A stretch of 49,883 nt of DNA, taken from assembly GCA_026388075.1 (NCBI GenBank), contig JAPLKN010000029.1, forward strand, positions 1 to 49,883, given 5' to 3'. Positions 1 through 49,883 of this stretch are shown here, one piece after another. Under the pieces are notes generated by a model. It saw nothing but the letters and a program-made list of their open reading frames with translations, made no database searches and had not been told where the DNA came from. Within the stretch, counting starts at the first letter, position 1. Every line of letters begins with the position of its first letter. The DNA is from Elusimicrobiota bacterium. GTDB lineage: Bacteria > Elusimicrobiota > Endomicrobiia > Endomicrobiales > JAPLKN01. A program made the translations under genes and the position numbers.

Positions 1-677
1 TTCTTGCTGATGGGGATGCCATTGCGCTCCCTCAAAGCAGTCTGAAGTATATTTTAGAAAAAGCGATTAATAAGTTTCCGAACCTTACGAAAATAGCTAT
101 CTACGGTTCCATAAAAAGCCTTCAAAATAAAACCGTTAATGATCTTAAGGAACTAAAAGACAGAAAACTATCAACTGTATATCTTGGTTTTGAAACAGGC
201 GATAAGCAAATTTATGATTTTATAGAAAAATTCGGTTCCCCTGAAGGAAACGTGGAAACCTGTCTTAAGGTGAAAGAGGCGGGACTAAAAACTAATGTAA
301 CCGTGATACTTGGTTTGGGCGGGAAAAAGCATTCTCAAAACCATGCAATAAATACTGCTAAAATACTAAACCAGGCTCAACCGCATCAGATAGCTGCTTT
401 AACTTTGATGATTGCACCGCGCACTCCGTTGTACTCAATGCTTAAAAGAGGAGAATTTGAACAGCTTGAAGATTTCGATTTTCTTAAAGAGCTTCATCTG
501 CTGATAAAAAACTTGGAAGATTTTAAATGTCTTTTTTTCTCTAATCACGCATCAAATTATTATCCAATAAATGCCAGATTCCCGCGGGATAAAGAAACAA
601 TACTAAATGAACTGGATGAAGTTATTCAAAACGGTTCCAAAAAAGTACTTAAACCCGAATTTTTGAGAGGTTTATAA
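1..677 (+). CDS. Radical SAM protein, C-terminal part (5' end outside window)
   Basis: The reading frame is open from the first complete codon at position 3 to a TAA at 675-677, so the start and the N-terminal radical SAM cysteine motif lie outside the window. The visible part begins with LADGDAIALP and continues with a TVILGLGG segment, a GALTLM-like strand (AALTLMIAPRTPLY) and SNHASNYYPINARFPRDK near the end. From family knowledge these are hallmarks of a group of stand-alone radical SAM (Elp3/MiaB-fold) proteins whose C-terminus reads LKPEFLRGL. The substrate of this group is not known to me. A start at GTG 252 would cut away conserved sequence and is not believable. The next gene follows after 22 bases with its own ribosome binding site, so the two may be cotranscribed. 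Confidence 0.85.
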   Translation, partial: LADGDAIALPQSSLKYILEKAINKFPNLTKIAIYGSIKSLQNKTVNDLKELKDRKLSTVYLGFETGDKQIYDFIEKFGSPEGNVETCLKVKEAGLKTNVTVILGLGGKKHSQNHAINTAKILNQAQPHQIAALTLMIAPRTPLYSMLKRGEFEQLEDFDFLKELHLLIKNLEDFKCLFFSNHASNYYPINARFPRDKETILNELDEVIQNGSKKVLKPEFLRGL

Positions 678-699
678 TTATCAAGTAATAGGAGGATGT

Positions 700-1224
700 A
701 TGGTTAAACTTTGGAGATGTGAGATTTGCGGAGATCCGTATATCGGGGATGAAGCTCCGTCTAATTGTCCGTTTTGCGGAGCTAAAAGGCAATACCTAAT
801 AGAAGCAAAGGATTCAAAGGCAAACTTTGATGTCAGCCTTAATGAAAAAGATCGTGCCAATGCTGAGCGCGCGCTTGAAGTGGAAGTGAGCAATTCCGCA
901 TTTTATTTCTGTGCTGCTGCAAGAACTGATGATGCTGAAGGTAAACTTCTTTTCAAGGCTCTCGGAAAAGTAGAATCTGAACATGCTTCAATTTGGAAAA
1001 AAATCTTAAAGTTGGATAAAATTCCAAATGGTAATGATAAATGTTATGTAGGAAATAAAGAAAATCTTAATGAATCCCACTCCCGTGAAACAAAGGCAAT
1101 TAATTTTTACTCACAGGCCGCAAAAGAATCAAAAGATGCAAGAATAAAACAGATATTTGAAGCTCTTGTTGAAGTTGAAACCGACCATCTGCATCTTTCG
1201 GAAGAAAGGTTAAAAAATAGTTAG
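700..1224 (+). CDS. Rubredoxin-like / ferritin-like (rubrerythrin-type) protein
   Basis: The 174-residue protein starts with a rubredoxin-like metal site: CEICG at residues 7-11 and CPFCG about 17 residues further on. A four-helix ferritin-like part follows, with carboxylate/histidine positions expected of a di-iron site (EVEVSNSAFY, VESEHASIW, SRETKAINFY, VEVETDHLHL). This reverses the classical rubrerythrin order, in which rubredoxin is C-terminal, and matches 'reverse' or NigerythrinN-type architectures. A role in cytoplasmic peroxide or oxygen detoxification, using electrons passed from the rubredoxin iron, is the usual one for the family and is inferred here. TAGGAGG stands seven bases before ATG 700 and fixes the start. 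It is an anaerobe marker and fits the other redox proteins in the window. Confidence 0.85.
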   Translation: MVKLWRCEICGDPYIGDEAPSNCPFCGAKRQYLIEAKDSKANFDVSLNEKDRANAERALEVEVSNSAFYFCAAARTDDAEGKLLFKALGKVESEHASIWKKILKLDKIPNGNDKCYVGNKENLNESHSRETKAINFYSQAAKESKDARIKQIFEALVEVETDHLHLSEERLKNS

Positions 1225-1296
1225 TTGACAACGAAGATCAAATAATTGAAAAGTATTTAAATTAAAGGCAAAGTTCAATAAAACGAGAAAAAAAAG

Positions 1297-1692
1297 ATGG
1301 AAGATTATAAATTGAAAAAAATTGCCGTAATAGGGGTTTCCCAAAACAGCAAAAAATACGGCTATAAAATATTCAGCGATCTTTTAAAAGCAGGTTTCAA
1401 TGTTTTTGGGATAAATCCAAAAGGCGGCGAGGTTGAAGGAAAGAAATTATTTAGTTCAATTAAAGAAATAAATCCTTTACCTGATATGATATTAACTGTG
1501 GTTCCTCCGGTAATCACCGAAAAAGTGATTGAAGAGATGAATTTGCTAGGTATCAAACGGCTCTGGATGCAGCCCGGGTCGGAATCGGATACGGCAATTT
1601 CCAAGGCTAAAGAATACGGCATTTTGGTAACCTCAAAAAAATGCTTCATGGTTGCAAACGGCCTGTGGAAAGAGGAATTAAAAGGATTTTAA
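1297..1692 (+). CDS. CoA-binding domain protein (YccU-like)
   Basis: A 131-residue single-domain protein with a Rossmann-like N-terminus (KKIAVIGVSQNSKKYGYKIF), then the NPKG turn, the strand ending in TVVPP and a WMQPGSES segment. These are the conserved positions of the CoA_binding_2 family (E. coli YccU type). Family members bind CoA or a similar nucleotide; no reaction is established. The pair of lysines and CFMV near residues 110-118 corresponds to the conserved CxM/C segment of relatives. The start at 1297 lies 72 bases after the preceding gene and has only a weak purine stretch (AACGAGAAAAAAAAG) upstream. It is separate from msrAB, which follows after 80 bases. Confidence 0.85.
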   Translation: MEDYKLKKIAVIGVSQNSKKYGYKIFSDLLKAGFNVFGINPKGGEVEGKKLFSSIKEINPLPDMILTVVPPVITEKVIEEMNLLGIKRLWMQPGSESDTAISKAKEYGILVTSKKCFMVANGLWKEELKGF

Positions 1693-1772
1693 TTGGTATA
1701 TGAATAAAGGTAAAAATGTTTTATTAATACTGAAATATTTTCTTATAGGATGCTGAAGGAGTTATCAATATA

Positions 1773-2666
1773 ATGGCTGGATATACGGGAGGAAAAACTC
1801 TTAATCCCACATATGAAGAAGTTTCATCAGGAAAAACAGGTCATTATGAAGCAGTGCAGATAACGTTTGATCCGTCAAAAGTAAGTTATGAAAAACTGCT
1901 TGATATATTCTGGCATCAGATTGATCCGACGGATGAATACGGGCAATTCGCTGACAAGGGGACTCAATACAAGACTGCCATTTTCTATAATAATGAAGAA
2001 CAAAAAAAAGCAGCTGAAAATTCTTTAAATGAGCTTGAAAGGTCAAAATATTTTAATAAGCCGATAAAAACTAAAATATTGAAGGCCGAAATATTTTATA
2101 AAGCTGAGGATTATCACCAGGATTATTATTTGAAAAATCCATTGCATTACAATACATACAAGAAACTTTCAGGAAGAGAGGATTTTATCATAAAAAAATG
2201 GGGAAAAAAGCCGCAAAATAAATTTATTAAGCCGACAAAGCAGGAACTTAAAAGTAAACTCACGGATATTCAATTCAAAATCACTCAGGAGAATGCTACC
2301 GAACCACCGTTTAATAACGAATATTGGAAAAATTCCAGGGAAGGAATTTACGTGGATATCGTATCCGGAGAAGTTTTATTCAGCTCTCTAGACAAGTTTG
2401 ATTCGGACTGCGGCTGGCCTTCATTCACAAAACCCATAAATTCAGAAAGTACGGTTGAGCAAAAGGATTCGAGCCACGGTATGGCAAGAACGGAAGTGCG
2501 AAGCAAACAGGCGGATTCACACCTTGGCCATGTTTTTAACGATGGGCCAAAACCGGCAGGATTACGCTATTGTATTAATTCCGCGGCATTAAGGTTTATC
2601 CCAAAAGAAGATATGGAAAAGCAGGGATACGGGAAATATTTAAAGATATTTGAAGAAGAGAAATAA
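1773..2666 (+). CDS. msrAB: MsrA-MsrB fusion with truncated MsrA half
   Basis: This 297-residue protein joins the two methionine sulfoxide reductase folds. Residues 1-145 match MsrA from the GYTGG strand onward ([39 protein letters not shown]). Residues about 165-297 are a complete MsrB, with GWPSF, the [11 protein letters not shown] strand and the catalytic cysteine in [11 protein letters not shown]; the zinc cysteine pairs of some MsrBs are absent. The MsrA active-site segment GCFWC, normally about 25 residues before GYTGG, is missing. In frame before ATG 1773 only DAEGVINI, which still looks like MsrA, can be read before a TAG at 1746-1748, and no other frame encodes the motif. The MsrA half has no cysteine at all. 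AAGGAG at 1756-1761 could serve ATG 1773 with a long spacing. MsrB activity (R-sulfoxide) is expected; MsrA activity is not. Confidence 0.85.
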
Positions 2667-2708
2667 GTAATGTGCATTTCAGCCTACGAATAGGGAATAG
2701 AAAAAAAT

Positions 2709-2737
2709 TTGAAATTTTCTTAAAAAATTGGTATGTT
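2709..2737 (+). promoter_or_regulatory. Candidate sigma70 promoter of the histone gene
   Basis: TTGAAA at 2709-2714 and TATGTT at 2732-2737 are separated by 17 bases. The pair lies about 65 bases upstream of the histone-fold ORF in otherwise gene-free DNA. It was judged by eye only. Confidence 0.5.
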
Positions 2738-2800
2738 AGTTGTCAAAATAAATAAGCCCGCCGAAAAAACTAGGCGAGGTACGTCAAACGGAGGAAGCAA

Positions 2801-2980
2801 ATGGCAGAAACACTCGTAGTAGTAAGCAAAGTAAAAAAGATGGTAAAAGAAGCGGGATTTCGCACAGGAGCGGATTATATAGCTTCAATTTCGGCGAAAG
2901 TGGAAGAAATGGTAAAAGCATCAATTGAGAAAGCAAAAACAGTCGGTAATAAGAAAACACTTGGCGCTGAGGACATGTAG
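2801..2980 (+). CDS. Bacterial histone-fold protein
   Basis: A 59-residue ORF with a strong ribosome binding site (GGAGG at 2790-2794, six bases before ATG). The protein reads MAETLVVVSKVKKMVKEAG, then a long helix (ADYIASISAKVEEMVKASIEK), then AKTVGNKKTLGAEDM. The pattern of a short helix, a loop with R, a long central helix, a loop with a K-K-T-L motif and a terminal E-D start of a last helix is the single histone fold of archaeal HMf-type histones. The N-terminus closely resembles the short bacterial histones known from Bdellovibrio (Bd0055 type), as I recall them. By analogy it would dimerise and bind or coat DNA. The K-T positions correspond to the L2 loop that contacts DNA. It is monocistronic with its own promoter. 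A search of structure-based histone profiles would settle the family. Confidence 0.8.
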   Translation: MAETLVVVSKVKKMVKEAGFRTGADYIASISAKVEEMVKASIEKAKTVGNKKTLGAEDM

Positions 2981-3032
2981 TTAAGGCAGTAATGAGTAAT
3001 GAGTGATGAGCGGTGAGTTTTGCGTTGTTGGA

Positions 3033-3053
3033 CCAAAAGGCTTAACCTTTTGG
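3033..3053 (+). terminator. Hairpin downstream of the histone gene
   Basis: CCAAAAGG and CCTTTTGG form a perfect 8-bp stem with a 5-base loop. There is no T-run after it, so it may be a processing or stability hairpin rather than a true intrinsic terminator. Confidence 0.4.
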
Positions 3054-3124
3054 AAGTAATAAGTAAAAAAAATTCACCTTTCTGAAATCTGAGCTGTTAA
3101 AAATAAAAAAATAACAGTATCTAA

Positions 3125-3185
3125 ATACCTCTGAAGAGATCCTTCGATTTCACTCAGGATTTTTTCAGGGGTGTTTTTATTTTGT
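3125..3185 (+). terminator. Terminator-like repeat, copy 1
   Basis: CCTCTGAA (3128-3135) pairs with TTCAGGGG (3164-3171), followed by TGTTTTTATTTTG, the form of an intrinsic terminator. The whole 60-base unit, including the internal CTTCGAT and the T-rich end, recurs at 15973-16033, so it behaves as a dispersed repeat as well. Confidence 0.6.
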
Positions 3186-3345
3186 AATAGGATTTTACAT
3201 TAATATTTTATATAATATTAAAAAAAGAAGGAATTCCACTGGCTCTGTCCTTAATATTAACGTTCACAATTATTTTATGAATTTTCTATCTGTTTTTCAT
3301 AATTTAAAAGAATAATTACTACACTTATACCTAAAGGGGGGAAAG

Positions 3346-3423
3346 GTGTATAGATGCCGAATTTATAATAGTTTTGTTAATTCCAGCATAAAAAATGACT
3401 GCTGGAATTTTTTTATTATATGA
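3346..3423 (+). CDS. Putative 25-residue leader peptide of the tps operon
   Basis: A GTG at 3346 stands four bases after a run of six G (AAAGGGGGG, 3333-3341). The same G6 plus four-base spacing precedes tpsA at 5117-5127. The frame reads MYRCRIYNSFVNSSIKNDCW and a few more residues, then ends in TGA at 3421-3423. That stop overlaps the ATG of tpsB (ATGA). The ORF runs right through the intrinsic terminator at 3379-3414. tpsB has no ribosome binding site of its own, so translation coupled to this leader would explain its expression, and ribosome progress through the leader could open the terminator stem. The peptide has no run of a regulatory amino acid. This is a hypothesis based on geometry alone. 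Confidence 0.45.
   Translation: MYRCRIYNSFVNSSIKNDCWNFFII
3379..3414 (+). terminator. Intrinsic terminator / possible attenuator before tpsB
   Basis: AATTCCAGCA (3379-3388) and TGCTGGAATT (3400-3409) form a perfect 10-bp stem. The run of seven T at 3408-3414 completes an intrinsic terminator. It ends five bases before the tpsB start codon, so it cannot serve an upstream gene without also affecting tpsB. The leader ORF crosses it. Confidence 0.7.
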
Positions 3424-5075
3424 AACTTAAAATAAACATACTATTGATACATATCATGAGAGCCTGCATTTTATCAGCTTTATTATTAATTTCAATATTA
3501 AACACAACTTATGGGTTAACCCCGGATGAACAGCGCGCTTTGGAACAACAAAAGGTAATTGAGCAAAAAGAATCCATGGAAAAACAAAGCCAGGAACTCC
3601 GTAAAATACAGGATGAAATTGAGCTAAAGCGGAAAACCAAAGAGCTTGAAGCTCCAAAGCCTGAACGATTGAGAAAATCGGATATCAGGGAACTGCAAAG
3701 AAAACTGCAAAATTTATACCTTAATCACGGATATATCTCGGCCAGAGTATATCTTGACATAAAAGACCCGCTACCGAACACGCTGAAGTTCACAATTCTG
3801 GAAGGCACCATTGAAAATATCTATTTCGCAGACCCCAATCAAGGAAAAATGCCCATCCGCACGGCGTTTCCCCGGTTAAGAAACAAAACTCTTAATATTC
3901 GCGATATTGAACAGGGGTTTGAACAAATGAACCGTTTGCAGTCAAATAACGCGACTATGCAGATTAAACCCGGAAAAACTGACGGCGGGGCCGAAATTGA
4001 AATCATGAATACCCCCGGGCGCAGGACCAGGGTATCTTATGGAGCGAACAATTCGGGAACCGAATTGACGGGACAGAACAAACATTTCCTGGATCTTCTC
4101 GGTGAAAACCTGTTTAGGCTAAACGAGATGCTGTCCCTGAATTATGGAAGAGGTTTTGAAGATAACGACAGGAAATATGCAAGAAATTACGGCTCGTCAT
4201 TAAGCGTTCCGCTGGGGTACTGGACGTTTGATTTTAATTACAATGCATCCGAATACCTCGCCACAATTCAGGGAATCAGCGGTAATATTTTCTCTAAAAA
4301 TGATTACAATAATTTAAGTTTTTCTGTTGACAGGGTTTTGTCAAGAGCCAGAAGGCACAAAATAAACGCGGGCCTTGGGCTTACCAGCAAGGAATCGAAA
4401 GGTTATCTTAACGGTGTTAAGTTAGATGTTAGCAGTAGGAATCTTATCCCGATGTCTGTTTATGCCTCTCACCTGATATTTTTGCCGGGCGGTCTGCTTT
4501 CGTCCAGGGTAAGTTACATTCATGGGCTTGATATACTGGATGCTCAAGAAGATAGGGCCAATTTGGCAGAAGGCCAGCCGAAAGCTCAATTTCAGGCAGT
4601 TTCATTGAACGAATACTTCTCGTATCGTTTCGCTTTGCCCTATACAAACATTCCGTTAACGTACAGCATAAATTTAACCGGCCAGTATTCTTGGGATGAT
4701 TTGTTCAGTTCGGAACAATTCACGCCGAACGTGCGAGGGTACAGGGAAGGCGGCATATGTGGCGAAAGTGGCGCAAGCGCGAGCAATGATATTCAAACTC
4801 CCCTTATAGGCGTTCTGCCGTTTAAAAACAAAACCGCTCGGTCAATAATAACAAAATTTTCGTTAAACTGCTTTTATGACAAAGGGTTCGTTCAGCATAA
4901 AACCTACGGTGGGAAAGAACATATTTCAGGCTGGGGATACGGGATTTCCGGCAAATTATATGATATAATTAATATGAACATTTACGTTTCTAATCCGTTA
5001 GAAGCGCCGTCAAACGTAACAAAAGAAAGAAACGCATTCAATATGAGCTTGAACATAGTATTACATTTGGTGTAG
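3420..5075 (+). CDS. TpsB-type outer-membrane transporter (ShlB/FhaC/CdiB family)
   Basis: The 551-residue protein secretes its TpsA partner across the outer membrane. A signal peptide (ILSALLLISILNTTYG) is followed by a charged, Q/E/K-rich alpha-helical region (residues about 35-85), a POTRA domain (RELQRKLQNLYLNHGYISAR ... LEGTIENIYF, residues about 90-140), a second POTRA-like part and a beta-barrel to the C-terminus. LNHGYISARVYL is typical of the family POTRA. The barrel ends with alternating hydrophobic residues (MSLNIVLHLV), although the last residue is valine rather than the usual phenylalanine. Length fits the family (about 550-600). The start is uncertain: ATG 3420 overlaps the leader stop (ATGA), and an alternative ATG lies at 3456. 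Neither has a ribosome binding site. tpsA follows after 51 bases. Confidence 0.9.
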   Translation: MKLKINILLIHIMRACILSALLLISILNTTYGLTPDEQRALEQQKVIEQKESMEKQSQELRKIQDEIELKRKTKELEAPKPERLRKSDIRELQRKLQNLYLNHGYISARVYLDIKDPLPNTLKFTILEGTIENIYFADPNQGKMPIRTAFPRLRNKTLNIRDIEQGFEQMNRLQSNNATMQIKPGKTDGGAEIEIMNTPGRRTRVSYGANNSGTELTGQNKHFLDLLGENLFRLNEMLSLNYGRGFEDNDRKYARNYGSSLSVPLGYWTFDFNYNASEYLATIQGISGNIFSKNDYNNLSFSVDRVLSRARRHKINAGLGLTSKESKGYLNGVKLDVSSRNLIPMSVYASHLIFLPGGLLSSRVSYIHGLDILDAQEDRANLAEGQPKAQFQAVSLNEYFSYRFALPYTNIPLTYSINLTGQYSWDDLFSSEQFTPNVRGYREGGICGESGASASNDIQTPLIGVLPFKNKTARSIITKFSLNCFYDKGFVQHKTYGGKEHISGWGYGISGKLYDIINMNIYVSNPLEAPSNVTKERNAFNMSLNIVLHLV

Positions 5076-5126
5076 GTTTCCTAACTGCAGATGTGAGCGG
5101 GAGAACCCCGTTCGCAGGGGGGCAGT

Positions 5127-8100
5127 ATGAACAGGAAAGAAGTTCTTCTACGCAAAGTTACGGCTGTGGCAACTGCAGTGTTTTTTGTTGTTGCTCAAAT
5201 GCCATTACAGGCAGCAGGGATAACGGCTGACGGCCAGACAAACACGACCATTGACGTTACGTCAAACGGGACTCCAATGGTCAACATTGCGCAGCCCAAC
5301 GCGCAGGGATTGTCGCATAACACCTACTCCGATTTTAACGTTGACCCGAATAACCTCGTAATAAACAACTCAAACCACCTAACCGGCGTTTCCCAGACAG
5401 GCGGATATGTTGTCGGAAACCCCAATTTAATCGGAAAAACCGAAGCAAATGTAGTTCTTAACGAAGTTACAAGTAACCGGATAAGTAACTTAAACGGCTA
5501 CATAGAAATGTACGGCAAAGCGGCTGATTTTATCCTTGCTAATCCCAACGGCATTGCCGTTGCGGGAGCCGGTTTTATAAACACCCCTCGCGCAACTCTC
5601 GTTACGGGCACGCCGAACATAGTCAACGGCATGGTTAGCGATTTCGCCCTTTCCCCCACGGGCGCAATATCCATAACCGGCAGGGACGTCCCCGGCCTTA
5701 CAAACCTTGGTTTGGACACTCAATCGGTGGATTTGGCAACTCTTGTATCGCGCGTAATAACCGTTTCAGGTGGCATATACGGCAAAAACGTGCATCTGCT
5801 TTCGGGTAACGATAAATACAGCTATCAGACAAACACGGTATCATCAACCGGGCAGCCGCTTGTTCCTCTTAACACGCAGTTCGGGGTTGACTCATCGGCG
5901 CTTGGCGGAATGTACGCAGGCCGGATAACGATTGTAGCTAACGAAGCGGGGTTTGGCGTAAGAACTGCAGGTGATTTAGTTTCTGATGTAGATGACATTT
6001 CTATAACCTCAAAAGGCGGTATTGAATATTCCAAAGCTTATGCCCGGAGAAACTTGACCGTCCAATCCGTTAATGGCGATGTGGCTAACGCCGATTACAG
6101 TTTTGCAGGAAACGATATCTCAATTTCAGGTAAAAACGTTGCAAGTAAGTATATGAACGCGTCAAACAACATTTCCGTACGGTCAGAAAACAATACAACG
6201 TATGGAACAGCGGAAGCTAAAAATGTAACGGTAAATGCCGGGAACGCGATTACAAACACAAGCGCTACAACGGCGCTGGAAAGTATTACATTAAAAGGAA
6301 AAGATATTGAAGCAAAAGAATTAACTTCAGGACTGGATTTGTCGTTAATTGCAGAAAATTCGTTTACAAACCATGGAAACACCCTATCTTATGGCGATGC
6401 CAGTATAACCGCAAAATCATTAATCCTTGACCCGTCTTACAAGTTTACCGCTCACAAAAATTTAAATCTGACTACGGAAACTTTTGATAATGAAAGCACG
6501 TTCCTAGCCGGGCAAAACATTACAATGAATGCTACAGAAATGACAAACCGCGGCAGCATACAGGCCTACGGAAACGTGCTTATAGACGGGACTGATATTG
6601 AAAACAAGACTTCGGGTCATTTGTATGCGGGAGAAACATTATCTCTTACTGCAACAGGCTCTATAACGAATAATGGCATAGCAGAAGGCGATAGCACAGA
6701 TGTTTCAGCCACGGTAATAACAAATAACGGAAAAATTAACGCGCTTACCGGTACACTGAGCGTTTCCGGCAACACCATAGCCAACAATACCGGCGCTGAA
6801 ATGAATTCTAACGGCACAATGAACTTAACAGCGGCAAATACGTTAATCAATAATGGCAAGATCACTTCAGAAGGCGATTTGAACCTGACCGCAGATACCC
6901 TGGTTTCAAACAATTTATTGCTCTCCGGAGATGATATCAATATGAATGTAAGGGACGCGGTAAATAATTCCGAGATAGCGGCTTATAACAATATAAATAT
7001 CAACGCAGCGGGAAACGTAACCAACAACGGGACCGGGCTCTTGCTTGCAAATAACAATTTAAACATATCCGCGAACAACTTAACAAATTCGCCGAACGGA
7101 TACATATACTCCGGTAATGATTCGCTTTTCCGGATAAGTGGCACTTTATACAATAATCAAGGTCTGATTTATGCCGAAAGAAATATGATAATGCGGGGAC
7201 AGGGCGATGAAACGTCAAAAATGGCAGTGTTGACAAACAACGCGGGCGAGATATCGGCAAAAACCGGCGATTTAACGATAAATGCGAATACAATAAATAA
7301 TTTGAGTATAGACAATTGTGCCGTTCCTCCGGGCTCATTTACGGTATATCAAACAGGAGGGCCACAGTATCCGCCAGACCCTAATATTGCCGGCACTGGA
7401 GAACCTGCTCCCAGAACTTATTCTGTATATTCAAACGTATATGCGATTAAACAGGGTAAAATACTGGCGGGCAACAATATCACGATGAATGCGGGTACTG
7501 TCAGAAATAGAAGCAGTATCGTAGCCGCTCAGAACGGGCTAAATATCTACGCGGGAACAGTATATAATGAAAGGCCGGCGTTTTATGTCACATATACTTA
7601 TGAAGAAGGTATGTCGCCTACAACCGCCCTTTTGTACTCCAATACTCCCGCAGCAATGTCAGGCAGAACGGTAAACATCCAGGCTTCATTAATCTGCATA
7701 GACGCGCCAAATACGAACACTGGCACCATCCCTCAGATACGAGGCGGAACCGACAAGCAAATTGAACAAATTATAAACACGGGAATATTACAGCCTTTGA
7801 TTGTGAACGGAATATCCATAAACCCGGGCCCGGGTTTCAAACTTGCGAAGCCGGACGCAGGTTATCTGTTCCAGAATAATAATCGTTTTCTGAATGAATA
7901 CGAATTCACCGGCTCTGATTATTTTATTAAGCGCATGGGCTTTAACCCGAATACGGGCACGAAATTTTTAGGCGATGCCGTATATGAGCAAAAAATCATT
8001 CAGGACTCGATAATCGCGGCAACCGGAAACCACTATTTATACGACGGCATTGTAAACATGAATCAGCAGATGGAAGTCTTATATGATAATGCCGTTTCCA

Positions 8101-11100
8101 TGTCGGGAAAATTAGGGCTTGAATTCGGCAAGCCTCTCACTGAACAGCAAATCGCACAGCTTGATAAGGACATAATATGGTACATAGAACGCGAGATAAA
8201 CGGGTTTATTGTCCTTGAACCGGTGATGTATTTATGCAAAGAAACTAGAGATAAACTCGGAATGGAAGGAAGCACAATACAGGCAAAGGACGAAGTGAAA
8301 CTTGCTTCGGGCGACACGCTAAGAAACACCGGCACGATCAAAGGAAATAATGTTGTAATCACCGCTAAAAATAACATAGAAAACATAGAAGGAAGAATAG
8401 AGGCGCAGACAAACGTAGCGTTATTGGCAGGCAATGACATAAAAAATATCGGCGGAGCAATAAAATCATCCAATGATATGTTTCTTAAAGCAGGCGGGAG
8501 CATAACGAGCGAGAACATCAAACGGCGCTTAGTCAGTTACGATGGCTGGAAAGACGAAATTGTGTCACAAGGCAGTATAGAAGCAGGCAGAAAAGGGATT
8601 TTTGAAGCGGCAAAAGATTTCGGCATATTGGGGGGCTCAAGCCTTATGACGGGCTCGGACATGGTAATTAATACCGGTGGAAACATAAATATAACCGCAG
8701 AAAGGCTTGATGAAAAGCATGATACTTACGAGGGTTTATCGGAAAAAACGCGGTATCTTTTGGCGGCAGTCGGCGCGGGCGGTAATTTGCTTATGCGCTC
8801 AGGCGGGGACACAAACGTCATTGGCGGGAACGTAACGTCAACTTGTGACCTGGTGTTGAACGCAGGCGGTAACGTGAACATAGAGTCGGTGCAGGAAAGG
8901 GATTACAGCTACAGTCGAACTGAAGATAAGGACTTCTGGGGCAACAGCTCTAGCGAAGTAAAAGAAAGTGAAACAACGAGAAACATTGCGAGCAAGCTGA
9001 ATTCAAACAGAAATTTAACTATAACTTCCGGCGGCAATACCAAAATAAAAGGAAGCGATGTTGAAGCTTTAGGTAATATCGGCATTGAAACTAAGGGCAA
9101 TCTTGCCATAGTGTCAGGGCAGGACACTTCAAGCAGTTATTCCAAAAAAGAAAGCAGTAATATCATAGACAAAAATAAAGAGGAAACGGGAAACCTCAGC
9201 ATAAAACAAATAGCCTCAAACATTAAAGCGGGCGGAAACATATCAACAAAATCGGGCAATAATACCACCATAATTGCTTCCAATGTTTTAACCGAAAGAG
9301 GCGACGTTACGCTGGATTCAGCAGGAAATATAAATATGCTTGCGGGTGAAAACGTTACCGTCAAAAGCCGCAATCAGGACGAATCGGGCAATTTTGGTTT
9401 AAGCGAAAGCGAGACCCGTGAACGTAGTTCTAAAACAACCCTTGAAGCGTCAAACACGATTTCTGGCAGAAACATAAATTTAAACGCCAATAAGGATTTT
9501 ACGACTGTTGCTTCTAATGTCGGAGCCGCAGGCGACGCCGAAATAGAAGCCGAAAACGTAAACATATTAGCTGGCAATGAAAAAGACGAATACAGCTACT
9601 ACCACCGCGAAAAGGACCTTGCCGACATAAACATTGGCGCATTATATGGCTACGGCTGGGAGATTGGTGACGGGAAAGCAACCGTTGAGCTTGCAAAGTT
9701 TAATGAACGGGAAAATTACAGCGGCCATTATGACGAAACCGCAAAAGGTTCGGCAATAAACATTGGCGGTAATTTAAAGGTAACCACGTCAAAAGACGTG
9801 AACATAATCGGTTCCGATGCGGCGGCAGACAGCGCGGACGTCAATGCAAAGGGAGACATTAAGGTTGCATCAGCCGAAGAAAAACATACCTCATATGAAG
9901 GCAACAAAGAAACAAAGATAACGGTTTCAGCGGGGATAGGGAATGCGTACGTAGATGCATACAATGCCGGCGATGCCTTAATCAAAGCCGGGGAAGAAGT
10001 AAAAAAAGCAAACGAAGCATTAAACGAAATGAAACGTTTGGAAAAAGAAGGCAAAGCGAGCAAAAGCGCAGTAGAGGATGCCGAGCTAAATCTTGCGATG
10101 GCAACAGCGAATTTGGCGCAGGCAACAACATCACTTACAAGCAGCGCGGCAAGTGCGGCGACAGCGGCAAGCACTAGCCTGGGAACAGGTCTTTACGCGG
10201 ACATGACAGTTGAAAGAAACGGAACGGAAACAAGAACGGACAAAACGGCGCTGACCAATCGCGGAAGCGCGATTGTCACGAATAATAACCTTAATTTGAA
10301 ATCCGGTAATGATATTAACCAGAAAGGGAGCGCGGTATCATCAATCAATGGTGATATAAGCTATGAAGCTGACGGAAATATCGCGATAGTATCAAGCGAA
10401 GACAAATACAATGAGAAGACAAACACAAAAGAAGTAAATGAAAGGGTAAGTTATGGCTCTAATGGTGTAAATGCTAATGTAAACAGCGCGGAAAGCGAAA
10501 GCAGGGCAAACAGCGTAACAAACAATAACAGCATTGTATCGGCAGGTGGAAACATAAATATTAAATCAGGGAATGAAACAAAGATTCGCGGCGGAAACAT
10601 AGAAGGCGAAAACATAGAAGTAGACGCGGATAAATTAATTGTTGAAAGCGTGCAGGACAGTTATTATTCAAATTCAAAAGGCGGAAATACCGGAATAGGC
10701 CTGGGCAAGAACAGTGTTAATGCAAGTTATGGTGATTCCAGCAGTAAGGTTGATATGCAATGGGTGAATAATCAAAGCGGGATAGTGTCAAAAGGAAAGC
10801 TTGACATAAAAGCAACCGATGAAACAACGGTAAAAGGAGCGGTTATAGGAAGTCAGACAGGCGATATGGCCCTTGCGACAGGGAAATTGACGACAGAAGA
10901 TATAGATGATAGAAATGTAAGTGAAGCGCGCGGATTGAATATAAATACGAATATCGGCAAGACCGGCGACAGGCAAAAAGACAGCAGGTTTCCAAACGGG
11001 AGCACTACAGTAGGGTTGAAGAATTCCGCGAATGAAAAGGAGCAAATTACAAAAGCAACGATAGGCGAAGGAACTGTCATCCTGAACGAAGCGAATGACC

Positions 11101-12560
11101 TTTCCGGCGTAAACCGCGATCTGTCAAATACGCAGGAAACGACAAAAGACCAGATAACAAGAGCGCTAGACGGCAATGTAACTGTTGATAACCGCGTCTT
11201 TACTGAAGCGGGCCGTGAAGCGATAGTGAAGGACTTCAAGGATCTCGGGAAAAATGTAAATCAAATAGGCAAAGGGTTAACAAACAATGTTGTCGTTCAG
11301 TCTGTAAAGAACGCTGTAACTGATAAAAAGACTAACATAATAGAAGCGGTTAAGGATTATGTCAGGGACGATAAGAAAATACAAGAAATCCAGGAAAGTA
11401 AAGAGCTGACAGATAAACTTAATGGATTGACGAATGAAAATGCCGAAGGCGTGCAAGACAGCCTGCAAAAAACAGCCGATATTTCGGGCAAAGACGGGGG
11501 CTTTGAGGGTAATGTTGAATTGTATAACAACAGCGATGAAACCAAAGGGTACTCTTACAGCAAAAACGGTGAAAATACTGTAGGGGTAAATACAAGAAAG
11601 ACAGATTTGACAAATAGCGGGGAAATAATCAATACTGTATTCCACGAGACAACGAATGCAGATAAACACTCGCAAAATAACGACAGAACAGCTCTAAACA
11701 GAGGCGATACAGCCGAAGCGATATGGGGTTTAAAGAATTTCGGTAATGAGAACACGAACACGTTGACGAACGAGGAATGGAATTCCCTGAACGGTAACAG
11801 CAGCGTACTGAGAACAGGGAATAATAATAGGATAATAAATTATTTTAATGCCGGAAATAAGCTGGGTTTGTTGAACGAAATGACGTTTGGTTTATTGAAC
11901 GAAGTGACGATATCATTGCCAGGGTCTACTAAATTTATAACAGAGCCACCACAAATTGATTTCGGACCGTTAGTAACGCCTGTAAGTGATATTATATCCA
12001 AACCGCTTATAACGCCGGTAGCCCAACCGGACCCGAATGGGGGCAAAGAGATAACCCCGATATCCGAGCCGGATACAAAACCGCTTATCACGCCTGTCCC
12101 AACGGGAGATGAACTTGGAACAAGCAAGCCTTATATGGAGTTGGGCGAGGTAAGGCAGACAACGCCGGAAGAAGCGAATAAACCATATACGGATAAAGGT
12201 TGGGTAGCGCCATATAAAGAAGGAACAAGCGTAACAGATAACAAAGTAATAGGGGAAGAAAAATATGTAAGGTTGCATGGTGAGGATAATCAGGCCAATG
12301 AATGGCTTGTGAAGGAAAGCGAAATTACAAGATCGGATGGGACACTTATGAGCCCGGAGGAAATAAAAAATATATTATCTCTTCCCAGCATACCCACGAA
12401 AATATCTGATGTAGCAGTGCCCGATGGCACTATGGTTCGTAAAGGGACCGCAGCAGGAGTTCCTGAATGGAATACTAAAGGTGGAGGGGAGCAGCATGAG
12501 ATACTTGATGTGGACGAAATAAAAGCAAGTTGGTTTACCAACGAAAGGGGACTAAAATGA
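5127..12560 (+). CDS. TpsA exoprotein: filamentous-haemagglutinin / CdiA-like toxin
   Basis: A 2477-residue secreted giant. A signal peptide covers residues 1-30. The TPS secretion domain (about 31-280) carries the conserved NPNL (98-101) and NPNGI (139-143) motifs recognised by TpsB. A long beta-helix stalk follows, built of haemagglutinin-type repeats (T-N-N-G, G-N-I-N-I, A-G-N-D-I patterns), interrupted near 1619-1680 by an Ala/Glu-rich coiled segment. A pre-toxin block (about 2110-2250; HETTN, LNRGDTAEAIWGLKNFGN) leads to a proline-rich linker with two KPLITPV units. The C-terminal domain (about 2350-2477; LSLPSIPTKISDV, GTMVRKGTAAG, GGGEQ, WFTNERGL) resembles, from memory, a toxin domain found at the C-termini of other haemagglutinin and polymorphic toxin proteins; its activity is unknown to me. 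Six G stand four bases before ATG. The stop overlaps the immunity ORF, as in cdiA-cdiI pairs. Confidence 0.92.
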   Translation: MNRKEVLLRKVTAVATAVFFVVAQMPLQAAGITADGQTNTTIDVTSNGTPMVNIAQPNAQGLSHNTYSDFNVDPNNLVINNSNHLTGVSQTGGYVVGNPNLIGKTEANVVLNEVTSNRISNLNGYIEMYGKAADFILANPNGIAVAGAGFINTPRATLVTGTPNIVNGMVSDFALSPTGAISITGRDVPGLTNLGLDTQSVDLATLVSRVITVSGGIYGKNVHLLSGNDKYSYQTNTVSSTGQPLVPLNTQFGVDSSALGGMYAGRITIVANEAGFGVRTAGDLVSDVDDISITSKGGIEYSKAYARRNLTVQSVNGDVANADYSFAGNDISISGKNVASKYMNASNNISVRSENNTTYGTAEAKNVTVNAGNAITNTSATTALESITLKGKDIEAKELTSGLDLSLIAENSFTNHGNTLSYGDASITAKSLILDPSYKFTAHKNLNLTTETFDNESTFLAGQNITMNATEMTNRGSIQAYGNVLIDGTDIENKTSGHLYAGETLSLTATGSITNNGIAEGDSTDVSATVITNNGKINALTGTLSVSGNTIANNTGAEMNSNGTMNLTAANTLINNGKITSEGDLNLTADTLVSNNLLLSGDDINMNVRDAVNNSEIAAYNNININAAGNVTNNGTGLLLANNNLNISANNLTNSPNGYIYSGNDSLFRISGTLYNNQGLIYAERNMIMRGQGDETSKMAVLTNNAGEISAKTGDLTINANTINNLSIDNCAVPPGSFTVYQTGGPQYPPDPNIAGTGEPAPRTYSVYSNVYAIKQGKILAGNNITMNAGTVRNRSSIVAAQNGLNIYAGTVYNERPAFYVTYTYEEGMSPTTALLYSNTPAAMSGRTVNIQASLICIDAPNTNTGTIPQIRGGTDKQIEQIINTGILQPLIVNGISINPGPGFKLAKPDAGYLFQNNNRFLNEYEFTGSDYFIKRMGFNPNTGTKFLGDAVYEQKIIQDSIIAATGNHYLYDGIVNMNQQMEVLYDNAVSMSGKLGLEFGKPLTEQQIAQLDKDIIWYIEREINGFIVLEPVMYLCKETRDKLGMEGSTIQAKDEVKLASGDTLRNTGTIKGNNVVITAKNNIENIEGRIEAQTNVALLAGNDIKNIGGAIKSSNDMFLKAGGSITSENIKRRLVSYDGWKDEIVSQGSIEAGRKGIFEAAKDFGILGGSSLMTGSDMVINTGGNINITAERLDEKHDTYEGLSEKTRYLLAAVGAGGNLLMRSGGDTNVIGGNVTSTCDLVLNAGGNVNIESVQERDYSYSRTEDKDFWGNSSSEVKESETTRNIASKLNSNRNLTITSGGNTKIKGSDVEALGNIGIETKGNLAIVSGQDTSSSYSKKESSNIIDKNKEETGNLSIKQIASNIKAGGNISTKSGNNTTIIASNVLTERGDVTLDSAGNINMLAGENVTVKSRNQDESGNFGLSESETRERSSKTTLEASNTISGRNINLNANKDFTTVASNVGAAGDAEIEAENVNILAGNEKDEYSYYHREKDLADINIGALYGYGWEIGDGKATVELAKFNERENYSGHYDETAKGSAINIGGNLKVTTSKDVNIIGSDAAADSADVNAKGDIKVASAEEKHTSYEGNKETKITVSAGIGNAYVDAYNAGDALIKAGEEVKKANEALNEMKRLEKEGKASKSAVEDAELNLAMATANLAQATTSLTSSAASAATAASTSLGTGLYADMTVERNGTETRTDKTALTNRGSAIVTNNNLNLKSGNDINQKGSAVSSINGDISYEADGNIAIVSSEDKYNEKTNTKEVNERVSYGSNGVNANVNSAESESRANSVTNNNSIVSAGGNINIKSGNETKIRGGNIEGENIEVDADKLIVESVQDSYYSNSKGGNTGIGLGKNSVNASYGDSSSKVDMQWVNNQSGIVSKGKLDIKATDETTVKGAVIGSQTGDMALATGKLTTEDIDDRNVSEARGLNINTNIGKTGDRQKDSRFPNGSTTVGLKNSANEKEQITKATIGEGTVILNEANDLSGVNRDLSNTQETTKDQITRALDGNVTVDNRVFTEAGREAIVKDFKDLGKNVNQIGKGLTNNVVVQSVKNAVTDKKTNIIEAVKDYVRDDKKIQEIQESKELTDKLNGLTNENAEGVQDSLQKTADISGKDGGFEGNVELYNNSDETKGYSYSKNGENTVGVNTRKTDLTNSGEIINTVFHETTNADKHSQNNDRTALNRGDTAEAIWGLKNFGNENTNTLTNEEWNSLNGNSSVLRTGNNNRIINYFNAGNKLGLLNEMTFGLLNEVTISLPGSTKFITEPPQIDFGPLVTPVSDIISKPLITPVAQPDPNGGKEITPISEPDTKPLITPVPTGDELGTSKPYMELGEVRQTTPEEANKPYTDKGWVAPYKEGTSVTDNKVIGEEKYVRLHGEDNQANEWLVKESEITRSDGTLMSPEEIKNILSLPSIPTKISDVAVPDGTMVRKGTAAGVPEWNTKGGGEQHEILDVDEIKASWFTNERGLK

Positions 12561-12934
12561 TTGATTACGGATCAAATGTATTAAAAATAAATGGCAAAAG
12601 ATTAGAATTGATGCAACTTCCTGCTGTTGTTAGCAAAATACTTTTACCGACAGATGATATGGTTGTAGTGCGTTACAGCGTAGCCGATGTTAAGGAGAAA
12701 TTTGATGCAAAATATCGCAACGTATTCGCCGTAAACATGCAGGGCGAAGTATTATGGCAAATTGAACCGTCACCATTTGAACAGAAAATTCCTCCTGATG
12801 GGCATATACAGCGTTACGCTTTTCAGAATTTGTGGCTCACCGAAGATGGAAAATTGATGGTTGATAGCCATGGCATTCAATTTGAGGTAGATGCTAAAAC
12901 AGGAAAACTTAGCAAGGGCGAATTGGCAAAATAG
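12557..12934 (+). CDS. Putative immunity protein for the TpsA C-terminal toxin
   Basis: A 125-residue ORF whose ATG overlaps the tpsA stop as ATGA; GAAAGGGG six bases upstream supports this start over the longer frame from 12530. No signal peptide or membrane segment is present, as expected for a cytoplasmic immunity protein. It contains YRNVFAVNMQGEVLWQIE and MVDSHGIQFEVDAKTGKL, a beta-rich pattern I recall from small proteins paired with polymorphic toxins, but I cannot name the family. The role rests on position: it is directly translationally coupled to the toxin-encoding 3' end and is followed by an intrinsic terminator. Confidence 0.75.
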   Translation: MIDYGSNVLKINGKRLELMQLPAVVSKILLPTDDMVVVRYSVADVKEKFDAKYRNVFAVNMQGEVLWQIEPSPFEQKIPPDGHIQRYAFQNLWLTEDGKLMVDSHGIQFEVDAKTGKLSKGELAK

Positions 12935-12971
12935 ATAAAAAGTACATTGTTGAATTGCCAGAGAGCAAATT

Positions 12972-13018
12972 AATAACCTTCACTGCAAATGCTTGCGGCG
13001 AAGGTTATTTTATTTTTT
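12972..13018 (+). terminator. Intrinsic terminator after the immunity gene
   Basis: AATAACCTTC (12972-12981) and GAAGGTTATT (13000-13009) make a perfect 10-bp stem, followed by TTATTTTTT. It closes the tpsB-tpsA-immunity transcript and separates it from the orphan modules. Confidence 0.8.
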
Positions 13019-13036
13019 GATAACATATCAACCTAA

Positions 13037-13823
13037 TCCGCCAAAGGCGTACAAGACAGCCTGCAAGAAACAGCCAATATTTCGGGCAAAGACGTCGGCT
13101 TTGAGGGCAATGTTGAATTGTATAACAACAGCGATAAAACTAAAGGGTATTCCTATAGTAACAACGGCGAAAACACCGTTGGGGTAAACACAAAGACTAC
13201 AGATTTGACAAATAGCGGGGAAATAATCAATACTGTATTCCACGAGACAACAAACTTCGACAGGCACACGAAAAACGAGCAAACGGCGTTAAACAGAGGT
13301 GACACCGCTGAAGCTATATGGGGTTTAAAGAATTTCGGGAATGAGAATACGAACAAGCTGACAAAAGCGGAGTGGAATTCGCTGAATGGAAATAGCAGTA
13401 TACTGAGAACAGGGAATATTGATGCGATAATAAATTACGTGAATGCCGGGAATAAGCTGGGTTTGTTGAACGAAATGACGATATCGCGGAACAGAAAGTG
13501 TTCAAAACAAATCAAAGGAGACAACGAATAAACCGGAGAAAGTTGTTCTTGGACATCATCCAGAGTATGTTAATCTTGCTGATAAATCAGGTGCTAAAAA
13601 ATTTAATATCCCAGAAAAAGTGTGGGAAAGGATGAGTCAGGAACAAAGATGGGAAGCAAACAAAAAATTCCTTGATAGGGCGATCAATCGAGGTGACGAA
13701 ATAATATTAGCAACTCCTGCAAAAAGTGCTAGGCCAAACAGTTATTTTGAAAAGGAAATACAGTATTTGTCGAGTAAAGGTTATGTGACAAATGCTGATG
13801 GAACGAAAATGATAAGGAGATAA
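13037..13823 (+). pseudogene. Orphan tpsA C-terminal module 1 (pre-toxin plus toxin, frameshifted)
   Basis: Starting just after an in-frame TAA at 13034, the frame encodes a near copy of tpsA residues about 2107-2255 (KGVQDSLQETANISGKD; NTVFHETTNFDRHTKNEQTA; AIWGLKNFGNENTN) without a start codon. After NAGNKLGLLNEMTIS near 13485 the reading frame changes. The second frame gives a different toxin domain: VVLGHHPEYVNLADKSGAKK, NIPEKVWERMSQEQRW, FLDRAINRGDEIILATP, ending at 13823. From memory this domain is common at the C-termini of Rhs and haemagglutinin polymorphic toxins. A startless module joined to its own immunity gene is the form of an orphan cdiA-CT cassette. Recombination through the shared pre-toxin block could put it on the tpsA stalk, once the frameshift is resolved. 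Confidence 0.8.
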
Positions 13824-13827
13824 TAGA

Positions 13828-14220
13828 ATGAACTTCTTCGAAGAAACACGAGAGGAATTTAAGTGGTTGTACGAGAAATACAAATTGGATGAAATTGAAA
13901 AATCAGAAAGTCCTCGTGAATTTGGAAATGCAGTCATCGTTCTTAAATTAGGCAATATTCGGATGAGAGTTATAAAAGATAGAGGTCAAATATTTGTTGA
14001 TTTTTGTAGCCCCTTCCAAAAAAATAAATACTTTGACATATGTCAGCTAGTTACATTTATACATAGAAATGACAAAAAAAAGGGGGTATTATATAAATAT
14101 CCTGAGATAGGAACATCCCAAGAAGAACAATTTAAAAATATTAATTACATTCTTCAGGCCAATATGGACTTAATAATCCCGTTGTTGAATGATAAAGAAG
14201 TTTTAAATAATTTTGGATGA
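13828..14220 (+). CDS. Putative immunity protein of orphan module 1
   Basis: A 130-residue ORF that starts five bases after the orphan toxin stop, with AAGGAGA nine bases before ATG 13828. The protein is intact and soluble, acidic at the N-terminus (MNFFEETREEFKWLYEKY), with FVDFCSPFQKNKYFDI and a helical C-terminus. I do not recognise the family. The tight link to the toxin-domain 3' end is the evidence for an immunity role. It has no visible promoter of its own; the terminator at 12972-13018 lies between it and the main operon, so how it is expressed is unclear. Confidence 0.65.
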   Translation: MNFFEETREEFKWLYEKYKLDEIEKSESPREFGNAVIVLKLGNIRMRVIKDRGQIFVDFCSPFQKNKYFDICQLVTFIHRNDKKKGVLYKYPEIGTSQEEQFKNINYILQANMDLIIPLLNDKEVLNNFG

Positions 14221-14278
14221 ATGACTTTCCCCCGTTGAATCCGAGGGAATAGGGGACGGAGTAAGGTAATAAGGTTAA

Positions 14279-14426
14279 TTGACAAAATAGAATAAAGCAG
14301 ATATGGGACGTAGTTAGATAATACGATATTCATTATTACACTTCTTCTTTTGTCAACTTTTATTCCGTTGTTAATTTCCCAATATCTAATCTTCTAACTA
14401 CGTCCCTCTTTCACGTCCCTCTTTCA
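14279..14426. repeat. Interlaced inverted repeats between orphan modules
   Basis: TTGACAAAA (14279-14287) is complementary to TTTTGTCAA (14348-14356), and GGGACGTAGTTAGA (14305-14318) to TCTAACTACGTCCC (14393-14406). The arms alternate (A B A' B'). A 13-base unit, CGTCCCTCTTTCA, is then repeated in tandem at 14401-14426. GGGGACG and GGGACGTAGTTAG words of this type often accompany REP-associated transposases. The element lies exactly at the junction where orphan module 2 loses its 5' part. Confidence 0.6.
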
Positions 14427-14429
14427 CGT

Positions 14430-14639
14430 ATAAAATTTGATACGTTGCAAGTTGTTGATGATTTACGAATTCCAAACGGAAAGTGGGGTACCGCTGATCA
14501 TTTAGAACCATTAGTTAAGGATATGACAAATTGGGGAGGTAAAGGAGAAGGTACTCAAGCTGTTACAAATCAAAGAATAGTAATAGATGAAATTAAAAAC
14601 ATTAATAAAAATGAGGTGTTGTATGAAAAAAGTAAATGA
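14430..14639 (+). pseudogene. Orphan toxin fragment 2 (C-terminal end of a polymorphic toxin)
   Basis: The frame reads IKFDTLQVVDDLRIPNGKWG, then TADHLEPLVKDMTNWGGKGE and on to NEVLYEKSK and a TGA at 14637-14639. It has no credible start (only TTG 14445, without a ribosome binding site), and the sequence before it is the repeat at 14279-14426. The DHLEPLV...MTNWGGKGEGTQ pattern looks like the C-terminal tip of a toxin domain, but I cannot name its activity. The reading frame overlaps the next ORF by 17 bases, the arrangement of toxin/immunity pairs. It is a remnant too short to be active by itself. Confidence 0.6.
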
Positions 14640-14835
14640 AAATATTGAAGTTTTGAAAACTGGTCTTAATAGATCACTTACCGAAGGAAAAGGCATATGG
14701 AAGGCCGAATATATAGAAAAATTGGATTTAAATTTTGATGATATTTTGCCTATTCTTAAAGAATGGGAAAAAAAAGGACACATAAAAATTAATCTAAAAT
14801 TAAAACAAATACAAGTGATTAATTTAATTGAATGA
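14623..14835 (+). CDS. Putative immunity protein of orphan fragment 2
   Basis: A 70-residue ORF beginning with MKKVNENIEVLKTGLNRSLT. ATG 14623 is preceded by GAGGTG at a spacing of about four bases, which favours it over the upstream ATG 14587. The protein is small, charged and soluble, with helical LDLNFDDILPILKEWEKKGH followed by a terminal strand. Overlap with the toxin fragment supports an immunity role; no family was recognised. It may be kept as protection against siblings that still carry the full toxin. Confidence 0.55.
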   Translation: MKKVNENIEVLKTGLNRSLTEGKGIWKAEYIEKLDLNFDDILPILKEWEKKGHIKINLKLKQIQVINLIE

Positions 14836-15043
14836 AAGACAACGGGGTCAGGCCTAAACCTTAGAAACTAATTGATACAAGTCCTATCAAATTGAGTCAG
14901 GTTTTTACTTTTAAAACAGTTCGATACAAGTTCGATGTCTGGCTTATCTAACTCCACTAACTTGACGGGACAAAATTGAATTAGTAAACTTTTTTAAATT
15001 TCAAGGAGATTGAGAGCTTTTTTGGGAAAAGGAGAATAATAAA

Positions 15044-15809
15044 ATGCCTGTAAAATTAAGGAGTTTGTTGCTAATTTTTAGTTGCATGGTGTTTCTCTCA
15101 TCGTGGGCTAAGGCCGAAAGAAATAATCTGGTATTTTGGAGCAGCCTAAATTCAATTGACATGAAAGGTATGAATACAATGATTGATGTTTTTGCTGACT
15201 CATGGAAAGGATATAATGCAGTGGAGTATTTTAGGTCAATAAAGAAAATTACATCTGCAACATCATTAGGTATTGAAGGCACGTACGATATTAACAATAA
15301 ATATGCTGTAGGTGGGCGCATTGGACTAATAGTAGCAGGGCCGGGAGAAGTAATTTACGAAGGTGACACTTATACACAAAGTACTGTGGGAGCCGATACT
15401 TATACTTATTCCCGAAATGAGCGAAAAAATCGTAAATTTTATGCTACTTTACTCCCTATTCGGTCAAATCAATTATGAAGACTCAACCAAAATTGTGAAT
15501 AAAATTAATGGGGTTACGCAATCTGCTACTTCGGGCTATGATTCATATATAGTTCCTCTATATGATACCGCTATTGCATTGGAAGCAGGATTAGGATGTG
15601 TGCGTAAAATTGCCCAGTCAGTATCCGTGGGGTTTGATGTTGGATATAGAATAATGTCAGCTAAAATGAAAGTCTCACAAGATGTTGATACTGATGGCGA
15701 CGGTGACATAGATATCAAGAAAGGTACAGTTGCAACACATAATGGTGAAGAATTAAAATTTGATTTCAGCGGAACGACCTTGCAATTATCCCTGATAGTT
15801 AGTTTTTAA
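15044..15809 (+). pseudogene. Outer-membrane beta-barrel protein, frameshifted
   Basis: AAAAGGAG before ATG 15044 and a signal peptide (LLLIFSCMVFLSSWAKA) mark the start. The first frame gives barrel-like strands (SLGIEGTYDINNKYAVGGRI) and ends at 15478. A second frame, open from about 15363, continues with SLFGQINYEDS, LEAGLGCVRKIAQSVSVGFD and a final strand TTLQLSLIVSF ending in phenylalanine, as in outer-membrane barrels. The frames meet around 15440-15465, so one or two bases are missing or extra there. The second half includes a DTDGDGDID segment resembling a calcium loop. Read together it would be about 255 residues. No specific function can be given. A sequencing or assembly error is possible. 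Confidence 0.7.
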
Positions 15810-15819
15810 GAGAAAATCC

Positions 15820-15921
15820 GTGTCAGGCTACCCTGTAGTTTTCAGGAAAAACTAAACATCGGGGCAAGTAACTCACGTGACTTATTGAAATACGATAGAA
15901 TTAGTAAGAGAAGCCCGACAC
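15820..15921. other. Structured intergenic element closed by a 10-base stem
   Basis: GTGTCAGGCT (15820-15829) and AGCCCGACAC (15912-15921) pair with one mismatch. Inside, TAGTTTT (15836-15842) pairs with AAAACTA (15848-15854), and a CACGTG-centred partial palindrome follows. A further hairpin (TAAAAGCA/TGCTTTTA, 15940-15961) lies just outside. No coding potential is seen. It could be a decayed REP/transposon relic or a small structured RNA. Confidence 0.4.
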
Positions 15922-15972
15922 CGTTTCACCGTTGGGAAGTAAAAGCAAATAACTGCTTTTAAAGAATAACTT

Positions 15973-16033
15973 AAACACCTCTGGAAAAATTCTTCGATTC
16001 TTATCGGGATATTTTCAGGGGTGTTTTTATTTT
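15973..16033 (+). terminator. Terminator-like repeat, copy 2
   Basis: ACACCTCTGgAAAA (15975-15988) pairs with TTTTCAGGGGTGT (16012-16024) and is followed by a T-rich tract. It is the second copy of the unit at 3125-3185. Here it could end the transcript of the broken barrel gene before the M23 peptidase gene. Confidence 0.65.
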
Positions 16034-16086
16034 GAATGCATACTATTCTGGTAAAAGATCTCCAAAAGTTGTAAAATGTGAGTGTT

Positions 16087-16980
16087 ATGAAAATACTTAA
16101 TTTTCTTTTTCTAACCGTATTATTCGCCGGAGCCTGCTGGGGAAGCGAAATTGCTATGTATCCTGAAAAGCCCAAGGGCGGGGAGGGATATTTTATATTT
16201 GCTAAAGGGAGCCCGATGGAATATTCGGTAGTAAGAAACGAAAGACAGTTCTTTTTTTATGATATAGAAGATGGGATTTCAGGGACATTTTTGCCGGTTT
16301 GGATAGAAGAAAAAAATACCGAGAAAATATCTTTGTTTAAACGTGTGCCTGAAGGGATACAGGCAGAATCCGAAATTACAATTGAAATTGAAGAGCGCCC
16401 AATAGAAACGATCCGTTTGAGAGCCAGGGACGAAAAAATGAGAAGCGCTCAGCCGATGATAGATGCGCAAAACTGGCTCGTTTCCAGAAAACTTCATTAT
16501 GTAAGCCGCGAAAAATTATGGGTTGGGGAATTTATAGCTCCGCTTAAAAACCGCGTAAGTTCGCCGTTTGCATTGAAAAGAGAGGGAAAAAAGTTTAATT
16601 ATTTTCACCGCGGCATAGATTATTCCGCGCAAAAGGGAACGCCGGTAAAAGCCGTAAATCGAGGCAGGGTAATACTCAGCGCAAAGAATTTGAATGTGTA
16701 CGGCAATACTTTGATAATAGACCACGGGCAAGGAATTATAAGCTGTTATTTTCATATGAACAAACTTTATAAAAACGAAGGCGAAATTGTGCATAAAGGG
16801 GAATATATCGGGCAGGTAGGAGGCACGGGATGGGCTACGGGGCCGCATCTTCATTTCGGGATCTATCTGCAGGGGATACCAGTAGACCCATTATGGTGGA
16901 TAGCGTTTTCCGGAAATATAACCAAAAGGAATATTACTTCTAAGCTTTTTTCCGCAAAAGAAACTCTCGCCAAAAATTAA
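16087..16980 (+). CDS. M23-family (LytM/lysostaphin-type) peptidoglycan metallopeptidase
   Basis: The 297-residue exported protein has an N-terminal signal peptide (FLFLTVLFAGACWG), a beta-rich N-terminal domain and a C-terminal M23 domain (residues about 145-290). The zinc site is visible: HRGID (H174, D178), and HLHFG with catalytic H254 and ligand H256; the strand with YFHMNKL supplies the other conserved histidine. It should cut peptide cross-bridges in peptidoglycan from the periplasmic side, or act as an amidase regulator if degenerate; the motifs look intact. ATG 16087 is chosen over GTG 16078 because the signal peptide begins there; neither has a clear ribosome binding site. It stands alone, with the arsenic cluster beginning 50 bases later under a separate promoter. 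Confidence 0.88.
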   Translation: MKILNFLFLTVLFAGACWGSEIAMYPEKPKGGEGYFIFAKGSPMEYSVVRNERQFFFYDIEDGISGTFLPVWIEEKNTEKISLFKRVPEGIQAESEITIEIEERPIETIRLRARDEKMRSAQPMIDAQNWLVSRKLHYVSREKLWVGEFIAPLKNRVSSPFALKREGKKFNYFHRGIDYSAQKGTPVKAVNRGRVILSAKNLNVYGNTLIIDHGQGIISCYFHMNKLYKNEGEIVHKGEYIGQVGGTGWATGPHLHFGIYLQGIPVDPLWWIAFSGNITKRNITSKLFSAKETLAKN

Positions 16981-17032
16981 ATCCAATAATATCAGTATTG
17001 AAAAAAATTATCATGTTTTCTTAATGAACCTG

Positions 17033-17088
17033 TTGACAACATTGAGTGTTAATGGTATTATATGCACAAAAGCGCATATAAGCATATA
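17033..17088 (+). promoter_or_regulatory. arsR promoter with overlapping operator
   Basis: TTGACA (17033-17038) and TATTAT (17056-17061) with a 17-base spacer form a near-consensus sigma70 promoter. TATATGC (17059-17065) and GCATATA (17074-17080) form an inverted repeat over the start of transcription, and GCATATA recurs at 17082-17088. This is the layout of an autorepressing ArsR site. Confidence 0.8.
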
Positions 17089-17100
17089 AAGAGGTATCAC

Positions 17101-17451
17101 TTGGAATCTAATATTAAAATATTCAAGTCCTTAGCTGATAAAACCCGCCTTCGTATAGTAAAAATTCTTATGGAAACCGGTAAGCCGATATGTGTCTGCG
17201 ATCTGGTGGAAATCCTTAAGCTTGCCCAGTATAACTTATCACGCCATATGAAGGAACTCAAAAACGCCGGTCTTGTGAGTGAGAATAAGCAGGGGCGTTT
17301 TGTTTTTTATTCACTACGACCTGCTGTTGAGGAGTTTCAGCATTTCATTTACAAGGCCGTCAAAGGAATTTCTGAAAAATATTCTATAGCAGATATCAAA
17401 TGCCTGGAAAAATGCCGTATTCACCCAGCTCCAAAGGAGCCCCGTTCGTAA
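17101..17451 (+). CDS. arsR: ArsR-family metalloregulator
   Basis: A winged-helix repressor of 116 residues that releases DNA on binding As(III)/Sb(III). The core FKSLADKTRLRIVKILME and the recognition region YNLSRHMKELKNAGLV are typical. The ICVCDLVE motif in helix 3 gives the metalloid-binding cysteine pair, and a second pair (CLEKC) lies near the C-terminus. The start is taken as TTG 17101, five bases after GAGGT. The upstream in-frame ATG at 17062 lies inside the -10/operator palindrome and cannot be on the transcript in usable form. The gene heads the arsenic cluster and probably represses its own promoter and the genes behind it. Confidence 0.88.
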   Translation: MESNIKIFKSLADKTRLRIVKILMETGKPICVCDLVEILKLAQYNLSRHMKELKNAGLVSENKQGRFVFYSLRPAVEEFQHFIYKAVKGISEKYSIADIKCLEKCRIHPAPKEPRS

Positions 17452-17568
17452 AAACGGGGATGAATGCAAAATAATCCTGCAGGGCGGTAATCCTGATGCC
17501 ACGGGTGTGAGCCCGTGGAGCTGGGTTCATTGTATTCCCGGCAAAAATAAAACAAAAGAGGTAACAAT
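17423..17568 (+). other. Structured RNA candidate between arsR and the permease
   Basis: ACCCAGCTCC (17423-17432, inside the arsR 3' end) is fully complementary to GGAGCTGGGT (17517-17526). Between them are two perfect hairpins: CCCCGTT/AACGGGG (17440-17459, covering the arsR stop) and CCACGGG/CCCGTGG (17499-17518). AATCCTG occurs twice between these. No T-run follows. The gene behind has only a weak GAGGT at 17559-17563. I do not recognise a known riboswitch. Confidence 0.45.
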
Positions 17569-18421
17569 ATGATTCTAGAGTTAGTAATAGCGGGATTAAT
17601 AGCATTAAAAGAATATATTGCGCTGCATGTGTTAACCTGTCTTATACCGGCATTTTTACTGGCAGGAGCGATGGTAAGTTTCATTTCTAAGGAAGCAATT
17701 ATAAAGTATCTGGGTTCAAGAGTAAATAAAATAAAATCTTTCTCCATTGCATCGGCGACCAGTTTTTTTATTGCCGCATGTTCATGCACCGTGATACCAA
17801 TTGCAAGCGGAATATATTATCAGGGTTCGGGGATAGGAACCGCATTTATATTTTATTGGAAGGAAAGATTTAATTCTATTATTGCTAATTTTAGTTTCGC
17901 TTTTGAGCCCCAATTATATTATTCAAAAAGGGCCGTATTTATTTAAAGTCATAGTATGGGCGGTTGCGACTTTTATTATGTTTGTGTACGCGTTTAAAAC
18001 GAAAACAATTGAAGAAATTAAAAGCTGGCTCAATGAAACATTGTGGTTTGTAAAAATTATATTTCCTTTATTGCTTTTAGGTGTGTTTATCGTGGGGATT
18101 ATAGGGAAAATATTACCACAAACAATAATTCAGCAATGGTTAGGAGGTTCGGGTCTGCGAGCATCGTTTTTGGCGACAGTCTTGGGGCAAATAATGTATT
18201 TTGCTACTATGACCGAAGCGCCGTTTGTTGATACTATGATGAAGCTTGGCATGGGAAAAGGGCCTGCGCTTGCGCTTTTATTGACAGGACCTGGAATGAG
18301 CCTGCCAAATATGCTTGCGATTGCAAAGGTATTCGGGATAAAGAAAGCGCTCGTGTATATCTTTTTAATTATGATCCTTGGAACTCTGGTGGGATGGTTC
18401 TTCGGAAACTTTATTTTTTAA
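17569..18421 (+). pseudogene. UPF0718/ArsP-like permease, frameshifted
   Basis: The first frame (ATG 17569) encodes two membrane segments and the hallmark SFFIAACSCTVIPIASGIYY, ending in GSGIGTAFIF before it turns into non-family sequence and stops at 17946. The second frame, open from about 17836, carries the rest: further membrane helices, PLLLLGVFIVGIIGKILP, MTEAPFVDTMMKLGMGKGPA and LLTGPGMSLPNML. From family knowledge these belong to one permease with cysteine motif C-S-C, found with ArsR regulators and MTH895-type thioredoxins and linked to organoarsenical or metalloid export. Family members carry a conserved P-A-x-N-x-L-A-type helix after GIGTAFIF that is not found in any frame, so a short deletion plus frameshift is likely. 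Whether this is real or an assembly fault cannot be told. Confidence 0.75.
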
Positions 18422-18448
18422 AGACATCAGACAAAAGCATGATGTCTT
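18421..18448 (+). terminator. Hairpin after the permease
   Basis: AAGACATCA (18421-18429) and TGATGTCTT (18440-18448) form a perfect 9-bp stem with a 10-base loop. No T-run follows, so it may be a partial terminator or an mRNA-stabilising hairpin within the cluster. Confidence 0.4.
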
Positions 18449-18508
18449 GATTACACAGATTAAAATTTTGATTACAGTGATAATAAATATTTTCACAGGA
18501 GGAATGGA

Positions 18509-18748
18509 ATGAAAATTGAGATTGCAGGGCCGGGATGTATAAGATGCAAAACAACGGAAAAAAATGTTTTAGAAGCCATTAAGGAGCTTGGTATTGCTGC
18601 TGAGGTTACCAAAGTGAGTGATATACGGGAAATGGCCAAAAAAGGCGTTATGATGACGCCCGCGGTTATTATTGACGGTGTAGTAAAAGTATCAGGAAAG
18701 ATACCTTCAGTTGAAGAAATAAAAAATATTTTATCTCAAGGAAGATAA
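18509..18748 (+). CDS. Small thioredoxin-fold protein (MTH895 / redox-active disulfide type)
   Basis: A 79-residue thioredoxin fold with the active pair C10-I-R-C13 (GPGCIRC) and the conserved cis-proline region MMTPAVIIDGV. The short form, without signal peptide, matches the cytoplasmic MTH895-like group that is commonly encoded next to ArsR regulators and UPF0718 permeases. A role in reducing metalloid or the permease cysteines is inferred from this repeated association. ACAGGAGG before ATG 18509 fixes the start, and arsM follows after one base, so the two are surely cotranscribed. Confidence 0.85.
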   Translation: MKIEIAGPGCIRCKTTEKNVLEAIKELGIAAEVTKVSDIREMAKKGVMMTPAVIIDGVVKVSGKIPSVEEIKNILSQGR

Positions 18749-18749
18749 A

Positions 18750-19571
18750 ATGAAAAAAGAAAAAATAAAGGATGTTGTCCGTAAAGGCTACGGAAAAATC
18801 GCAAAGACAAACGGTTCATGCGGGTGCTCTCCCAGTAATTCGTGCTGCGGAGGAACTTCGAGCGATTTAAGCAAAAGAATCGGCTATAGCGATTCCGAAC
18901 TCTCCGGAATCCCACAAGGTTCTGATCTGGGGCTTGGATGCGGGAATCCGACAGTAGTTGCATCAATAAGAAAAGGGGATACGGTGCTTGATCTTGGTTC
19001 CGGCGCCGGAATAGACTGCTTTCTTGCGGCCCAAAAAGTCGGAAAGAAAGGGAAAGTTATCGGTATTGATATGACACCGGAGATGATAGCAAAAGCCAGA
19101 GAGAACGTCCTTAAAGGAAATTACACAAATGTGGAATTCCGTTTAGGCGAGATAGAGAACCTGCCGGTTGAAAATGATTCGGTTGATGTAATTATTTCAA
19201 ACTGCGTAATAAACCTTTCGCCGGATAAGAATAAAGCTTTCAAAGAAGCGTTCAGGGTATTGAAGCCGGGTGGCAAAATATTTATTTCGGATTTAGTAAC
19301 AATTAAAGAGCTTCCCAAAAAAATAAAGGATTCTGCTGAAGCTTATATCGGATGCCTTTCAGGCGCAATTTTGAAGGAACAATATATTAACGCAATAAGA
19401 TCCGCAGGGTTTAGAGAAGTTAAAATTATCAGCGAAACAAATTTTCCTATTGAGAACATGACAAATGACGCTACGGCCAATGCCACTGCAGAAAATGCAA
19501 ATATTACAATGAATGATTTTATTAAAATTGCTGATTCAATAGTAAACATAGAATTAACTGCGCATAAATAA
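18750..19571 (+). CDS. arsM: Arsenite S-adenosylmethionine methyltransferase
   Basis: A 273-residue class I methyltransferase that methylates As(III) to methylated, partly volatile species. The SAM site is VLDLGSGAGIDCFLA with the acidic strand GIDMTPEM. The three cysteines that bind As(III) in the family are at C64 (GLGCGNP), C152 (SNCVINLSPDK) and C202 (GCLSGA). An N-terminal cysteine-rich stretch (C24, C26, C32, C33) is an extra often seen in bacterial ArsM. It lies one base after the small thioredoxin; thiols from that protein or from the thioredoxin encoded next could supply reductant. Motifs are complete and the length is normal, so activity is expected. Confidence 0.93.
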   Translation: MKKEKIKDVVRKGYGKIAKTNGSCGCSPSNSCCGGTSSDLSKRIGYSDSELSGIPQGSDLGLGCGNPTVVASIRKGDTVLDLGSGAGIDCFLAAQKVGKKGKVIGIDMTPEMIAKARENVLKGNYTNVEFRLGEIENLPVENDSVDVIISNCVINLSPDKNKAFKEAFRVLKPGGKIFISDLVTIKELPKKIKDSAEAYIGCLSGAILKEQYINAIRSAGFREVKIISETNFPIENMTNDATANATAENANITMNDFIKIADSIVNIELTAHK

Positions 19572-19590
19572 CCAAATAAGGGCCGGAATT

Positions 19591-19965
19591 ATGAAAATGA
19601 GAATCTTATTCATCATACTGATATCTTTTGCAATCAGCAACAATTTGATAACCGCCGAACAGCTAAAAACTAAAACAAAAAATACAAAAGTTACTTTTAT
19701 TGAACTAGGTTCGGTTAATTGTATTCCTTGCAGAATGATGCAGCCGATAATGAAAGAAATAAAAGAAGAGTACGGCAGCCAAGTCAAAGTCGTTTTCCAT
19801 GATGTATGGACACAAGAAGGCCAGCCGTATGCAAAACAATACAAAATTATGGCAATACCTACGCAGGTATTTTTGGATAAAGACGGGAAAGAGTTTCATC
19901 GGCATATCGGTTTTTATCCCAAAAAAGAAATAATTAAAGTATTAAAAACGCAGGGAGTAAAATAA
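19591..19965 (+). CDS. Exported thioredoxin-family protein
   Basis: A 124-residue thioredoxin with an N-terminal signal or anchor (LFIILISFAISNNLITA) and the active site C44-I-P-C47 in a GSVNCIPCRMMQP context. The cis-proline segment MAIPTQVFLDKDGKE is present. This form, exported and followed at once by a CcdA/DsbD-like membrane protein (two bases downstream), is a periplasmic thiol-reducing pair: the membrane protein passes electrons from cytoplasmic thioredoxin and this protein reduces periplasmic targets. Its place inside the arsenic cluster suggests help with metalloid thiol chemistry, but that is inference. Confidence 0.87.
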   Translation: MKMRILFIILISFAISNNLITAEQLKTKTKNTKVTFIELGSVNCIPCRMMQPIMKEIKEEYGSQVKVVFHDVWTQEGQPYAKQYKIMAIPTQVFLDKDGKEFHRHIGFYPKKEIIKVLKTQGVK

Positions 19966-19967
19966 TC

Positions 19968-20669
19968 GTGGCTGAAAACATATTCACTTGGTTGTCGGGA
20001 ATGCTAAATGGAAATATTTTATTTGCATTAGCGGCAGCTTTTATATGGGGGATATTAAGTATTATTTTAAGCCCATGCCACCTTGCAAGTATTCCGCTTA
20101 TTGTCGGATTTATTGATGAGCAGGGAAGGATTTCAACAAAACGGGCATTCTATATTTCTTTCCTTTTCGGATTCGGCATTCTTTTGACTATAACAATTAT
20201 CGGAGTTATTACGGGTTTGCTCGGCAGGATACTCGGCGATATAGGACGGTGGGGCAACTATCTGGTTGGGATAATACTAATTCTTGTGGGCATACATCTT
20301 TTCGGCCTTCTGCCATTGCCGTTCAGCGGAAGCCAAGGGAAGCAATCACTAAAAAATAAAGGGCCTTTTGCCGCGTTTATGCTCGGTCTTATTTTTGGCA
20401 TAGCTTTAGGCCCTTGCGCATTTGCATACATGGCGCCAATGCTTGGTATTGCTTTCAGTGTTGCGGCAACAAACCTTTTGTATGCTATGGCACTAATCCT
20501 GGCGTATGCTGTGGGGCATGTATCAGTAATAATTTTCGCAGGCACTTTTACAGAAGTTATTCAGCACTATCTGAATTGGGATGAAAAATCAAAAGGAACT
20601 GAAATAATAAAAAAGATTTGCGGAGTTCTGGTGTTTTTGGGAGGAGTTTATATAATTTTTGCATTATAA
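19968..20669 (+). CDS. CcdA/DsbD-type transmembrane electron carrier
   Basis: A 233-residue membrane protein starting at GTG two bases after the thioredoxin stop. Six hydrophobic helices can be followed. The conserved proline-cysteine sites are SIILSPCHLASIP in the first helix and GIALGPCAFAYMAP in the fourth, the two redox cysteines of the CcdA family. It moves reducing equivalents from cytoplasmic thioredoxin to the periplasm. Given its partner directly upstream, the exported thioredoxin is the likely acceptor. CPHL-type first sites as here (SPCHLA) occur in the metal-resistance-linked branch. Confidence 0.88.
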   Translation: MAENIFTWLSGMLNGNILFALAAAFIWGILSIILSPCHLASIPLIVGFIDEQGRISTKRAFYISFLFGFGILLTITIIGVITGLLGRILGDIGRWGNYLVGIILILVGIHLFGLLPLPFSGSQGKQSLKNKGPFAAFMLGLIFGIALGPCAFAYMAPMLGIAFSVAATNLLYAMALILAYAVGHVSVIIFAGTFTEVIQHYLNWDEKSKGTEIIKKICGVLVFLGGVYIIFAL

Positions 20670-20678
20670 GGAGGATTT

Positions 20679-20981
20679 ATGCCTGAAAAGAAACCTTGGT
20701 ATTTAGGCCAGTCACCGCTTGGAGCGGCATATGCGCATTTTTCAAACGTTGCAGGGCAGAAAACTGTTTTGGACACTAAGACCAAAGAACTGATACGGTT
20801 GGCAGTAGCTTCAGCGTTTAGATGCCCTCATTGCACGGAACATCATATTAAAGACGCTCTTGCTGCCGGCGCTACTAAACAGGAAGTCTCTGAAGCTATT
20901 CTCTTATCATCATTACAGGCTGCCGGAACTCAGCTAAATTGGCACAAAGAGTTTTTTGAGGAAACTCTGACTGAGAAATAA
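20679..20981 (+). CDS. Carboxymuconolactone decarboxylase / AhpD-like protein
   Basis: A 100-residue all-helical protein with the AhpD-type site C49-P-H-C52-T-E-H-H in FRCPHCTEHHIKDALAAGAT. Members with this CxxC-histidine triad act as thiol-disulfide or peroxide-linked reductases rather than decarboxylases. AAGGAGG before ATG 20679 and a nine-base gap to the CcdA-like gene place it in the same transcript. A function in thiol redox balance under arsenic stress fits the context but is not shown by the sequence. Confidence 0.88.
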   Translation: MPEKKPWYLGQSPLGAAYAHFSNVAGQKTVLDTKTKELIRLAVASAFRCPHCTEHHIKDALAAGATKQEVSEAILLSSLQAAGTQLNWHKEFFEETLTEK

Positions 20982-21006
20982 ATTTAAGAAAATAGGAAAA
21001 TAAATT

Positions 21007-21597
21007 ATGAGCAAATATTCCTTTAATGAAGCACAATATGTTATGAGCGTTGATTCGCCGCAGAAGCTTGGCGCTTCACAGGCAGAGGTCGCGTTCGTCG
21101 GCCGGTCAAATGTGGGAAAGAGCTCTTTGCTGAATGCGTTGTGCGGCCAACGCAAGCTTGCCAAGGTTTCAAAGACACCCGGAAAAACACGCACTATCAA
21201 TATTTTTGCGGTGCGATACGGTAAATGGATCGTTGATCTTCCTGGGTATGGTTTCGCGGCGGTGGCGGTAAAAGAAAAGGAAGACTGGCAGCATATGATA
21301 GAATATTATCTTACCGGCCGGCCCACGCTGAAATGTGTTTTTGTTCTTGTGGACGCGTCAGTCGGCATTACTAAGCTTGACCGGGAAATGTTGCTGTGGT
21401 TACAGAGCAGTGGAATGCCCTATCGTGTGGTAGCAAATAAAATTGACCGTATTGCGCAGCCCAAACTTGTCGCGCAGCGCCAGGCACTGGCTCAGGACCT
21501 GGAGACCGTGACGGAGCATATTGTTTGGGCGAGCGCGAAAAAAAATACGGGTATTGCCGAACTGCACGCAATTGTGTCCGATCTGCTGGCATTATAA
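21007..21597 (+). CDS. engB: Ribosome-biogenesis GTPase EngB (YihA/YsxC)
   Basis: A 196-residue Era-like GTPase needed for late assembly of the large ribosomal subunit. Motifs in order: G1 GRSNVGKSSLLN, G2 region with KTPGKTRTINIF, G3 DLPGYG, G4 NKID, G5 SAKKNTG. Length and motifs are normal. The gene looks richer in GC than its neighbours, with a different codon flavour (GCGGTGGCGGTA, CTGGCTCAGGAC), so it may have arrived separately from the arsenic genes around it. ATG 21007 lacks a strong ribosome binding site (AAAATAGGAAAATAAATT). A hairpin directly follows the stop. Confidence 0.93.
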   Translation: MSKYSFNEAQYVMSVDSPQKLGASQAEVAFVGRSNVGKSSLLNALCGQRKLAKVSKTPGKTRTINIFAVRYGKWIVDLPGYGFAAVAVKEKEDWQHMIEYYLTGRPTLKCVFVLVDASVGITKLDREMLLWLQSSGMPYRVVANKIDRIAQPKLVAQRQALAQDLETVTEHIVWASAKKNTGIAELHAIVSDLLAL

Positions 21598-21623
21598 AAA
21601 CCGTACCGCCCCCTGTATGGTTT
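21598..21623 (+). terminator. Hairpin after engB
   Basis: AAACCGTAC (21598-21606) pairs with GTATGGTTT (21615-21623) with one G-U pair. The stem starts right at the stop codon, and only a weak T-rich stretch follows. Confidence 0.45.
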
Positions 21624-21696
21624 GTTCCCCAATGATTTCTTCCTTTGCAGTTTTTTTGAGGGGACTCTTAAAGGTAAATAATATAGATAAATAATT

Positions 21697-22896
21697 ATGG
21701 AAAAAAAGATTTTAGGTTTTTCAAAAAACATATTTTTCTTGAGCCTGGTTAGTTTGTTTACGGATATTTCAAGCGAGATGATTTATCCGCTCCTTCCCAT
21801 ATTTCTGACGGCGGTTCTAGGCGCTCCGGTCTCGTTTGTCGGCGTGGTTGAGGGTATTGCCGAAAGTACGGCCAGTCTTTTGAAACTTGTGTTTGGATGG
21901 CTTTCGGATAAAACCAACAAAAGAAAAATATTTGTTACATCGGGATACGCCCTTTCATCAATTATTCGGCCTATGGTTGCCTTTGCAATACAACCCTGGC
22001 ATGTTTTATTTGTAAGATTTGCCGACCGGTTTGGAAAAGGGGTAAGGACTTCTGCGCGAGATGCTTTGATAGCAGACACCTGCGAGCCGGCTGAAAAAGG
22101 CAAAGCGTTTGGTTTTAACCGTGCCATGGACCATGCAGGAGCGCTTATCGGCCCTTTGATCGCAACAGCGCTTTTGGCGTTCGTGGTAAAAGATATGCGG
22201 GTAGTTTTTGCGCTGGCATTTATCCCTGCCATATGCGCGTTAGCTATAGTTATTTTTTTGGTAAAAGAAAAAAAGCCGCAATTTGCCTGCCAAAACGAAC
22301 CGATAAAACTTAATTTCAATATCTTTGACTCTAACTTCAGGAAGTATATTCTTGTCGTATTTGTTTTTACTTTAGGCAATTCTTCGGACGCATTCCTTAT
22401 ACTGCGCGCTAAAGATGCCGGGGTTTCTATTGTTTTATTACCTGTATTATGGGCGGTACTTCACGCGGTTAAAATGTTTAGTTCAATACCCGGCGGGATC
22501 ATCTCGGATAAGATCGGCCGCAAAAAAGTTATAGTTTCGGGGTGGATAATATACGGTATTGTATATGCGGGGTTTGCACTGGCTAATAACCCAATTCAGA
22601 TTTGGATATTGTTCGCGGCATACGGATTTTTCTTTGGGCTTACCGAATCGTCAGAAAAGGCATTTGTTGCGGAACTTGTAAAACCTGAAATTCGGGGCAC
22701 AGGATACGGTATGTTCAATTTTGCTATCGGTATCGGAGCATTGCCGGCAAGCATTATAATGGGGTTTTTATGGTATAAACTCGGTGTTGTTCCCGCATTT
22801 CTTTTTGGAGCGGGCACAGCTCTTATTTCTGCCTTGCTTTTAACAGGGCTTGTAAGAGAAAATCCTAAACGCATGCATGAAGGTGCTATAACGTAA
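21697..22896 (+). CDS. Major facilitator superfamily transporter
   Basis: A 399-residue protein with about twelve hydrophobic helices. The MFS loop 2-3 motif appears as GWLSDKTNKRK, its second-half counterpart as GGIISDKIGRKK, and the helix 4 region as RFADRFGKGVRTSARDALIA. The latter phrase marks a subfamily of putative proton-driven exporters of unknown substrate. It sits between engB and acr3 in the arsenic cluster, so export of an arsenic compound is possible but unproven. No clear ribosome binding site precedes ATG 21697 (AATATAGATAAATAATT). Confidence 0.85.
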   Translation: MEKKILGFSKNIFFLSLVSLFTDISSEMIYPLLPIFLTAVLGAPVSFVGVVEGIAESTASLLKLVFGWLSDKTNKRKIFVTSGYALSSIIRPMVAFAIQPWHVLFVRFADRFGKGVRTSARDALIADTCEPAEKGKAFGFNRAMDHAGALIGPLIATALLAFVVKDMRVVFALAFIPAICALAIVIFLVKEKKPQFACQNEPIKLNFNIFDSNFRKYILVVFVFTLGNSSDAFLILRAKDAGVSIVLLPVLWAVLHAVKMFSSIPGGIISDKIGRKKVIVSGWIIYGIVYAGFALANNPIQIWILFAAYGFFFGLTESSEKAFVAELVKPEIRGTGYGMFNFAIGIGALPASIIMGFLWYKLGVVPAFLFGAGTALISALLLTGLVRENPKRMHEGAIT

Positions 22897-23000
22897 GCTA
22901 CCGGTAAAAGTGAAAATAATAGGACAGCACATATAAATTTTTTAGTATAAAGAGTTTTTGAAAAGACTCTCACAGACAAATAACATTAAGGAGTATAGAA

Positions 23001-24092
23001 ATGAAAAAACTTTCTTTTATTGACCGCTACCTTACCGTTTGGATTTTCGCGACGATGGCTATTGGCGTTGGGATAGGATATTTTTATCCGGGCATAGTTA
23101 ATTTTTGGAACAGTTTTCAGTCCGGAACCACTAACATACCGATCGCTATCGGGCTTATTCTTATGATGTATCCTCCTTTGGCGAAAGTCCGTTATGAAGA
23201 AATAGGAAAAATATTCCATAACAAAAAACTTCTGAGCTTATCGCTTATTATTAATTGGATAATCGGTCCCCTGGTGATGTTTATTCTTGCGGTTGTGTTA
23301 CTTCGCAATTATCCTGAATATATGGTTGGTGTAATTCTGGTCGGACTTGCGCGGTGTATCGCCATGGTAATTGTATGGAATGAGCTTTGCTGCGGCGACA
23401 GGGAACTTGCGGCCGGCCTTGTGGCTTTCAATGCGGTTTTTCAGGTTTTATTCTATGCGGTTTATATTTATCTTTTCATCACAATCGGGCTTAACTGGCT
23501 GGGTATAGCCAAAGGATTAAATGTAAGCATTTCAATGATGGATTCGGCAAAAACAGTTATGATTTACCTTGGCATACCTTTTATGGGCGGATTGCTGACG
23601 CGGCTTATCTTTTTGAAGCTTAAAGGCCGGGATTGGTACGAAAATAAATTCATTCCGAAAATCAGCCCTATAACGCTTGCTGCGCTATTATTTACGATAT
23701 TTGTAATGTTTTCAATGAAAGGCGAGTACATAATTAAACTACCATTGGATGTCCTTAGAATCGGACTGCCCCTGACAATTTATTTTGTCATTATGTGGTT
23801 TGGCACTTTTTTTATTGTGAAAAAACTTGGCGCAAGCTACGGGCAAACCGCAGCGGTATCTTTTACTGCGGCAAGCAACGATTTTGAGCTAGCAATTGCC
23901 GTTGCGGTCGCGATATTCGGTATCGGGTCCTCGCAGGCCTTTGCAACGGTGATAGGCCCTTTAATAGAAGTTCCTGTTTTGATATTGCTAGTTAATGTTT
24001 CGCTGGATTTTAAGAATAGATTCTTTGGCCGCCACGAAGAGGTTCCCGCGGTTATTACTGAAGAGCAATTAGTTCCGGAACCGGAAGCTTAA
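23001..24092 (+). CDS. acr3: Arsenite efflux pump Acr3
   Basis: A 363-residue bile/arsenite/riboflavin-superfamily transporter with ten membrane helices. [15 protein letters not shown] contains the essential cysteine (C119) that takes up arsenite; the second-half motif [18 protein letters not shown] is the broken-helix region of the family. It expels As(III) by proton antiport. AAGGAG with nine bases to ATG 23001 supports the start. It closes the cluster that begins with arsR; a 104-base gap after the MFS gene could hold a separate promoter, though none was obvious. Confidence 0.95.
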
Positions 24093-24292
24093 ACTTTAAG
24101 AAAAACAGGTTAAGACTAAGATTTAGATTAAGAAAAATAAAACGAAAATTAACCGTCCCGTCACTGTTTCAAGTAGCAAAAACCCGCCGAAAAAGATAAA
24201 ATAATCTAAATTCAGAAATTAGTAATTAGAAATCAATAATTAAAAAAGATTTTACTAATCACTCATAACTAATCACTAATAACTTATAACTT

Positions 24293-26035
24293 ATGTACTT
24301 ACCTACAACTAAAGAAGAAGCATTACGTTTGGGCTGGGATAAGCTTGATATTGTCATAATAACCGGTGACGCCTATATTGACAGCCCGTTTATCGGCGCG
24401 GCAGTTATTGGAAACTACCTGGCGCATTACGGATTTAAAGTAGGTGTTATTGCCCAGCCAAGCATTGATACTCCTAATGATATAAAACGCTTAGGAGAGC
24501 CTTCTCTTTATTGGGGGGTAACGGCCGGTTCTGTTGATTCTATGGTAGCAAACTTTACCGCAACAAAAAAATTCCGCAAGCAGGATGATTTAACTCCCGG
24601 CGGAATAAACTTGAGACGGCCCGATAGGGCCAGCATTATATACACCAATCTCATCCGTTCAAATTTCAAAAATACAAAACCTATAATCCTTGGAGGAATT
24701 GAAGCAAGCCTCAGGCGTATAGCCCACTATGATTATTGGAACGATAAGATAAGGCGTTCTATTCTGTTTGACGCAAAAGCCGATGCTATTGTATACGGAA
24801 TGGGCGAGAAAGCTGCGCTTGAAATCGCACAAAAACTATCTGCTACGAGCTGGACAGGCGAGGGCGAAGGTGTTTTCAAGGACATAAAAGGGATCTGTTA
24901 TAGTTCATCGGCCCCGAGGGAAGGGTATATGGACATCCCTTCTTTTGAAGAAGTTTCAATTGACAAAAACGCTTTTATTGAAATGTTTGACATATTTTAC
25001 AGAAATAATGATCCAGTAACTGCAAGAGGGCTTTATCAAAGACACGGGAACCGCTGCCTTATACAAAACCCGCCGCAACCGAACCTTACAACTGCTGAGC
25101 TTGACGAGATTTATGAACTTTCGTATGAACGAAATTTACATCCATATTACAGAAACATGGGCAGGGTTAGGGCCATGGATACAATAACTTTTTCTGTTAC
25201 AACTCATCGGGGTTGTTACGGCGAATGTAATTTTTGTTCTATCGGAATGCACCAGGGGCGTACGGTTATATCTCGGAGCGAAGAATCAATTATCAAGGAA
25301 GTAGAAAATATAACCAAGCTTCCGGGATTCACTGGTTTTATTGCCGATGTCGGCGGGCCGACCGCGAATATGTACGGTATAGAATGCCCGAGGCAGGCAA
25401 GCACCGGCGCTTGTACCGGAAAAAGATGTCTTTTTCCTGAGATTTGTGAAACTCTTCAGTTGAACCACGGAAGGCAGATAGAACTATTAAAAAAGTTAAG
25501 ATCGATACCCGGCGTAAAAAAGATTTTTGTAGGTTCAGGTATACGCTACGATATGGTGGTCGCGGACAAAAAATCGGGGAATGACTATCTTAACGAAATT
25601 GTTGAACACCACGTTTCAGGCCAGATAAAAATAGCGCCGGAACATTGTGATGAACAGATTTTGAATTTAATGGGTAAACCGGATACTAAATCGCTTAAGA
25701 AATTTATTGCTCAATTTAATGACATAAATAAGCGCCTTAAGAAAAATCAGTTTATGACATATTATTTTATCGCGGCGCACCCCGGATGTACGATGCAAAA
25801 TATGAGGCATTTAAAAGATTTTGTCAGCCGGGAGCTTAAACTAAAGCCTGAGCAGGTGCAGATATTTACCCCGACGCCGTCATGCTGGTCTACTGTTATG
25901 TATTGGACGGGAATAAATCCTTTCACAGGAAAACCTTTGTTCGTTGAAAAAAATGACCACAAAAAAGATATTCAAAAAGCCGTACTTAAAAGCAAGCCTA
26001 TTCAACCTCGTAGGTTGTACGGAAAAAGAAAATGA
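24293..26035 (+). CDS. YgiQ family (UPF0313) radical SAM protein
   Basis: A 580-residue protein beginning MYLPTTKEEALRLGWD, the family signature start. The N-terminal part is B12-binding-like (ITGDAYIDSPFIGAAVIGNY, LGGIEASLRRIAHYDYW). The radical SAM cluster motif is in THRGCYGECNFCSIGMHQGR near residues 305-324 (CxxxCxxC). The C-terminal part contains PEHCDEQILNLMGKP and QVQIFTPTPSCWSTVMYWTG. The family is widespread but its reaction is not established. Length is close to usual, with a short C-terminal tail. ATG 24293 lies behind AT-rich DNA without a good ribosome binding site. Its stop overlaps the next ORF by four bases. Confidence 0.92.
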   Translation: MYLPTTKEEALRLGWDKLDIVIITGDAYIDSPFIGAAVIGNYLAHYGFKVGVIAQPSIDTPNDIKRLGEPSLYWGVTAGSVDSMVANFTATKKFRKQDDLTPGGINLRRPDRASIIYTNLIRSNFKNTKPIILGGIEASLRRIAHYDYWNDKIRRSILFDAKADAIVYGMGEKAALEIAQKLSATSWTGEGEGVFKDIKGICYSSSAPREGYMDIPSFEEVSIDKNAFIEMFDIFYRNNDPVTARGLYQRHGNRCLIQNPPQPNLTTAELDEIYELSYERNLHPYYRNMGRVRAMDTITFSVTTHRGCYGECNFCSIGMHQGRTVISRSEESIIKEVENITKLPGFTGFIADVGGPTANMYGIECPRQASTGACTGKRCLFPEICETLQLNHGRQIELLKKLRSIPGVKKIFVGSGIRYDMVVADKKSGNDYLNEIVEHHVSGQIKIAPEHCDEQILNLMGKPDTKSLKKFIAQFNDINKRLKKNQFMTYYFIAAHPGCTMQNMRHLKDFVSRELKLKPEQVQIFTPTPSCWSTVMYWTGINPFTGKPLFVEKNDHKKDIQKAVLKSKPIQPRRLYGKRK

Positions 26036-26322
26036 AACTATGTCATAAATGCAAAGCTGAATGGAAAGGAATTACTCAGCCGGGGACTAAAGAAACCTGT
26101 GTTAAGTGCGGGGAAGACCTTCATATTTGTTTAAACTGCAGGCTATATGACAATCATAAACCTTATCAATGTATGGAAACAGATATTGACCCGGTAAAAA
26201 ATAAAGAGCGTTATAACTTCTGCGAACATTTTCAATTCAAAAACACTTCAATTCCCGAATCTTCCAAACCAAATCCAGCCGGTTCTAAAAATGCCTTCAA
26301 CAATTTATTCAAAAAACAGTAG
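26032..26322 (+). CDS. Zinc-ribbon protein coupled to the YgiQ gene
   Basis: A 96-residue protein whose ATG overlaps the ygiQ stop (ATGA). It has C4-x2-C7 (KLCHKCKAEW), CVKCGEDLHICLNCRLYD and two later cysteines (YQCME, NFCEHF), a pattern for one or two zinc sites; the C-terminus is low-complexity. The CLNCRLYD...C...CEHF order is one I have seen in small conserved proteins of anaerobes, function unknown. Coupling suggests it assists or is coproduced with the radical SAM protein. Confidence 0.8.
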   Translation: MKLCHKCKAEWKGITQPGTKETCVKCGEDLHICLNCRLYDNHKPYQCMETDIDPVKNKERYNFCEHFQFKNTSIPESSKPNPAGSKNAFNNLFKKQ

Positions 26323-26329
26323 TTGTCAA

Positions 26330-27613
26330 TCAAATGTTTTTAATTATTTTTTTGATAAAATCCGTCAATTGTTTCCGGATTCCTGAGGCTGGTAATCCCG
26401 GCAGGAGATGATAGATTGTTGTTAAAGTGTTCATGTAATTATGCTGCAGAGAAAGCGATCTGATTTCAGAAAGCGAAAATATTTTTAGAATTGACTGTAA
26501 AACTGTTGCCGAAAAGGTGACACTCATATCTTTTCCTGTAAGAAAAGACATTATAAAATCCTCCGATAGATTATTCATTTCGCCTATTGCCTTGTTTAAC
26601 ATAGGGTTAGTAAATTTGGAGAGCATATCTGATATCATTAAATGTATTCCGATTGCCGGTATTTTAGAGCCAAGAATTCTTTTTCGGTAATCTTTAATGG
26701 AAGCCTTCTTATTGAAGTATTCCATTATAAAATCTGCTAATATTTCCGATTCGTCAAGACACCGGTTAAACGAAAATCCCGAAGAAGGCAGGGGTGTATT
26801 ACAACTGTCGCCGATACACAAGAAGTTATTTACGTTTACATGGTTCTGGTCGCCAAGAGGTATATTGCCTTTTTTGACGGCATAAATCTTTCCTGTTATA
26901 TTTTTTTCTGCTAAATACGATTTTAATTTGTTGTGCTTTTCTCCGATATTTTCATCATTAATCTGGGAAAAACAAAATATTCCTGCCATTATTCTTTTGT
27001 TCCCGTGAGGAACCAGCCAAAAATAATCCGAACCCGGGAAAAATGAATCGTAAAGGAGCATTTTATCTTCATTTTTATAATTGCATTTTTCAAGAAAATA
27101 CGTGAGACATCCCATATCAATAGTATTATTGAATAAGCCTTTGCTTTTTAATATCTGAGAATCTCTCCCCATCGCATCTACGGCAAATTTTGAATAATAA
27201 GTATTTTTTGTTGTTTTTATCTCTAGATAATCGTTTTTTATGAAAGAATAGTTGATGAAAACTTCCTTTTCTCTGATAACTGCCCCGTTTTTTATTGCCT
27301 GTTGGGCAAGAAGTTTCAGTGCCTTTTCTTCATCAATTGGATAAATAAAAGATTTGTTTTTTAATGAGAAGGTGTTCCCAAGATAGCAGGAAAGAGTGAC
27401 TTCGGAGAATGTGTTTTTTATACATTCTTTCAGTTTATATTTTTGTAAAATATAATCAAATGTAAGCCACGTTTTTTGCGTAGCGCCGATTTTTTCTTTT
27501 TCAATTAAAAGTACAGAAATACCTTTTTTGGAAAGATTTATAGCGCTTCCAAGTCCGGCAGGCCCGGCTCCGATTATTATTACATCAAATTTATTGTTTT
27601 GCTGATCTTTCAT
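26330..27613 (-). CDS. FAD-dependent oxidoreductase (geranylgeranyl reductase / lycopene cyclase superfamily)
   Basis: A 427-residue flavoprotein. The N-terminal FAD site is VIIIGAGPAGLGSAINLSKK with the acidic end of strand 2 at LLIEKE. The second FAD motif is FLCIGDSCNTPLPSSGFSFN. The middle (VDAMGRDSQ; FWLVPHGNKRIMAGIF) and the overall length match the superfamily that reduces isoprenoid chains or cyclises lycopene. The substrate cannot be told; a missing carotenoid gene neighbourhood argues for lipid or quinone isoprenoid reduction, weakly. It runs against its neighbours and converges with the zinc-ribbon gene, leaving only seven bases between the stops. Confidence 0.8.
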   Translation of the reverse strand: MKDQQNNKFDVIIIGAGPAGLGSAINLSKKGISVLLIEKEKIGATQKTWLTFDYILQKYKLKECIKNTFSEVTLSCYLGNTFSLKNKSFIYPIDEEKALKLLAQQAIKNGAVIREKEVFINYSFIKNDYLEIKTTKNTYYSKFAVDAMGRDSQILKSKGLFNNTIDMGCLTYFLEKCNYKNEDKMLLYDSFFPGSDYFWLVPHGNKRIMAGIFCFSQINDENIGEKHNKLKSYLAEKNITGKIYAVKKGNIPLGDQNHVNVNNFLCIGDSCNTPLPSSGFSFNRCLDESEILADFIMEYFNKKASIKDYRKRILGSKIPAIGIHLMISDMLSKFTNPMLNKAIGEMNNLSEDFIMSFLTGKDMSVTFSATVLQSILKIFSLSEIRSLSLQHNYMNTLTTIYHLLPGLPASGIRKQLTDFIKKIIKNI

Positions 27614-27950
27614 TTCATTAAGTCCTTTAACAAGTTACAAGCGTAAAAATTATATCATATGTAGCTGAATTTGGATAGAATATCAAAAAAATCGGAAATT
27701 GTTCCTTCTCCCCTTGGCGGGAGAAGGTCAGGATGAGGGGGCTGAATAGCGTTCACCCTCACCTCAATCCTCTCCCGTTAAGGGAGAGGATGAAAAAAAA
27801 CTAAACATTTGATACCGCCTCCGCCGCGGCGGACTGGGCGGAGGTTCATTAATAGAACCATTGTAATTCCTAATGGCTGAATTAACTTGGCAAATTTACG
27901 CTTAAATTAGTAAAATATGAAAAAGGGGGAAATAGTAAAAGGAGGGCAAA
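27614..27950. repeat. Intergenic palindrome cluster
   Basis: The 337-base gap between divergent genes contains CCTTCTCCC/GGGAGAAGG (27704-27727), then AGGATGAGGGGG facing CCCTCACCTCAATCCT, then TCCTCTCCC/GGGAGAGGA (about 27769-27789). A separate GC-rich palindrome CCGCCTCCGCCGCGGCGG ends near 27843 with GGCGGAGG. These REP-like units are unlike the AT-rich flanks and match words common in environmental genomes. Promoters for both flanking genes must lie here, but none is clear. Confidence 0.7.
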
Positions 27951-28229
27951 ATGGCTAAGTATTTTCTGTTTGGCAAGTATTCGCAAGACGCCTTGAAAAG
28001 CGCCTCAGCTGACCGCACCAAAAAGGTAGTTGAGATTATTGAAAAACTAAACGGAAAGGTTATTTCAATGGATGTGCTTTTAGGCGACAAAGATCTTGCC
28101 ATTGCTGTTGATCTTCCTAACACATCAAGCGTAGTAAAGGCATCCATAGCGATTACAAAATTAACCGGGATAGGATTTTCAAGCTCGCCGGCCATATCTG
28201 TTGATGAGTTTGATAAATTATTAGGTTAA
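27951..28229 (+). CDS. GYD domain protein
   Basis: A 92-residue ferredoxin-like-fold protein. MAKYFLFGKYSQDALKSASA, then EKLNGKVISMDVLLGDKDLA and KLTGIGFSSSPAISVDEFDK follow the GYD-domain pattern (here FGKYS in place of GYD-type start). Family members are small cytoplasmic proteins of unknown role. AAAGGAGG stands nine bases before ATG 27951. It appears monocistronic. Confidence 0.85.
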   Translation: MAKYFLFGKYSQDALKSASADRTKKVVEIIEKLNGKVISMDVLLGDKDLAIAVDLPNTSSVVKASIAITKLTGIGFSSSPAISVDEFDKLLG

Positions 28230-28345
28230 TCCAAAAACAGCAAAAATCAAAATTAATATTTTTTAAAGGCATTCTTTTCCCTTTGGAATGTCATAAAGGC
28301 TCTTTTAGGATCAAATTTATGTACAGCTTAAGAAAGGAGAATGAG

Positions 28346-28909
28346 ATGTTAGCTAAAAAAGTCATTTTAACGGTATCAGTATTTTTTATCTGCGGTTCTT
28401 TTATATTTGCTAAAGAAAATACAGCGTCTGTAAAGCTTTCTTTAGTGCCGTCTATTTCAACGCCAAAGAAGGATATTGTTGAAGGGCTTGATTTTGCAAT
28501 AATTTCTACTAAATCCAAGAAGGTTACAGGGTTTCAGTTTTCTTTCTTATATGCAGAAATAGCAGAAAAGTCAAAAGGCGCGCAGATGGCGGTTTATTCT
28601 AAGACACAGGATTTTGACGGAGCCAAAGCCGGGCTTATTTCTTTGTCCGAAAATGTACGAGGATATAATTTAGGCGCAATTTCTTTTACTAATGATTTTA
28701 CTGGCTTTCAAACAGGATTAGTAACTTCAAATAGTTCAATAAAAGGGCTTCAGATAGGTATTGTTAATGTGTCAGAGAAAGTGACGGGCGTTCAGATAGG
28801 CTTAGTTAATCTTGCTGAAAATATGGAAGGAGTTCAGTTAGGGGTTTTTAACGTTATTAGACAGTCACATCTTCCTGTAATGATAATTTTAAACGCAAAA
28901 TTTAATTAG
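28346..28909 (+). CDS. Exported protein with GLQIGxVN-type repeats
   Basis: A 187-residue protein with signal peptide (KKVILTVSVFFICGSFIFA) and, in its second half, five or more units of about 14 residues with the pattern G-x-Q-x-G-L/I-V-N (FQTGLVTSN, LQIGIVNVSEKV, VQIGLVNLAENM, VQLGVFNV). Such repeats usually fold into a right-handed beta-helix or sheet surface protein. AAAGGAG seven bases upstream supports ATG 28346 over the longer frame from 28283. Related proteins are often longer, with more units; this one ends in an ordinary hydrophobic tail. No specific function is known to me. Confidence 0.75.
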   Translation: MLAKKVILTVSVFFICGSFIFAKENTASVKLSLVPSISTPKKDIVEGLDFAIISTKSKKVTGFQFSFLYAEIAEKSKGAQMAVYSKTQDFDGAKAGLISLSENVRGYNLGAISFTNDFTGFQTGLVTSNSSIKGLQIGIVNVSEKVTGVQIGLVNLAENMEGVQLGVFNVIRQSHLPVMIILNAKFN

Positions 28910-28954
28910 GATTGGAAAAAAAGTATTCTAGGCAAAATATTTTTAAAAGTCCAA

Positions 28955-29175
28955 TGAAGCACCCCGCATCAAGATGCGGGGTATCAATGCGGAATTCTTC
29001 CGAAGCCACCCCGCACAGTTTTGTCTAAGACCCCTAGAAATCGAAAATGCGATTTCAGGGACTTTTGTCCTGGAAATGCTTTGCATTTCACAGGGCAAAA
29101 CTAGACATGGGGGTTCTCCCCGCCTTCATCCCCCCCTGCTTCGTTTAGCGAAGCAAAACGAGGGGGGTATTTGGC
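28955..29175. repeat. Nested palindromic element, GC-rich
   Basis: Within 220 bases several stems follow each other: ACCCCGCA/TGCGGGGT near 28961-28982, GAAATCG/CGATTTC near 29038-29056, GAAATGC/GCATTTC near 29073-29089 and TGCTTCG/CGAAGCA near 29140-29157 enclosed by CCCCCC/GGGGGG. An open frame across it (28974-29204) is an accident of the repeat. It fills the gap between two genes and contains no other signal. Confidence 0.7.
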
Positions 29176-29223
29176 GAAGGAGAATAAAATATATCCAAAT
29201 CTAAATTTACATTCTTTCCTAAA

Positions 29224-29904
29224 ATGAGTGAAATAAATACAGTTTTATTTTCTGATGTTCATTTAGGCTCTCCCGTAAGCAGAGCATTTGATCTTTTAAA
29301 CGCTCTAAAAGAATTAAAATTTAAAAAACTTATTATCGGCGGGGATATGTTTGAGGATTTAAATTTCACAAAGCTCACTACTACACATTGGGAGCTTTTA
29401 TCTCATCTCGGAAGGATTTCCCGAAGAGGTGTTGAAGTAATCTGGGTAGAAGGCAACCATGACAGCAAATTTTATTATTTTATGTCACATCTTATAGGTA
29501 TACCTGTTCATAAGGAATACCGCTGGCAGGTTAACGGAATAAAATTTCTCATGACGCATGGCCACCAGTTTGACAGCTTTATGACAAAAAACCAAGTTTT
29601 AGGAAGAATTCTTGCAGGTATCTATACAGGTTTACAAAGGATTGTTTCTTCACGATTTATTGATTTTATTACAAATCGCTTTGCTGACAAATGGCTTAGG
29701 CTTACTGAGCAGGTAGCGGAAAAAGCCCTTTTATATGCCAAAAAGAAAAAGCAGGATGTGGTAATTTGCGGGCACACGCATTTTGTTTACAATATCAAAA
29801 AGGCCGGAGTAGAATATTTTAATCTCGGATGCTGGAATGCAAAACCTTCTTATCTGCTTATAGTGCAGGATGACGGACAGGCTTTTTTTAAAGTATTTGC
29901 TTAA
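29224..29904 (+). CDS. LpxH-like calcineurin-type phosphoesterase
   Basis: A 226-residue metallophosphoesterase. The full set of metal motifs is present: FSDVHLGS (DxH), IIGGDMFED (GD), WVEGNHDSKF (GNHD), MTHGHQFD and ICGHTHFVYN (GHTH). The closest function by motif order is UDP-2,3-diacylglucosamine pyrophosphohydrolase, which makes lipid X for lipid A. The family also has members with other phosphate-ester substrates, and no other lpx gene is in the window, so the role is likely but not certain. No clear ribosome binding site precedes ATG 29224. The AsmA-like gene follows closely. Confidence 0.8.
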   Translation: MSEINTVLFSDVHLGSPVSRAFDLLNALKELKFKKLIIGGDMFEDLNFTKLTTTHWELLSHLGRISRRGVEVIWVEGNHDSKFYYFMSHLIGIPVHKEYRWQVNGIKFLMTHGHQFDSFMTKNQVLGRILAGIYTGLQRIVSSRFIDFITNRFADKWLRLTEQVAEKALLYAKKKKQDVVICGHTHFVYNIKKAGVEYFNLGCWNAKPSYLLIVQDDGQAFFKVFA

Positions 29905-29928
29905 AAATAAAATAATCAAGGAGTGAAA

Positions 29929-30971
29929 ATGAAATCCATAAAAATCCCGCTTATTATTTTAGTTTCGTTTGTTCTGGGCATCGCTTTTGCTGTTTTTTCA
30001 GTAAATTTCGGATTGGAACATTTTGCCGGGGGATACCTTTTGAATATTTTTAACAAGAAAGTGCCTGAATTATTTCACAGAAATATCAGCGCACAGAGTA
30101 TCGGGGTTTCTCTGCTTAACGGCGAAGTAGTTCTTAAAGGCGTAAGGGTTGAAAGTTCTATAAAAGGATTGGAAAGGCCGGCTCTTTCTATTCCTGCTAT
30201 TTCTTTAAAAATATCTTTGTCCGATCTGCCGAAAAACAAATTGATAATTGATAAAGTGGTGTTAATGCAGCCCACACTAAATACTGATTCAAATGACTTT
30301 TCAAAAAAGGATTCCATCCTTTCATATATTTCCGGACTGAGAGGCCTCGGGGTCGGGCCCAAGAATTTATATATTGCATCTTAACAGATTTTAATATGAG
30401 TGTTGAAAACCTGCCTATAGATGTCGCAGTCATTGGCCAACAGGTTAGAGTTAAAGCGTCAGCAAAGATACCGTCAGTAAAACCGGGCGTATTAGATTTG
30501 AATTTAAATTTTAATTCGCTTGCGCCTAAGTATAACTTTGCGGGTGAATTTAAAGCAACGGATATTTATGTTCCCTATTTTTCTCCCTTCTTGAAAGGCA
30601 ATGATGAAATTATATTAAAAAACGGCACGCTTGAAATCCGCAGTAATGTAAACTGTACTGAAAACTGGATTACCGCGAGCAATATGATAACTTTAAACAG
30701 GTTAAGCATGGAGTCTACTTCAAAAAAAATATTTGGTATTCCTAAAGATGTCGCAACTCAGTTTTTTGAAGCCAATAACGTAGCTTTTGATTTGCCTATA
30801 AACGGTGATATTTTTAAATTAAAAATAGATTTTAAAACAGCTTCCACGCAAGTAATGTACAAGGCGCTGCAGGGCAGATTTAAATCCGAGTCTTTTACAA
30901 GAAGGGTTGCGGAAAGTTTCGGCGAAAGAATAGGAGAAAAACTTCAGGAATTGTTTTCTAAGTTTTTGTAA
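29929..30971 (+). pseudogene. AsmA-like (DUF748-type) envelope protein, internally disrupted
   Basis: AAGGAG (29918-29923) and ATG 29929 begin a protein with an N-terminal membrane anchor (IPLIILVSFVLGIAFAVFSV) and beta-rich sequence (SIGVSLLNGEVVLKGVRVES; IDKVVLMQPTLN) that stops at 30384 after KNLYIAS. In another frame, open before ATG 30396, LTDFNMSVENLPIDVAVIG continues, followed by IPSVKPGVLDLNLNFNSLAP and a helical C-terminus (RRVAESFGERIGEKLQELF) to 30971. Together these match one AsmA-like protein of the type that spans or lines the periplasm and is linked to outer-membrane lipid traffic. Family members carry extra beta strands between the two parts, so a small internal deletion that also shifts frame is likely near 30380. 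Confidence 0.7.
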
Positions 30972-30984
30972 AATCCATTGAAAA

Positions 30985-31383
30985 ATGAAATCCTATAAAA
31001 AATATCTTTATTTCAATACCATCCAGCGAAGAGATTACATCAACATAACACCTGATGTTGAATCTGCGTTAAAAGAAAGCGGAATCAGGGAAGGATTATG
31101 TTTAGTTAATGCGATGCACATAACCGCCAGCGTTTTCATTAATGATGATGAATCGGGGCTTATAAAAGATTTTGACGATTGGCTGGAAAAAAATGCTCCG
31201 CATGAACCGATATCTTTATATCGCCATAACCGCACCGGTGAAGACAACGGCGATGCTCATTTAAAAAGGCAGATTATGGGAAGAGAAGTAACTGTTGCTG
31301 TTTCTGAAGGGAAGCTAGATTTCGGCCCTTGGGACCAGGTAAATCCACGCAAAACTAGCATATCTGCTTATTTGTCCTTTTAA
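30985..31383 (+). CDS. YjbQ (UPF0047) family protein
   Basis: A 132-residue beta-rich protein. [18 protein letters not shown] and [20 protein letters not shown] are the conserved blocks, including histidines that form the family's metal/phosphate-binding pocket. Some members show thiamin-phosphate-synthase-like activity, but the main role is unsettled. The usual C-terminus after GPWDQ (a further strand with F-D-G and K-R-V) is replaced by [14 protein letters not shown], so the end is shorter and different from the family norm. Confidence 0.85.
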
Positions 31384-31398
31384 TAAGAAAAATATTTT

Positions 31399-33078
31399 AT
31401 GAAAATCAACTATAAAATTTTAATTTATTCATTTGTTCTAATTTTTACAGTATTATTTTCTTTTTATCCTTCATTAAAAAACAGCTTCGTAAATTGCGAT
31501 GACAATGTTTTAGTAACCGAAAATGTTTCCATAAAGTCTTTTTCTTTAAATAATCTTAAAGATATTTTTACTAAACCTTATTGCGGTTTATACCATCCTT
31601 TAGTACAGGTTTCTTACGCTTTGGAATATAAGGTATTCAAGTTAAATCCTTCGGGATATCATCTAACCAATCTAGTTTTCCATTTACTAAACTGCCTGCT
31701 TGTATTTTGGATATTTTTACTTATTAGCGGGAACATAGTAATTTCTTTTATTACCGCAGTACTTTTCGGTATACATCCGATGCACGTGGAATCGGTTGCA
31801 TGGATTTCAGAAAGAAAGGATGTTTTGTATTCAATATTCTTTCTCGGATCGATAGTAGCTTATCTGTACTATAGAACAAAAAACAAAGCATTTTATTATA
31901 TAATTTCAATTTCATTATTTGTTTTATCATTATTATCTAAAGTAATGGCCGTGTCTTTGCCTTTTGCGCTTATCATTTTTGATTATATTTCAGAAAGAAA
32001 AGATTTTAAAAAAATAATTTATGAAAAAATACCCTATTTTGTTTTATCAATTCTGTTTGCTGTTATTGCGTTTTCAATACACTACGGATCCGGCGAACCT
32101 AACTTAGCAAAATCTTTTATCTTAAATTTGAAGTATGCTTTATTTGGGATAGTGTTTTATATCTATAAAATGATTTATCCCGTTAGTATTTGTTTTGGAT
32201 ATCCTTTTAAACCCGAAGATTTTATAGGGATAACTTTTATTTCAATATTTCCTGCATTTGCGATGGGTGTTATAACTTCAATAGTTTTATATTCAATGAA
32301 ATTTACAAGAAAAATATTTTTTGGAGCACTTTTTTTTATTATTACAATATTCCCCGTTATTCAGCTTGTTCCCAGCGGCCAAAACATCCCCTGGGACAGG
32401 TATACATATATTCCTTTTATCGGGCTTTTTTACATTGTCGCGGAAGGATTTAATTATTTCCGGAAACAAAGGTTCAAGAGGATTATTTCAGATATTGTTC
32501 TTATTTTAATGATATTAATATTGGCTTTTTTGACTTTTCAAAGAACTAAAACATGGAAAAGCAGTTTTTCGCTTTGGAATAGCGTTTTAAAAGTTTATCC
32601 GAATACGGCAAGAGCTCTTAAGGGGTTGGGAGACGCGTATAAAGAACAAGGTGATTACAAAAAAGCTCTGCAGGAATATTCTAAGGCTTTGGAATCTAAA
32701 CCGGGTTATATTGATGCGTTGAATAATCGGGGGAATTTATATTCTTTGCTTAGTGATTATGCAAATGCAGAAAAGGATTTTAATTTCGGCATTAAAATTA
32801 GCCAAAAAAATCCGGGAATTTACTATAATCGAGGCCTTATATATGAAAAAACAAACAGGTTATATAAAGCTGTTTCTGATTATTCTAATGCTATAGCGCT
32901 TAGCCCGGGAAATGCTGAGTTTTATAATAATAGAGGTGTTGTCTTTGCCAGGCTTAATAAATATCAATTGGCAATAAATGATTTTGAGGGAGCATTAAAA
33001 CTCAATCCACAGCTAACCGCCGCTCGTACCAACCTGGAACATGCTTTAAAGCTAATAACTAAGAACAGAAACAAATAA
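31399..33078 (+). CDS. TMTC-like multi-pass membrane protein with TPR repeats
   Basis: A 559-residue protein. The first 390 residues hold about nine membrane helices and the blocks FVNCDDNVLVTENVSIKS, YHLTNLVFHLLNCLLVFW and LFGIHPMHVESVAWISERKD, which belong to the TMTC / dolichyl-phosphate-mannosyltransferase-like family (GT-C fold). The DD pair near the N-terminus is the putative catalytic acid. About four TPR units follow (KGLGDAYKEQGDYKKALQEY; YNNRGVVFARLNKYQLAIND). It may glycosylate exported proteins or lipids, with the TPRs binding partners. No activity is established for bacterial members. The gene starts 15 bases after yjbQ. Confidence 0.85.
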   Translation: MKINYKILIYSFVLIFTVLFSFYPSLKNSFVNCDDNVLVTENVSIKSFSLNNLKDIFTKPYCGLYHPLVQVSYALEYKVFKLNPSGYHLTNLVFHLLNCLLVFWIFLLISGNIVISFITAVLFGIHPMHVESVAWISERKDVLYSIFFLGSIVAYLYYRTKNKAFYYIISISLFVLSLLSKVMAVSLPFALIIFDYISERKDFKKIIYEKIPYFVLSILFAVIAFSIHYGSGEPNLAKSFILNLKYALFGIVFYIYKMIYPVSICFGYPFKPEDFIGITFISIFPAFAMGVITSIVLYSMKFTRKIFFGALFFIITIFPVIQLVPSGQNIPWDRYTYIPFIGLFYIVAEGFNYFRKQRFKRIISDIVLILMILILAFLTFQRTKTWKSSFSLWNSVLKVYPNTARALKGLGDAYKEQGDYKKALQEYSKALESKPGYIDALNNRGNLYSLLSDYANAEKDFNFGIKISQKNPGIYYNRGLIYEKTNRLYKAVSDYSNAIALSPGNAEFYNNRGVVFARLNKYQLAINDFEGALKLNPQLTAARTNLEHALKLITKNRNK

Positions 33079-33109
33079 TGTCCTCCTAATTGGAAAGAAT
33101 AAAAAATAC

Positions 33110-33145
33110 TTGACAAAGTAATTATACTGCTGTATAATTATACAG
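33110..33145 (+). promoter_or_regulatory. Promoter and operator of the TetR-controlled export operon
   Basis: TTGACA (33110-33115) and TATAAT (33133-33138), spaced by 17 bases, are full consensus. TAATTATAC (33119-33127) and GTATAATTA (33132-33140) form a perfect 9-bp inverted repeat in the spacer and -10 box. A second perfect palindrome, CTGTATAATTATACAG, covers 33130-33145. Repressor bound here would block RNA polymerase. Confidence 0.85.
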
Positions 33146-33275
33146 GGGTATAGTAACAGTTTAGATTAAATATCAAATGTCAAAAATTAAATACAAGTCT
33201 ATATAAAAGATCAGTTTCTGTTTTCAAACTTTTAAATTTGAAAATTGATTTTTGATATATTTAAGAGGTACTATT

Positions 33276-33914
33276 ATGAGTAGGCCATCAACTAATACTG
33301 ATAAGAGAATGATTGAAGCTGCCAAAGCGCTTATTCCTCAGACGGGTTTTAAGGGGCTCAGAATCCGGGATGTTGCAAGAAAAGCAGGTGTAAATCTCGG
33401 TATGTTCAACTATTATTTTAAAACAAAAGAGAAATTCATTGAAATACTTCTTACCGAACTTTATGGGGAATTCCTGAATACTCTTGAAATCGAAACCCAA
33501 GAAGGGGGGGCAGCAAGAGAGCATCTAAAAAACGCTTTAGAAAAAATCGGGGTATTTATAAGGGATCACCGCCATCTGGTTTTCCCCTTATTTGAAGAGA
33601 TTGTTTCGGGGAACCGCGAGATAATGGAATTTGCAAAAATCAACATGTCAAAACATTTTTTTATTCTTTTTGATCTTATCAAAAAATGCCAAAAAGAAGG
33701 TTCAATTTCAAAAAATATTCCTATTCCGGCTGCGTTACTATGTTTAATTGTGCCCGTCGCGATTCCGAATCTAGCTATGAAAGCATTTGAAAAATATTAT
33801 TCAAAAACGCTTATAAATATATTAACTAAACCGTTTCAGTCTATGTTTTTGTCTGATATGTCTATCAAACAAAGGGTAGAAATTGTCCTAAAAGGCGTAT
33901 CGCCGGGTGATTAG
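33276..33914 (+). CDS. TetR-family transcriptional repressor
   Basis: A 212-residue regulator. The N-terminal helix-turn-helix reads IEAAKALIPQTGFKGLRIRD, VARKAGVNLGMFNYYFKTKE, FIEIL, a standard TetR domain. The C-terminal two-thirds are helical and would hold the ligand pocket and dimer face. AAGAGGTA before ATG 33276 decides the start over TTG 33252. It is the first gene of an operon for a TolC-type channel, adaptor and ABC exporter, so it most likely senses the exported compound and represses the promoter at 33110-33145. Confidence 0.92.
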   Translation: MSRPSTNTDKRMIEAAKALIPQTGFKGLRIRDVARKAGVNLGMFNYYFKTKEKFIEILLTELYGEFLNTLEIETQEGGAAREHLKNALEKIGVFIRDHRHLVFPLFEEIVSGNREIMEFAKINMSKHFFILFDLIKKCQKEGSISKNIPIPAALLCLIVPVAIPNLAMKAFEKYYSKTLINILTKPFQSMFLSDMSIKQRVEIVLKGVSPGD

Positions 33915-33915
33915 T

Positions 33916-35283
33916 ATGAAAAAAGTTATCCACACCTTACTAACGGCTCTAATATTGATTGGATTTTCAGTTATTTTAGTGGCTAAGGATATTCCATTAG
34001 TCTCGCTAAAACTTTCTGATATTGAGCAAAAAACTGCTGAAAATTCACCTCGTTTAAAAGCTTCACAAAAAGAAACCGAAGCCTTCATTAAAAGGTCAGA
34101 AAGTGCTAAAGCGCAACTATTTCCTAAATTAAATTTTGAGGGTTCATATAGATATATATCCGTTATTCCTGAAATAGACATCCCTATCAAAGGATTCGGG
34201 TCACTAAAACTAGGGGACAATACAAACTACAGCATTGGGCCGGCACTTTATTGGACAGTATGGGACAAAAACGCAATAAGAAATAACTGGCTCAGCTTTA
34301 AATCACAGGCAACTTCCAAAAAATATGAAACGGAAACAATCGAAAGACAGATTATGCTTGCTGCAAGAGTTGCTTATTTCCAAGCCGGCCTGGCAAATGA
34401 ACAGGTTTTACTTTTGTCTGATGCCTTAAAAGTTTTACAGGCACAATACGAAGATATCGTTATTAACGTAAAAGCCGGCGCCAAAAGCCGAATGGACGAA
34501 CTTTCTGCTCATCAGGAAGTTATTATTAAAATGAAACAGCTAAGAACCGCGCGCTCATATTTAGCCCAATGTTTAGACGATCTCAGTGCTTTGACAAATG
34601 AAAAATACGGCGATAATCCGATGGTTCCTTTCAGCGCCGGTATTATAGAAAATTTACCCAAAAATATTACTTCTCCGACACTTTTCCTTGAAATAGAACC
34701 AGTGGATGCGTTAATTAAAAAGTTTGAAAAATACAAAAAATCAAAACTTTCCGAAAACCATCCAAATGTTATTAGCATGGAAGAACTTGCTGAGTCAGCA
34801 AAGCTTTTATCCAAAAGCATATCTTCAGGACTCTGGCCGAAATTACAGTTTAGCGCAAGGACATCTTTAGATTATCCGAATGGCCCTAAACTTGAAGCTA
34901 TTAACCAAAATGCTTTGGGAGTAAATCTGACTTGGATACTGTTTGAAGGGAGTGCTTCAAGAAAAAAGTCCCAAGAAAATATTTTATTGGGCGAAGCGCA
35001 AACCGAAAAAAGAAATCAGGTATTGAGAGATCTGCAAAAAGAATGGCAGAAACTTATTGACCAGCTAGCTGATCTTGAGGAGCAGAAAGTTTTGAATGAG
35101 CAATATGTTTCTGAAGCAAAGGAGCTTTCAAAAATCGTTTATAGTTCTTACAAAGCAGGATCGGCAAACTTTATTGATGTGCAAAACGCAAATTACCGTT
35201 TGTTGGAAGCAAAAACACAATCTGTCAAAACTAAATTTCAAATACTGGTTAATCTTGTGACAATGGCAAGCTTAGCAGAATAA
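33916..35283 (+). CDS. TolC-family outer-membrane efflux protein
   Basis: A 455-residue protein with a signal peptide (LLTALILIGFSVILVA) and the OEP repeat pattern: long alpha-helices with coiled-coil heptads (KYETETIERQIMLAARVAYF; EWQKLIDQLADLEEQKVLNE) and short strands with the marks SAKAQLFPKLNFEGSYRY and ISSGLWPKLQFSARTSLDY. The YKAGSANFIDVQNANYRLLE stretch is the typical end of the repeat. As a trimer it forms the channel across periplasm and outer membrane. It begins one base after the tetR stop region, so translation is probably coupled; its own ribosome binding site is weak. Confidence 0.92.
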   Translation: MKKVIHTLLTALILIGFSVILVAKDIPLVSLKLSDIEQKTAENSPRLKASQKETEAFIKRSESAKAQLFPKLNFEGSYRYISVIPEIDIPIKGFGSLKLGDNTNYSIGPALYWTVWDKNAIRNNWLSFKSQATSKKYETETIERQIMLAARVAYFQAGLANEQVLLLSDALKVLQAQYEDIVINVKAGAKSRMDELSAHQEVIIKMKQLRTARSYLAQCLDDLSALTNEKYGDNPMVPFSAGIIENLPKNITSPTLFLEIEPVDALIKKFEKYKKSKLSENHPNVISMEELAESAKLLSKSISSGLWPKLQFSARTSLDYPNGPKLEAINQNALGVNLTWILFEGSASRKKSQENILLGEAQTEKRNQVLRDLQKEWQKLIDQLADLEEQKVLNEQYVSEAKELSKIVYSSYKAGSANFIDVQNANYRLLEAKTQSVKTKFQILVNLVTMASLAE

Positions 35284-35300
35284 CAGCAGGTTAATACGGA

Positions 35301-35375
35301 GACAGGTTGAGAGTGGGGCAGATTAAGAGAGGAACAGAATTTTTTACTTAAGCTGAATCTCAACCTCAACCTGTC
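35301..35375. repeat. Inverted repeat between the tolC-like and hlyD-like genes
   Basis: GACAGGTTGAG (35301-35311) is perfectly complementary to CTCAACCTGTC (35365-35375) with 53 bases between. CAGGTTGAG recurs once more at 36125-36133, in the gap after the hlyD-like gene, so it belongs to a small dispersed repeat inside this operon. Confidence 0.65.
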
Positions 35376-35392
35376 TTGAAAGGGAGGAAAAT

Positions 35393-36121
35393 ATGAAACC
35401 AAAACTAATTCCATTGATTTTAGTAATTGTGATTGTTGCTGGCATCATCATCTACCAACTGGCAAAACAGAGTGAATTTATGTATGCGGGCACCATTGAA
35501 GCAACGGAAGTAGAATTGTCAAGCCGGCTGACGGCCACGATAGACGAGATAAATGTTGATGAAGGAAGTAAAGTAAAAAAAGGGGACATTTTAGTAAGAC
35601 TTTTGATTGAAGATATAAATATCGCCTATGATTCCGCAGAGAAGGATTATAAACGCGCTGTTGAGCTTCGTAAAGCCGGTTCCATGAATCAGGAAACTTT
35701 TGACCGCATCCGATTTAAACGGGACGATATCTTAGTAAAAGTCGGCTGGGCTACAATAAAAGCGCCTAATGACGGCACTATTCTCTTGAAATTTCATGAG
35801 CCCGGCGAAATGGTAAATCCCGGTACAAAACTTCTCGCCTTGGCGGATCTTTCTAAGGTATGGGCTTATGTTTATGTTCCTCAACCGCTATTATCTAAGA
35901 TTTCTCTTGGAATGCCTGTAGACGGATTTATTCCTGAGTCCAAAATGAAAAAAATCCCGGGAAAAATAGTGCATATCAAAGATGAGGCAGAATTTACTCC
36001 GCGAAATGTTCAGACCAGAAAAGAAAGAACAAGGCTCGTTTATGGCGTTAAAGTAGAATTTGAAAATAGCGACGGTTTCCTTAAACCGGGAATGACGATC
36101 GAAGTTAAACTCCCGGCGTAA
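35393..36121 (+). CDS. HlyD-type membrane fusion (periplasmic adaptor) protein
   Basis: A 242-residue adaptor with an N-terminal anchor (LIPLILVIVIVAGIIIYQLA). A split lipoyl/biotinyl-like domain follows: FMYAGTIEATEVELSSRLTA and VDEGSKVKKGDILVRL in the first half, then WATIKAPNDGTILLKFHEPG and VNPGTKLLALADLSKVWAYV in the second. The coiled hairpin between them is short (about 45 residues), typical for the compact YbhG/YhiI-like group. A beta-barrel part ends the protein. It links the ABC transporter in the inner membrane to the TolC-like channel. GGGAGG before ATG 35393 supports the start. Confidence 0.9.
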   Translation: MKPKLIPLILVIVIVAGIIIYQLAKQSEFMYAGTIEATEVELSSRLTATIDEINVDEGSKVKKGDILVRLLIEDINIAYDSAEKDYKRAVELRKAGSMNQETFDRIRFKRDDILVKVGWATIKAPNDGTILLKFHEPGEMVNPGTKLLALADLSKVWAYVYVPQPLLSKISLGMPVDGFIPESKMKKIPGKIVHIKDEAEFTPRNVQTRKERTRLVYGVKVEFENSDGFLKPGMTIEVKLPA

Positions 36122-36204
36122 ATGGCAGGTTGAGCCTAAGTTCAATGAAAAGCAAAAAAATATATGGGAAGTGTCCCTGATTACCAAAAAGGGTGGTGAA
36201 TGAC

Positions 36205-36948
36205 ATGTCTAACCATAAACCCACCAATGTCGGCGTAGAAATAAAAAATCTTTCAAAGAATTTCAAAAATAATCAGGCAATTGACAACTTGAGCATTAAC
36301 TTTGAACCGGGGCTTCTTCACGGAATAATCGGACCCGACGGAGCAGGAAAAACTACTTTTTTAAGAATTCTTTCAGGGCTACTTAATCCTACCAAAGGAA
36401 CCATTCAATTTATAGATAACGGAAAACCCATCGCTTTTGAAACTATAAGGCCTTTCATAGGATACATGCCTTCGCGGCCGAGCCTTTATCCCGATCTTTC
36501 GGTTGAAGAACATTTAATGTTTTTTAGAGATCTTTATCAGCTTTTGCCGGAAGAGTACGAGAAAAAGAGTAATGAACTTCTTGAAATCAGCAGGCTTAAA
36601 GTTTTCAAGGACAGAAAAGCTATAAATCTTTCGGGCGGGATGTATAAAAAGTTAGGCCTTATGTGCGCTCTTCTTCGCTCGCCCTCAGTTCTGCTTTTGG
36701 ATGAGCCTACCAACGGAGTAGACCCCATTTCAAGAAGAGAACTGTGGGACTTATTGTATCGGCTTTCTGATGAAAAAATTCTTATTCTTATTTCGACGGC
36801 TTATATGGATGAAGCTGAAAGGTGCACGCGCGTTCATTTTATTGAATCGGGAAAACTTTTGGAAAGCGGCATTCCGGAAATTATATTAGAAAAGAAAAAA
36901 ATTAAAAGTTTTGATGACTTATTCTTAAGGAAAAATCAAAATGAATGA
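36205..36948 (+). CDS. ABC transporter ATP-binding protein (first of pair)
   Basis: A 247-residue nucleotide-binding domain with Walker A GPDGAGKTT, the Q/P-loop region GYMPSRPSLYPDLSV, signature LSGGMYKKLG, Walker B VLLLDEPTNGVDP and the switch in STAYMDEAERC, where tyrosine-methionine replaces the usual histidine (S-T-A-Y), a known trait of YbhF-type N-terminal halves. ATG 36205 is chosen because GGGTGGTGA lies just upstream; GTG 36193 is possible. The stop overlaps the next ATPase gene by eight bases. In related systems both ATPase halves are one YbhF polypeptide; here they are split. Confidence 0.9.
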   Translation: MSNHKPTNVGVEIKNLSKNFKNNQAIDNLSINFEPGLLHGIIGPDGAGKTTFLRILSGLLNPTKGTIQFIDNGKPIAFETIRPFIGYMPSRPSLYPDLSVEEHLMFFRDLYQLLPEEYEKKSNELLEISRLKVFKDRKAINLSGGMYKKLGLMCALLRSPSVLLLDEPTNGVDPISRRELWDLLYRLSDEKILILISTAYMDEAERCTRVHFIESGKLLESGIPEIILEKKKIKSFDDLFLRKNQNE

Positions 36949-37861
36949 AATTGAAAAAACCATTGAAATATCTAATCTTACCGTAAAATTCGGTGATTTT
37001 ACGGCAGTGGATGATGTTTCTTTTAGCGTGAACAAAGGCGAGATATTCGGCTTTCTGGGAGCAAATGGCGCGGGAAAAACTACAACTATCAGGGTAATGT
37101 GTGGTTTGTTGATTCCGAACATAGGAGATGTAAAAATAGCAGGACATGGCTTTAGTGACGGGGGGACCGATATAAAGAAGAAAGTCGGCTATATGTCGCA
37201 GAAGTTTACTCTTTATGACGACTTGACTGTAATTGAAAATCTGCAATTCAAGGCTTCTTTGAGAAAGATTGAAGAAAAGGCCTTAAAAATAAGGATTAAA
37301 GAACTTTTTGAATTTATAGGGTTCAATTATCCTGAAAATATGATGGTACGCGATTTGCCTTCCGGTATCAAACAGCAGGTTTCTTTATGCGCTACTTTAT
37401 TGCATGACCCTGAAATAATATTTTTGGATGAACCCACCTCCGGAGTATCTCCGGAAGTCAGAAAGAAGTTCTGGGCGTTAATTGATAAATTATCCAAAGA
37501 AGGAAAAACTGTAATTGTCACTTCCCATTATCTGAACGAAGCTGAGGAATGCCAAAGAATCGCTTTAATGCGTACAGGTAAACTGATAGCATTGGATAGT
37601 CCTGAGATGCTGAAAGTTAAAACTTATCCTGAAGGTCTTGTTGAAATATATTGCAAAAATACCGGCGCAGAATGCCTGGATAAAATATACAAAGATCAAT
37701 CAATTGAAAAAATTTGGCCTTTCGGCCATAAGTATCACGCAGTTTTTAAAAACAAGCAACTTATTGAAAAATATCTTGAAAATGTGCCGGAGGGATTTTC
37801 AGCAAAAAGAATACAGCCTTCACTTGAAGATGTGTTTATGAAGCTTGTAGAAGAGAAGTAA
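36941..37861 (+). CDS. ABC transporter ATP-binding protein (second of pair)
   Basis: A 306-residue ATPase with Walker A GANGAGKTTT, signature LPSGIKQQVS, Walker B IIFLDEPTSGVSP and the H-loop in TSHYLNEAEEC. The C-terminal extension (about residues 225-306) ends in RIQPSLEDVFMKLVEE, the usual tail of this exporter type. It overlaps the first ATPase by eight bases and would form the heterodimeric engine. Because the first ATPase lacks its H-loop histidine, this subunit probably supplies the main catalytic switch. Confidence 0.92.
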   Translation: MNEIEKTIEISNLTVKFGDFTAVDDVSFSVNKGEIFGFLGANGAGKTTTIRVMCGLLIPNIGDVKIAGHGFSDGGTDIKKKVGYMSQKFTLYDDLTVIENLQFKASLRKIEEKALKIRIKELFEFIGFNYPENMMVRDLPSGIKQQVSLCATLLHDPEIIFLDEPTSGVSPEVRKKFWALIDKLSKEGKTVIVTSHYLNEAEECQRIALMRTGKLIALDSPEMLKVKTYPEGLVEIYCKNTGAECLDKIYKDQSIEKIWPFGHKYHAVFKNKQLIEKYLENVPEGFSAKRIQPSLEDVFMKLVEEK

Positions 37862-37883
37862 GCCAAGAAGTAGGGTGATTCTT

Positions 37884-38836
37884 ATGATAGAAAAATTTAA
37901 TATTTCCAGGGCCCTTTCAGTTGCTAGAAAGGAAATAATGCATATTTTGAGGGATCCTTTTACGCTCGGAATGGCGATAGGGATACCGATAGTTTTCGTG
38001 ATATTTTTCGGATTTGCGATAGATTTTGATTTTAAAGGTATAAAACTTTCTGTATTTGATTTTGACCATTCAAGACAATCCAGAGAACTCGTTTCGGTTT
38101 TTTCGTCGTCAGGGTATTTCGTGCCTTCAAGCGGTTACCATTTAGGGAACCCCATTTCGGATGTTGAATCGGAACGCTCGTTTATGGCTTTGATTATTAA
38201 TCCCGGGTTCGGGAAAAAGATCGTATCGGGTGAAGGAGATAAAGTTCAACTCCTTATGGACGGAACGGATAACAGAAAAGCAGGCGCTGTAAATGGATAT
38301 GTCGCAGGCATTAATCAGGCTGTGATTCGCAGGCTTACCGGCGCTGCTTATAAAAGTCCGATAGATTATGAAACTAGGTTTTTATATAATCCGGAACTAA
38401 ATACAAAATGGTTTATTGTTCCCGGGCTTATTGTAATCATAATCGGCCTTTTATCAATACTTATGACCGCATTAACCGTTGCAAGAGAATGGGAAAACGG
38501 TTCAATGGAATTGCTTTTGTCAACGCCGGTTACTCCTTTGGAAATCGTGATATTACACGCCAGCAGCAGAAAGCAATGCAGTTTTCCTTTATAGTCGGGC
38601 TTCTTCCATCCCTTCTTCTTTCAGGATTTATTTTCCCCGTAGAAAATATGCCTATTTTTTTCAGATATTTTACTATGATTCTTCCTCCGAGATGGTTTAT
38701 AGAAATAATAAGAGCTATTTTTCTTAAAGGTTCGGGGCTAATAGCTTTGTCTTTGCCGTTTACAGTTTTGATTATAATGATGCTCTTTCTGATTTTCGTT
38801 GCAGTAAAAAAATCCAAAAAGGATGTTGAGCCATGA
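37884..38836 (+). pseudogene. ABC-2 type permease with internal deletion and frameshift
   Basis: AGGGTG six bases before ATG 37884 starts an ABC-2 permease like the gene behind it: IMHILRDPFTLGMAIGIPIV, a large periplasmic part, FIVPGLIVIIIGLLSILMTA and ENGSMELLLSTPVTPLEIVI. There the frame runs into unrelated residues and stops at 38594. In another frame ITRQQQKAMQFSFIVGLLPS and LLSGFIFPVENMPIFFRYFT continue to 38836. Comparison with the intact paralogue (38833-39936) shows that about 56-57 residues between EII(I) and KNQQQAM, two membrane helices, are missing around 38555. As it stands the protein would not be functional. It overlaps the next gene by ATGA. Confidence 0.85.
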
Positions 38837-39936
38837 ATAAGACTATTTTGGGATTTTTAAAAAAAGAGTTTGCCCAAACACTGCGGGATCCTGTTATGAG
38901 GGTGTTTATTTTTGCCGCACCGCTTATTCAGCTTCTCCTTTTTGGCTATGCAATTTCAATGGAGTTCAGGAACTTAAAAATGGCGGTTATTTATGAACCG
39001 AGCGACTATATCGCAAGACAGCTTTCAGAAAATATATATGCTTCAGGCTGGTTTGTAGGAGCAGAACTAATCAGCCGTGATCCCGAAGTAATTATCCGTT
39101 CCGGCAAAGCAGATGTAGTTTTATCTATGCCGCGCAACGGCCTTACAAAAACTATAAAAAAAGAAGGCAGTGCAAAAATTCAGCTTCTGATTGATTCTCA
39201 AAATTCATTAAAAGCGCGGGCTATTGAGGCATATATAAATTCCATAACAAAAAAGTTTATCATTGAAAGATTCCCTGCTCAAGCGAAAACTTTGCCCGTT
39301 TCATTTGATGTCAGGATTTTATTTAATCCTACCCTGCAGACAAATATTTTTATGGTTCCGGGAGTAATGACGTTAATACTTTGTATTGTTACGATGATGT
39401 TGACGGGGATGTCTTTAGCGCGCGAAAAAGAGATGGGGACTTTTGAAACAATAATAGCAGCCCCGCTTAAAAATATAGAAATAATTATAGGAAAAACTCT
39501 TCCGTATCTTATTATCGGCCTTTGCGACGCTTCGCTAATCCTTTTAGCCGGAATAGTAATTTTTGATATGCCGGTTAGGGGATCAGTGTTTCTGGTTGGT
39601 CTTGCGGCTCTGATATTTGTCTGCGCGACTGTGAGTATTGGGATGCTAATTTCAACATTTGCTAAAAATCAGCAGCAGGCAATGATGGGAACTTTCCTGT
39701 TTTTATTTCCGGCGGCGCTTATGTCCGGGATATTTTACCCGGTTGAAAGCATGCCACCGGTTTTAAGGTTTATCGGTTACCTAGATCCTTTGAAATATTT
39801 TATCAGTATTTTAAGAAATATTATGCTAAAAGGCGCCAATCCTGAAATGGTTTGGTCTAACCTTGCTGTTTTAGTTGTTATGACTATTATCATCGTGTTT
39901 GTTACCAACCGCCGTTTCCATCAAACGCTTAATTAG
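38833..39936 (+). CDS. ABC-2 type permease (YhhJ/YbhR-like)
   Basis: A 367-residue membrane protein: LKKEFAQTLRDPVMRVFIFA at the N-terminus, one membrane helix, a periplasmic domain of about 150 residues and five further helices. The conserved ABC-2 blocks MTLILCIVTMMLTGMSLARE, GTFETIIAAPLKNIEIIIGK and FLFLFPAALMSGIFYPVESM are intact. It forms the export path with its broken sister permease and the two ATPases. If the sister is truly lost, this protein could act as a homodimer, but the operon would normally need both. Confidence 0.92.
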   Translation: MNKTILGFLKKEFAQTLRDPVMRVFIFAAPLIQLLLFGYAISMEFRNLKMAVIYEPSDYIARQLSENIYASGWFVGAELISRDPEVIIRSGKADVVLSMPRNGLTKTIKKEGSAKIQLLIDSQNSLKARAIEAYINSITKKFIIERFPAQAKTLPVSFDVRILFNPTLQTNIFMVPGVMTLILCIVTMMLTGMSLAREKEMGTFETIIAAPLKNIEIIIGKTLPYLIIGLCDASLILLAGIVIFDMPVRGSVFLVGLAALIFVCATVSIGMLISTFAKNQQQAMMGTFLFLFPAALMSGIFYPVESMPPVLRFIGYLDPLKYFISILRNIMLKGANPEMVWSNLAVLVVMTIIIVFVTNRRFHQTLN

Positions 39937-40332
39937 TTACCAGAAACCGGTAACCAGGCACCAGTAACAGCATAGGCCGACTCTTCATTATAAATTTGTA
40001 AGGAGTTTTTTACCCCTTTTGAGCCGTCAATGAGCGAGATTTTTTTCGGGGGTATTCGGCGAGGATGTCTGAAGCCCATCATGGCGAAGCCGAAGGGCAA
40101 GTTCCGGAGCCGCCGAAAAAATATTGAGCGAGTGGCTCAGTGGGTGCATTTCTTTTGATTACTTTTCTTTAGGCAAGTAAAGAAAAGTAATCGGGGGCGT
40201 AGGGGCAGGATAGCCCCACTAAATCGTCTTATCTTTGAACAAATTTCTAGAAATATAGAAAATAAAAAAACCCTGACTAAAAATCAGGGTTTTTCTATTT
40301 TTGCAAAGTCAAAAGCTATCTATGTTGTAAAA
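39937..40332. repeat. Gene-free stretch with palindromic element, copy A
   Basis: GGTAACCAG and CCAGTAAC words stand near 39945-39970. From about 40031 to 40200 lies a repeat that contains GAGCGAG and TTTTTTCGGGGG near its left end, CCGCCGAAAAAA later on, and the stem GATTACTTTTCTTT (40157-40170) / AAAGAAAAGTAATC (40179-40192). A diverged copy in the opposite orientation occupies about 43150-43390. The last part, 40205-40260, shows nothing. The cold-shock terminator completes the stretch. Confidence 0.7.
40259..40296 (-). terminator. Intrinsic terminator of the cold-shock gene
   Basis: AAAAACCCTGA (40266-40276) and TCAGGGTTTTT (40284-40294) form an 11-bp stem. On the minus strand a run of T follows. 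T-rich sequence on the plus side as well makes it potentially bidirectional. Confidence 0.85.
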
Positions 40333-40536
40333 CTAGATTTTCTTTACGTTAGTTGCTTTTGGACCTTTGTCGGATGTTTCCACACTGAATTCCACTTTGT
40401 CGCCTTCCGCCAGGGTTTTGAATCCTTCGGAGGTTACCGCGGAATAATGAACGAATACATCGCCGCTGCCGTCATCATTGGTAATAAAACCAAAGCCTTT
40501 TGCATCGTTAAACCACTTCACTTTTCCTGTTGCCAT
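40333..40536 (-). CDS. Cold-shock domain protein (CspA family)
   Basis: A 67-residue protein, full family length. RNP1 is KGFGFI and RNP2 is VFVHYSAV; the start is [20 protein letters not shown]. It binds single-stranded RNA and DNA and prevents or melts RNA secondary structure. It has an 80-base untranslated leader and a good terminator, so it is monocistronic. Whether it is cold-induced or constitutive cannot be read from the coding part. Confidence 0.96.
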
Positions 40537-40636
40537 TGCTTTACTTCACCTGCCTTCTTCTGTCACCCGAAAAACGGATGCTTATTTGGGCTGCTAAACC
40601 CGAAAAGATTATAGCATATTTTCGGAGCTTTTACGC
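40537..40636 (-). promoter_or_regulatory. Cold-shock gene promoter and leader
   Basis: On the minus strand an extended -10, TGCTATAAT, covers 40608-40616; the -35 region is weak. The leader that follows contains a short hairpin GGGTTTAGCAGCCC and two TTTTCGGGT words, then GGCAGGTGAAG before the ATG. This is a plausible site for temperature- or protein-dependent control, as in other csp leaders. Confidence 0.5.
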
Positions 40637-40730
40637 AAATATTTTAAAATATTTTTTAAGGATTTTTGTCCCGTAAAAAAATAGAATTTTTTGATATTTT
40701 TAAAAAAACTCGTTAACGTACTGTATTCAG

Positions 40731-41969
40731 TTAAATGTCATCGGAAAATGAGAATTTTTTACGGGACTTTGCCACCATCCCGCAGCCTTCCTTAATCCCG
40801 AATTTCTCGGCTATTAGTACCGACGACGGCTTGATAGTAAAAGGGCCGTAAAGTTTGTTTATTGAATCTAGAGTTTCAGTAAATTTTATTTTCTTATAGT
40901 AGTCATCAAAAAAATAAGTTTGCCCATTTTGCGGGGAAAGCCGGCTTATGCTTACTCCGAGCATTCTTGCCGGTTTCTGAAGCGGGAGAGCTTTTTGGAA
41001 TAAGGCATTAGCGTGGCGATAAATGTCTGAAGAGTCTCTGATCGCGTTTTTAAGGTTATGCTGCATTGCAAAATGCGTGAAATCGCCGTATCGCAGAAAA
41101 AAATTTATTGTGTTTCCTTCAAGGCTTGAAGCACGAAGCCGGCTTCCGACTTTTTCAGAAAGCATCATAAGGTATGATTTTATAACGTTAATATCCCGGG
41201 TGTTTTTTAAAAGAGTCCTTGAATGCCCGATGGATTTTGCCTGCTCGTATTCAAAATATTTTTTTAAAGGGGTATTGTCATTCCCTTGGCCGATGTTTTT
41301 AAGGTAATTGCCGATTATTCCGAAATGATGCACCAATAAGGACAAAGGCGCATTGCCCAGGTCTTTGGCAGTTTTTATGCCGAGGGATTTTAATTTTTCG
41401 GATACTTTTTTTCCGATTCCGATACCCTGAAGTTTTTCAAGAGAAAGGTTTTCAAAAACGTCAGGGATATCTTCCTTTCGTATTTCTACAAGACCGTCCG
41501 GCTTTTGCATCTTGCTGGCTATTTTTGCAACTGCCTTATTCGGGCCTATGCCTATTGAACATAAAAGCCCGAGTTTTTCTTTTATTTTTCTTTTTATTTC
41601 GCGGGCAATATTTTTTGCGTCATCTTTTTTTTTGCATAGGTGGCTTACGTCAATAAAACTTTCATCAATAGAAAATGCTTCCAAAAGATCCGTGTATTCA
41701 AGAAGAATTTTGTGTATACGGTGTGTCGTGTGTACATATTTATTCATGTCGCCGTATACAGGGACAAGTTGCGGGCATGCTTTTTTTGCTTCTGGCAGGC
41801 TCATCCCGGTTTTAACGCCCAATTTCCTTGCTTCATAGGATGCCGTAGTTACAACAGTCCTTCCTTCCCCGCAAACAACTATAGGTTTTCCTCTCAAAGA
41901 GGGGTTTATAGATTGTTCCACGGAAGCAAAGTAGGCGTTCATATCAATTAAAAAAATGGTTCTTTCCAT
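40731..41969 (-). CDS. dinB: DNA polymerase IV (DinB)
   Basis: A 412-residue Y-family polymerase. Catalytic carboxylates lie in FLIDMNAYFASVEQ (D9) and FSIDESFIDVS. The palm and fingers are complete, with CSIGIGPNKAVAKIASKMQK and the thumb helix-hairpin-helix LQGIGIGKKVSEKL. A little-finger domain follows (KSIGHSRTLLKNTRDIN; LRYGDFTHFAM). It copies past DNA damage with low fidelity. It is the third gene of an operon headed by lexA. There is no ribosome binding site: the start codon is preceded directly by a palindromic repeat (41977-42065). Confidence 0.95.
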   Translation of the reverse strand: MERTIFLIDMNAYFASVEQSINPSLRGKPIVVCGEGRTVVTTASYEARKLGVKTGMSLPEAKKACPQLVPVYGDMNKYVHTTHRIHKILLEYTDLLEAFSIDESFIDVSHLCKKKDDAKNIAREIKRKIKEKLGLLCSIGIGPNKAVAKIASKMQKPDGLVEIRKEDIPDVFENLSLEKLQGIGIGKKVSEKLKSLGIKTAKDLGNAPLSLLVHHFGIIGNYLKNIGQGNDNTPLKKYFEYEQAKSIGHSRTLLKNTRDINVIKSYLMMLSEKVGSRLRASSLEGNTINFFLRYGDFTHFAMQHNLKNAIRDSSDIYRHANALFQKALPLQKPARMLGVSISRLSPQNGQTYFFDDYYKKIKFTETLDSINKLYGPFTIKPSSVLIAEKFGIKEGCGMVAKSRKKFSFSDDI

Positions 41970-41976
41970 AAAAAAT

Positions 41977-42065
41977 TAGCGGATAGCGTAGAGCGTATAG
42001 CGTTTAGGAACGACAAGATAAACCTTAGGCTTTTCTATACGCTACACGCTATTTCCTATACGCTA
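41977..42065. repeat. GCGTATAGCG palindromic repeat, copy 1
   Basis: The unit begins TAGCGGATAGCGTAGAGCG and ends with several GCTATACGC-type complements (CTATACGCTACACGCTATTT). It folds back on itself over 89 bases. It fills the whole gap between the small ORF and dinB, supplies the stop codon of the former and abuts the start of the latter. Copy 2 lies at 42321-42435. Confidence 0.75.
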
Positions 42066-42311
42066 GTCGAGGGTGGTCTTTTCAAGGCGCCATTCAAAGG
42101 TTTTTTGGTTCAATGAAATTTCAAAAAGAGTTGATCCGTCAGTTACTGAAAAATGTATTATGCGCTCAGATCCGACATCCTCATCCCATGTGTAAGTGGT
42201 TTCGGTTATAAGATATTTTCTTTTCTGCCATATAAACCATTTCGGTTTAATGTGCTTTTTAGAGAAAACCGCGCCGACATCAATAATTTCATTAATTTCA
42301 GTTTGTTCCAT
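42063..42311 (-). CDS. Conserved hypothetical protein of the lexA-dinB operon
   Basis: An 82-residue protein beginning MEQTEINEIIDVGAVFSKKH. IKPKWFIWQKRKYLITETTY and STLFEISLNQKTFEWRLEK suggest a small beta-barrel. It reminds me of the DUF6504 proteins that accompany error-prone polymerase genes in other bacteria (F-x-W-R-G-R-x-Y pattern), but the match is from memory. ATG 42311 is taken as start; no ribosome binding site is seen because repeat DNA lies directly upstream. The stop TAG is formed by the repeat downstream. An accessory role for DinB is a reasonable guess. Confidence 0.7.
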   Translation of the reverse strand: MEQTEINEIIDVGAVFSKKHIKPKWFIWQKRKYLITETTYTWDEDVGSERIIHFSVTDGSTLFEISLNQKTFEWRLEKTTLD

Positions 42312-42320
42312 GCTAATCAC

Positions 42321-42435
42321 TAGCGTATAGCGCCGTCCGCCTCAGGCGGAGGCAGGGATAGCGTTTAGCGTATAGGAACGGCAGAAACAAGTCTTAGGTT
42401 TTTTCTATCCGCTATCCGCTCTACGCTATACGCTA
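42321..42435. repeat. GCGTATAGCG palindromic repeat, copy 2 (with nested insert)
   Basis: The same family as 41977-42065, sharing TATAGGAACG, CTTAGG and CTATACGC-type ends. It is longer because it holds the 15-base palindrome TCCGCCTCAGGCGGA (42336-42350), which also occurs at 47645-47659. It fills the gap between lexA and the next gene. Confidence 0.75.
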
Positions 42436-42437
42436 AT

Positions 42438-43028
42438 TTATTTGTAAGACCGGGTAAGATAAACTACTTTTCCTGCAATTTGTATTTCCGATGATTTAAT
42501 GGGGGCATATTTCGGATTTGTGGAAATAAGGTATACGTCTTTGTTTGTCCGGTACAGCTTTTTTACGGCGGCATCTCCGCCGATCATAGCAACTACAATT
42601 TCATTATGGTTTGCGGTTACTTGTTTACGAATGATTACCGTGTCGCCTTCGTTAATGCCTGAGCCGGACATGCTGTCGCCTTTAACGGTAAGGGCGAAAT
42701 ACTCTCCGTGCCTTACAATGTTTTGGTCTATATGCAGATAGCCTTCAATATTTTCAATAGCTTCAGAAATGTTTCCTGCGCGCACTCTTCCGACTAACGG
42801 CACAGGCACAAGGGGTTTATGTGAAGTAAGAGTTAATCCTCTTGAAATTAGCGGTGTTTGTTTCAGATACCCCTTTTTTATCAATATTTTTATGTATTTT
42901 TGAACGGGGCTGATGGTAATTTTAAAAGCAGATGCTATTTCGCGGATTGTGGGTGGAGCGCCTGATTCGGATACAAAACCGGAAATAAATTCTAATATGT
43001 TTTTTTGTTTAACGGTAAGTTTTTCCAT
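42438..43028 (-). CDS. lexA: LexA SOS repressor
   Basis: A 196-residue repressor-protease. The N-terminal winged helix is MEKLTVKQKNILEFISGFVS with TIREIASAFKI. The self-cleavage site is A84-G85 (GRVRAGN), the nucleophile S119 in VKGDSMSG and the general base K156 in AAVKKL; all are present, so RecA-stimulated autocleavage is expected. The recognition helix (ITISPVQKYIKILIKKGYL) differs clearly from both E. coli and Bacillus LexA, so the operator is probably lineage-specific. The gene leads an operon with a small ORF and dinB and likely represses its own promoter. Confidence 0.95.
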   Translation of the reverse strand: MEKLTVKQKNILEFISGFVSESGAPPTIREIASAFKITISPVQKYIKILIKKGYLKQTPLISRGLTLTSHKPLVPVPLVGRVRAGNISEAIENIEGYLHIDQNIVRHGEYFALTVKGDSMSGSGINEGDTVIIRKQVTANHNEIVVAMIGGDAAVKKLYRTNKDVYLISTNPKYAPIKSSEIQIAGKVVYLTRSYK

Positions 43029-43073
43029 TTGATTTTTACTTATTCCTTAACTCTTATCCCTTAGCCCTGTTTT

Positions 43074-43102
43074 ATAATAGCATACAAATGTATTCCTGTC
43101 AA
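43074..43102 (-). promoter_or_regulatory. lexA promoter with candidate LexA operator
   Basis: On the minus strand TTGACA (43097-43102) and TATTAT (43074-43079) have a 17-base spacer. The spacer holds ATACATTTGTAT (43082-43093), a partial palindrome ATACA-TT-TGTAT. Its position between -35 and -10 is that of an autorepression site. Confidence 0.75.
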
Positions 43103-43491
43103 GAGCGTCGCGGGGCTGTTCTGCCCTGTTTCGACTTCGCTCAACATCCTGAGCAACGCCGAAGGACTGCACCCCACAGTTCATTTTCTTTGTGCACCCA
43201 AAGAAAATGAACCAAAAGAAATGTGCCCCTGAGCCATTCGCTCACATTTTTCAGGCGGTTTTTCAATGGTTCGGCAGGCTCACCATCCTGAGCTTGCCGA
43301 AGGACTCGCCCCTTCGGCTTCCAGCCAGGATGGGGCTTATACACGAAAAACCGAAGACTTCCTGAAAAATGCTCGACTCATAAGCAGCTCAATGGGGGAA
43401 AACTGTAAACACAACTCTTGGATTTTACAAACAAAAACAATTTAAAAACTCGTGAACTAGTCAACCCGTGAACTCGTGAACAGTCTTTGGG
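43103..43491. repeat. Palindromic element, copy B, with nested REP units
   Basis: GTTCATTTTCTTT (43179-43191) pairs with AAAGAAAATGAAC (43200-43212). Read in reverse, the flanking GGCTCAGGGGCACATTTCTT matches copy A near 40135-40155, and further AAAAACCGCCTGAAAAAT and GAAGCCGAAGGG words also correspond. Additional palindromes (TTCGGCAGGCTC / GAGCTTGCCGAA near 43269-43302, and a TTCGACTTCGCTCA unit near 43130) sit on both sides. The end of the stretch has several CGTGAACT words. A frame at 43141-43344 is accidental. Confidence 0.7.
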
Positions 43492-43520
43492 TTGATATAA
43501 AATAATTTTATTTATATAAT
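43492..43520 (+). promoter_or_regulatory. Promoter of the small zinc-ribbon gene
   Basis: TTGATA (43492-43497) and TATAAT (43515-43520) are separated by 17 bases and lie 34 bases before the start codon at 43555. Confidence 0.7.
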
Positions 43521-43554
43521 ATCACAAGCAATTTTCAATAGGAGAGGATTTTAA

Positions 43555-43770
43555 ATGCAAAGAAATCCGCAAAATAGTTTAAAAGCGAAATTTCCTTTTA
43601 TGCACGGATCTCAACAGGCTTCCGGCAAGGAACATTCTAATCCGTTCAAAGGGGCAGGGCTCGGGGTTTGCGTGTGCCCTAATTGCGGACAGGAAACTCC
43701 GCACAAGCAGGGCTTCAGATGTTCGGCGCTGCGGTGCCCGAAATGCGGCCATACGATGACAGGCAAGTAA
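43555..43770 (+). CDS. Small zinc-ribbon protein
   Basis: A 71-residue protein with a flexible N-terminus and a C-terminal double-cysteine-pair domain: VCVCPNCGQETPHKQGFRC then SALRCPKCGHTMTGK. The C-P-x-C-G...P-H-x-x-G...C-x-x-x-x-C-P-x-C-G pattern is a frequent small module in anaerobes, sometimes next to iron-molybdenum-cofactor-type proteins; function unknown. GGAGAGG upstream of ATG 43555 and a good promoter show it is a true gene despite its size. Confidence 0.75.
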   Translation: MQRNPQNSLKAKFPFMHGSQQASGKEHSNPFKGAGLGVCVCPNCGQETPHKQGFRCSALRCPKCGHTMTGK

Positions 43771-43873
43771 GCCTGCCTTAATCATAAAAATCTTTTTAGA
43801 AAGAGGTTCGGTTCGCCGTCCTTTAATGAATGGCATCTCAAGATTTGCCTAAAATACTTTAAATTAAGTTCCT

Positions 43874-43925
43874 GCGGATTCGCGGGTAAAATAGATCCGC
43901 CATGCTCATTGAAAATGAGCAGGCG
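43874..43925 (+). promoter_or_regulatory. Leader hairpins before the metal-binding lipoprotein
   Basis: TGCTCATT (43903-43910) and AATGAGCA (43914-43921) form a perfect stem with a 3-base loop, extended by CGCC (43898-43901) / GGCG (43922-43925) across one unpaired A. GCGGAT (43874-43879) could alternatively pair with ATCCGC (43895-43900). The ribosome binding site GGAGG lies about 10 bases beyond the stem, so switching between folds could affect initiation. Confidence 0.45.
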
Positions 43926-43943
43926 AGACGTGGAGGAAAGTAT

Positions 43944-44339
43944 ATGAAAAAAGTATTGATGTTCGTTGTTTTAGTGTCCTTCGGATTTGCGTTTATTTGT
44001 ATTTCTTCTTGCAGTTCTGTAAGCAAAAAATCAAAAACAGAAAGTATCTCGTCTTCCGATATTTATTCGTGCCCCATGCATCCCGAAATGAAAAGTGATG
44101 AGCCCGGTAAATGTCCGAAGTGCGGAATGAATTTTGAAAAACCTCCTTTCAGACATGCGGTAATACAAGGCGCAGCAAAGACGCCCGCAAAAGTATCTAA
44201 ACCTAAAGACCTTTATTACTGCCCTATGAATCCTGATGTGAAAAGCAGCAAACCCGGAAAATGCCCTAAATGCGGAATGAATCTTGTAAAAGCGGGCACA
44301 ATTGCTGAAAAACCTATCCCACAGGAAAAGAAAAAATAA
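43944..44339 (+). CDS. Lipoprotein with two heavy-metal-binding (HMBD) motifs
   Basis: A 131-residue exported lipoprotein: signal sequence with lipobox ISSC, then two tandem copies of the short metal-binding domain, YSCPMHPEMKSDEPGKCPKC-GM and YYCPMNPDVKSSKPGKCPKC-GM. In the second, asparagine replaces the usual histidine of C-P-M-H-P. Such domains bind Cu, Zn or similar ions and are found in metal-efflux adaptors and P-type ATPases. Free-standing ones may buffer metals at the membrane surface. GTGGAGG before ATG 43944 fixes the start; the longer frame from 43902 runs through the leader hairpin. Confidence 0.85.
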   Translation: MKKVLMFVVLVSFGFAFICISSCSSVSKKSKTESISSSDIYSCPMHPEMKSDEPGKCPKCGMNFEKPPFRHAVIQGAAKTPAKVSKPKDLYYCPMNPDVKSSKPGKCPKCGMNLVKAGTIAEKPIPQEKKK

Positions 44340-44375
44340 GCAGAGTATAGAAACGCCAATATTTTTTCAAAAATA

Positions 44376-45164
44376 ATGAAAAATATCAGTTTAGTTCTTT
44401 GTATGCTATTTGTTTTTTGCTTAATTGAAAATGTCTTTGGATACGCAAAAAACTCTTCATTTGAAAGAAATAAAATTATCACAAAATACGGAAAGCTTAT
44501 TCCGAAAAAGTGGGGAGAGAATTTTCCTGAGACAAAAACAAAGCTGGACACGAAAGATTTAGTATTGGCTCTTACTTTTGACGCCTGCGGTTCTAAAACC
44601 GACGGATATGACTCTGCCCTTATCAATTTTTTAATTCAGGAAAAAATTCCGGCAACACTATTTGTCACCGCCAGATGGATAGATAAATTTCCTAAAGAGT
44701 TTGAAACGCTTTCTAAAAACGAACTTTTTGAAATTGGAAACCACGGGCTAAATCACAGGCCTTGTTCAGTTAGCGGAAAGTCGGCTTACGGGATAAAAGG
44801 AACAAAGAGCGCGGGCGAAGTTTTTGATGAAGCCGAACTCAATGCCCTTAAAATTCAGGAAATAACTAATAAAAAACCAAAATATTTTCGTTCGGGAACA
44901 GCGCATTACGATGAGGTTGCAGTCAAAATTATAAATGATTTGGGTTATGAAATAGTTGGTTTTAATGTTAACGGCGATTACGGTGCGACAAAAAATAAAG
45001 AGGAAATAAAAAATATTTTGCTAAAAGCAGAGCCCGGTTCAATAATAATTTTTCATATGAACCGCCCGGAAAAAGAAACCGCCGAAGGTATAAAAGAAAC
45101 AATACCGGAGTTGAAAAAAAGAGGAGTGCGTTTCGTAAAACTGTCTGATTATCCTCTTAAATAA
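44376..45164 (+). CDS. Secreted polysaccharide deacetylase (NodB-like)
   Basis: A 262-residue protein with signal peptide (SLVLCMLFVFCLIENVFG) and a NodB fold. Motif 1 is LALTFDACGSK (D69-A70-C71, where many members have D-D), motif 2 NHGLNHRP with the two zinc histidines, motif 3 YFRSGTAHYD and a late IIIFHMNRPE with histidine. It should remove acyl groups from N-acetylated sugars in peptidoglycan or exopolysaccharide on the outer side of the inner membrane. The TFDACG form is common in a subgroup that keeps activity. It lies 36 bases after the metal-binding gene. Confidence 0.88.
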   Translation: MKNISLVLCMLFVFCLIENVFGYAKNSSFERNKIITKYGKLIPKKWGENFPETKTKLDTKDLVLALTFDACGSKTDGYDSALINFLIQEKIPATLFVTARWIDKFPKEFETLSKNELFEIGNHGLNHRPCSVSGKSAYGIKGTKSAGEVFDEAELNALKIQEITNKKPKYFRSGTAHYDEVAVKIINDLGYEIVGFNVNGDYGATKNKEEIKNILLKAEPGSIIIFHMNRPEKETAEGIKETIPELKKRGVRFVKLSDYPLK

Positions 45165-45177
45165 ACAGGGAGAAAAA

Positions 45178-45456
45178 ATGAAAACTGCGCATGTGAAAGG
45201 GAAAAAAGTAAAGAAGGTTTTGCTTTATGCGTTAAGTACCTGCATCTGGTGCAAAAAAACCAGAGAACTTTTGGACGAACTAGGCGTCGATTATGATTAC
45301 GTTTATGTTGATCTTGCCGAAGAAAGCGATGAAAAAAAGGATAAGGAAATATCAAAATGGAATCCGGAACTTTCTTTTCCTATCGTGGTTATTGACGACA
45401 AGGAATGCATTATCGGGTACAAGCCTGAAAAAATCAGAGAAAAGATAGGTTTATGA
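45178..45456 (+). CDS. Glutaredoxin-like protein
   Basis: A 92-residue thioredoxin-fold protein. [20 protein letters not shown] contains the CxxC site C-I-W-C; the cis-proline strand is [15 protein letters not shown]. The sequence is typical for the glutaredoxin-like partners of anaerobes that work with thioredoxin reductases. Its stop overlaps the ATG of the FTR-rubredoxin gene (ATGA), so the two are made together and it is a probable electron acceptor of that enzyme. AGGGAG upstream supports ATG 45178. Confidence 0.9.
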
Positions 45457-45962
45457 TTCAGCAAGTCCATGTTTCTGATCAGGAAATAGAAAAAGAATAC
45501 AAAAGGCTTAAAGAAGACGCGGAAAAAAACGGATATTTCTTAAATCCGGACATTGAATTTACCAAGGCGCTTGTTAAAGGCCTTTTAATAAATGAAAAAC
45601 GATACGGATATCAGTCCTGCCCTTGCCGGCTTGCTGCAAAAATCAAAGAAAAAGACCTTGATATTATTTGTCCTTGTTATTACCGTGATCCCGATGTAAC
45701 TGAATTTGGGAGTTGTTATTGCGGGCTATATGTAAGCGAAGAAATTTCAAAAGGGAAGAAAAAAGTCACTTCAGTGCCTGAAAGAAGAAAAATGAAAAGC
45801 GATGAGCCTTCTTTGCAAGATAAAAAAGATATATTGAATTGTCGTTTGTCTTTGCCCGTTTGGCGGTGCAAAGTATGCGGGTATCTTTGCGCGCGAGAAA
45901 ACCCGCCGGAAATATGCCCGATCTGCAAAGCAAAAAAAGAAAGATTTGAAAAATTTATGTAG
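45453..45962 (+). CDS. Ferredoxin:thioredoxin reductase catalytic chain fused to rubredoxin-like domain
   Basis: A 169-residue fusion. The first 100 residues are the FTR catalytic chain: CPCR (C56, C58), CPCYYRD (C73, C75) and CYCGLYV (C88, C90) hold the [4Fe-4S] cluster and the active disulfide. The last 35 residues are a rubredoxin-like site, [20 protein letters not shown]-x-C. The plant-type variable subunit is not encoded nearby. The fused iron site could feed electrons into the cluster, which would then reduce the glutaredoxin-like protein encoded directly upstream with a four-base overlap. The ferredoxin or other donor is unknown. Confidence 0.9.
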
Positions 45963-45974
45963 GGAAGGTATTTA

Positions 45975-47591
45975 TTGAAAGTTCATCTTGCAGGATACAA
46001 TGTTGATACAGAAGTTCTAAACGAGCTTCAAAATATTACTGGCAAAAGAAGCGAACTTACCCCGGAAGTAATATCTGCCGCATACGCAAGGATAAGCCGA
46101 GATCCCCGCTCTATAGAAGAGATCAGAAAGGATGCCCGTCAAGAAGTTGAGCGCTCCAGAAAATCCAACCAGACGATAATATTTAAAATGGGGCATCATT
46201 CAGTTGCGGAACACGCGGTTTTTAATCTGGATGTCGTCGGAATTTCAAGATACGCAATGGAGGAGCTTGAAAAATTCCGCTTAAGTTCTTTTACTGAAAA
46301 ATCACAAAGATATATAACGCTGAATAAAGATTTTGTTATACCTCAAGAGGTAATAGGCACGGCGCTTGAAAAAGATTTTGTTGAAATCATTGAAATACAG
46401 AATAAAGCGTATTCCGAATATTTTGAAAAGTTAAAGGAATATGTTTTTAAGAAACATTTTGAACTTGCTCAGGATCCCAAGAATCATAATCTCCTGGAGG
46501 GATGGGCAAAAGAGGATGCAAGATATATTACCGCGCTTGCCACAGAATCCCAGGCAGGGCTTACAGTAAATGCCAGAAACCTTGAATTGATGCTAAGGCG
46601 TTTTGCATCAAATCCCTTGGAAGAAGTCCGCTCCATGGGAAGGGCAATTTATGAACAAATAGTTGAAGTAGCTCCTTCAATTGTTATTTTCCATCAGGCA
46701 AATGATAAAGATTTGAAAACATATCCTGATTTAAGAAAAACGGTTTCAAAACTTATAAAAACAAAAAATTCCGAAAAAAACTCTGAAGTAAACCCCGTTA
46801 GAGACAACGGGCGTTTCGCGAATAGAGATGGAGGCATTATACCTCCATCTAACAGCATGATTTCAATCCGCAGACAGGAGCCGTTGGCATTCTCTAACGG
46901 GGTAAAGCTTGTGGACTATAGCAAATCGGGAGATGATTTAATTGCCGCGGCGTTAATTCACACTTCATCAGATCTTTCTTTTGATAAATGTCTTTCCGCC
47001 GCACGTAAACTCCCAAAAAAAGCGAAAGAAAACATATTCAAATCAGCTTTTTATAACCTTCAATTTTACGATTCTGTACTGCGAGAATTTGAATACGCAA
47101 ATCTAACCTACAACATAATTCTTTCATCCGCCTGTTTCGGCCAGCTTAAGCGCCACAGAATGGCAACAATAACAGCTCAGCAGTATGATACTTCTCTTGG
47201 CATAACCGTCCCGGATTCAATAAAAGAAACCGGGCTTGAGAAACATTTTAGAGAAATTATTTCCAAAACAGAAGTTGTTTACCAGAAATTAAGAAAGATT
47301 TCACCAATAATAGTTCCTTATATACTTACTAATTCGCATAGAAAACGGGTGCTTTGCCGGCTTAATGCAAGGGAATTGTACCATCTTTCCCGACTGAGGG
47401 AAGATACTCACGCCCAATGGGATATACAAAATATTGCCCGTTCAATGAGCCAGCAGGCAAAAAAAGTTATGCCGCTAACATTTATGATGGTCTGCGGCAA
47501 AGACAAATACAAAGAAGTTTACAAAAATATTTTTGGCAAACTGCCAAAAGTCGTAAAAGCAGAACTGCCCGGAGCAAGGAAAATTAAGTAA
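45975..47591 (+). CDS. thyX: Double-domain FAD-dependent thymidylate synthase (ThyX family)
   Basis: A 538-residue protein with two ThyX-like halves. The first has GHHSVAEHAVFNLD and SSFTEKSQRYITL; the second has FGQLKRHRMATITAQQYDT, a variant of the RHRxxS motif, and ARELYHLSRLREDTHAQWDI. The classical enzyme is a tetramer of about 220-residue chains, in which each site takes residues from several chains; here two diverged copies are joined and complementary motifs are kept in different halves. It would methylate dUMP using methylenetetrahydrofolate and FADH2. TTG 45975 with GGAAGG six bases upstream is the start. The linker (residues about 273-310) is encoded by a palindromic element. Confidence 0.85.
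   Translation: MKVHLAGYNVDTEVLNELQNITGKRSELTPEVISAAYARISRDPRSIEEIRKDARQEVERSRKSNQTIIFKMGHHSVAEHAVFNLDVVGISRYAMEELEKFRLSSFTEKSQRYITLNKDFVIPQEVIGTALEKDFVEIIEIQNKAYSEYFEKLKEYVFKKHFELAQDPKNHNLLEGWAKEDARYITALATESQAGLTVNARNLELMLRRFASNPLEEVRSMGRAIYEQIVEVAPSIVIFHQANDKDLKTYPDLRKTVSKLIKTKNSEKNSEVNPVRDNGRFANRDGGIIPPSNSMISIRRQEPLAFSNGVKLVDYSKSGDDLIAAALIHTSSDLSFDKCLSAARKLPKKAKENIFKSAFYNLQFYDSVLREFEYANLTYNIILSSACFGQLKRHRMATITAQQYDTSLGITVPDSIKETGLEKHFREIISKTEVVYQKLRKISPIIVPYILTNSHRKRVLCRLNARELYHLSRLREDTHAQWDIQNIARSMSQQAKKVMPLTFMMVCGKDKYKEVYKNIFGKLPKVVKAELPGARKIK
46792..46903. repeat. In-frame palindromic element inside thyX
   Basis: ACCCCGTTAGAGA (46792-46804) and TCTCTAACGGGGT (46891-46903) are perfect 13-base arms. 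CAACGG/CCGTTG (46805-46810 / 46881-46886) continue the stem, and AGATGGAGG/CCTCCATCT (46826-46834 / 46842-46850) form an inner hairpin. The element is translated in frame as part of the linker (NPVRDNGRFANRDGG ... FSNGVK). Confidence 0.9.
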
Positions 47592-47624
47592 GTTCTTTGC
47601 ATCTAAAATTATTAACAATTAAAT

Positions 47625-47790
47625 AGGCCCAATAGGGCAGCCTGTCCGCCTCAGGCGGAAATAGCCCTGCTTTTTGATAACACGAATTGCGCAGGCGGAC
47701 GAGCAAAATTTCAATAAAGAAGGGTTCAGCGAGGCATACGAGTTTATCTCGTGAAGCCGAGCGCCGAAGGGAAACTTTGTTTCCCAAGGG
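47625..47790. repeat. Short palindromes upstream of the EF-Tu-domain-like gene
   Basis: GCCC-AATA-GGGC (near 47627-47638), TCCGCCTCAGGCGGA (47645-47659, also at 42336-42350) and GGGAAA/TTTCCC (about 47770-47785) lie between thyX and the next gene. A reading frame from 47687 crosses them and is not a gene start. Confidence 0.6.
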
Positions 47791-47803
47791 AGGTGAACAA
47801 AAT

Positions 47804-48055
47804 ATGGAAGTAAAAATCGGAATAGTAGATGACTATTTCGCCAAAGTCGGAGTTGCAGCATTGATCCTGGAAGGGGAACTTAAGACCGGAGATACAATAC
47901 GAATTAAGGGGCATACTACCGATCTTACTGAAGGTATTTCTTCCATGCAGATACAACATCTTACGGTAAGCAATGCTAAAAAAGGGGATTCAATCGGAAT
48001 AAAAGTCAGCGACCGAGTTCGTAAAGGCGATATAGTTTACAAAATTACTCCTTAA
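47804..48055 (+). CDS. Small EF-Tu domain 2-like protein
   Basis: An 83-residue beta-barrel protein beginning MEVKIGIVDDYFAKVGVAAL. ILEGELKTGDTIRIKGHTTD and IGIKVSDRVRKGDIVYKI correspond to domain 2 of elongation factor Tu-type GTPases without any G domain. It is usually annotated as translation-elongation-factor-like; the function is unknown. AAGGGAGGTG ahead of ATG 47804 decides the start against the longer frame from 47687. Confidence 0.85.
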   Translation: MEVKIGIVDDYFAKVGVAALILEGELKTGDTIRIKGHTTDLTEGISSMQIQHLTVSNAKKGDSIGIKVSDRVRKGDIVYKITP

Positions 48056-48115
48056 ATCGCTGTAATTCAATTGATAAAACAATTACTTTTATATTATAGG
48101 ACTTCTTTGTTTCAA

Positions 48116-48142
48116 AAGACATCCTATCAATAAGGATGTCTT
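48116..48142 (+). terminator. Hairpin upstream of the acetolactate decarboxylase gene
   Basis: AAGACATCCT (48116-48125) and AGGATGTCTT (48133-48142) form a perfect 10-bp stem with a 7-base loop. AT-rich DNA rather than a T-run follows. It may end the preceding transcript. Confidence 0.5.
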
Positions 48143-48181
48143 AATATATATTAGTTAATAATTATAATAATAGAGGATAGA

Positions 48182-48955
48182 ATGAAAAAATATTTTTTGT
48201 TCCTTGGAATGCTATTTCTCCTTTGCATATCCGCTCAATATTTAATAGGGGAAGAAAACAAGAATGTTCTATTTCAAAATTCAACATTAAATGCACTTAT
48301 GGCAGGAAATTATGACGGAACAATTTCTTGTGATGAACTTGCCTCAAAAGGTGATTTTGGGGTAGGAACATTTAATCAATTGGATGGGGAAATGGTACTG
48401 CTTGAAGGAGTTTTTTACAAAATTGGCGCTGATGGGAAAATTGCAGAAGTAGAAAAAAGCGAAAAATCTCCATTTGCAACGCTTACTTTTTTCAAAAGCA
48501 ACAAATCATTTAAAGCAAAGAAAGAGATGGGTTTAAGACAACTGCAAAGATATATTAACAATAACATACCGACAAAAAATATAATATATGCGTTGAAGAT
48601 TGAAGGAACTTTTGAATATATTAAAGTGAGAAGCGTGCCAAAACAGGAAAAACCGTACAAGAAGCTATCGGAAATTACAAAAAAAGAGCCGGTATTTGAG
48701 TTTAGTAAAATCAAAGGATTCTTGATAGGGTTTAGATTTCCTGAATTTATGGATGGAATAAATTTTCCGGGGTATCATTTCCATTTTATTTCAGATGACA
48801 AGAAAGTGGGCGGGCACCTGCTTGATGTCGCTTTAAGAGAGGCAAAAATTGAAATTGAGAATATAAACGATTTTCAGCTTGAATTTCCTCAAAGTAAGGA
48901 ATTTTATAGACTAGATTTGACGAAAACAAGCGAAAGCAAAGAAGAAAAAAAGTAA
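48182..48955 (+). CDS. Exported alpha-acetolactate decarboxylase
   Basis: A 257-residue enzyme that turns acetolactate into acetoin. The zinc-binding region FPGYHFHFISDDKKVGGHLL contains the three expected histidines, and GEMVLLEGVFY with its conserved glutamate is the other active-site strand. TLNALMAGNYDGTISCDELA is the usual N-terminal block. A signal peptide (FLFLGMLFLLCISAQYLIG) points to export, as in Brevibacillus; many bacteria keep the enzyme inside. AGAGGATAGA precedes ATG 48182. No acetolactate synthase gene is nearby, so its metabolic setting is open. Confidence 0.9.
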   Translation: MKKYFLFLGMLFLLCISAQYLIGEENKNVLFQNSTLNALMAGNYDGTISCDELASKGDFGVGTFNQLDGEMVLLEGVFYKIGADGKIAEVEKSEKSPFATLTFFKSNKSFKAKKEMGLRQLQRYINNNIPTKNIIYALKIEGTFEYIKVRSVPKQEKPYKKLSEITKKEPVFEFSKIKGFLIGFRFPEFMDGINFPGYHFHFISDDKKVGGHLLDVALREAKIEIENINDFQLEFPQSKEFYRLDLTKTSESKEEKK

Positions 48956-49107
48956 AAGTTTTCGGCAAAAATAGAATCTCTTATTCATGTTTCTTTTGAT
49001 TTAACAGCATTTCTAATTATCATCCCGCCTTTATCTACTCCCCCGCTAAAACTAGGGACACTTCCCGTATTATTGACATAAGAAAAAAGTTTTAATAAGA
49101 TTATAAT

Positions 49108-49773
49108 ATGTCTAGAATTGCTCGCGTATTTGCCATCGGTTATCCCCACCACATCACTCAACGTGGAAATAACAAACAACGTGTCTTTTTAGATAATCAT
49201 GATAAAAAATTTTATCTTTCAACTTTAAAAAAATATTCACAAAAATATAATATCCAAATCTGGGGGTATTGTCTTATGGATAATCATGTTCATTTAATTT
49301 GCGTGCCTGCACATGATTATTCCTTGGCTAGAGGAATTGGCGGAACAAATTTAATTTATACTCAATATTTTAACAAAAAGTATAATTGCAGCGGACGACT
49401 GTGGCAAAACCGTTTCTTTTCATGTATAGTAGATAAAAACGAATATTTGTTTGCGGCAATGAAGTACATTGAAACAAATCCCATAAGGGGAGGGATGACG
49501 AAGTATGCCGAAGAGTATAATTGGTCAAGTGCGGGCGCGCATCTGAAGGGATATAATGACGAAATACTTGATAAGGAAAGAATAGAAGTTCTTGATATAA
49601 ACACCTACAAGAAATACTTTTTTGAAATGAACGAAGAACTTAACAATCGAATACGGAAATGCACATCTGCAGGAAGACCTTTTGGCGGAAATAGTTTTTT
49701 AAGTGTGCTTGAGAAAAAACTAAACAAAAATCTAATTTTGAAAAAAGCGGGCCGGCCGAAGAAAAGGAAATAG
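49108..49773 (+). mobile_element. REP-associated tyrosine transposase (Y1_Tnp / RAYT)
   Basis: A 221-residue HUH-family transposase beginning MSRIARVFAIGYPHHITQRG. The HUH site is MDNHVHLIC, and the nucleophile tyrosine is expected in the helix FAAMKYIETNPIRGG. GRLWQNRFFSC is the other family mark. The C-terminus is basic (KAGRPKKRK). These enzymes cut single-stranded DNA at hairpins and are thought to spread REP elements. No matching IS200-type partner (TnpB) or flanking repeat ends are clear, though GGGACACTTCCC (49055-49066) makes a small hairpin upstream. The ORF appears intact. Confidence 0.92.
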
Positions 49774-49811
49774 GGGAAGGGTAAGCTCAAGTTACCAATG
49801 CAACACTTGAT

Positions 49812-49830
49812 TCCTGTATATTATACAGGA
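49812..49830. promoter_or_regulatory. Perfect palindrome upstream of the last ORF
   Basis: TCCTGTATA and TATACAGGA face each other around one base. It lies 15 bases before the start of the partial transposase gene and may be its operator or part of the element end. It resembles the operator at 33130-33145. Confidence 0.5.
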
Positions 49831-49845
49831 CGAAAGGAGTTGCAT

Positions 49846-49883
49846 ATGACCCAGTATCACAGATTAACTGTTAATGAACGCGA
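49846..49883 (+). mobile_element. IS30-like transposase, first 12 codons
   Basis: ATG 49846 with AAAGGAG six bases upstream starts MTQYHRLTVNER, which matches the usual N-terminus of IS30-family transposases (Y-x-x-L-T-x-x-E-R). The gene continues outside the window, so the assignment rests on twelve residues and should be held lightly. Confidence 0.5.

Follow-up and report, generated by a model that had tools for sequence, protein, structure and literature searches.

The window analysed here, a contig of 49,883 nucleotides from an Elusimicrobiota bacterium [GenBank:JAPLKN010000029.1], carries a gene that, judged by sequence comparison and predicted fold, encodes a histone. The protein is likely an alpha3-truncated bacterial histone, nearest to the 'bacterial dimer' type represented by HBb (Bd0055) of Bdellovibrio bacteriovorus, and would act together with HU as a nucleoid protein that, as a dimer, bends DNA irrespective of sequence. 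The dimer state, DNA binding and bending, and abundance are all carried over from HBb. On this model, two chains would pair through their long alpha2 helices, and the alpha1 lysines with Ser9, together with the paired L1/L2 loops (R21-T22 and K52-T53), would grip the phosphate backbone at the minor grooves. Such a dimer would bind DNA without sequence preference and bend it, in the manner of a general nucleoid protein acting with HU. The relevant features are collected in Table 1.

The open reading frame at 2801-2980 is a real gene and not a chance ORF, because homologues are present in 97 of the 340 genomes of the phylum (E <= 0.001; 63 when only the 191 more complete genomes are counted) and because differences between orthologues fall mostly at third codon positions. 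Full-length, stop-free homologues occur across Elusimicrobiota. Its product, MAETLVVVSKVKKMVKEAGFRTGADYIASISAKVEEMVKASIEKAKTVGNKKTLGAEDM, has 59 residues and is basic (pI 9.3, charge +2.5). When the window gene was compared with 49 orthologues (50 distinct full-length proteins in all, with the window gene as reference), codon positions 1, 2 and 3 showed 536, 422 and 1962 differences, respectively, in comparisons that share ancestry and are not independent. These counts are reported instead of dN/dS because synonymous sites were saturated in most pairs. Two features of the preliminary description, the exact extent of the reading frame, which runs from ATG to TAG, and a strong ribosome binding site, are borne out. 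Of the 50 distinct orthologues, 40 have GGAGG, AGGAG or GAGGT between -18 and -5; among 147 control windows taken further upstream, such a motif occurs in 2. The strong promoter also claimed there is not supported, since the TTGAAA-17-TATGTT site is one of 3 such sites, and chance alone would give 3.7.

Table 1. Features of the histone gene and its product (window positions)
Feature	Position	Strand	Remarks
Histone gene	2801..2980	+	59 aa, ATG..TAG; ORF list and homologues
Shine-Dalgarno site GGAGGA	2790..2795	+	ATG 5 bases downstream; motif in 40/50 orthologues
Promoter-like site TTGAAA-17-TATGTT, TG before second hexamer	2709..2737	+	not above chance
Alpha1 helix, residues 6-17, with S9, K10, K12, K13, K16	2816..2851	+	predicted model
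Alpha2 helix, residues 24-48, expected dimer interface	2870..2944	+	predicted model; interface by analogy with HBb (PMC11317129)
L2 loop K51-K52-T53, expected DNA contact	2951..2959	+	HBb K52/T53 bind DNA (PMC11317129)
C-terminal residues E57-D58-M59, of which D58 would pair with K51	2969..2977	+	HBb R-D clamp (PMC11317129)

Several searches relate the protein to solved histones. In phmmer against solved structures, HBb/Bd0055 (8fvx/8cmp) came first, with E 3.6e-7 over residues 1-58, followed by HLp of Leptospira (3e-4) and 9f2c (0.012). The last is titled only as a hypothetical protein; it may be HTkC, though its code was not found in the paper searched for it. A family profile of 51 rows (50 orthologues and one divergent paralogue) again put HBb on top (3.6e-13), ahead of 9f2c (8.9e-10) and HLp (5.4e-9), and reached the archaeal histone HmvA only at 0.24. 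Neither Pfam nor NCBIfam matched the window protein to a histone; in particular, CBFD_NFYB_HMF (PF00808) did not appear above the Pfam cut-off. That Pfam histone model was touched weakly by just 3 of the 51 family members (best E 0.0061), and the whole-protein Pfam matches over these members were mostly due to chance. A PHROGs search with the window protein gave no meaningful match, and the viral contigs searched yielded no relative.

The predicted structure agrees with this assignment. A model built from 7 rows was poor (mean pLDDT 62.5), so a second AlphaFold2 model was made from 55 rows; it is moderate, with mean pLDDT 69 and pTM 0.43. Helices are placed at residues 6-17, fitting alpha1 of a histone fold, and at 24-48, fitting alpha2, in line with the helix layout proposed in the preliminary description, but the model assigns no alpha3 helix. 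In Foldseek, four HBb chains and HLp made up the top 5 of 36 rows (probability 0.98-1.00, TM 0.71-0.73, E 0.017-0.12), and the probability fell to 0.09 at the next row. In VIA, HLp scored best (Z 5.3) and HBb reached 4.7, and eukaryotic proteins with a histone fold, MHF among them, were interspersed at 4.4-4.8; values this low mean little alone, the tool's own criterion treats HLp and HBb as tied, and absence of a family from the VIA list was given no weight as evidence.

The silence of Pfam and NCBIfam on the window protein, and a Pfam histone model that touches 3 of 51 relatives at best E 0.006, could suggest that the ORF is spurious or that its product is a small helical protein unrelated to histones. 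This is very improbable, and in our judgement refuted, given the strong matches to solved histones in phmmer, the profile search and Foldseek, the conservation across the phylum and the third-position bias. The best matches are histones and not unrelated helical proteins, and the identification as a histone therefore stands, with sequence and predicted fold both grouping the protein with solved bacterial histones. What does not stand is a canonical nucleosomal class, since the class indicated is the alpha3-truncated, HBb-like one. Archaeal nucleosomal histones (CBFD_NFYB_HMF) share the histone fold and a K-K-T-x-x-x-E-D type ending with the window protein, whereas their alpha3 is much longer and the profile match to them is marginal (the HmvA value given above). 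The KKTL/ED ending noted earlier is indeed nearly invariant in the family.

Alpha3-truncated prokaryotic histones are recognized by a homologous histone fold and an alpha3 of only 3-4 residues (Schwab 2024). Homology to the solved members is indicated by phmmer, the profile and Foldseek. The window chain stops at M59, one residue past D58, and thus a long alpha3 is impossible; 29 of the 50 orthologues extend beyond residue 59. The resemblance to HBb, the top match in both sequence searches, comprises length, whole-length homology, the alpha1 lysines, the KT motif, the short alpha3 and the lack of tetramer residues.

Within this class, a face-to-face (FtF) histone whose tetramers wrap DNA, as HLp of Leptospira perolatii does, is unlikely here, though several observations would suit it. 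HLp is a clear homologue in phmmer and in the profile search, shares the alpha3 histone fold, the L1 length and a similar alpha1 pattern, and has the best structural Z (albeit in a tie). Furthermore, a tree of 56 rows and 59 columns does not decide the placement: it groups the 50 Elusimicrobiota proteins in a single long-stemmed clade (98/97), and gives no support for where that clade attaches among HBb, HLp and 9f2c (46/44). The tetramer residues argue against this reading. HLp R49, S52, N53 and R55 align to A45, V48, G49 and K51 of the window protein, when the sequences are lined up by the clamp residue and by the Thr that stands two places after it. Thus the R, N and R of an FtF tetramer interface are replaced by A45, G49 and K51. 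All 50 orthologues have V, A or I at position 45, and position 49 is G in 45, A in 4 and N in 1. The replacement of R and N by A45 and G49 is what is expected of the bacterial dimer type, which lacks the FtF dimer-dimer residues. Finally, genuine R..N.R copies exist in the phylum as a separate paralogue.

This FtF-like paralogue emerged with a broader profile (A6), which matched 99 of the 340 genomes. In 21 genomes, by hand count of its matches, there is a divergent alpha3 histone, either as a second copy or alone (in G211 and G219 it is the only match). Five of these 21 were read (L007 and L075-L078), and all have the R...N.R pattern, with R and N at the positions of HLp R49 and N53. On this basis, there seem to be two alpha3 types in the phylum, of which the window's genome has only the one without tetramer residues; a single match was found there with the broader profile, too. 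In addition, two contigs of Proteobacteria MAGs (L045:3737-4195 and L046:3797-4195) encode proteins of 132-152 aa with two HBb-like histone domains in one chain, which makes them fused alpha3-type double histones.

The bacterial-dimer reading can also be examined residue by residue. S9, K12, K13, K16, R21, T53, E57 and D58 are invariant in the 50 orthologues, K10, K51 and K52 are kept in 49, and G23 in 48. The main DNA contacts of HBb are N22, R57, S9, T53, T8, S24, K10, K12, K52 and K16, with N22 and R57 making the most contacts in simulation; an R51-D58 clamp is described, and K52/T53 bind DNA (PMC11317129). Most of these DNA-facing residues, six of ten (S9, K10, K12, K16, K52 and T53), are kept in the window protein. 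The other four are changed (N22 to R21, S24 to G23, T8 to V8 and R57 to E57), and the last is a charge reversal fixed in all 50 orthologues. These changes count against the HBb-type reading. Considering the conservation of K51 (49/50) and D58 (50/50), the R51-D58 clamp would become K51-D58. In terms of the HBb-type RKTxxxD motif, the alpha1 lysines and the T are present, K takes the place of the R of RxTxxxxD in 49 of 50, and the D is D58 throughout. Unlike in HBb, L1 is one residue shorter; the stretch from alpha2 to KT is one residue longer in the Elusimicrobiota family than in HBb, HLp and 9f2c, with a gap position that is set by the alignment.

According to PMC11317129, the contact residues are conserved in relatives including Elusimicrobiota. 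The present sequences fit this statement only in part, four of the ten positions being changed. The extra residue before the KKT loop, the K-D in place of the R-D clamp, and the Glu at HBb Arg57 are possibly new details, fixed or nearly so in the clade. Such lineage-wide changes at contact positions could mean that the histone-fold protein has drifted to another DNA geometry, a filament or bridging, owing to its lengthened L2 region and the reversed charge at E57, and a filament was also how the first HBb-DNA structure was interpreted (PMC10627809). We regard this as quite improbable: the core lysines and the KT motif are kept, and later work replaced the filament interpretation of HBb by one of bending (PMC11317129, PMC11390915).

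The gene neighbourhood varies among lineages. In the window, msrAB lies upstream of the histone gene, and an FhaC/ShlB-type transporter and a 2477-aa ORF lie downstream. These neighbours were considered as an explanation of the gene and rejected, since no other examined locus has msrAB or FhaC-type neighbours. The transporter and the repetitive 2477-aa ORF that follows, which may be its exported partner, are a probable two-partner secretion pair (3420-12560). The scan of named genomes gave 37 loci, 33 labelled Elusimicrobia/-ota or Endomicrobia/-ia/-iales, 2 labelled only 'bacterium' and 2 Proteobacteria. Several of these end too early to judge the neighbours; nuoA is found downstream on the same strand in 21 of the 37 (L012-L014, L017-L019, L023-L029, L031-L036, L038 and L039), usually with further nuo genes next. 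Between the histone gene and nuoA there is a Methyltransf_28 gene (PF02636) in three scanned loci and a UbiE-type methyltransferase gene in a fourth. Two loci from the window's order (L020 and L021) have rex upstream and rpsB, tsf and pyrH downstream. The histone-nuo linkage may be only old gene order. A more far-reaching idea, which we consider doubtful, is that the Elusimicrobiota histone represents an alpha3 subclass of its own (extra residue, K-D clamp and Glu57) that shapes DNA unlike HBb and HLp, and that in many lineages the gene is tied to the complex I operon, its dosage or action perhaps coupled to the energy state.

The distribution within the phylum is uneven. The window's own genome has one histone copy, and 6 of 39 near genomes, its own included, have an orthologue at E <= 0.01. 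The other five orthologues are 69-85% identical, and one of these genomes (G001) has a second, distant copy. By family, histones were found in 0 of 76 genomes of f6 (which belongs to the window's order), 0 of 90 of f15, 2 of 59 of f16, and 95 of 115 of all others together, as tallied by hand from the match lists, with the family of G213 and G216 taken from handle order. The broader profile, run on the 340 genomes, still gave nothing in f6 or f15. Incomplete assemblies explain some of the absences. HU (PF00216) is present in 314 of the 340 genomes, and the window's own genome has two HU genes; therefore the histone coexists with HU. Conversely, most genomes that lack the histone retain HU, including most of the 225 genomes of f6, f15 and f16, only 2 of which have a histone. 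The window genome differs in this respect from HLp-bearing Leptospira, which were reported to be without HU (PMC12701072).

The persistence of histone genes in Elusimicrobia has been described before (PMC10627809), and Elusimicrobiota are named among the carriers of bacterial dimer histones in a survey that also mentions IHF histones in this phylum (PMC11390915). Since these two surveys already report Elusimicrobiota histones, the window gene adds to a known kind; the presence of a histone, which the preliminary description had valued as informative, is real but already in print. In the portions of these surveys available to us, it is distribution rather than biochemistry that has so far been reported, and a biochemical study of an Elusimicrobiota histone was not found in the open-licence papers searched. 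By analogy with HBb, the window histone probably bends and compacts DNA. Its genome is a clear example of a histone and HU occurring together in one bacterium. The phylum-wide set of sequences reveals which HBb contact residues can change, and the clades that lack the gene allow histone-bearing and histone-free nucleoids to be compared in nature.

What the first reader, a model, noticed from the sequence alone, without database searches (positions are those of the whole stretch)
3330..3423. Leader ORF, intrinsic terminator and tpsB start interlocked
A 25-codon ORF (GTG 3346) has the same G6 plus 4-base ribosome binding geometry as tpsA. It runs through a complete intrinsic terminator (10-bp stem plus T7) and ends in an ATGA overlap with tpsB, which lacks a ribosome binding site. 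This looks like translation-linked attenuation of a contact-dependent-inhibition-like operon, which I do not know from described systems. The geometry is read directly from the sequence; the regulatory role is inference.
Basis: partly seen in the sequence, partly recalled or inferred. Interest (0 to 1): 0.72.

Follow-up and report, generated by a model that had tools for sequence, protein, structure and literature searches.

The report
Translated leader runs through operon terminator
Just before the genes for a secreted giant surface protein, an uncultured bacterium seems to carry a stop signal for transcription that lies inside a tiny translated gene, so the ribosome probably decides whether the big genes are read; a second, related gene set in the same genome has the same parts in another order.

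Summary
The geometry is real. A 25-codon ORF (GTG 3346, TGA 3421-3423) with one of the strongest Shine-Dalgarno (SD) sites in the sampled genome runs through an intrinsic terminator (3379-3414) and ends in an ATGA overlap with tpsB (3420), which has almost no SD. A separate strong terminator (3123-3178) closes the upstream gene, so the one at 3379 sits in the tpsB leader. The best support is internal. The genome's only other ShlB-type gene (contig C102, 41-43% identical) has a promoter, a strong-SD 11-codon ORF ending 2 nt before a terminator, then a 16-codon ORF overlapping the tpsB2 start. Of 59 intergenic terminators in 0.91 Mb of this genome, only these two have such a strong-SD mini-ORF aimed at them. 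Among tpsB relatives elsewhere, 1 of 79 has a terminator within 100 nt upstream. I read this as ribosome-dependent transcription attenuation plus translational coupling. Each half is known (pyrL/pyrBI and bmrB; uPPE2-PPE2). Their fusion in one ORF, on a two-partner secretion operon, looks new to me. Not shown: promoter, leader translation, termination in vivo, the signal, and conservation (no close relative is held). The contact-dependent-inhibition label is only partly supported.

The parts
3123..3178 (+). Strong terminator closing the upstream (histone-like) gene; separates it from the tps operon
   Evidence: Fold of 3115-3190: -28.7 kcal/mol, z -6.2, no shuffle of 200 as stable, followed by a U-rich tail
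3319..3352 (+). 5' hairpin of the leader; G6 partly in the loop, GTG start codon inside the stem
   Evidence: -9.4 kcal/mol, 11 of 500 shuffles as stable; GTG unpaired probability 0, G6 0.03-0.98
3336..3341 (+). G6 Shine-Dalgarno site of the leader ORF
   Evidence: Duplex with anti-SD -11.3 kcal/mol, beyond the 5th percentile (-9.9) of 173 sampled genes
3346..3423 (+). 25-codon leader ORF, GTG start, TGA stop; reads through the terminator
   Evidence: Translation; shuffle tests
3354..3389 (+). Possible antiterminator hairpin pairing with the terminator's 5' arm (weak evidence)
   Evidence: -7.3 kcal/mol against -11.5 for the terminator; 9 of 500 shuffles as low; no counterpart in the second operon
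3379..3414 (+). Intrinsic terminator (attenuator): 10-bp stem, 11-nt loop, T7
   Evidence: Inverted repeat; -11.5 kcal/mol, 10 nt from stem end to tpsB ATG
3420..5075 (+). tpsB: outer-membrane TpsB/ShlB transporter with POTRA domains; start overlaps leader stop (ATGA); weak SD
   Evidence: PF03865 1.1e-64, PF17287 1.3e-19, PF08479 7.1e-8; SD -3.3 at 12 nt
5117..5122 (+). G6 Shine-Dalgarno of tpsA, at the edge of a very stable hairpin
   Evidence: SD -10.0; fold of 5076-5145 -27.1 kcal/mol, z -4.1
5127..12560 (+). tpsA: 2477-aa filamentous-hemagglutinin-type secreted exoprotein
   Evidence: PF05860 TPS 1.4e-40, PF13332 hemagglutinin repeats; TIGR01901

Best explanation
The region is a ribosome-dependent transcription attenuator joined to a translational coupler, in the leader of a two-partner secretion operon (tpsB-tpsA). 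RNA polymerase starts upstream of about 3336 and makes a leader whose only strong ribosome site is G6-GTG 3346. If a ribosome initiates there and follows closely, it covers the 5' arm of the terminator (3379-3388) as that arm emerges. The hairpin cannot form and transcription continues into tpsB. The same ribosome ends at TGA 3421-3423 and re-initiates on the overlapping ATG 3420, because tpsB has almost no ribosome site of its own. If leader translation is poor or lags, the terminator forms and the operon is off. Shown by sequence: ORF, SD strength, terminator, overlap, position in the leader, and a paralogous operon with the same parts split over two mini-ORFs. Inferred: promoter, translation, suppression of termination, re-initiation. 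The signal is unknown; a general read-out of ribosome supply or growth is the most economical guess.
For: Exact geometry and shuffle tests. Leader SD among the strongest in the genome. The upstream gene has its own stronger terminator at 3123-3178, and only 5 nt separate T7 from tpsB ATG, so no tpsB promoter fits downstream of the attenuator. Internal replicate: the only other ShlB gene of the genome, on C102, has TTGACA-17-TAAACT, a strong-SD (-11.4) ORF MVFLKQLLTSR* ending 2 nt before a -19.7 kcal/mol terminator, and MKRLIQAEFNGSYVKC* whose stop overlaps the tpsB2 start. Of 59 intergenic terminators tested in 0.91 Mb, only these two have an SD <= -11 mini-ORF running into or up to them. A terminator within 100 nt upstream of tpsB is found in 2 of 2 operons here against 1 of 79 elsewhere (Fisher 0.0009). 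Precedents: translating ribosomes suppress intrinsic terminators, with loss of suppression when the ORF's ribosome site is removed (PMC4824070); AUGA re-initiation with an SD-less second gene (PMC11260477).
Against: No sigma-70-type promoter of 9 of 12 or better was found upstream of the leader. The GTG start codon is paired in a 5' hairpin, so initiation may be poor. The terminator lies only 33 nt after the start codon; [quoted passage not shown] There is no conservation outside this genome. The shuffle and SD cut-offs were chosen after seeing the sequence. The genome is a fragmented assembly with no RNA data.
Confidence: 0.5

Rival explanations
1. Passive attenuator: the terminator sits in the leader and simply lowers expression by constant partial termination. 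The ORF frame through it is incidental, and tpsB is translated from its own weak site.
For: tpsB's weak SD is ordinary for this genome (median -3.3). A leader terminator without any recurring leader ORF is seen before rimP across the order. An SD-led ORF at the looser cut-off ends at the tpsB start in 15-34 of 1000 shuffles.
Against: Leader SD of -11.3 and its repetition at tpsB2 (-11.4), the only two such cases among 59 terminators. Exact ATGA overlap with a gene whose weak SD lies inside the terminator arm.
Confidence: 0.25
2. The leader ORF plus terminator is a free-standing small gene or small RNA (about 3320-3414), and tpsB is driven by its own promoter inside or just after the terminator.
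For: An SD, a short ORF and a terminator form a complete small transcription unit. A TATAAT lies at 3364-3369.
Against: Only 5 nt separate T7 from tpsB ATG. The TATAAT at 3364 has no -35 or TG element and would start RNA at the terminator's edge. The ORF extends past the terminator, so a terminated RNA would lack its stop codon.
Confidence: 0.1
3. Factor- or ligand-controlled attenuator: a protein, small RNA or metabolite binds the 5' hairpin or the antiterminator/terminator pair, and translation is secondary.
For: A stable 5' hairpin with a G-rich loop, and a possible antiterminator 3354-3389.
Against: No Rfam family matches. No csrA gene was found in the genome. The antiterminator is weak and absent from the second operon, and the tpsB2 5' region is no more stable than its shuffles (225 of 500).
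Confidence: 0.1
4. Chance: an unrelated terminator-like hairpin and a random ORF next to tpsB.
For: Single genome, cut-offs chosen afterwards, no conservation data.
Against: 3 of 2000 and 18 of 2000 shuffles for the two operons separately at SD <= -11; 2 of 2 tpsB genes here against 1 of 79 elsewhere for a nearby upstream terminator.
Confidence: 0.05

Closest known systems
E. coli pyrBI attenuation (pyrL leader)
   Same: Intrinsic terminator lies inside the leader ORF; a closely following ribosome suppresses it (PMC4824070, PMC5021804).
   Different: pyrBI is set by UTP-dependent pausing in a pyrimidine operon. Here no pause element was tested, the signal is unknown, the operon encodes two-partner secretion, and the leader stop overlaps the first gene.
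B. subtilis bmrB leader of bmrCD
   Same: Leader ORF with a GTG start and an intrinsic terminator within the ORF, controlling the genes behind it (PMC4191407).
   Different: bmrB is longer and works by antibiotic stalling with an antiterminator; bmrB and bmrC are separated by an intergenic region.
M. tuberculosis uPPE2-PPE2
   Same: Leader ORF ending in an AUGA overlap with an SD-less gene whose expression needs leader translation (PMC11260477).
   Different: Controlled by a B12 riboswitch; no intrinsic terminator inside the leader ORF is described in the passages read.
tpsB2 leader in the same genome (contig C102)
   Same: Strong-SD mini-ORF, terminator, and a second mini-ORF overlapping the tpsB start.
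   Different: The two functions sit in two ORFs; the first ends 2 nt before the stem, and tpsB2 has its own SD (-6.9).
E. coli ampC growth-rate attenuator (from my own knowledge)
   Same: Ribosome binding in the leader hinders a leader terminator.
   Different: ampC has a start-stop pair rather than an ORF through the terminator; not checked here.

Membership tests
Ribosome-dependent intrinsic attenuator with terminator inside the leader ORF (pyrL/bmrB kind) | Short leader ORF with its own ribosome site | tested here: met
   GTG 3346, SD -11.3
Ribosome-dependent intrinsic attenuator with terminator inside the leader ORF (pyrL/bmrB kind) | Intrinsic terminator lies within the leader ORF and before the first structural gene | tested here: met
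   3379-3414 within 3346-3423; tpsB at 3420
Ribosome-dependent intrinsic attenuator with terminator inside the leader ORF (pyrL/bmrB kind) | Promoter upstream of the leader | tested here: inconclusive
   No consensus promoter of 9 of 12 or better; its place is inferred from the upstream terminator 3123-3178
Ribosome-dependent intrinsic attenuator with terminator inside the leader ORF (pyrL/bmrB kind) | Read-through depends on leader translation | not testable with these tools
   Needs a reporter or coupled transcription-translation
pyrBI attenuator proper | Pyrimidine operon with UTP-sensitive pause | tested here: not met
   Operon genes are tpsB and tpsA; pausing itself not testable
Amino-acid biosynthesis attenuator (trp/his kind) | Run of codons for the regulated amino acid | tested here: not met
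   VYRCRIYNSFVNSSIKNDCWNFFII has no such run, and the genes are not biosynthetic
Translational coupling by AUGA overlap (uPPE2 kind) | 4-nt stop/start overlap and weak or absent SD in the second gene | tested here: met
   ATGA 3420-3423; SD -3.3 at 12 nt
Translational coupling by AUGA overlap (uPPE2 kind) | Second gene's translation depends on the first | not testable with these tools
   Needs reporter mutants
Known riboswitch or RNA leader family (Rfam 15) | Match at gathering score | tested here: not met
   No match in the window; only chance-level matches at relaxed threshold
Two-partner secretion system | TpsB with POTRA and ShlB domains next to TpsA with a TPS secretion domain | tested here: met
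Contact-dependent inhibition (CDI) | Toxic C-terminal domain with adjacent immunity gene | tested here: inconclusive
   No Pfam or NCBIfam toxin or immunity match, but a duplicated C-terminal module downstream, 76% identical, resembles an orphan cassette

The most novel reading that the evidence does not exclude
In this bacterial lineage, two-partner secretion operons are gated by dedicated ribosome-sensing leaders: a mini-ORF with an extreme SD both suppresses an intrinsic terminator and hands its ribosome to tpsB. The giant exoprotein operon is then transcribed and translated only when ribosomes are in surplus. One operon fuses both functions in one ORF and the other splits them over two, which would show how such leaders evolve.
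Probability: 0.35. Interest if true: 0.62.

Novelty: new variant of a known kind. Interest (0 to 1): 0.47.

Why it matters
TpsA proteins of 2,500 residues are costly, and how their operons are switched is little described. If the reading holds, one short leader makes both transcription and translation of the operon conditional on the same ribosome. That is a compact all-or-nothing gate which can be tested with a reporter in E. coli K-12. The two operons of one genome would also be a natural pair showing the fused and the split form of one regulatory logic.

Tried and rejected
Shared leader elsewhere: DNA search of 3225-3425 in the own genome found only itself. A genome-wide G6+4 ribosome-site habit: 5 hits against 3 for the control pattern. 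Known RNA families: none. CsrA binding at the G-rich loop: no csrA found. Close relatives: the single-protein scan of genome contigs found none; the alignment scan found only 23-35% relatives; the phylum search of 341 genomes gave at best 37% outside this genome. Conservation of a leader in 26 relative loci: no comparable terminator within 100 nt upstream. rimP as a third example: it has a terminator 15 nt before the start and an ORF MNSLPSSSEDGFFF* through it, but the relatives keep the terminator without a recurring leader ORF, so I do not count it as support for the ORF. Joining contigs C102 and C2 into one tpsB2-tpsA2 operon: their ends are similar but not identical, so it is only suggested. 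Phase variation at G6: I judged the tract too short (own knowledge). Papers on attenuation of TPS/CDI operons: none found with the terms used.

Full report
WHAT WAS CHECKED. The sequence was read directly. The leader ORF starts at GTG 3346, is 25 codons long and stops at TGA 3421-3423. A perfect 10-bp inverted repeat (3379-3388 / 3400-3409, loop 11) followed by T7 (3408-3414) lies inside it. tpsB ATG 3420 overlaps the stop as ATGA. The standard terminator scan missed the hairpin because it allows loops of at most 8; a custom scan gives -11.5 kcal/mol.

SURROUNDINGS. tpsB has POTRA and ShlB domains; tpsA has a TPS secretion domain and hemagglutinin repeats, so this is a two-partner secretion operon. 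The related genomes found with tpsB are Elusimicrobiota, several of them Endomicrobium, and the window's genome has only order-level relatives in the held set. The gene upstream (2801-2980) is closed by its own, far stronger terminator at 3123-3178 (-28.7 kcal/mol, z -6.2). The hairpin at 3379 is therefore not needed to end that gene, and with 5 nt between T7 and tpsB ATG there is no room for a tpsB promoter behind it. It is best read as a leader terminator. The promoter itself was not identified: the best sigma-70-like matches before the leader reach 8 of 12.

RIBOSOME SITES. Duplex energies with the anti-SD sequence (assumed standard) were computed for 173 genes of this genome. Median -3.3, 5th percentile -9.9 kcal/mol. 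Leader GTG -11.3, tpsA -10.0, tpsB ATG 3420 -3.3 at an over-long 12 nt, inside the terminator's 3' arm. The leader site is extreme; the weak tpsB site is common. The GTG lies in the stem of a 5' hairpin 3319-3352, so initiation could itself be gated.

CHANCE. With only the 100 nt upstream of the terminator shuffled, an SD <= -11 ORF running into the terminator appears in 3 of 2000 shuffles, and one ending at the tpsB start in 2 of 2000. At a looser SD cut-off (-5) an ORF of at least 20 codons ends at the tpsB start in 15 of 1000. These cut-offs were chosen after seeing the sequence.

INTERNAL REPLICATE. The genome has only one other ShlB-type gene, on contig C102, 41-43% identical. Its upstream region, with positions (L043, minus strand), reads: -35 TTGACA 2636-2631, 17 nt, -10 TAAACT 2613-2608; then GGGGG-AAGT-ATG 2573, an 11-codon ORF MVFLKQLLTSR* (SD -11.4) whose stop ends 2 nt before a 13-bp terminator 2535-2505 (-19.7 kcal/mol) with a U-tract; then SD -6.4 and a 16-codon ORF MKRLIQAEFNGSYVKC* (2485-2435) whose stop overlaps tpsB2 ATG 2441 as ATGTTAA. 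The two jobs that one ORF would do in the window (hinder the terminator, deliver a ribosome to tpsB) are here spread over two ORFs. PMC4824070 shows that a stop codon a few bp before a terminator almost abolishes termination and that removing the ORF's ribosome site restores it, so the C102 geometry fits the same logic.

HOW UNUSUAL. In 0.91 Mb of this genome (782 called genes), 60 intergenic terminators were found, 12 of them within 150 nt upstream of a same-strand gene start. Several of those 12 have a promoter-like sequence between terminator and gene. Of 59 with enough upstream sequence, only the two tpsB leaders have an SD <= -11 mini-ORF aimed at them. Among 79 tpsB-family loci from other genomes, one has a terminator within 100 nt upstream of the start, against 2 of 2 here (Fisher 0.0009). 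Among 26 Elusimicrobiota loci, none has one within 100 nt; some of these genomes are in both sets.

MECHANISM. Shown by sequence: ORF, SD, terminator, overlap, leader position, paralogous arrangement. From the literature: ribosomes suppress intrinsic terminators, and the pyrBI terminator lies within its 135-bp leader gene (PMC4824070; PMC5021804); bmrB carries an intrinsic terminator inside a leader ORF (PMC4191407); an AUGA overlap makes SD-less PPE2 depend on its leader ORF (PMC11260477). Inferred: promoter, leader translation, read-through control, re-initiation, signal. A caution from PMC4824070: terminators in the first 100 bp of an ORF are often not suppressed unless pausing synchronises ribosome and polymerase. 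A possible antiterminator (3354-3389, -7.3 kcal/mol, 9 of 500 shuffles) would help or complicate this, but it has no counterpart in C102. An alternative short frame from ATG 3354 (four codons, stop 3366-3368; read) would end before the terminator, as the first C102 ORF does, and cannot be excluded.

VERDICT. It is a new variant: through-terminator attenuation and stop/start coupling fused in one leader, on a two-partner secretion operon. The lack of RNA data and of close relatives keeps confidence near one half.

Noticed in passing
L055 2005-2080 (minus strand) and upstream of rimP in L130-L158: A hairpin with a U-tract lies directly upstream of rimP in 25 of 26 readable genomes of the order (typically GGCGGCU...AGCCGCC then U-rich), with no Rfam match in the seven loci scanned. 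It looks like a conserved, undescribed attenuator of the rimP-nusA operon.
   Followed up: partly
L043 2435-2640 (minus strand): Leader of tpsB2 with promoter, strong-SD mini-ORF, terminator and a second mini-ORF overlapping the tpsB2 start; the paralogue of the finding.
   Followed up: yes
window 13118-13531: ORF repeating the region of TpsA residues 2132-2251 at 76% identity, followed by small ORFs; looks like an orphan exchangeable C-terminal cassette behind tpsA, with no Pfam match.
   Followed up: partly
window 5076-5145: Very stable hairpin (-27.1 kcal/mol, z -4.1) just before tpsA, touching its G6 ribosome site; may limit or couple tpsA translation.
   Followed up: partly
window 2801-2980: 59-residue ORF MAETLVVVSKVKKMVKEAGFRTGADYIASISAKVEEMVKA... 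resembling a small bacterial histone-fold protein (from memory; no Pfam match).
   Followed up: no
L043 1-40 and L046 13690-13732: The ends of contigs C102 and C2 encode the same NKEIVESMF stretch with synonymous differences, suggesting a strain-variant break between tpsB2, a gene that looks repeat-rich (MORN-like by eye, not tested) and tpsA2.
   Followed up: partly
L086 2600-2700: Terminator-like hairpin 41 nt before a dihydrolipoamide-dehydrogenase-like gene, flanked by further inverted sequence; possible leader element.
   Followed up: no
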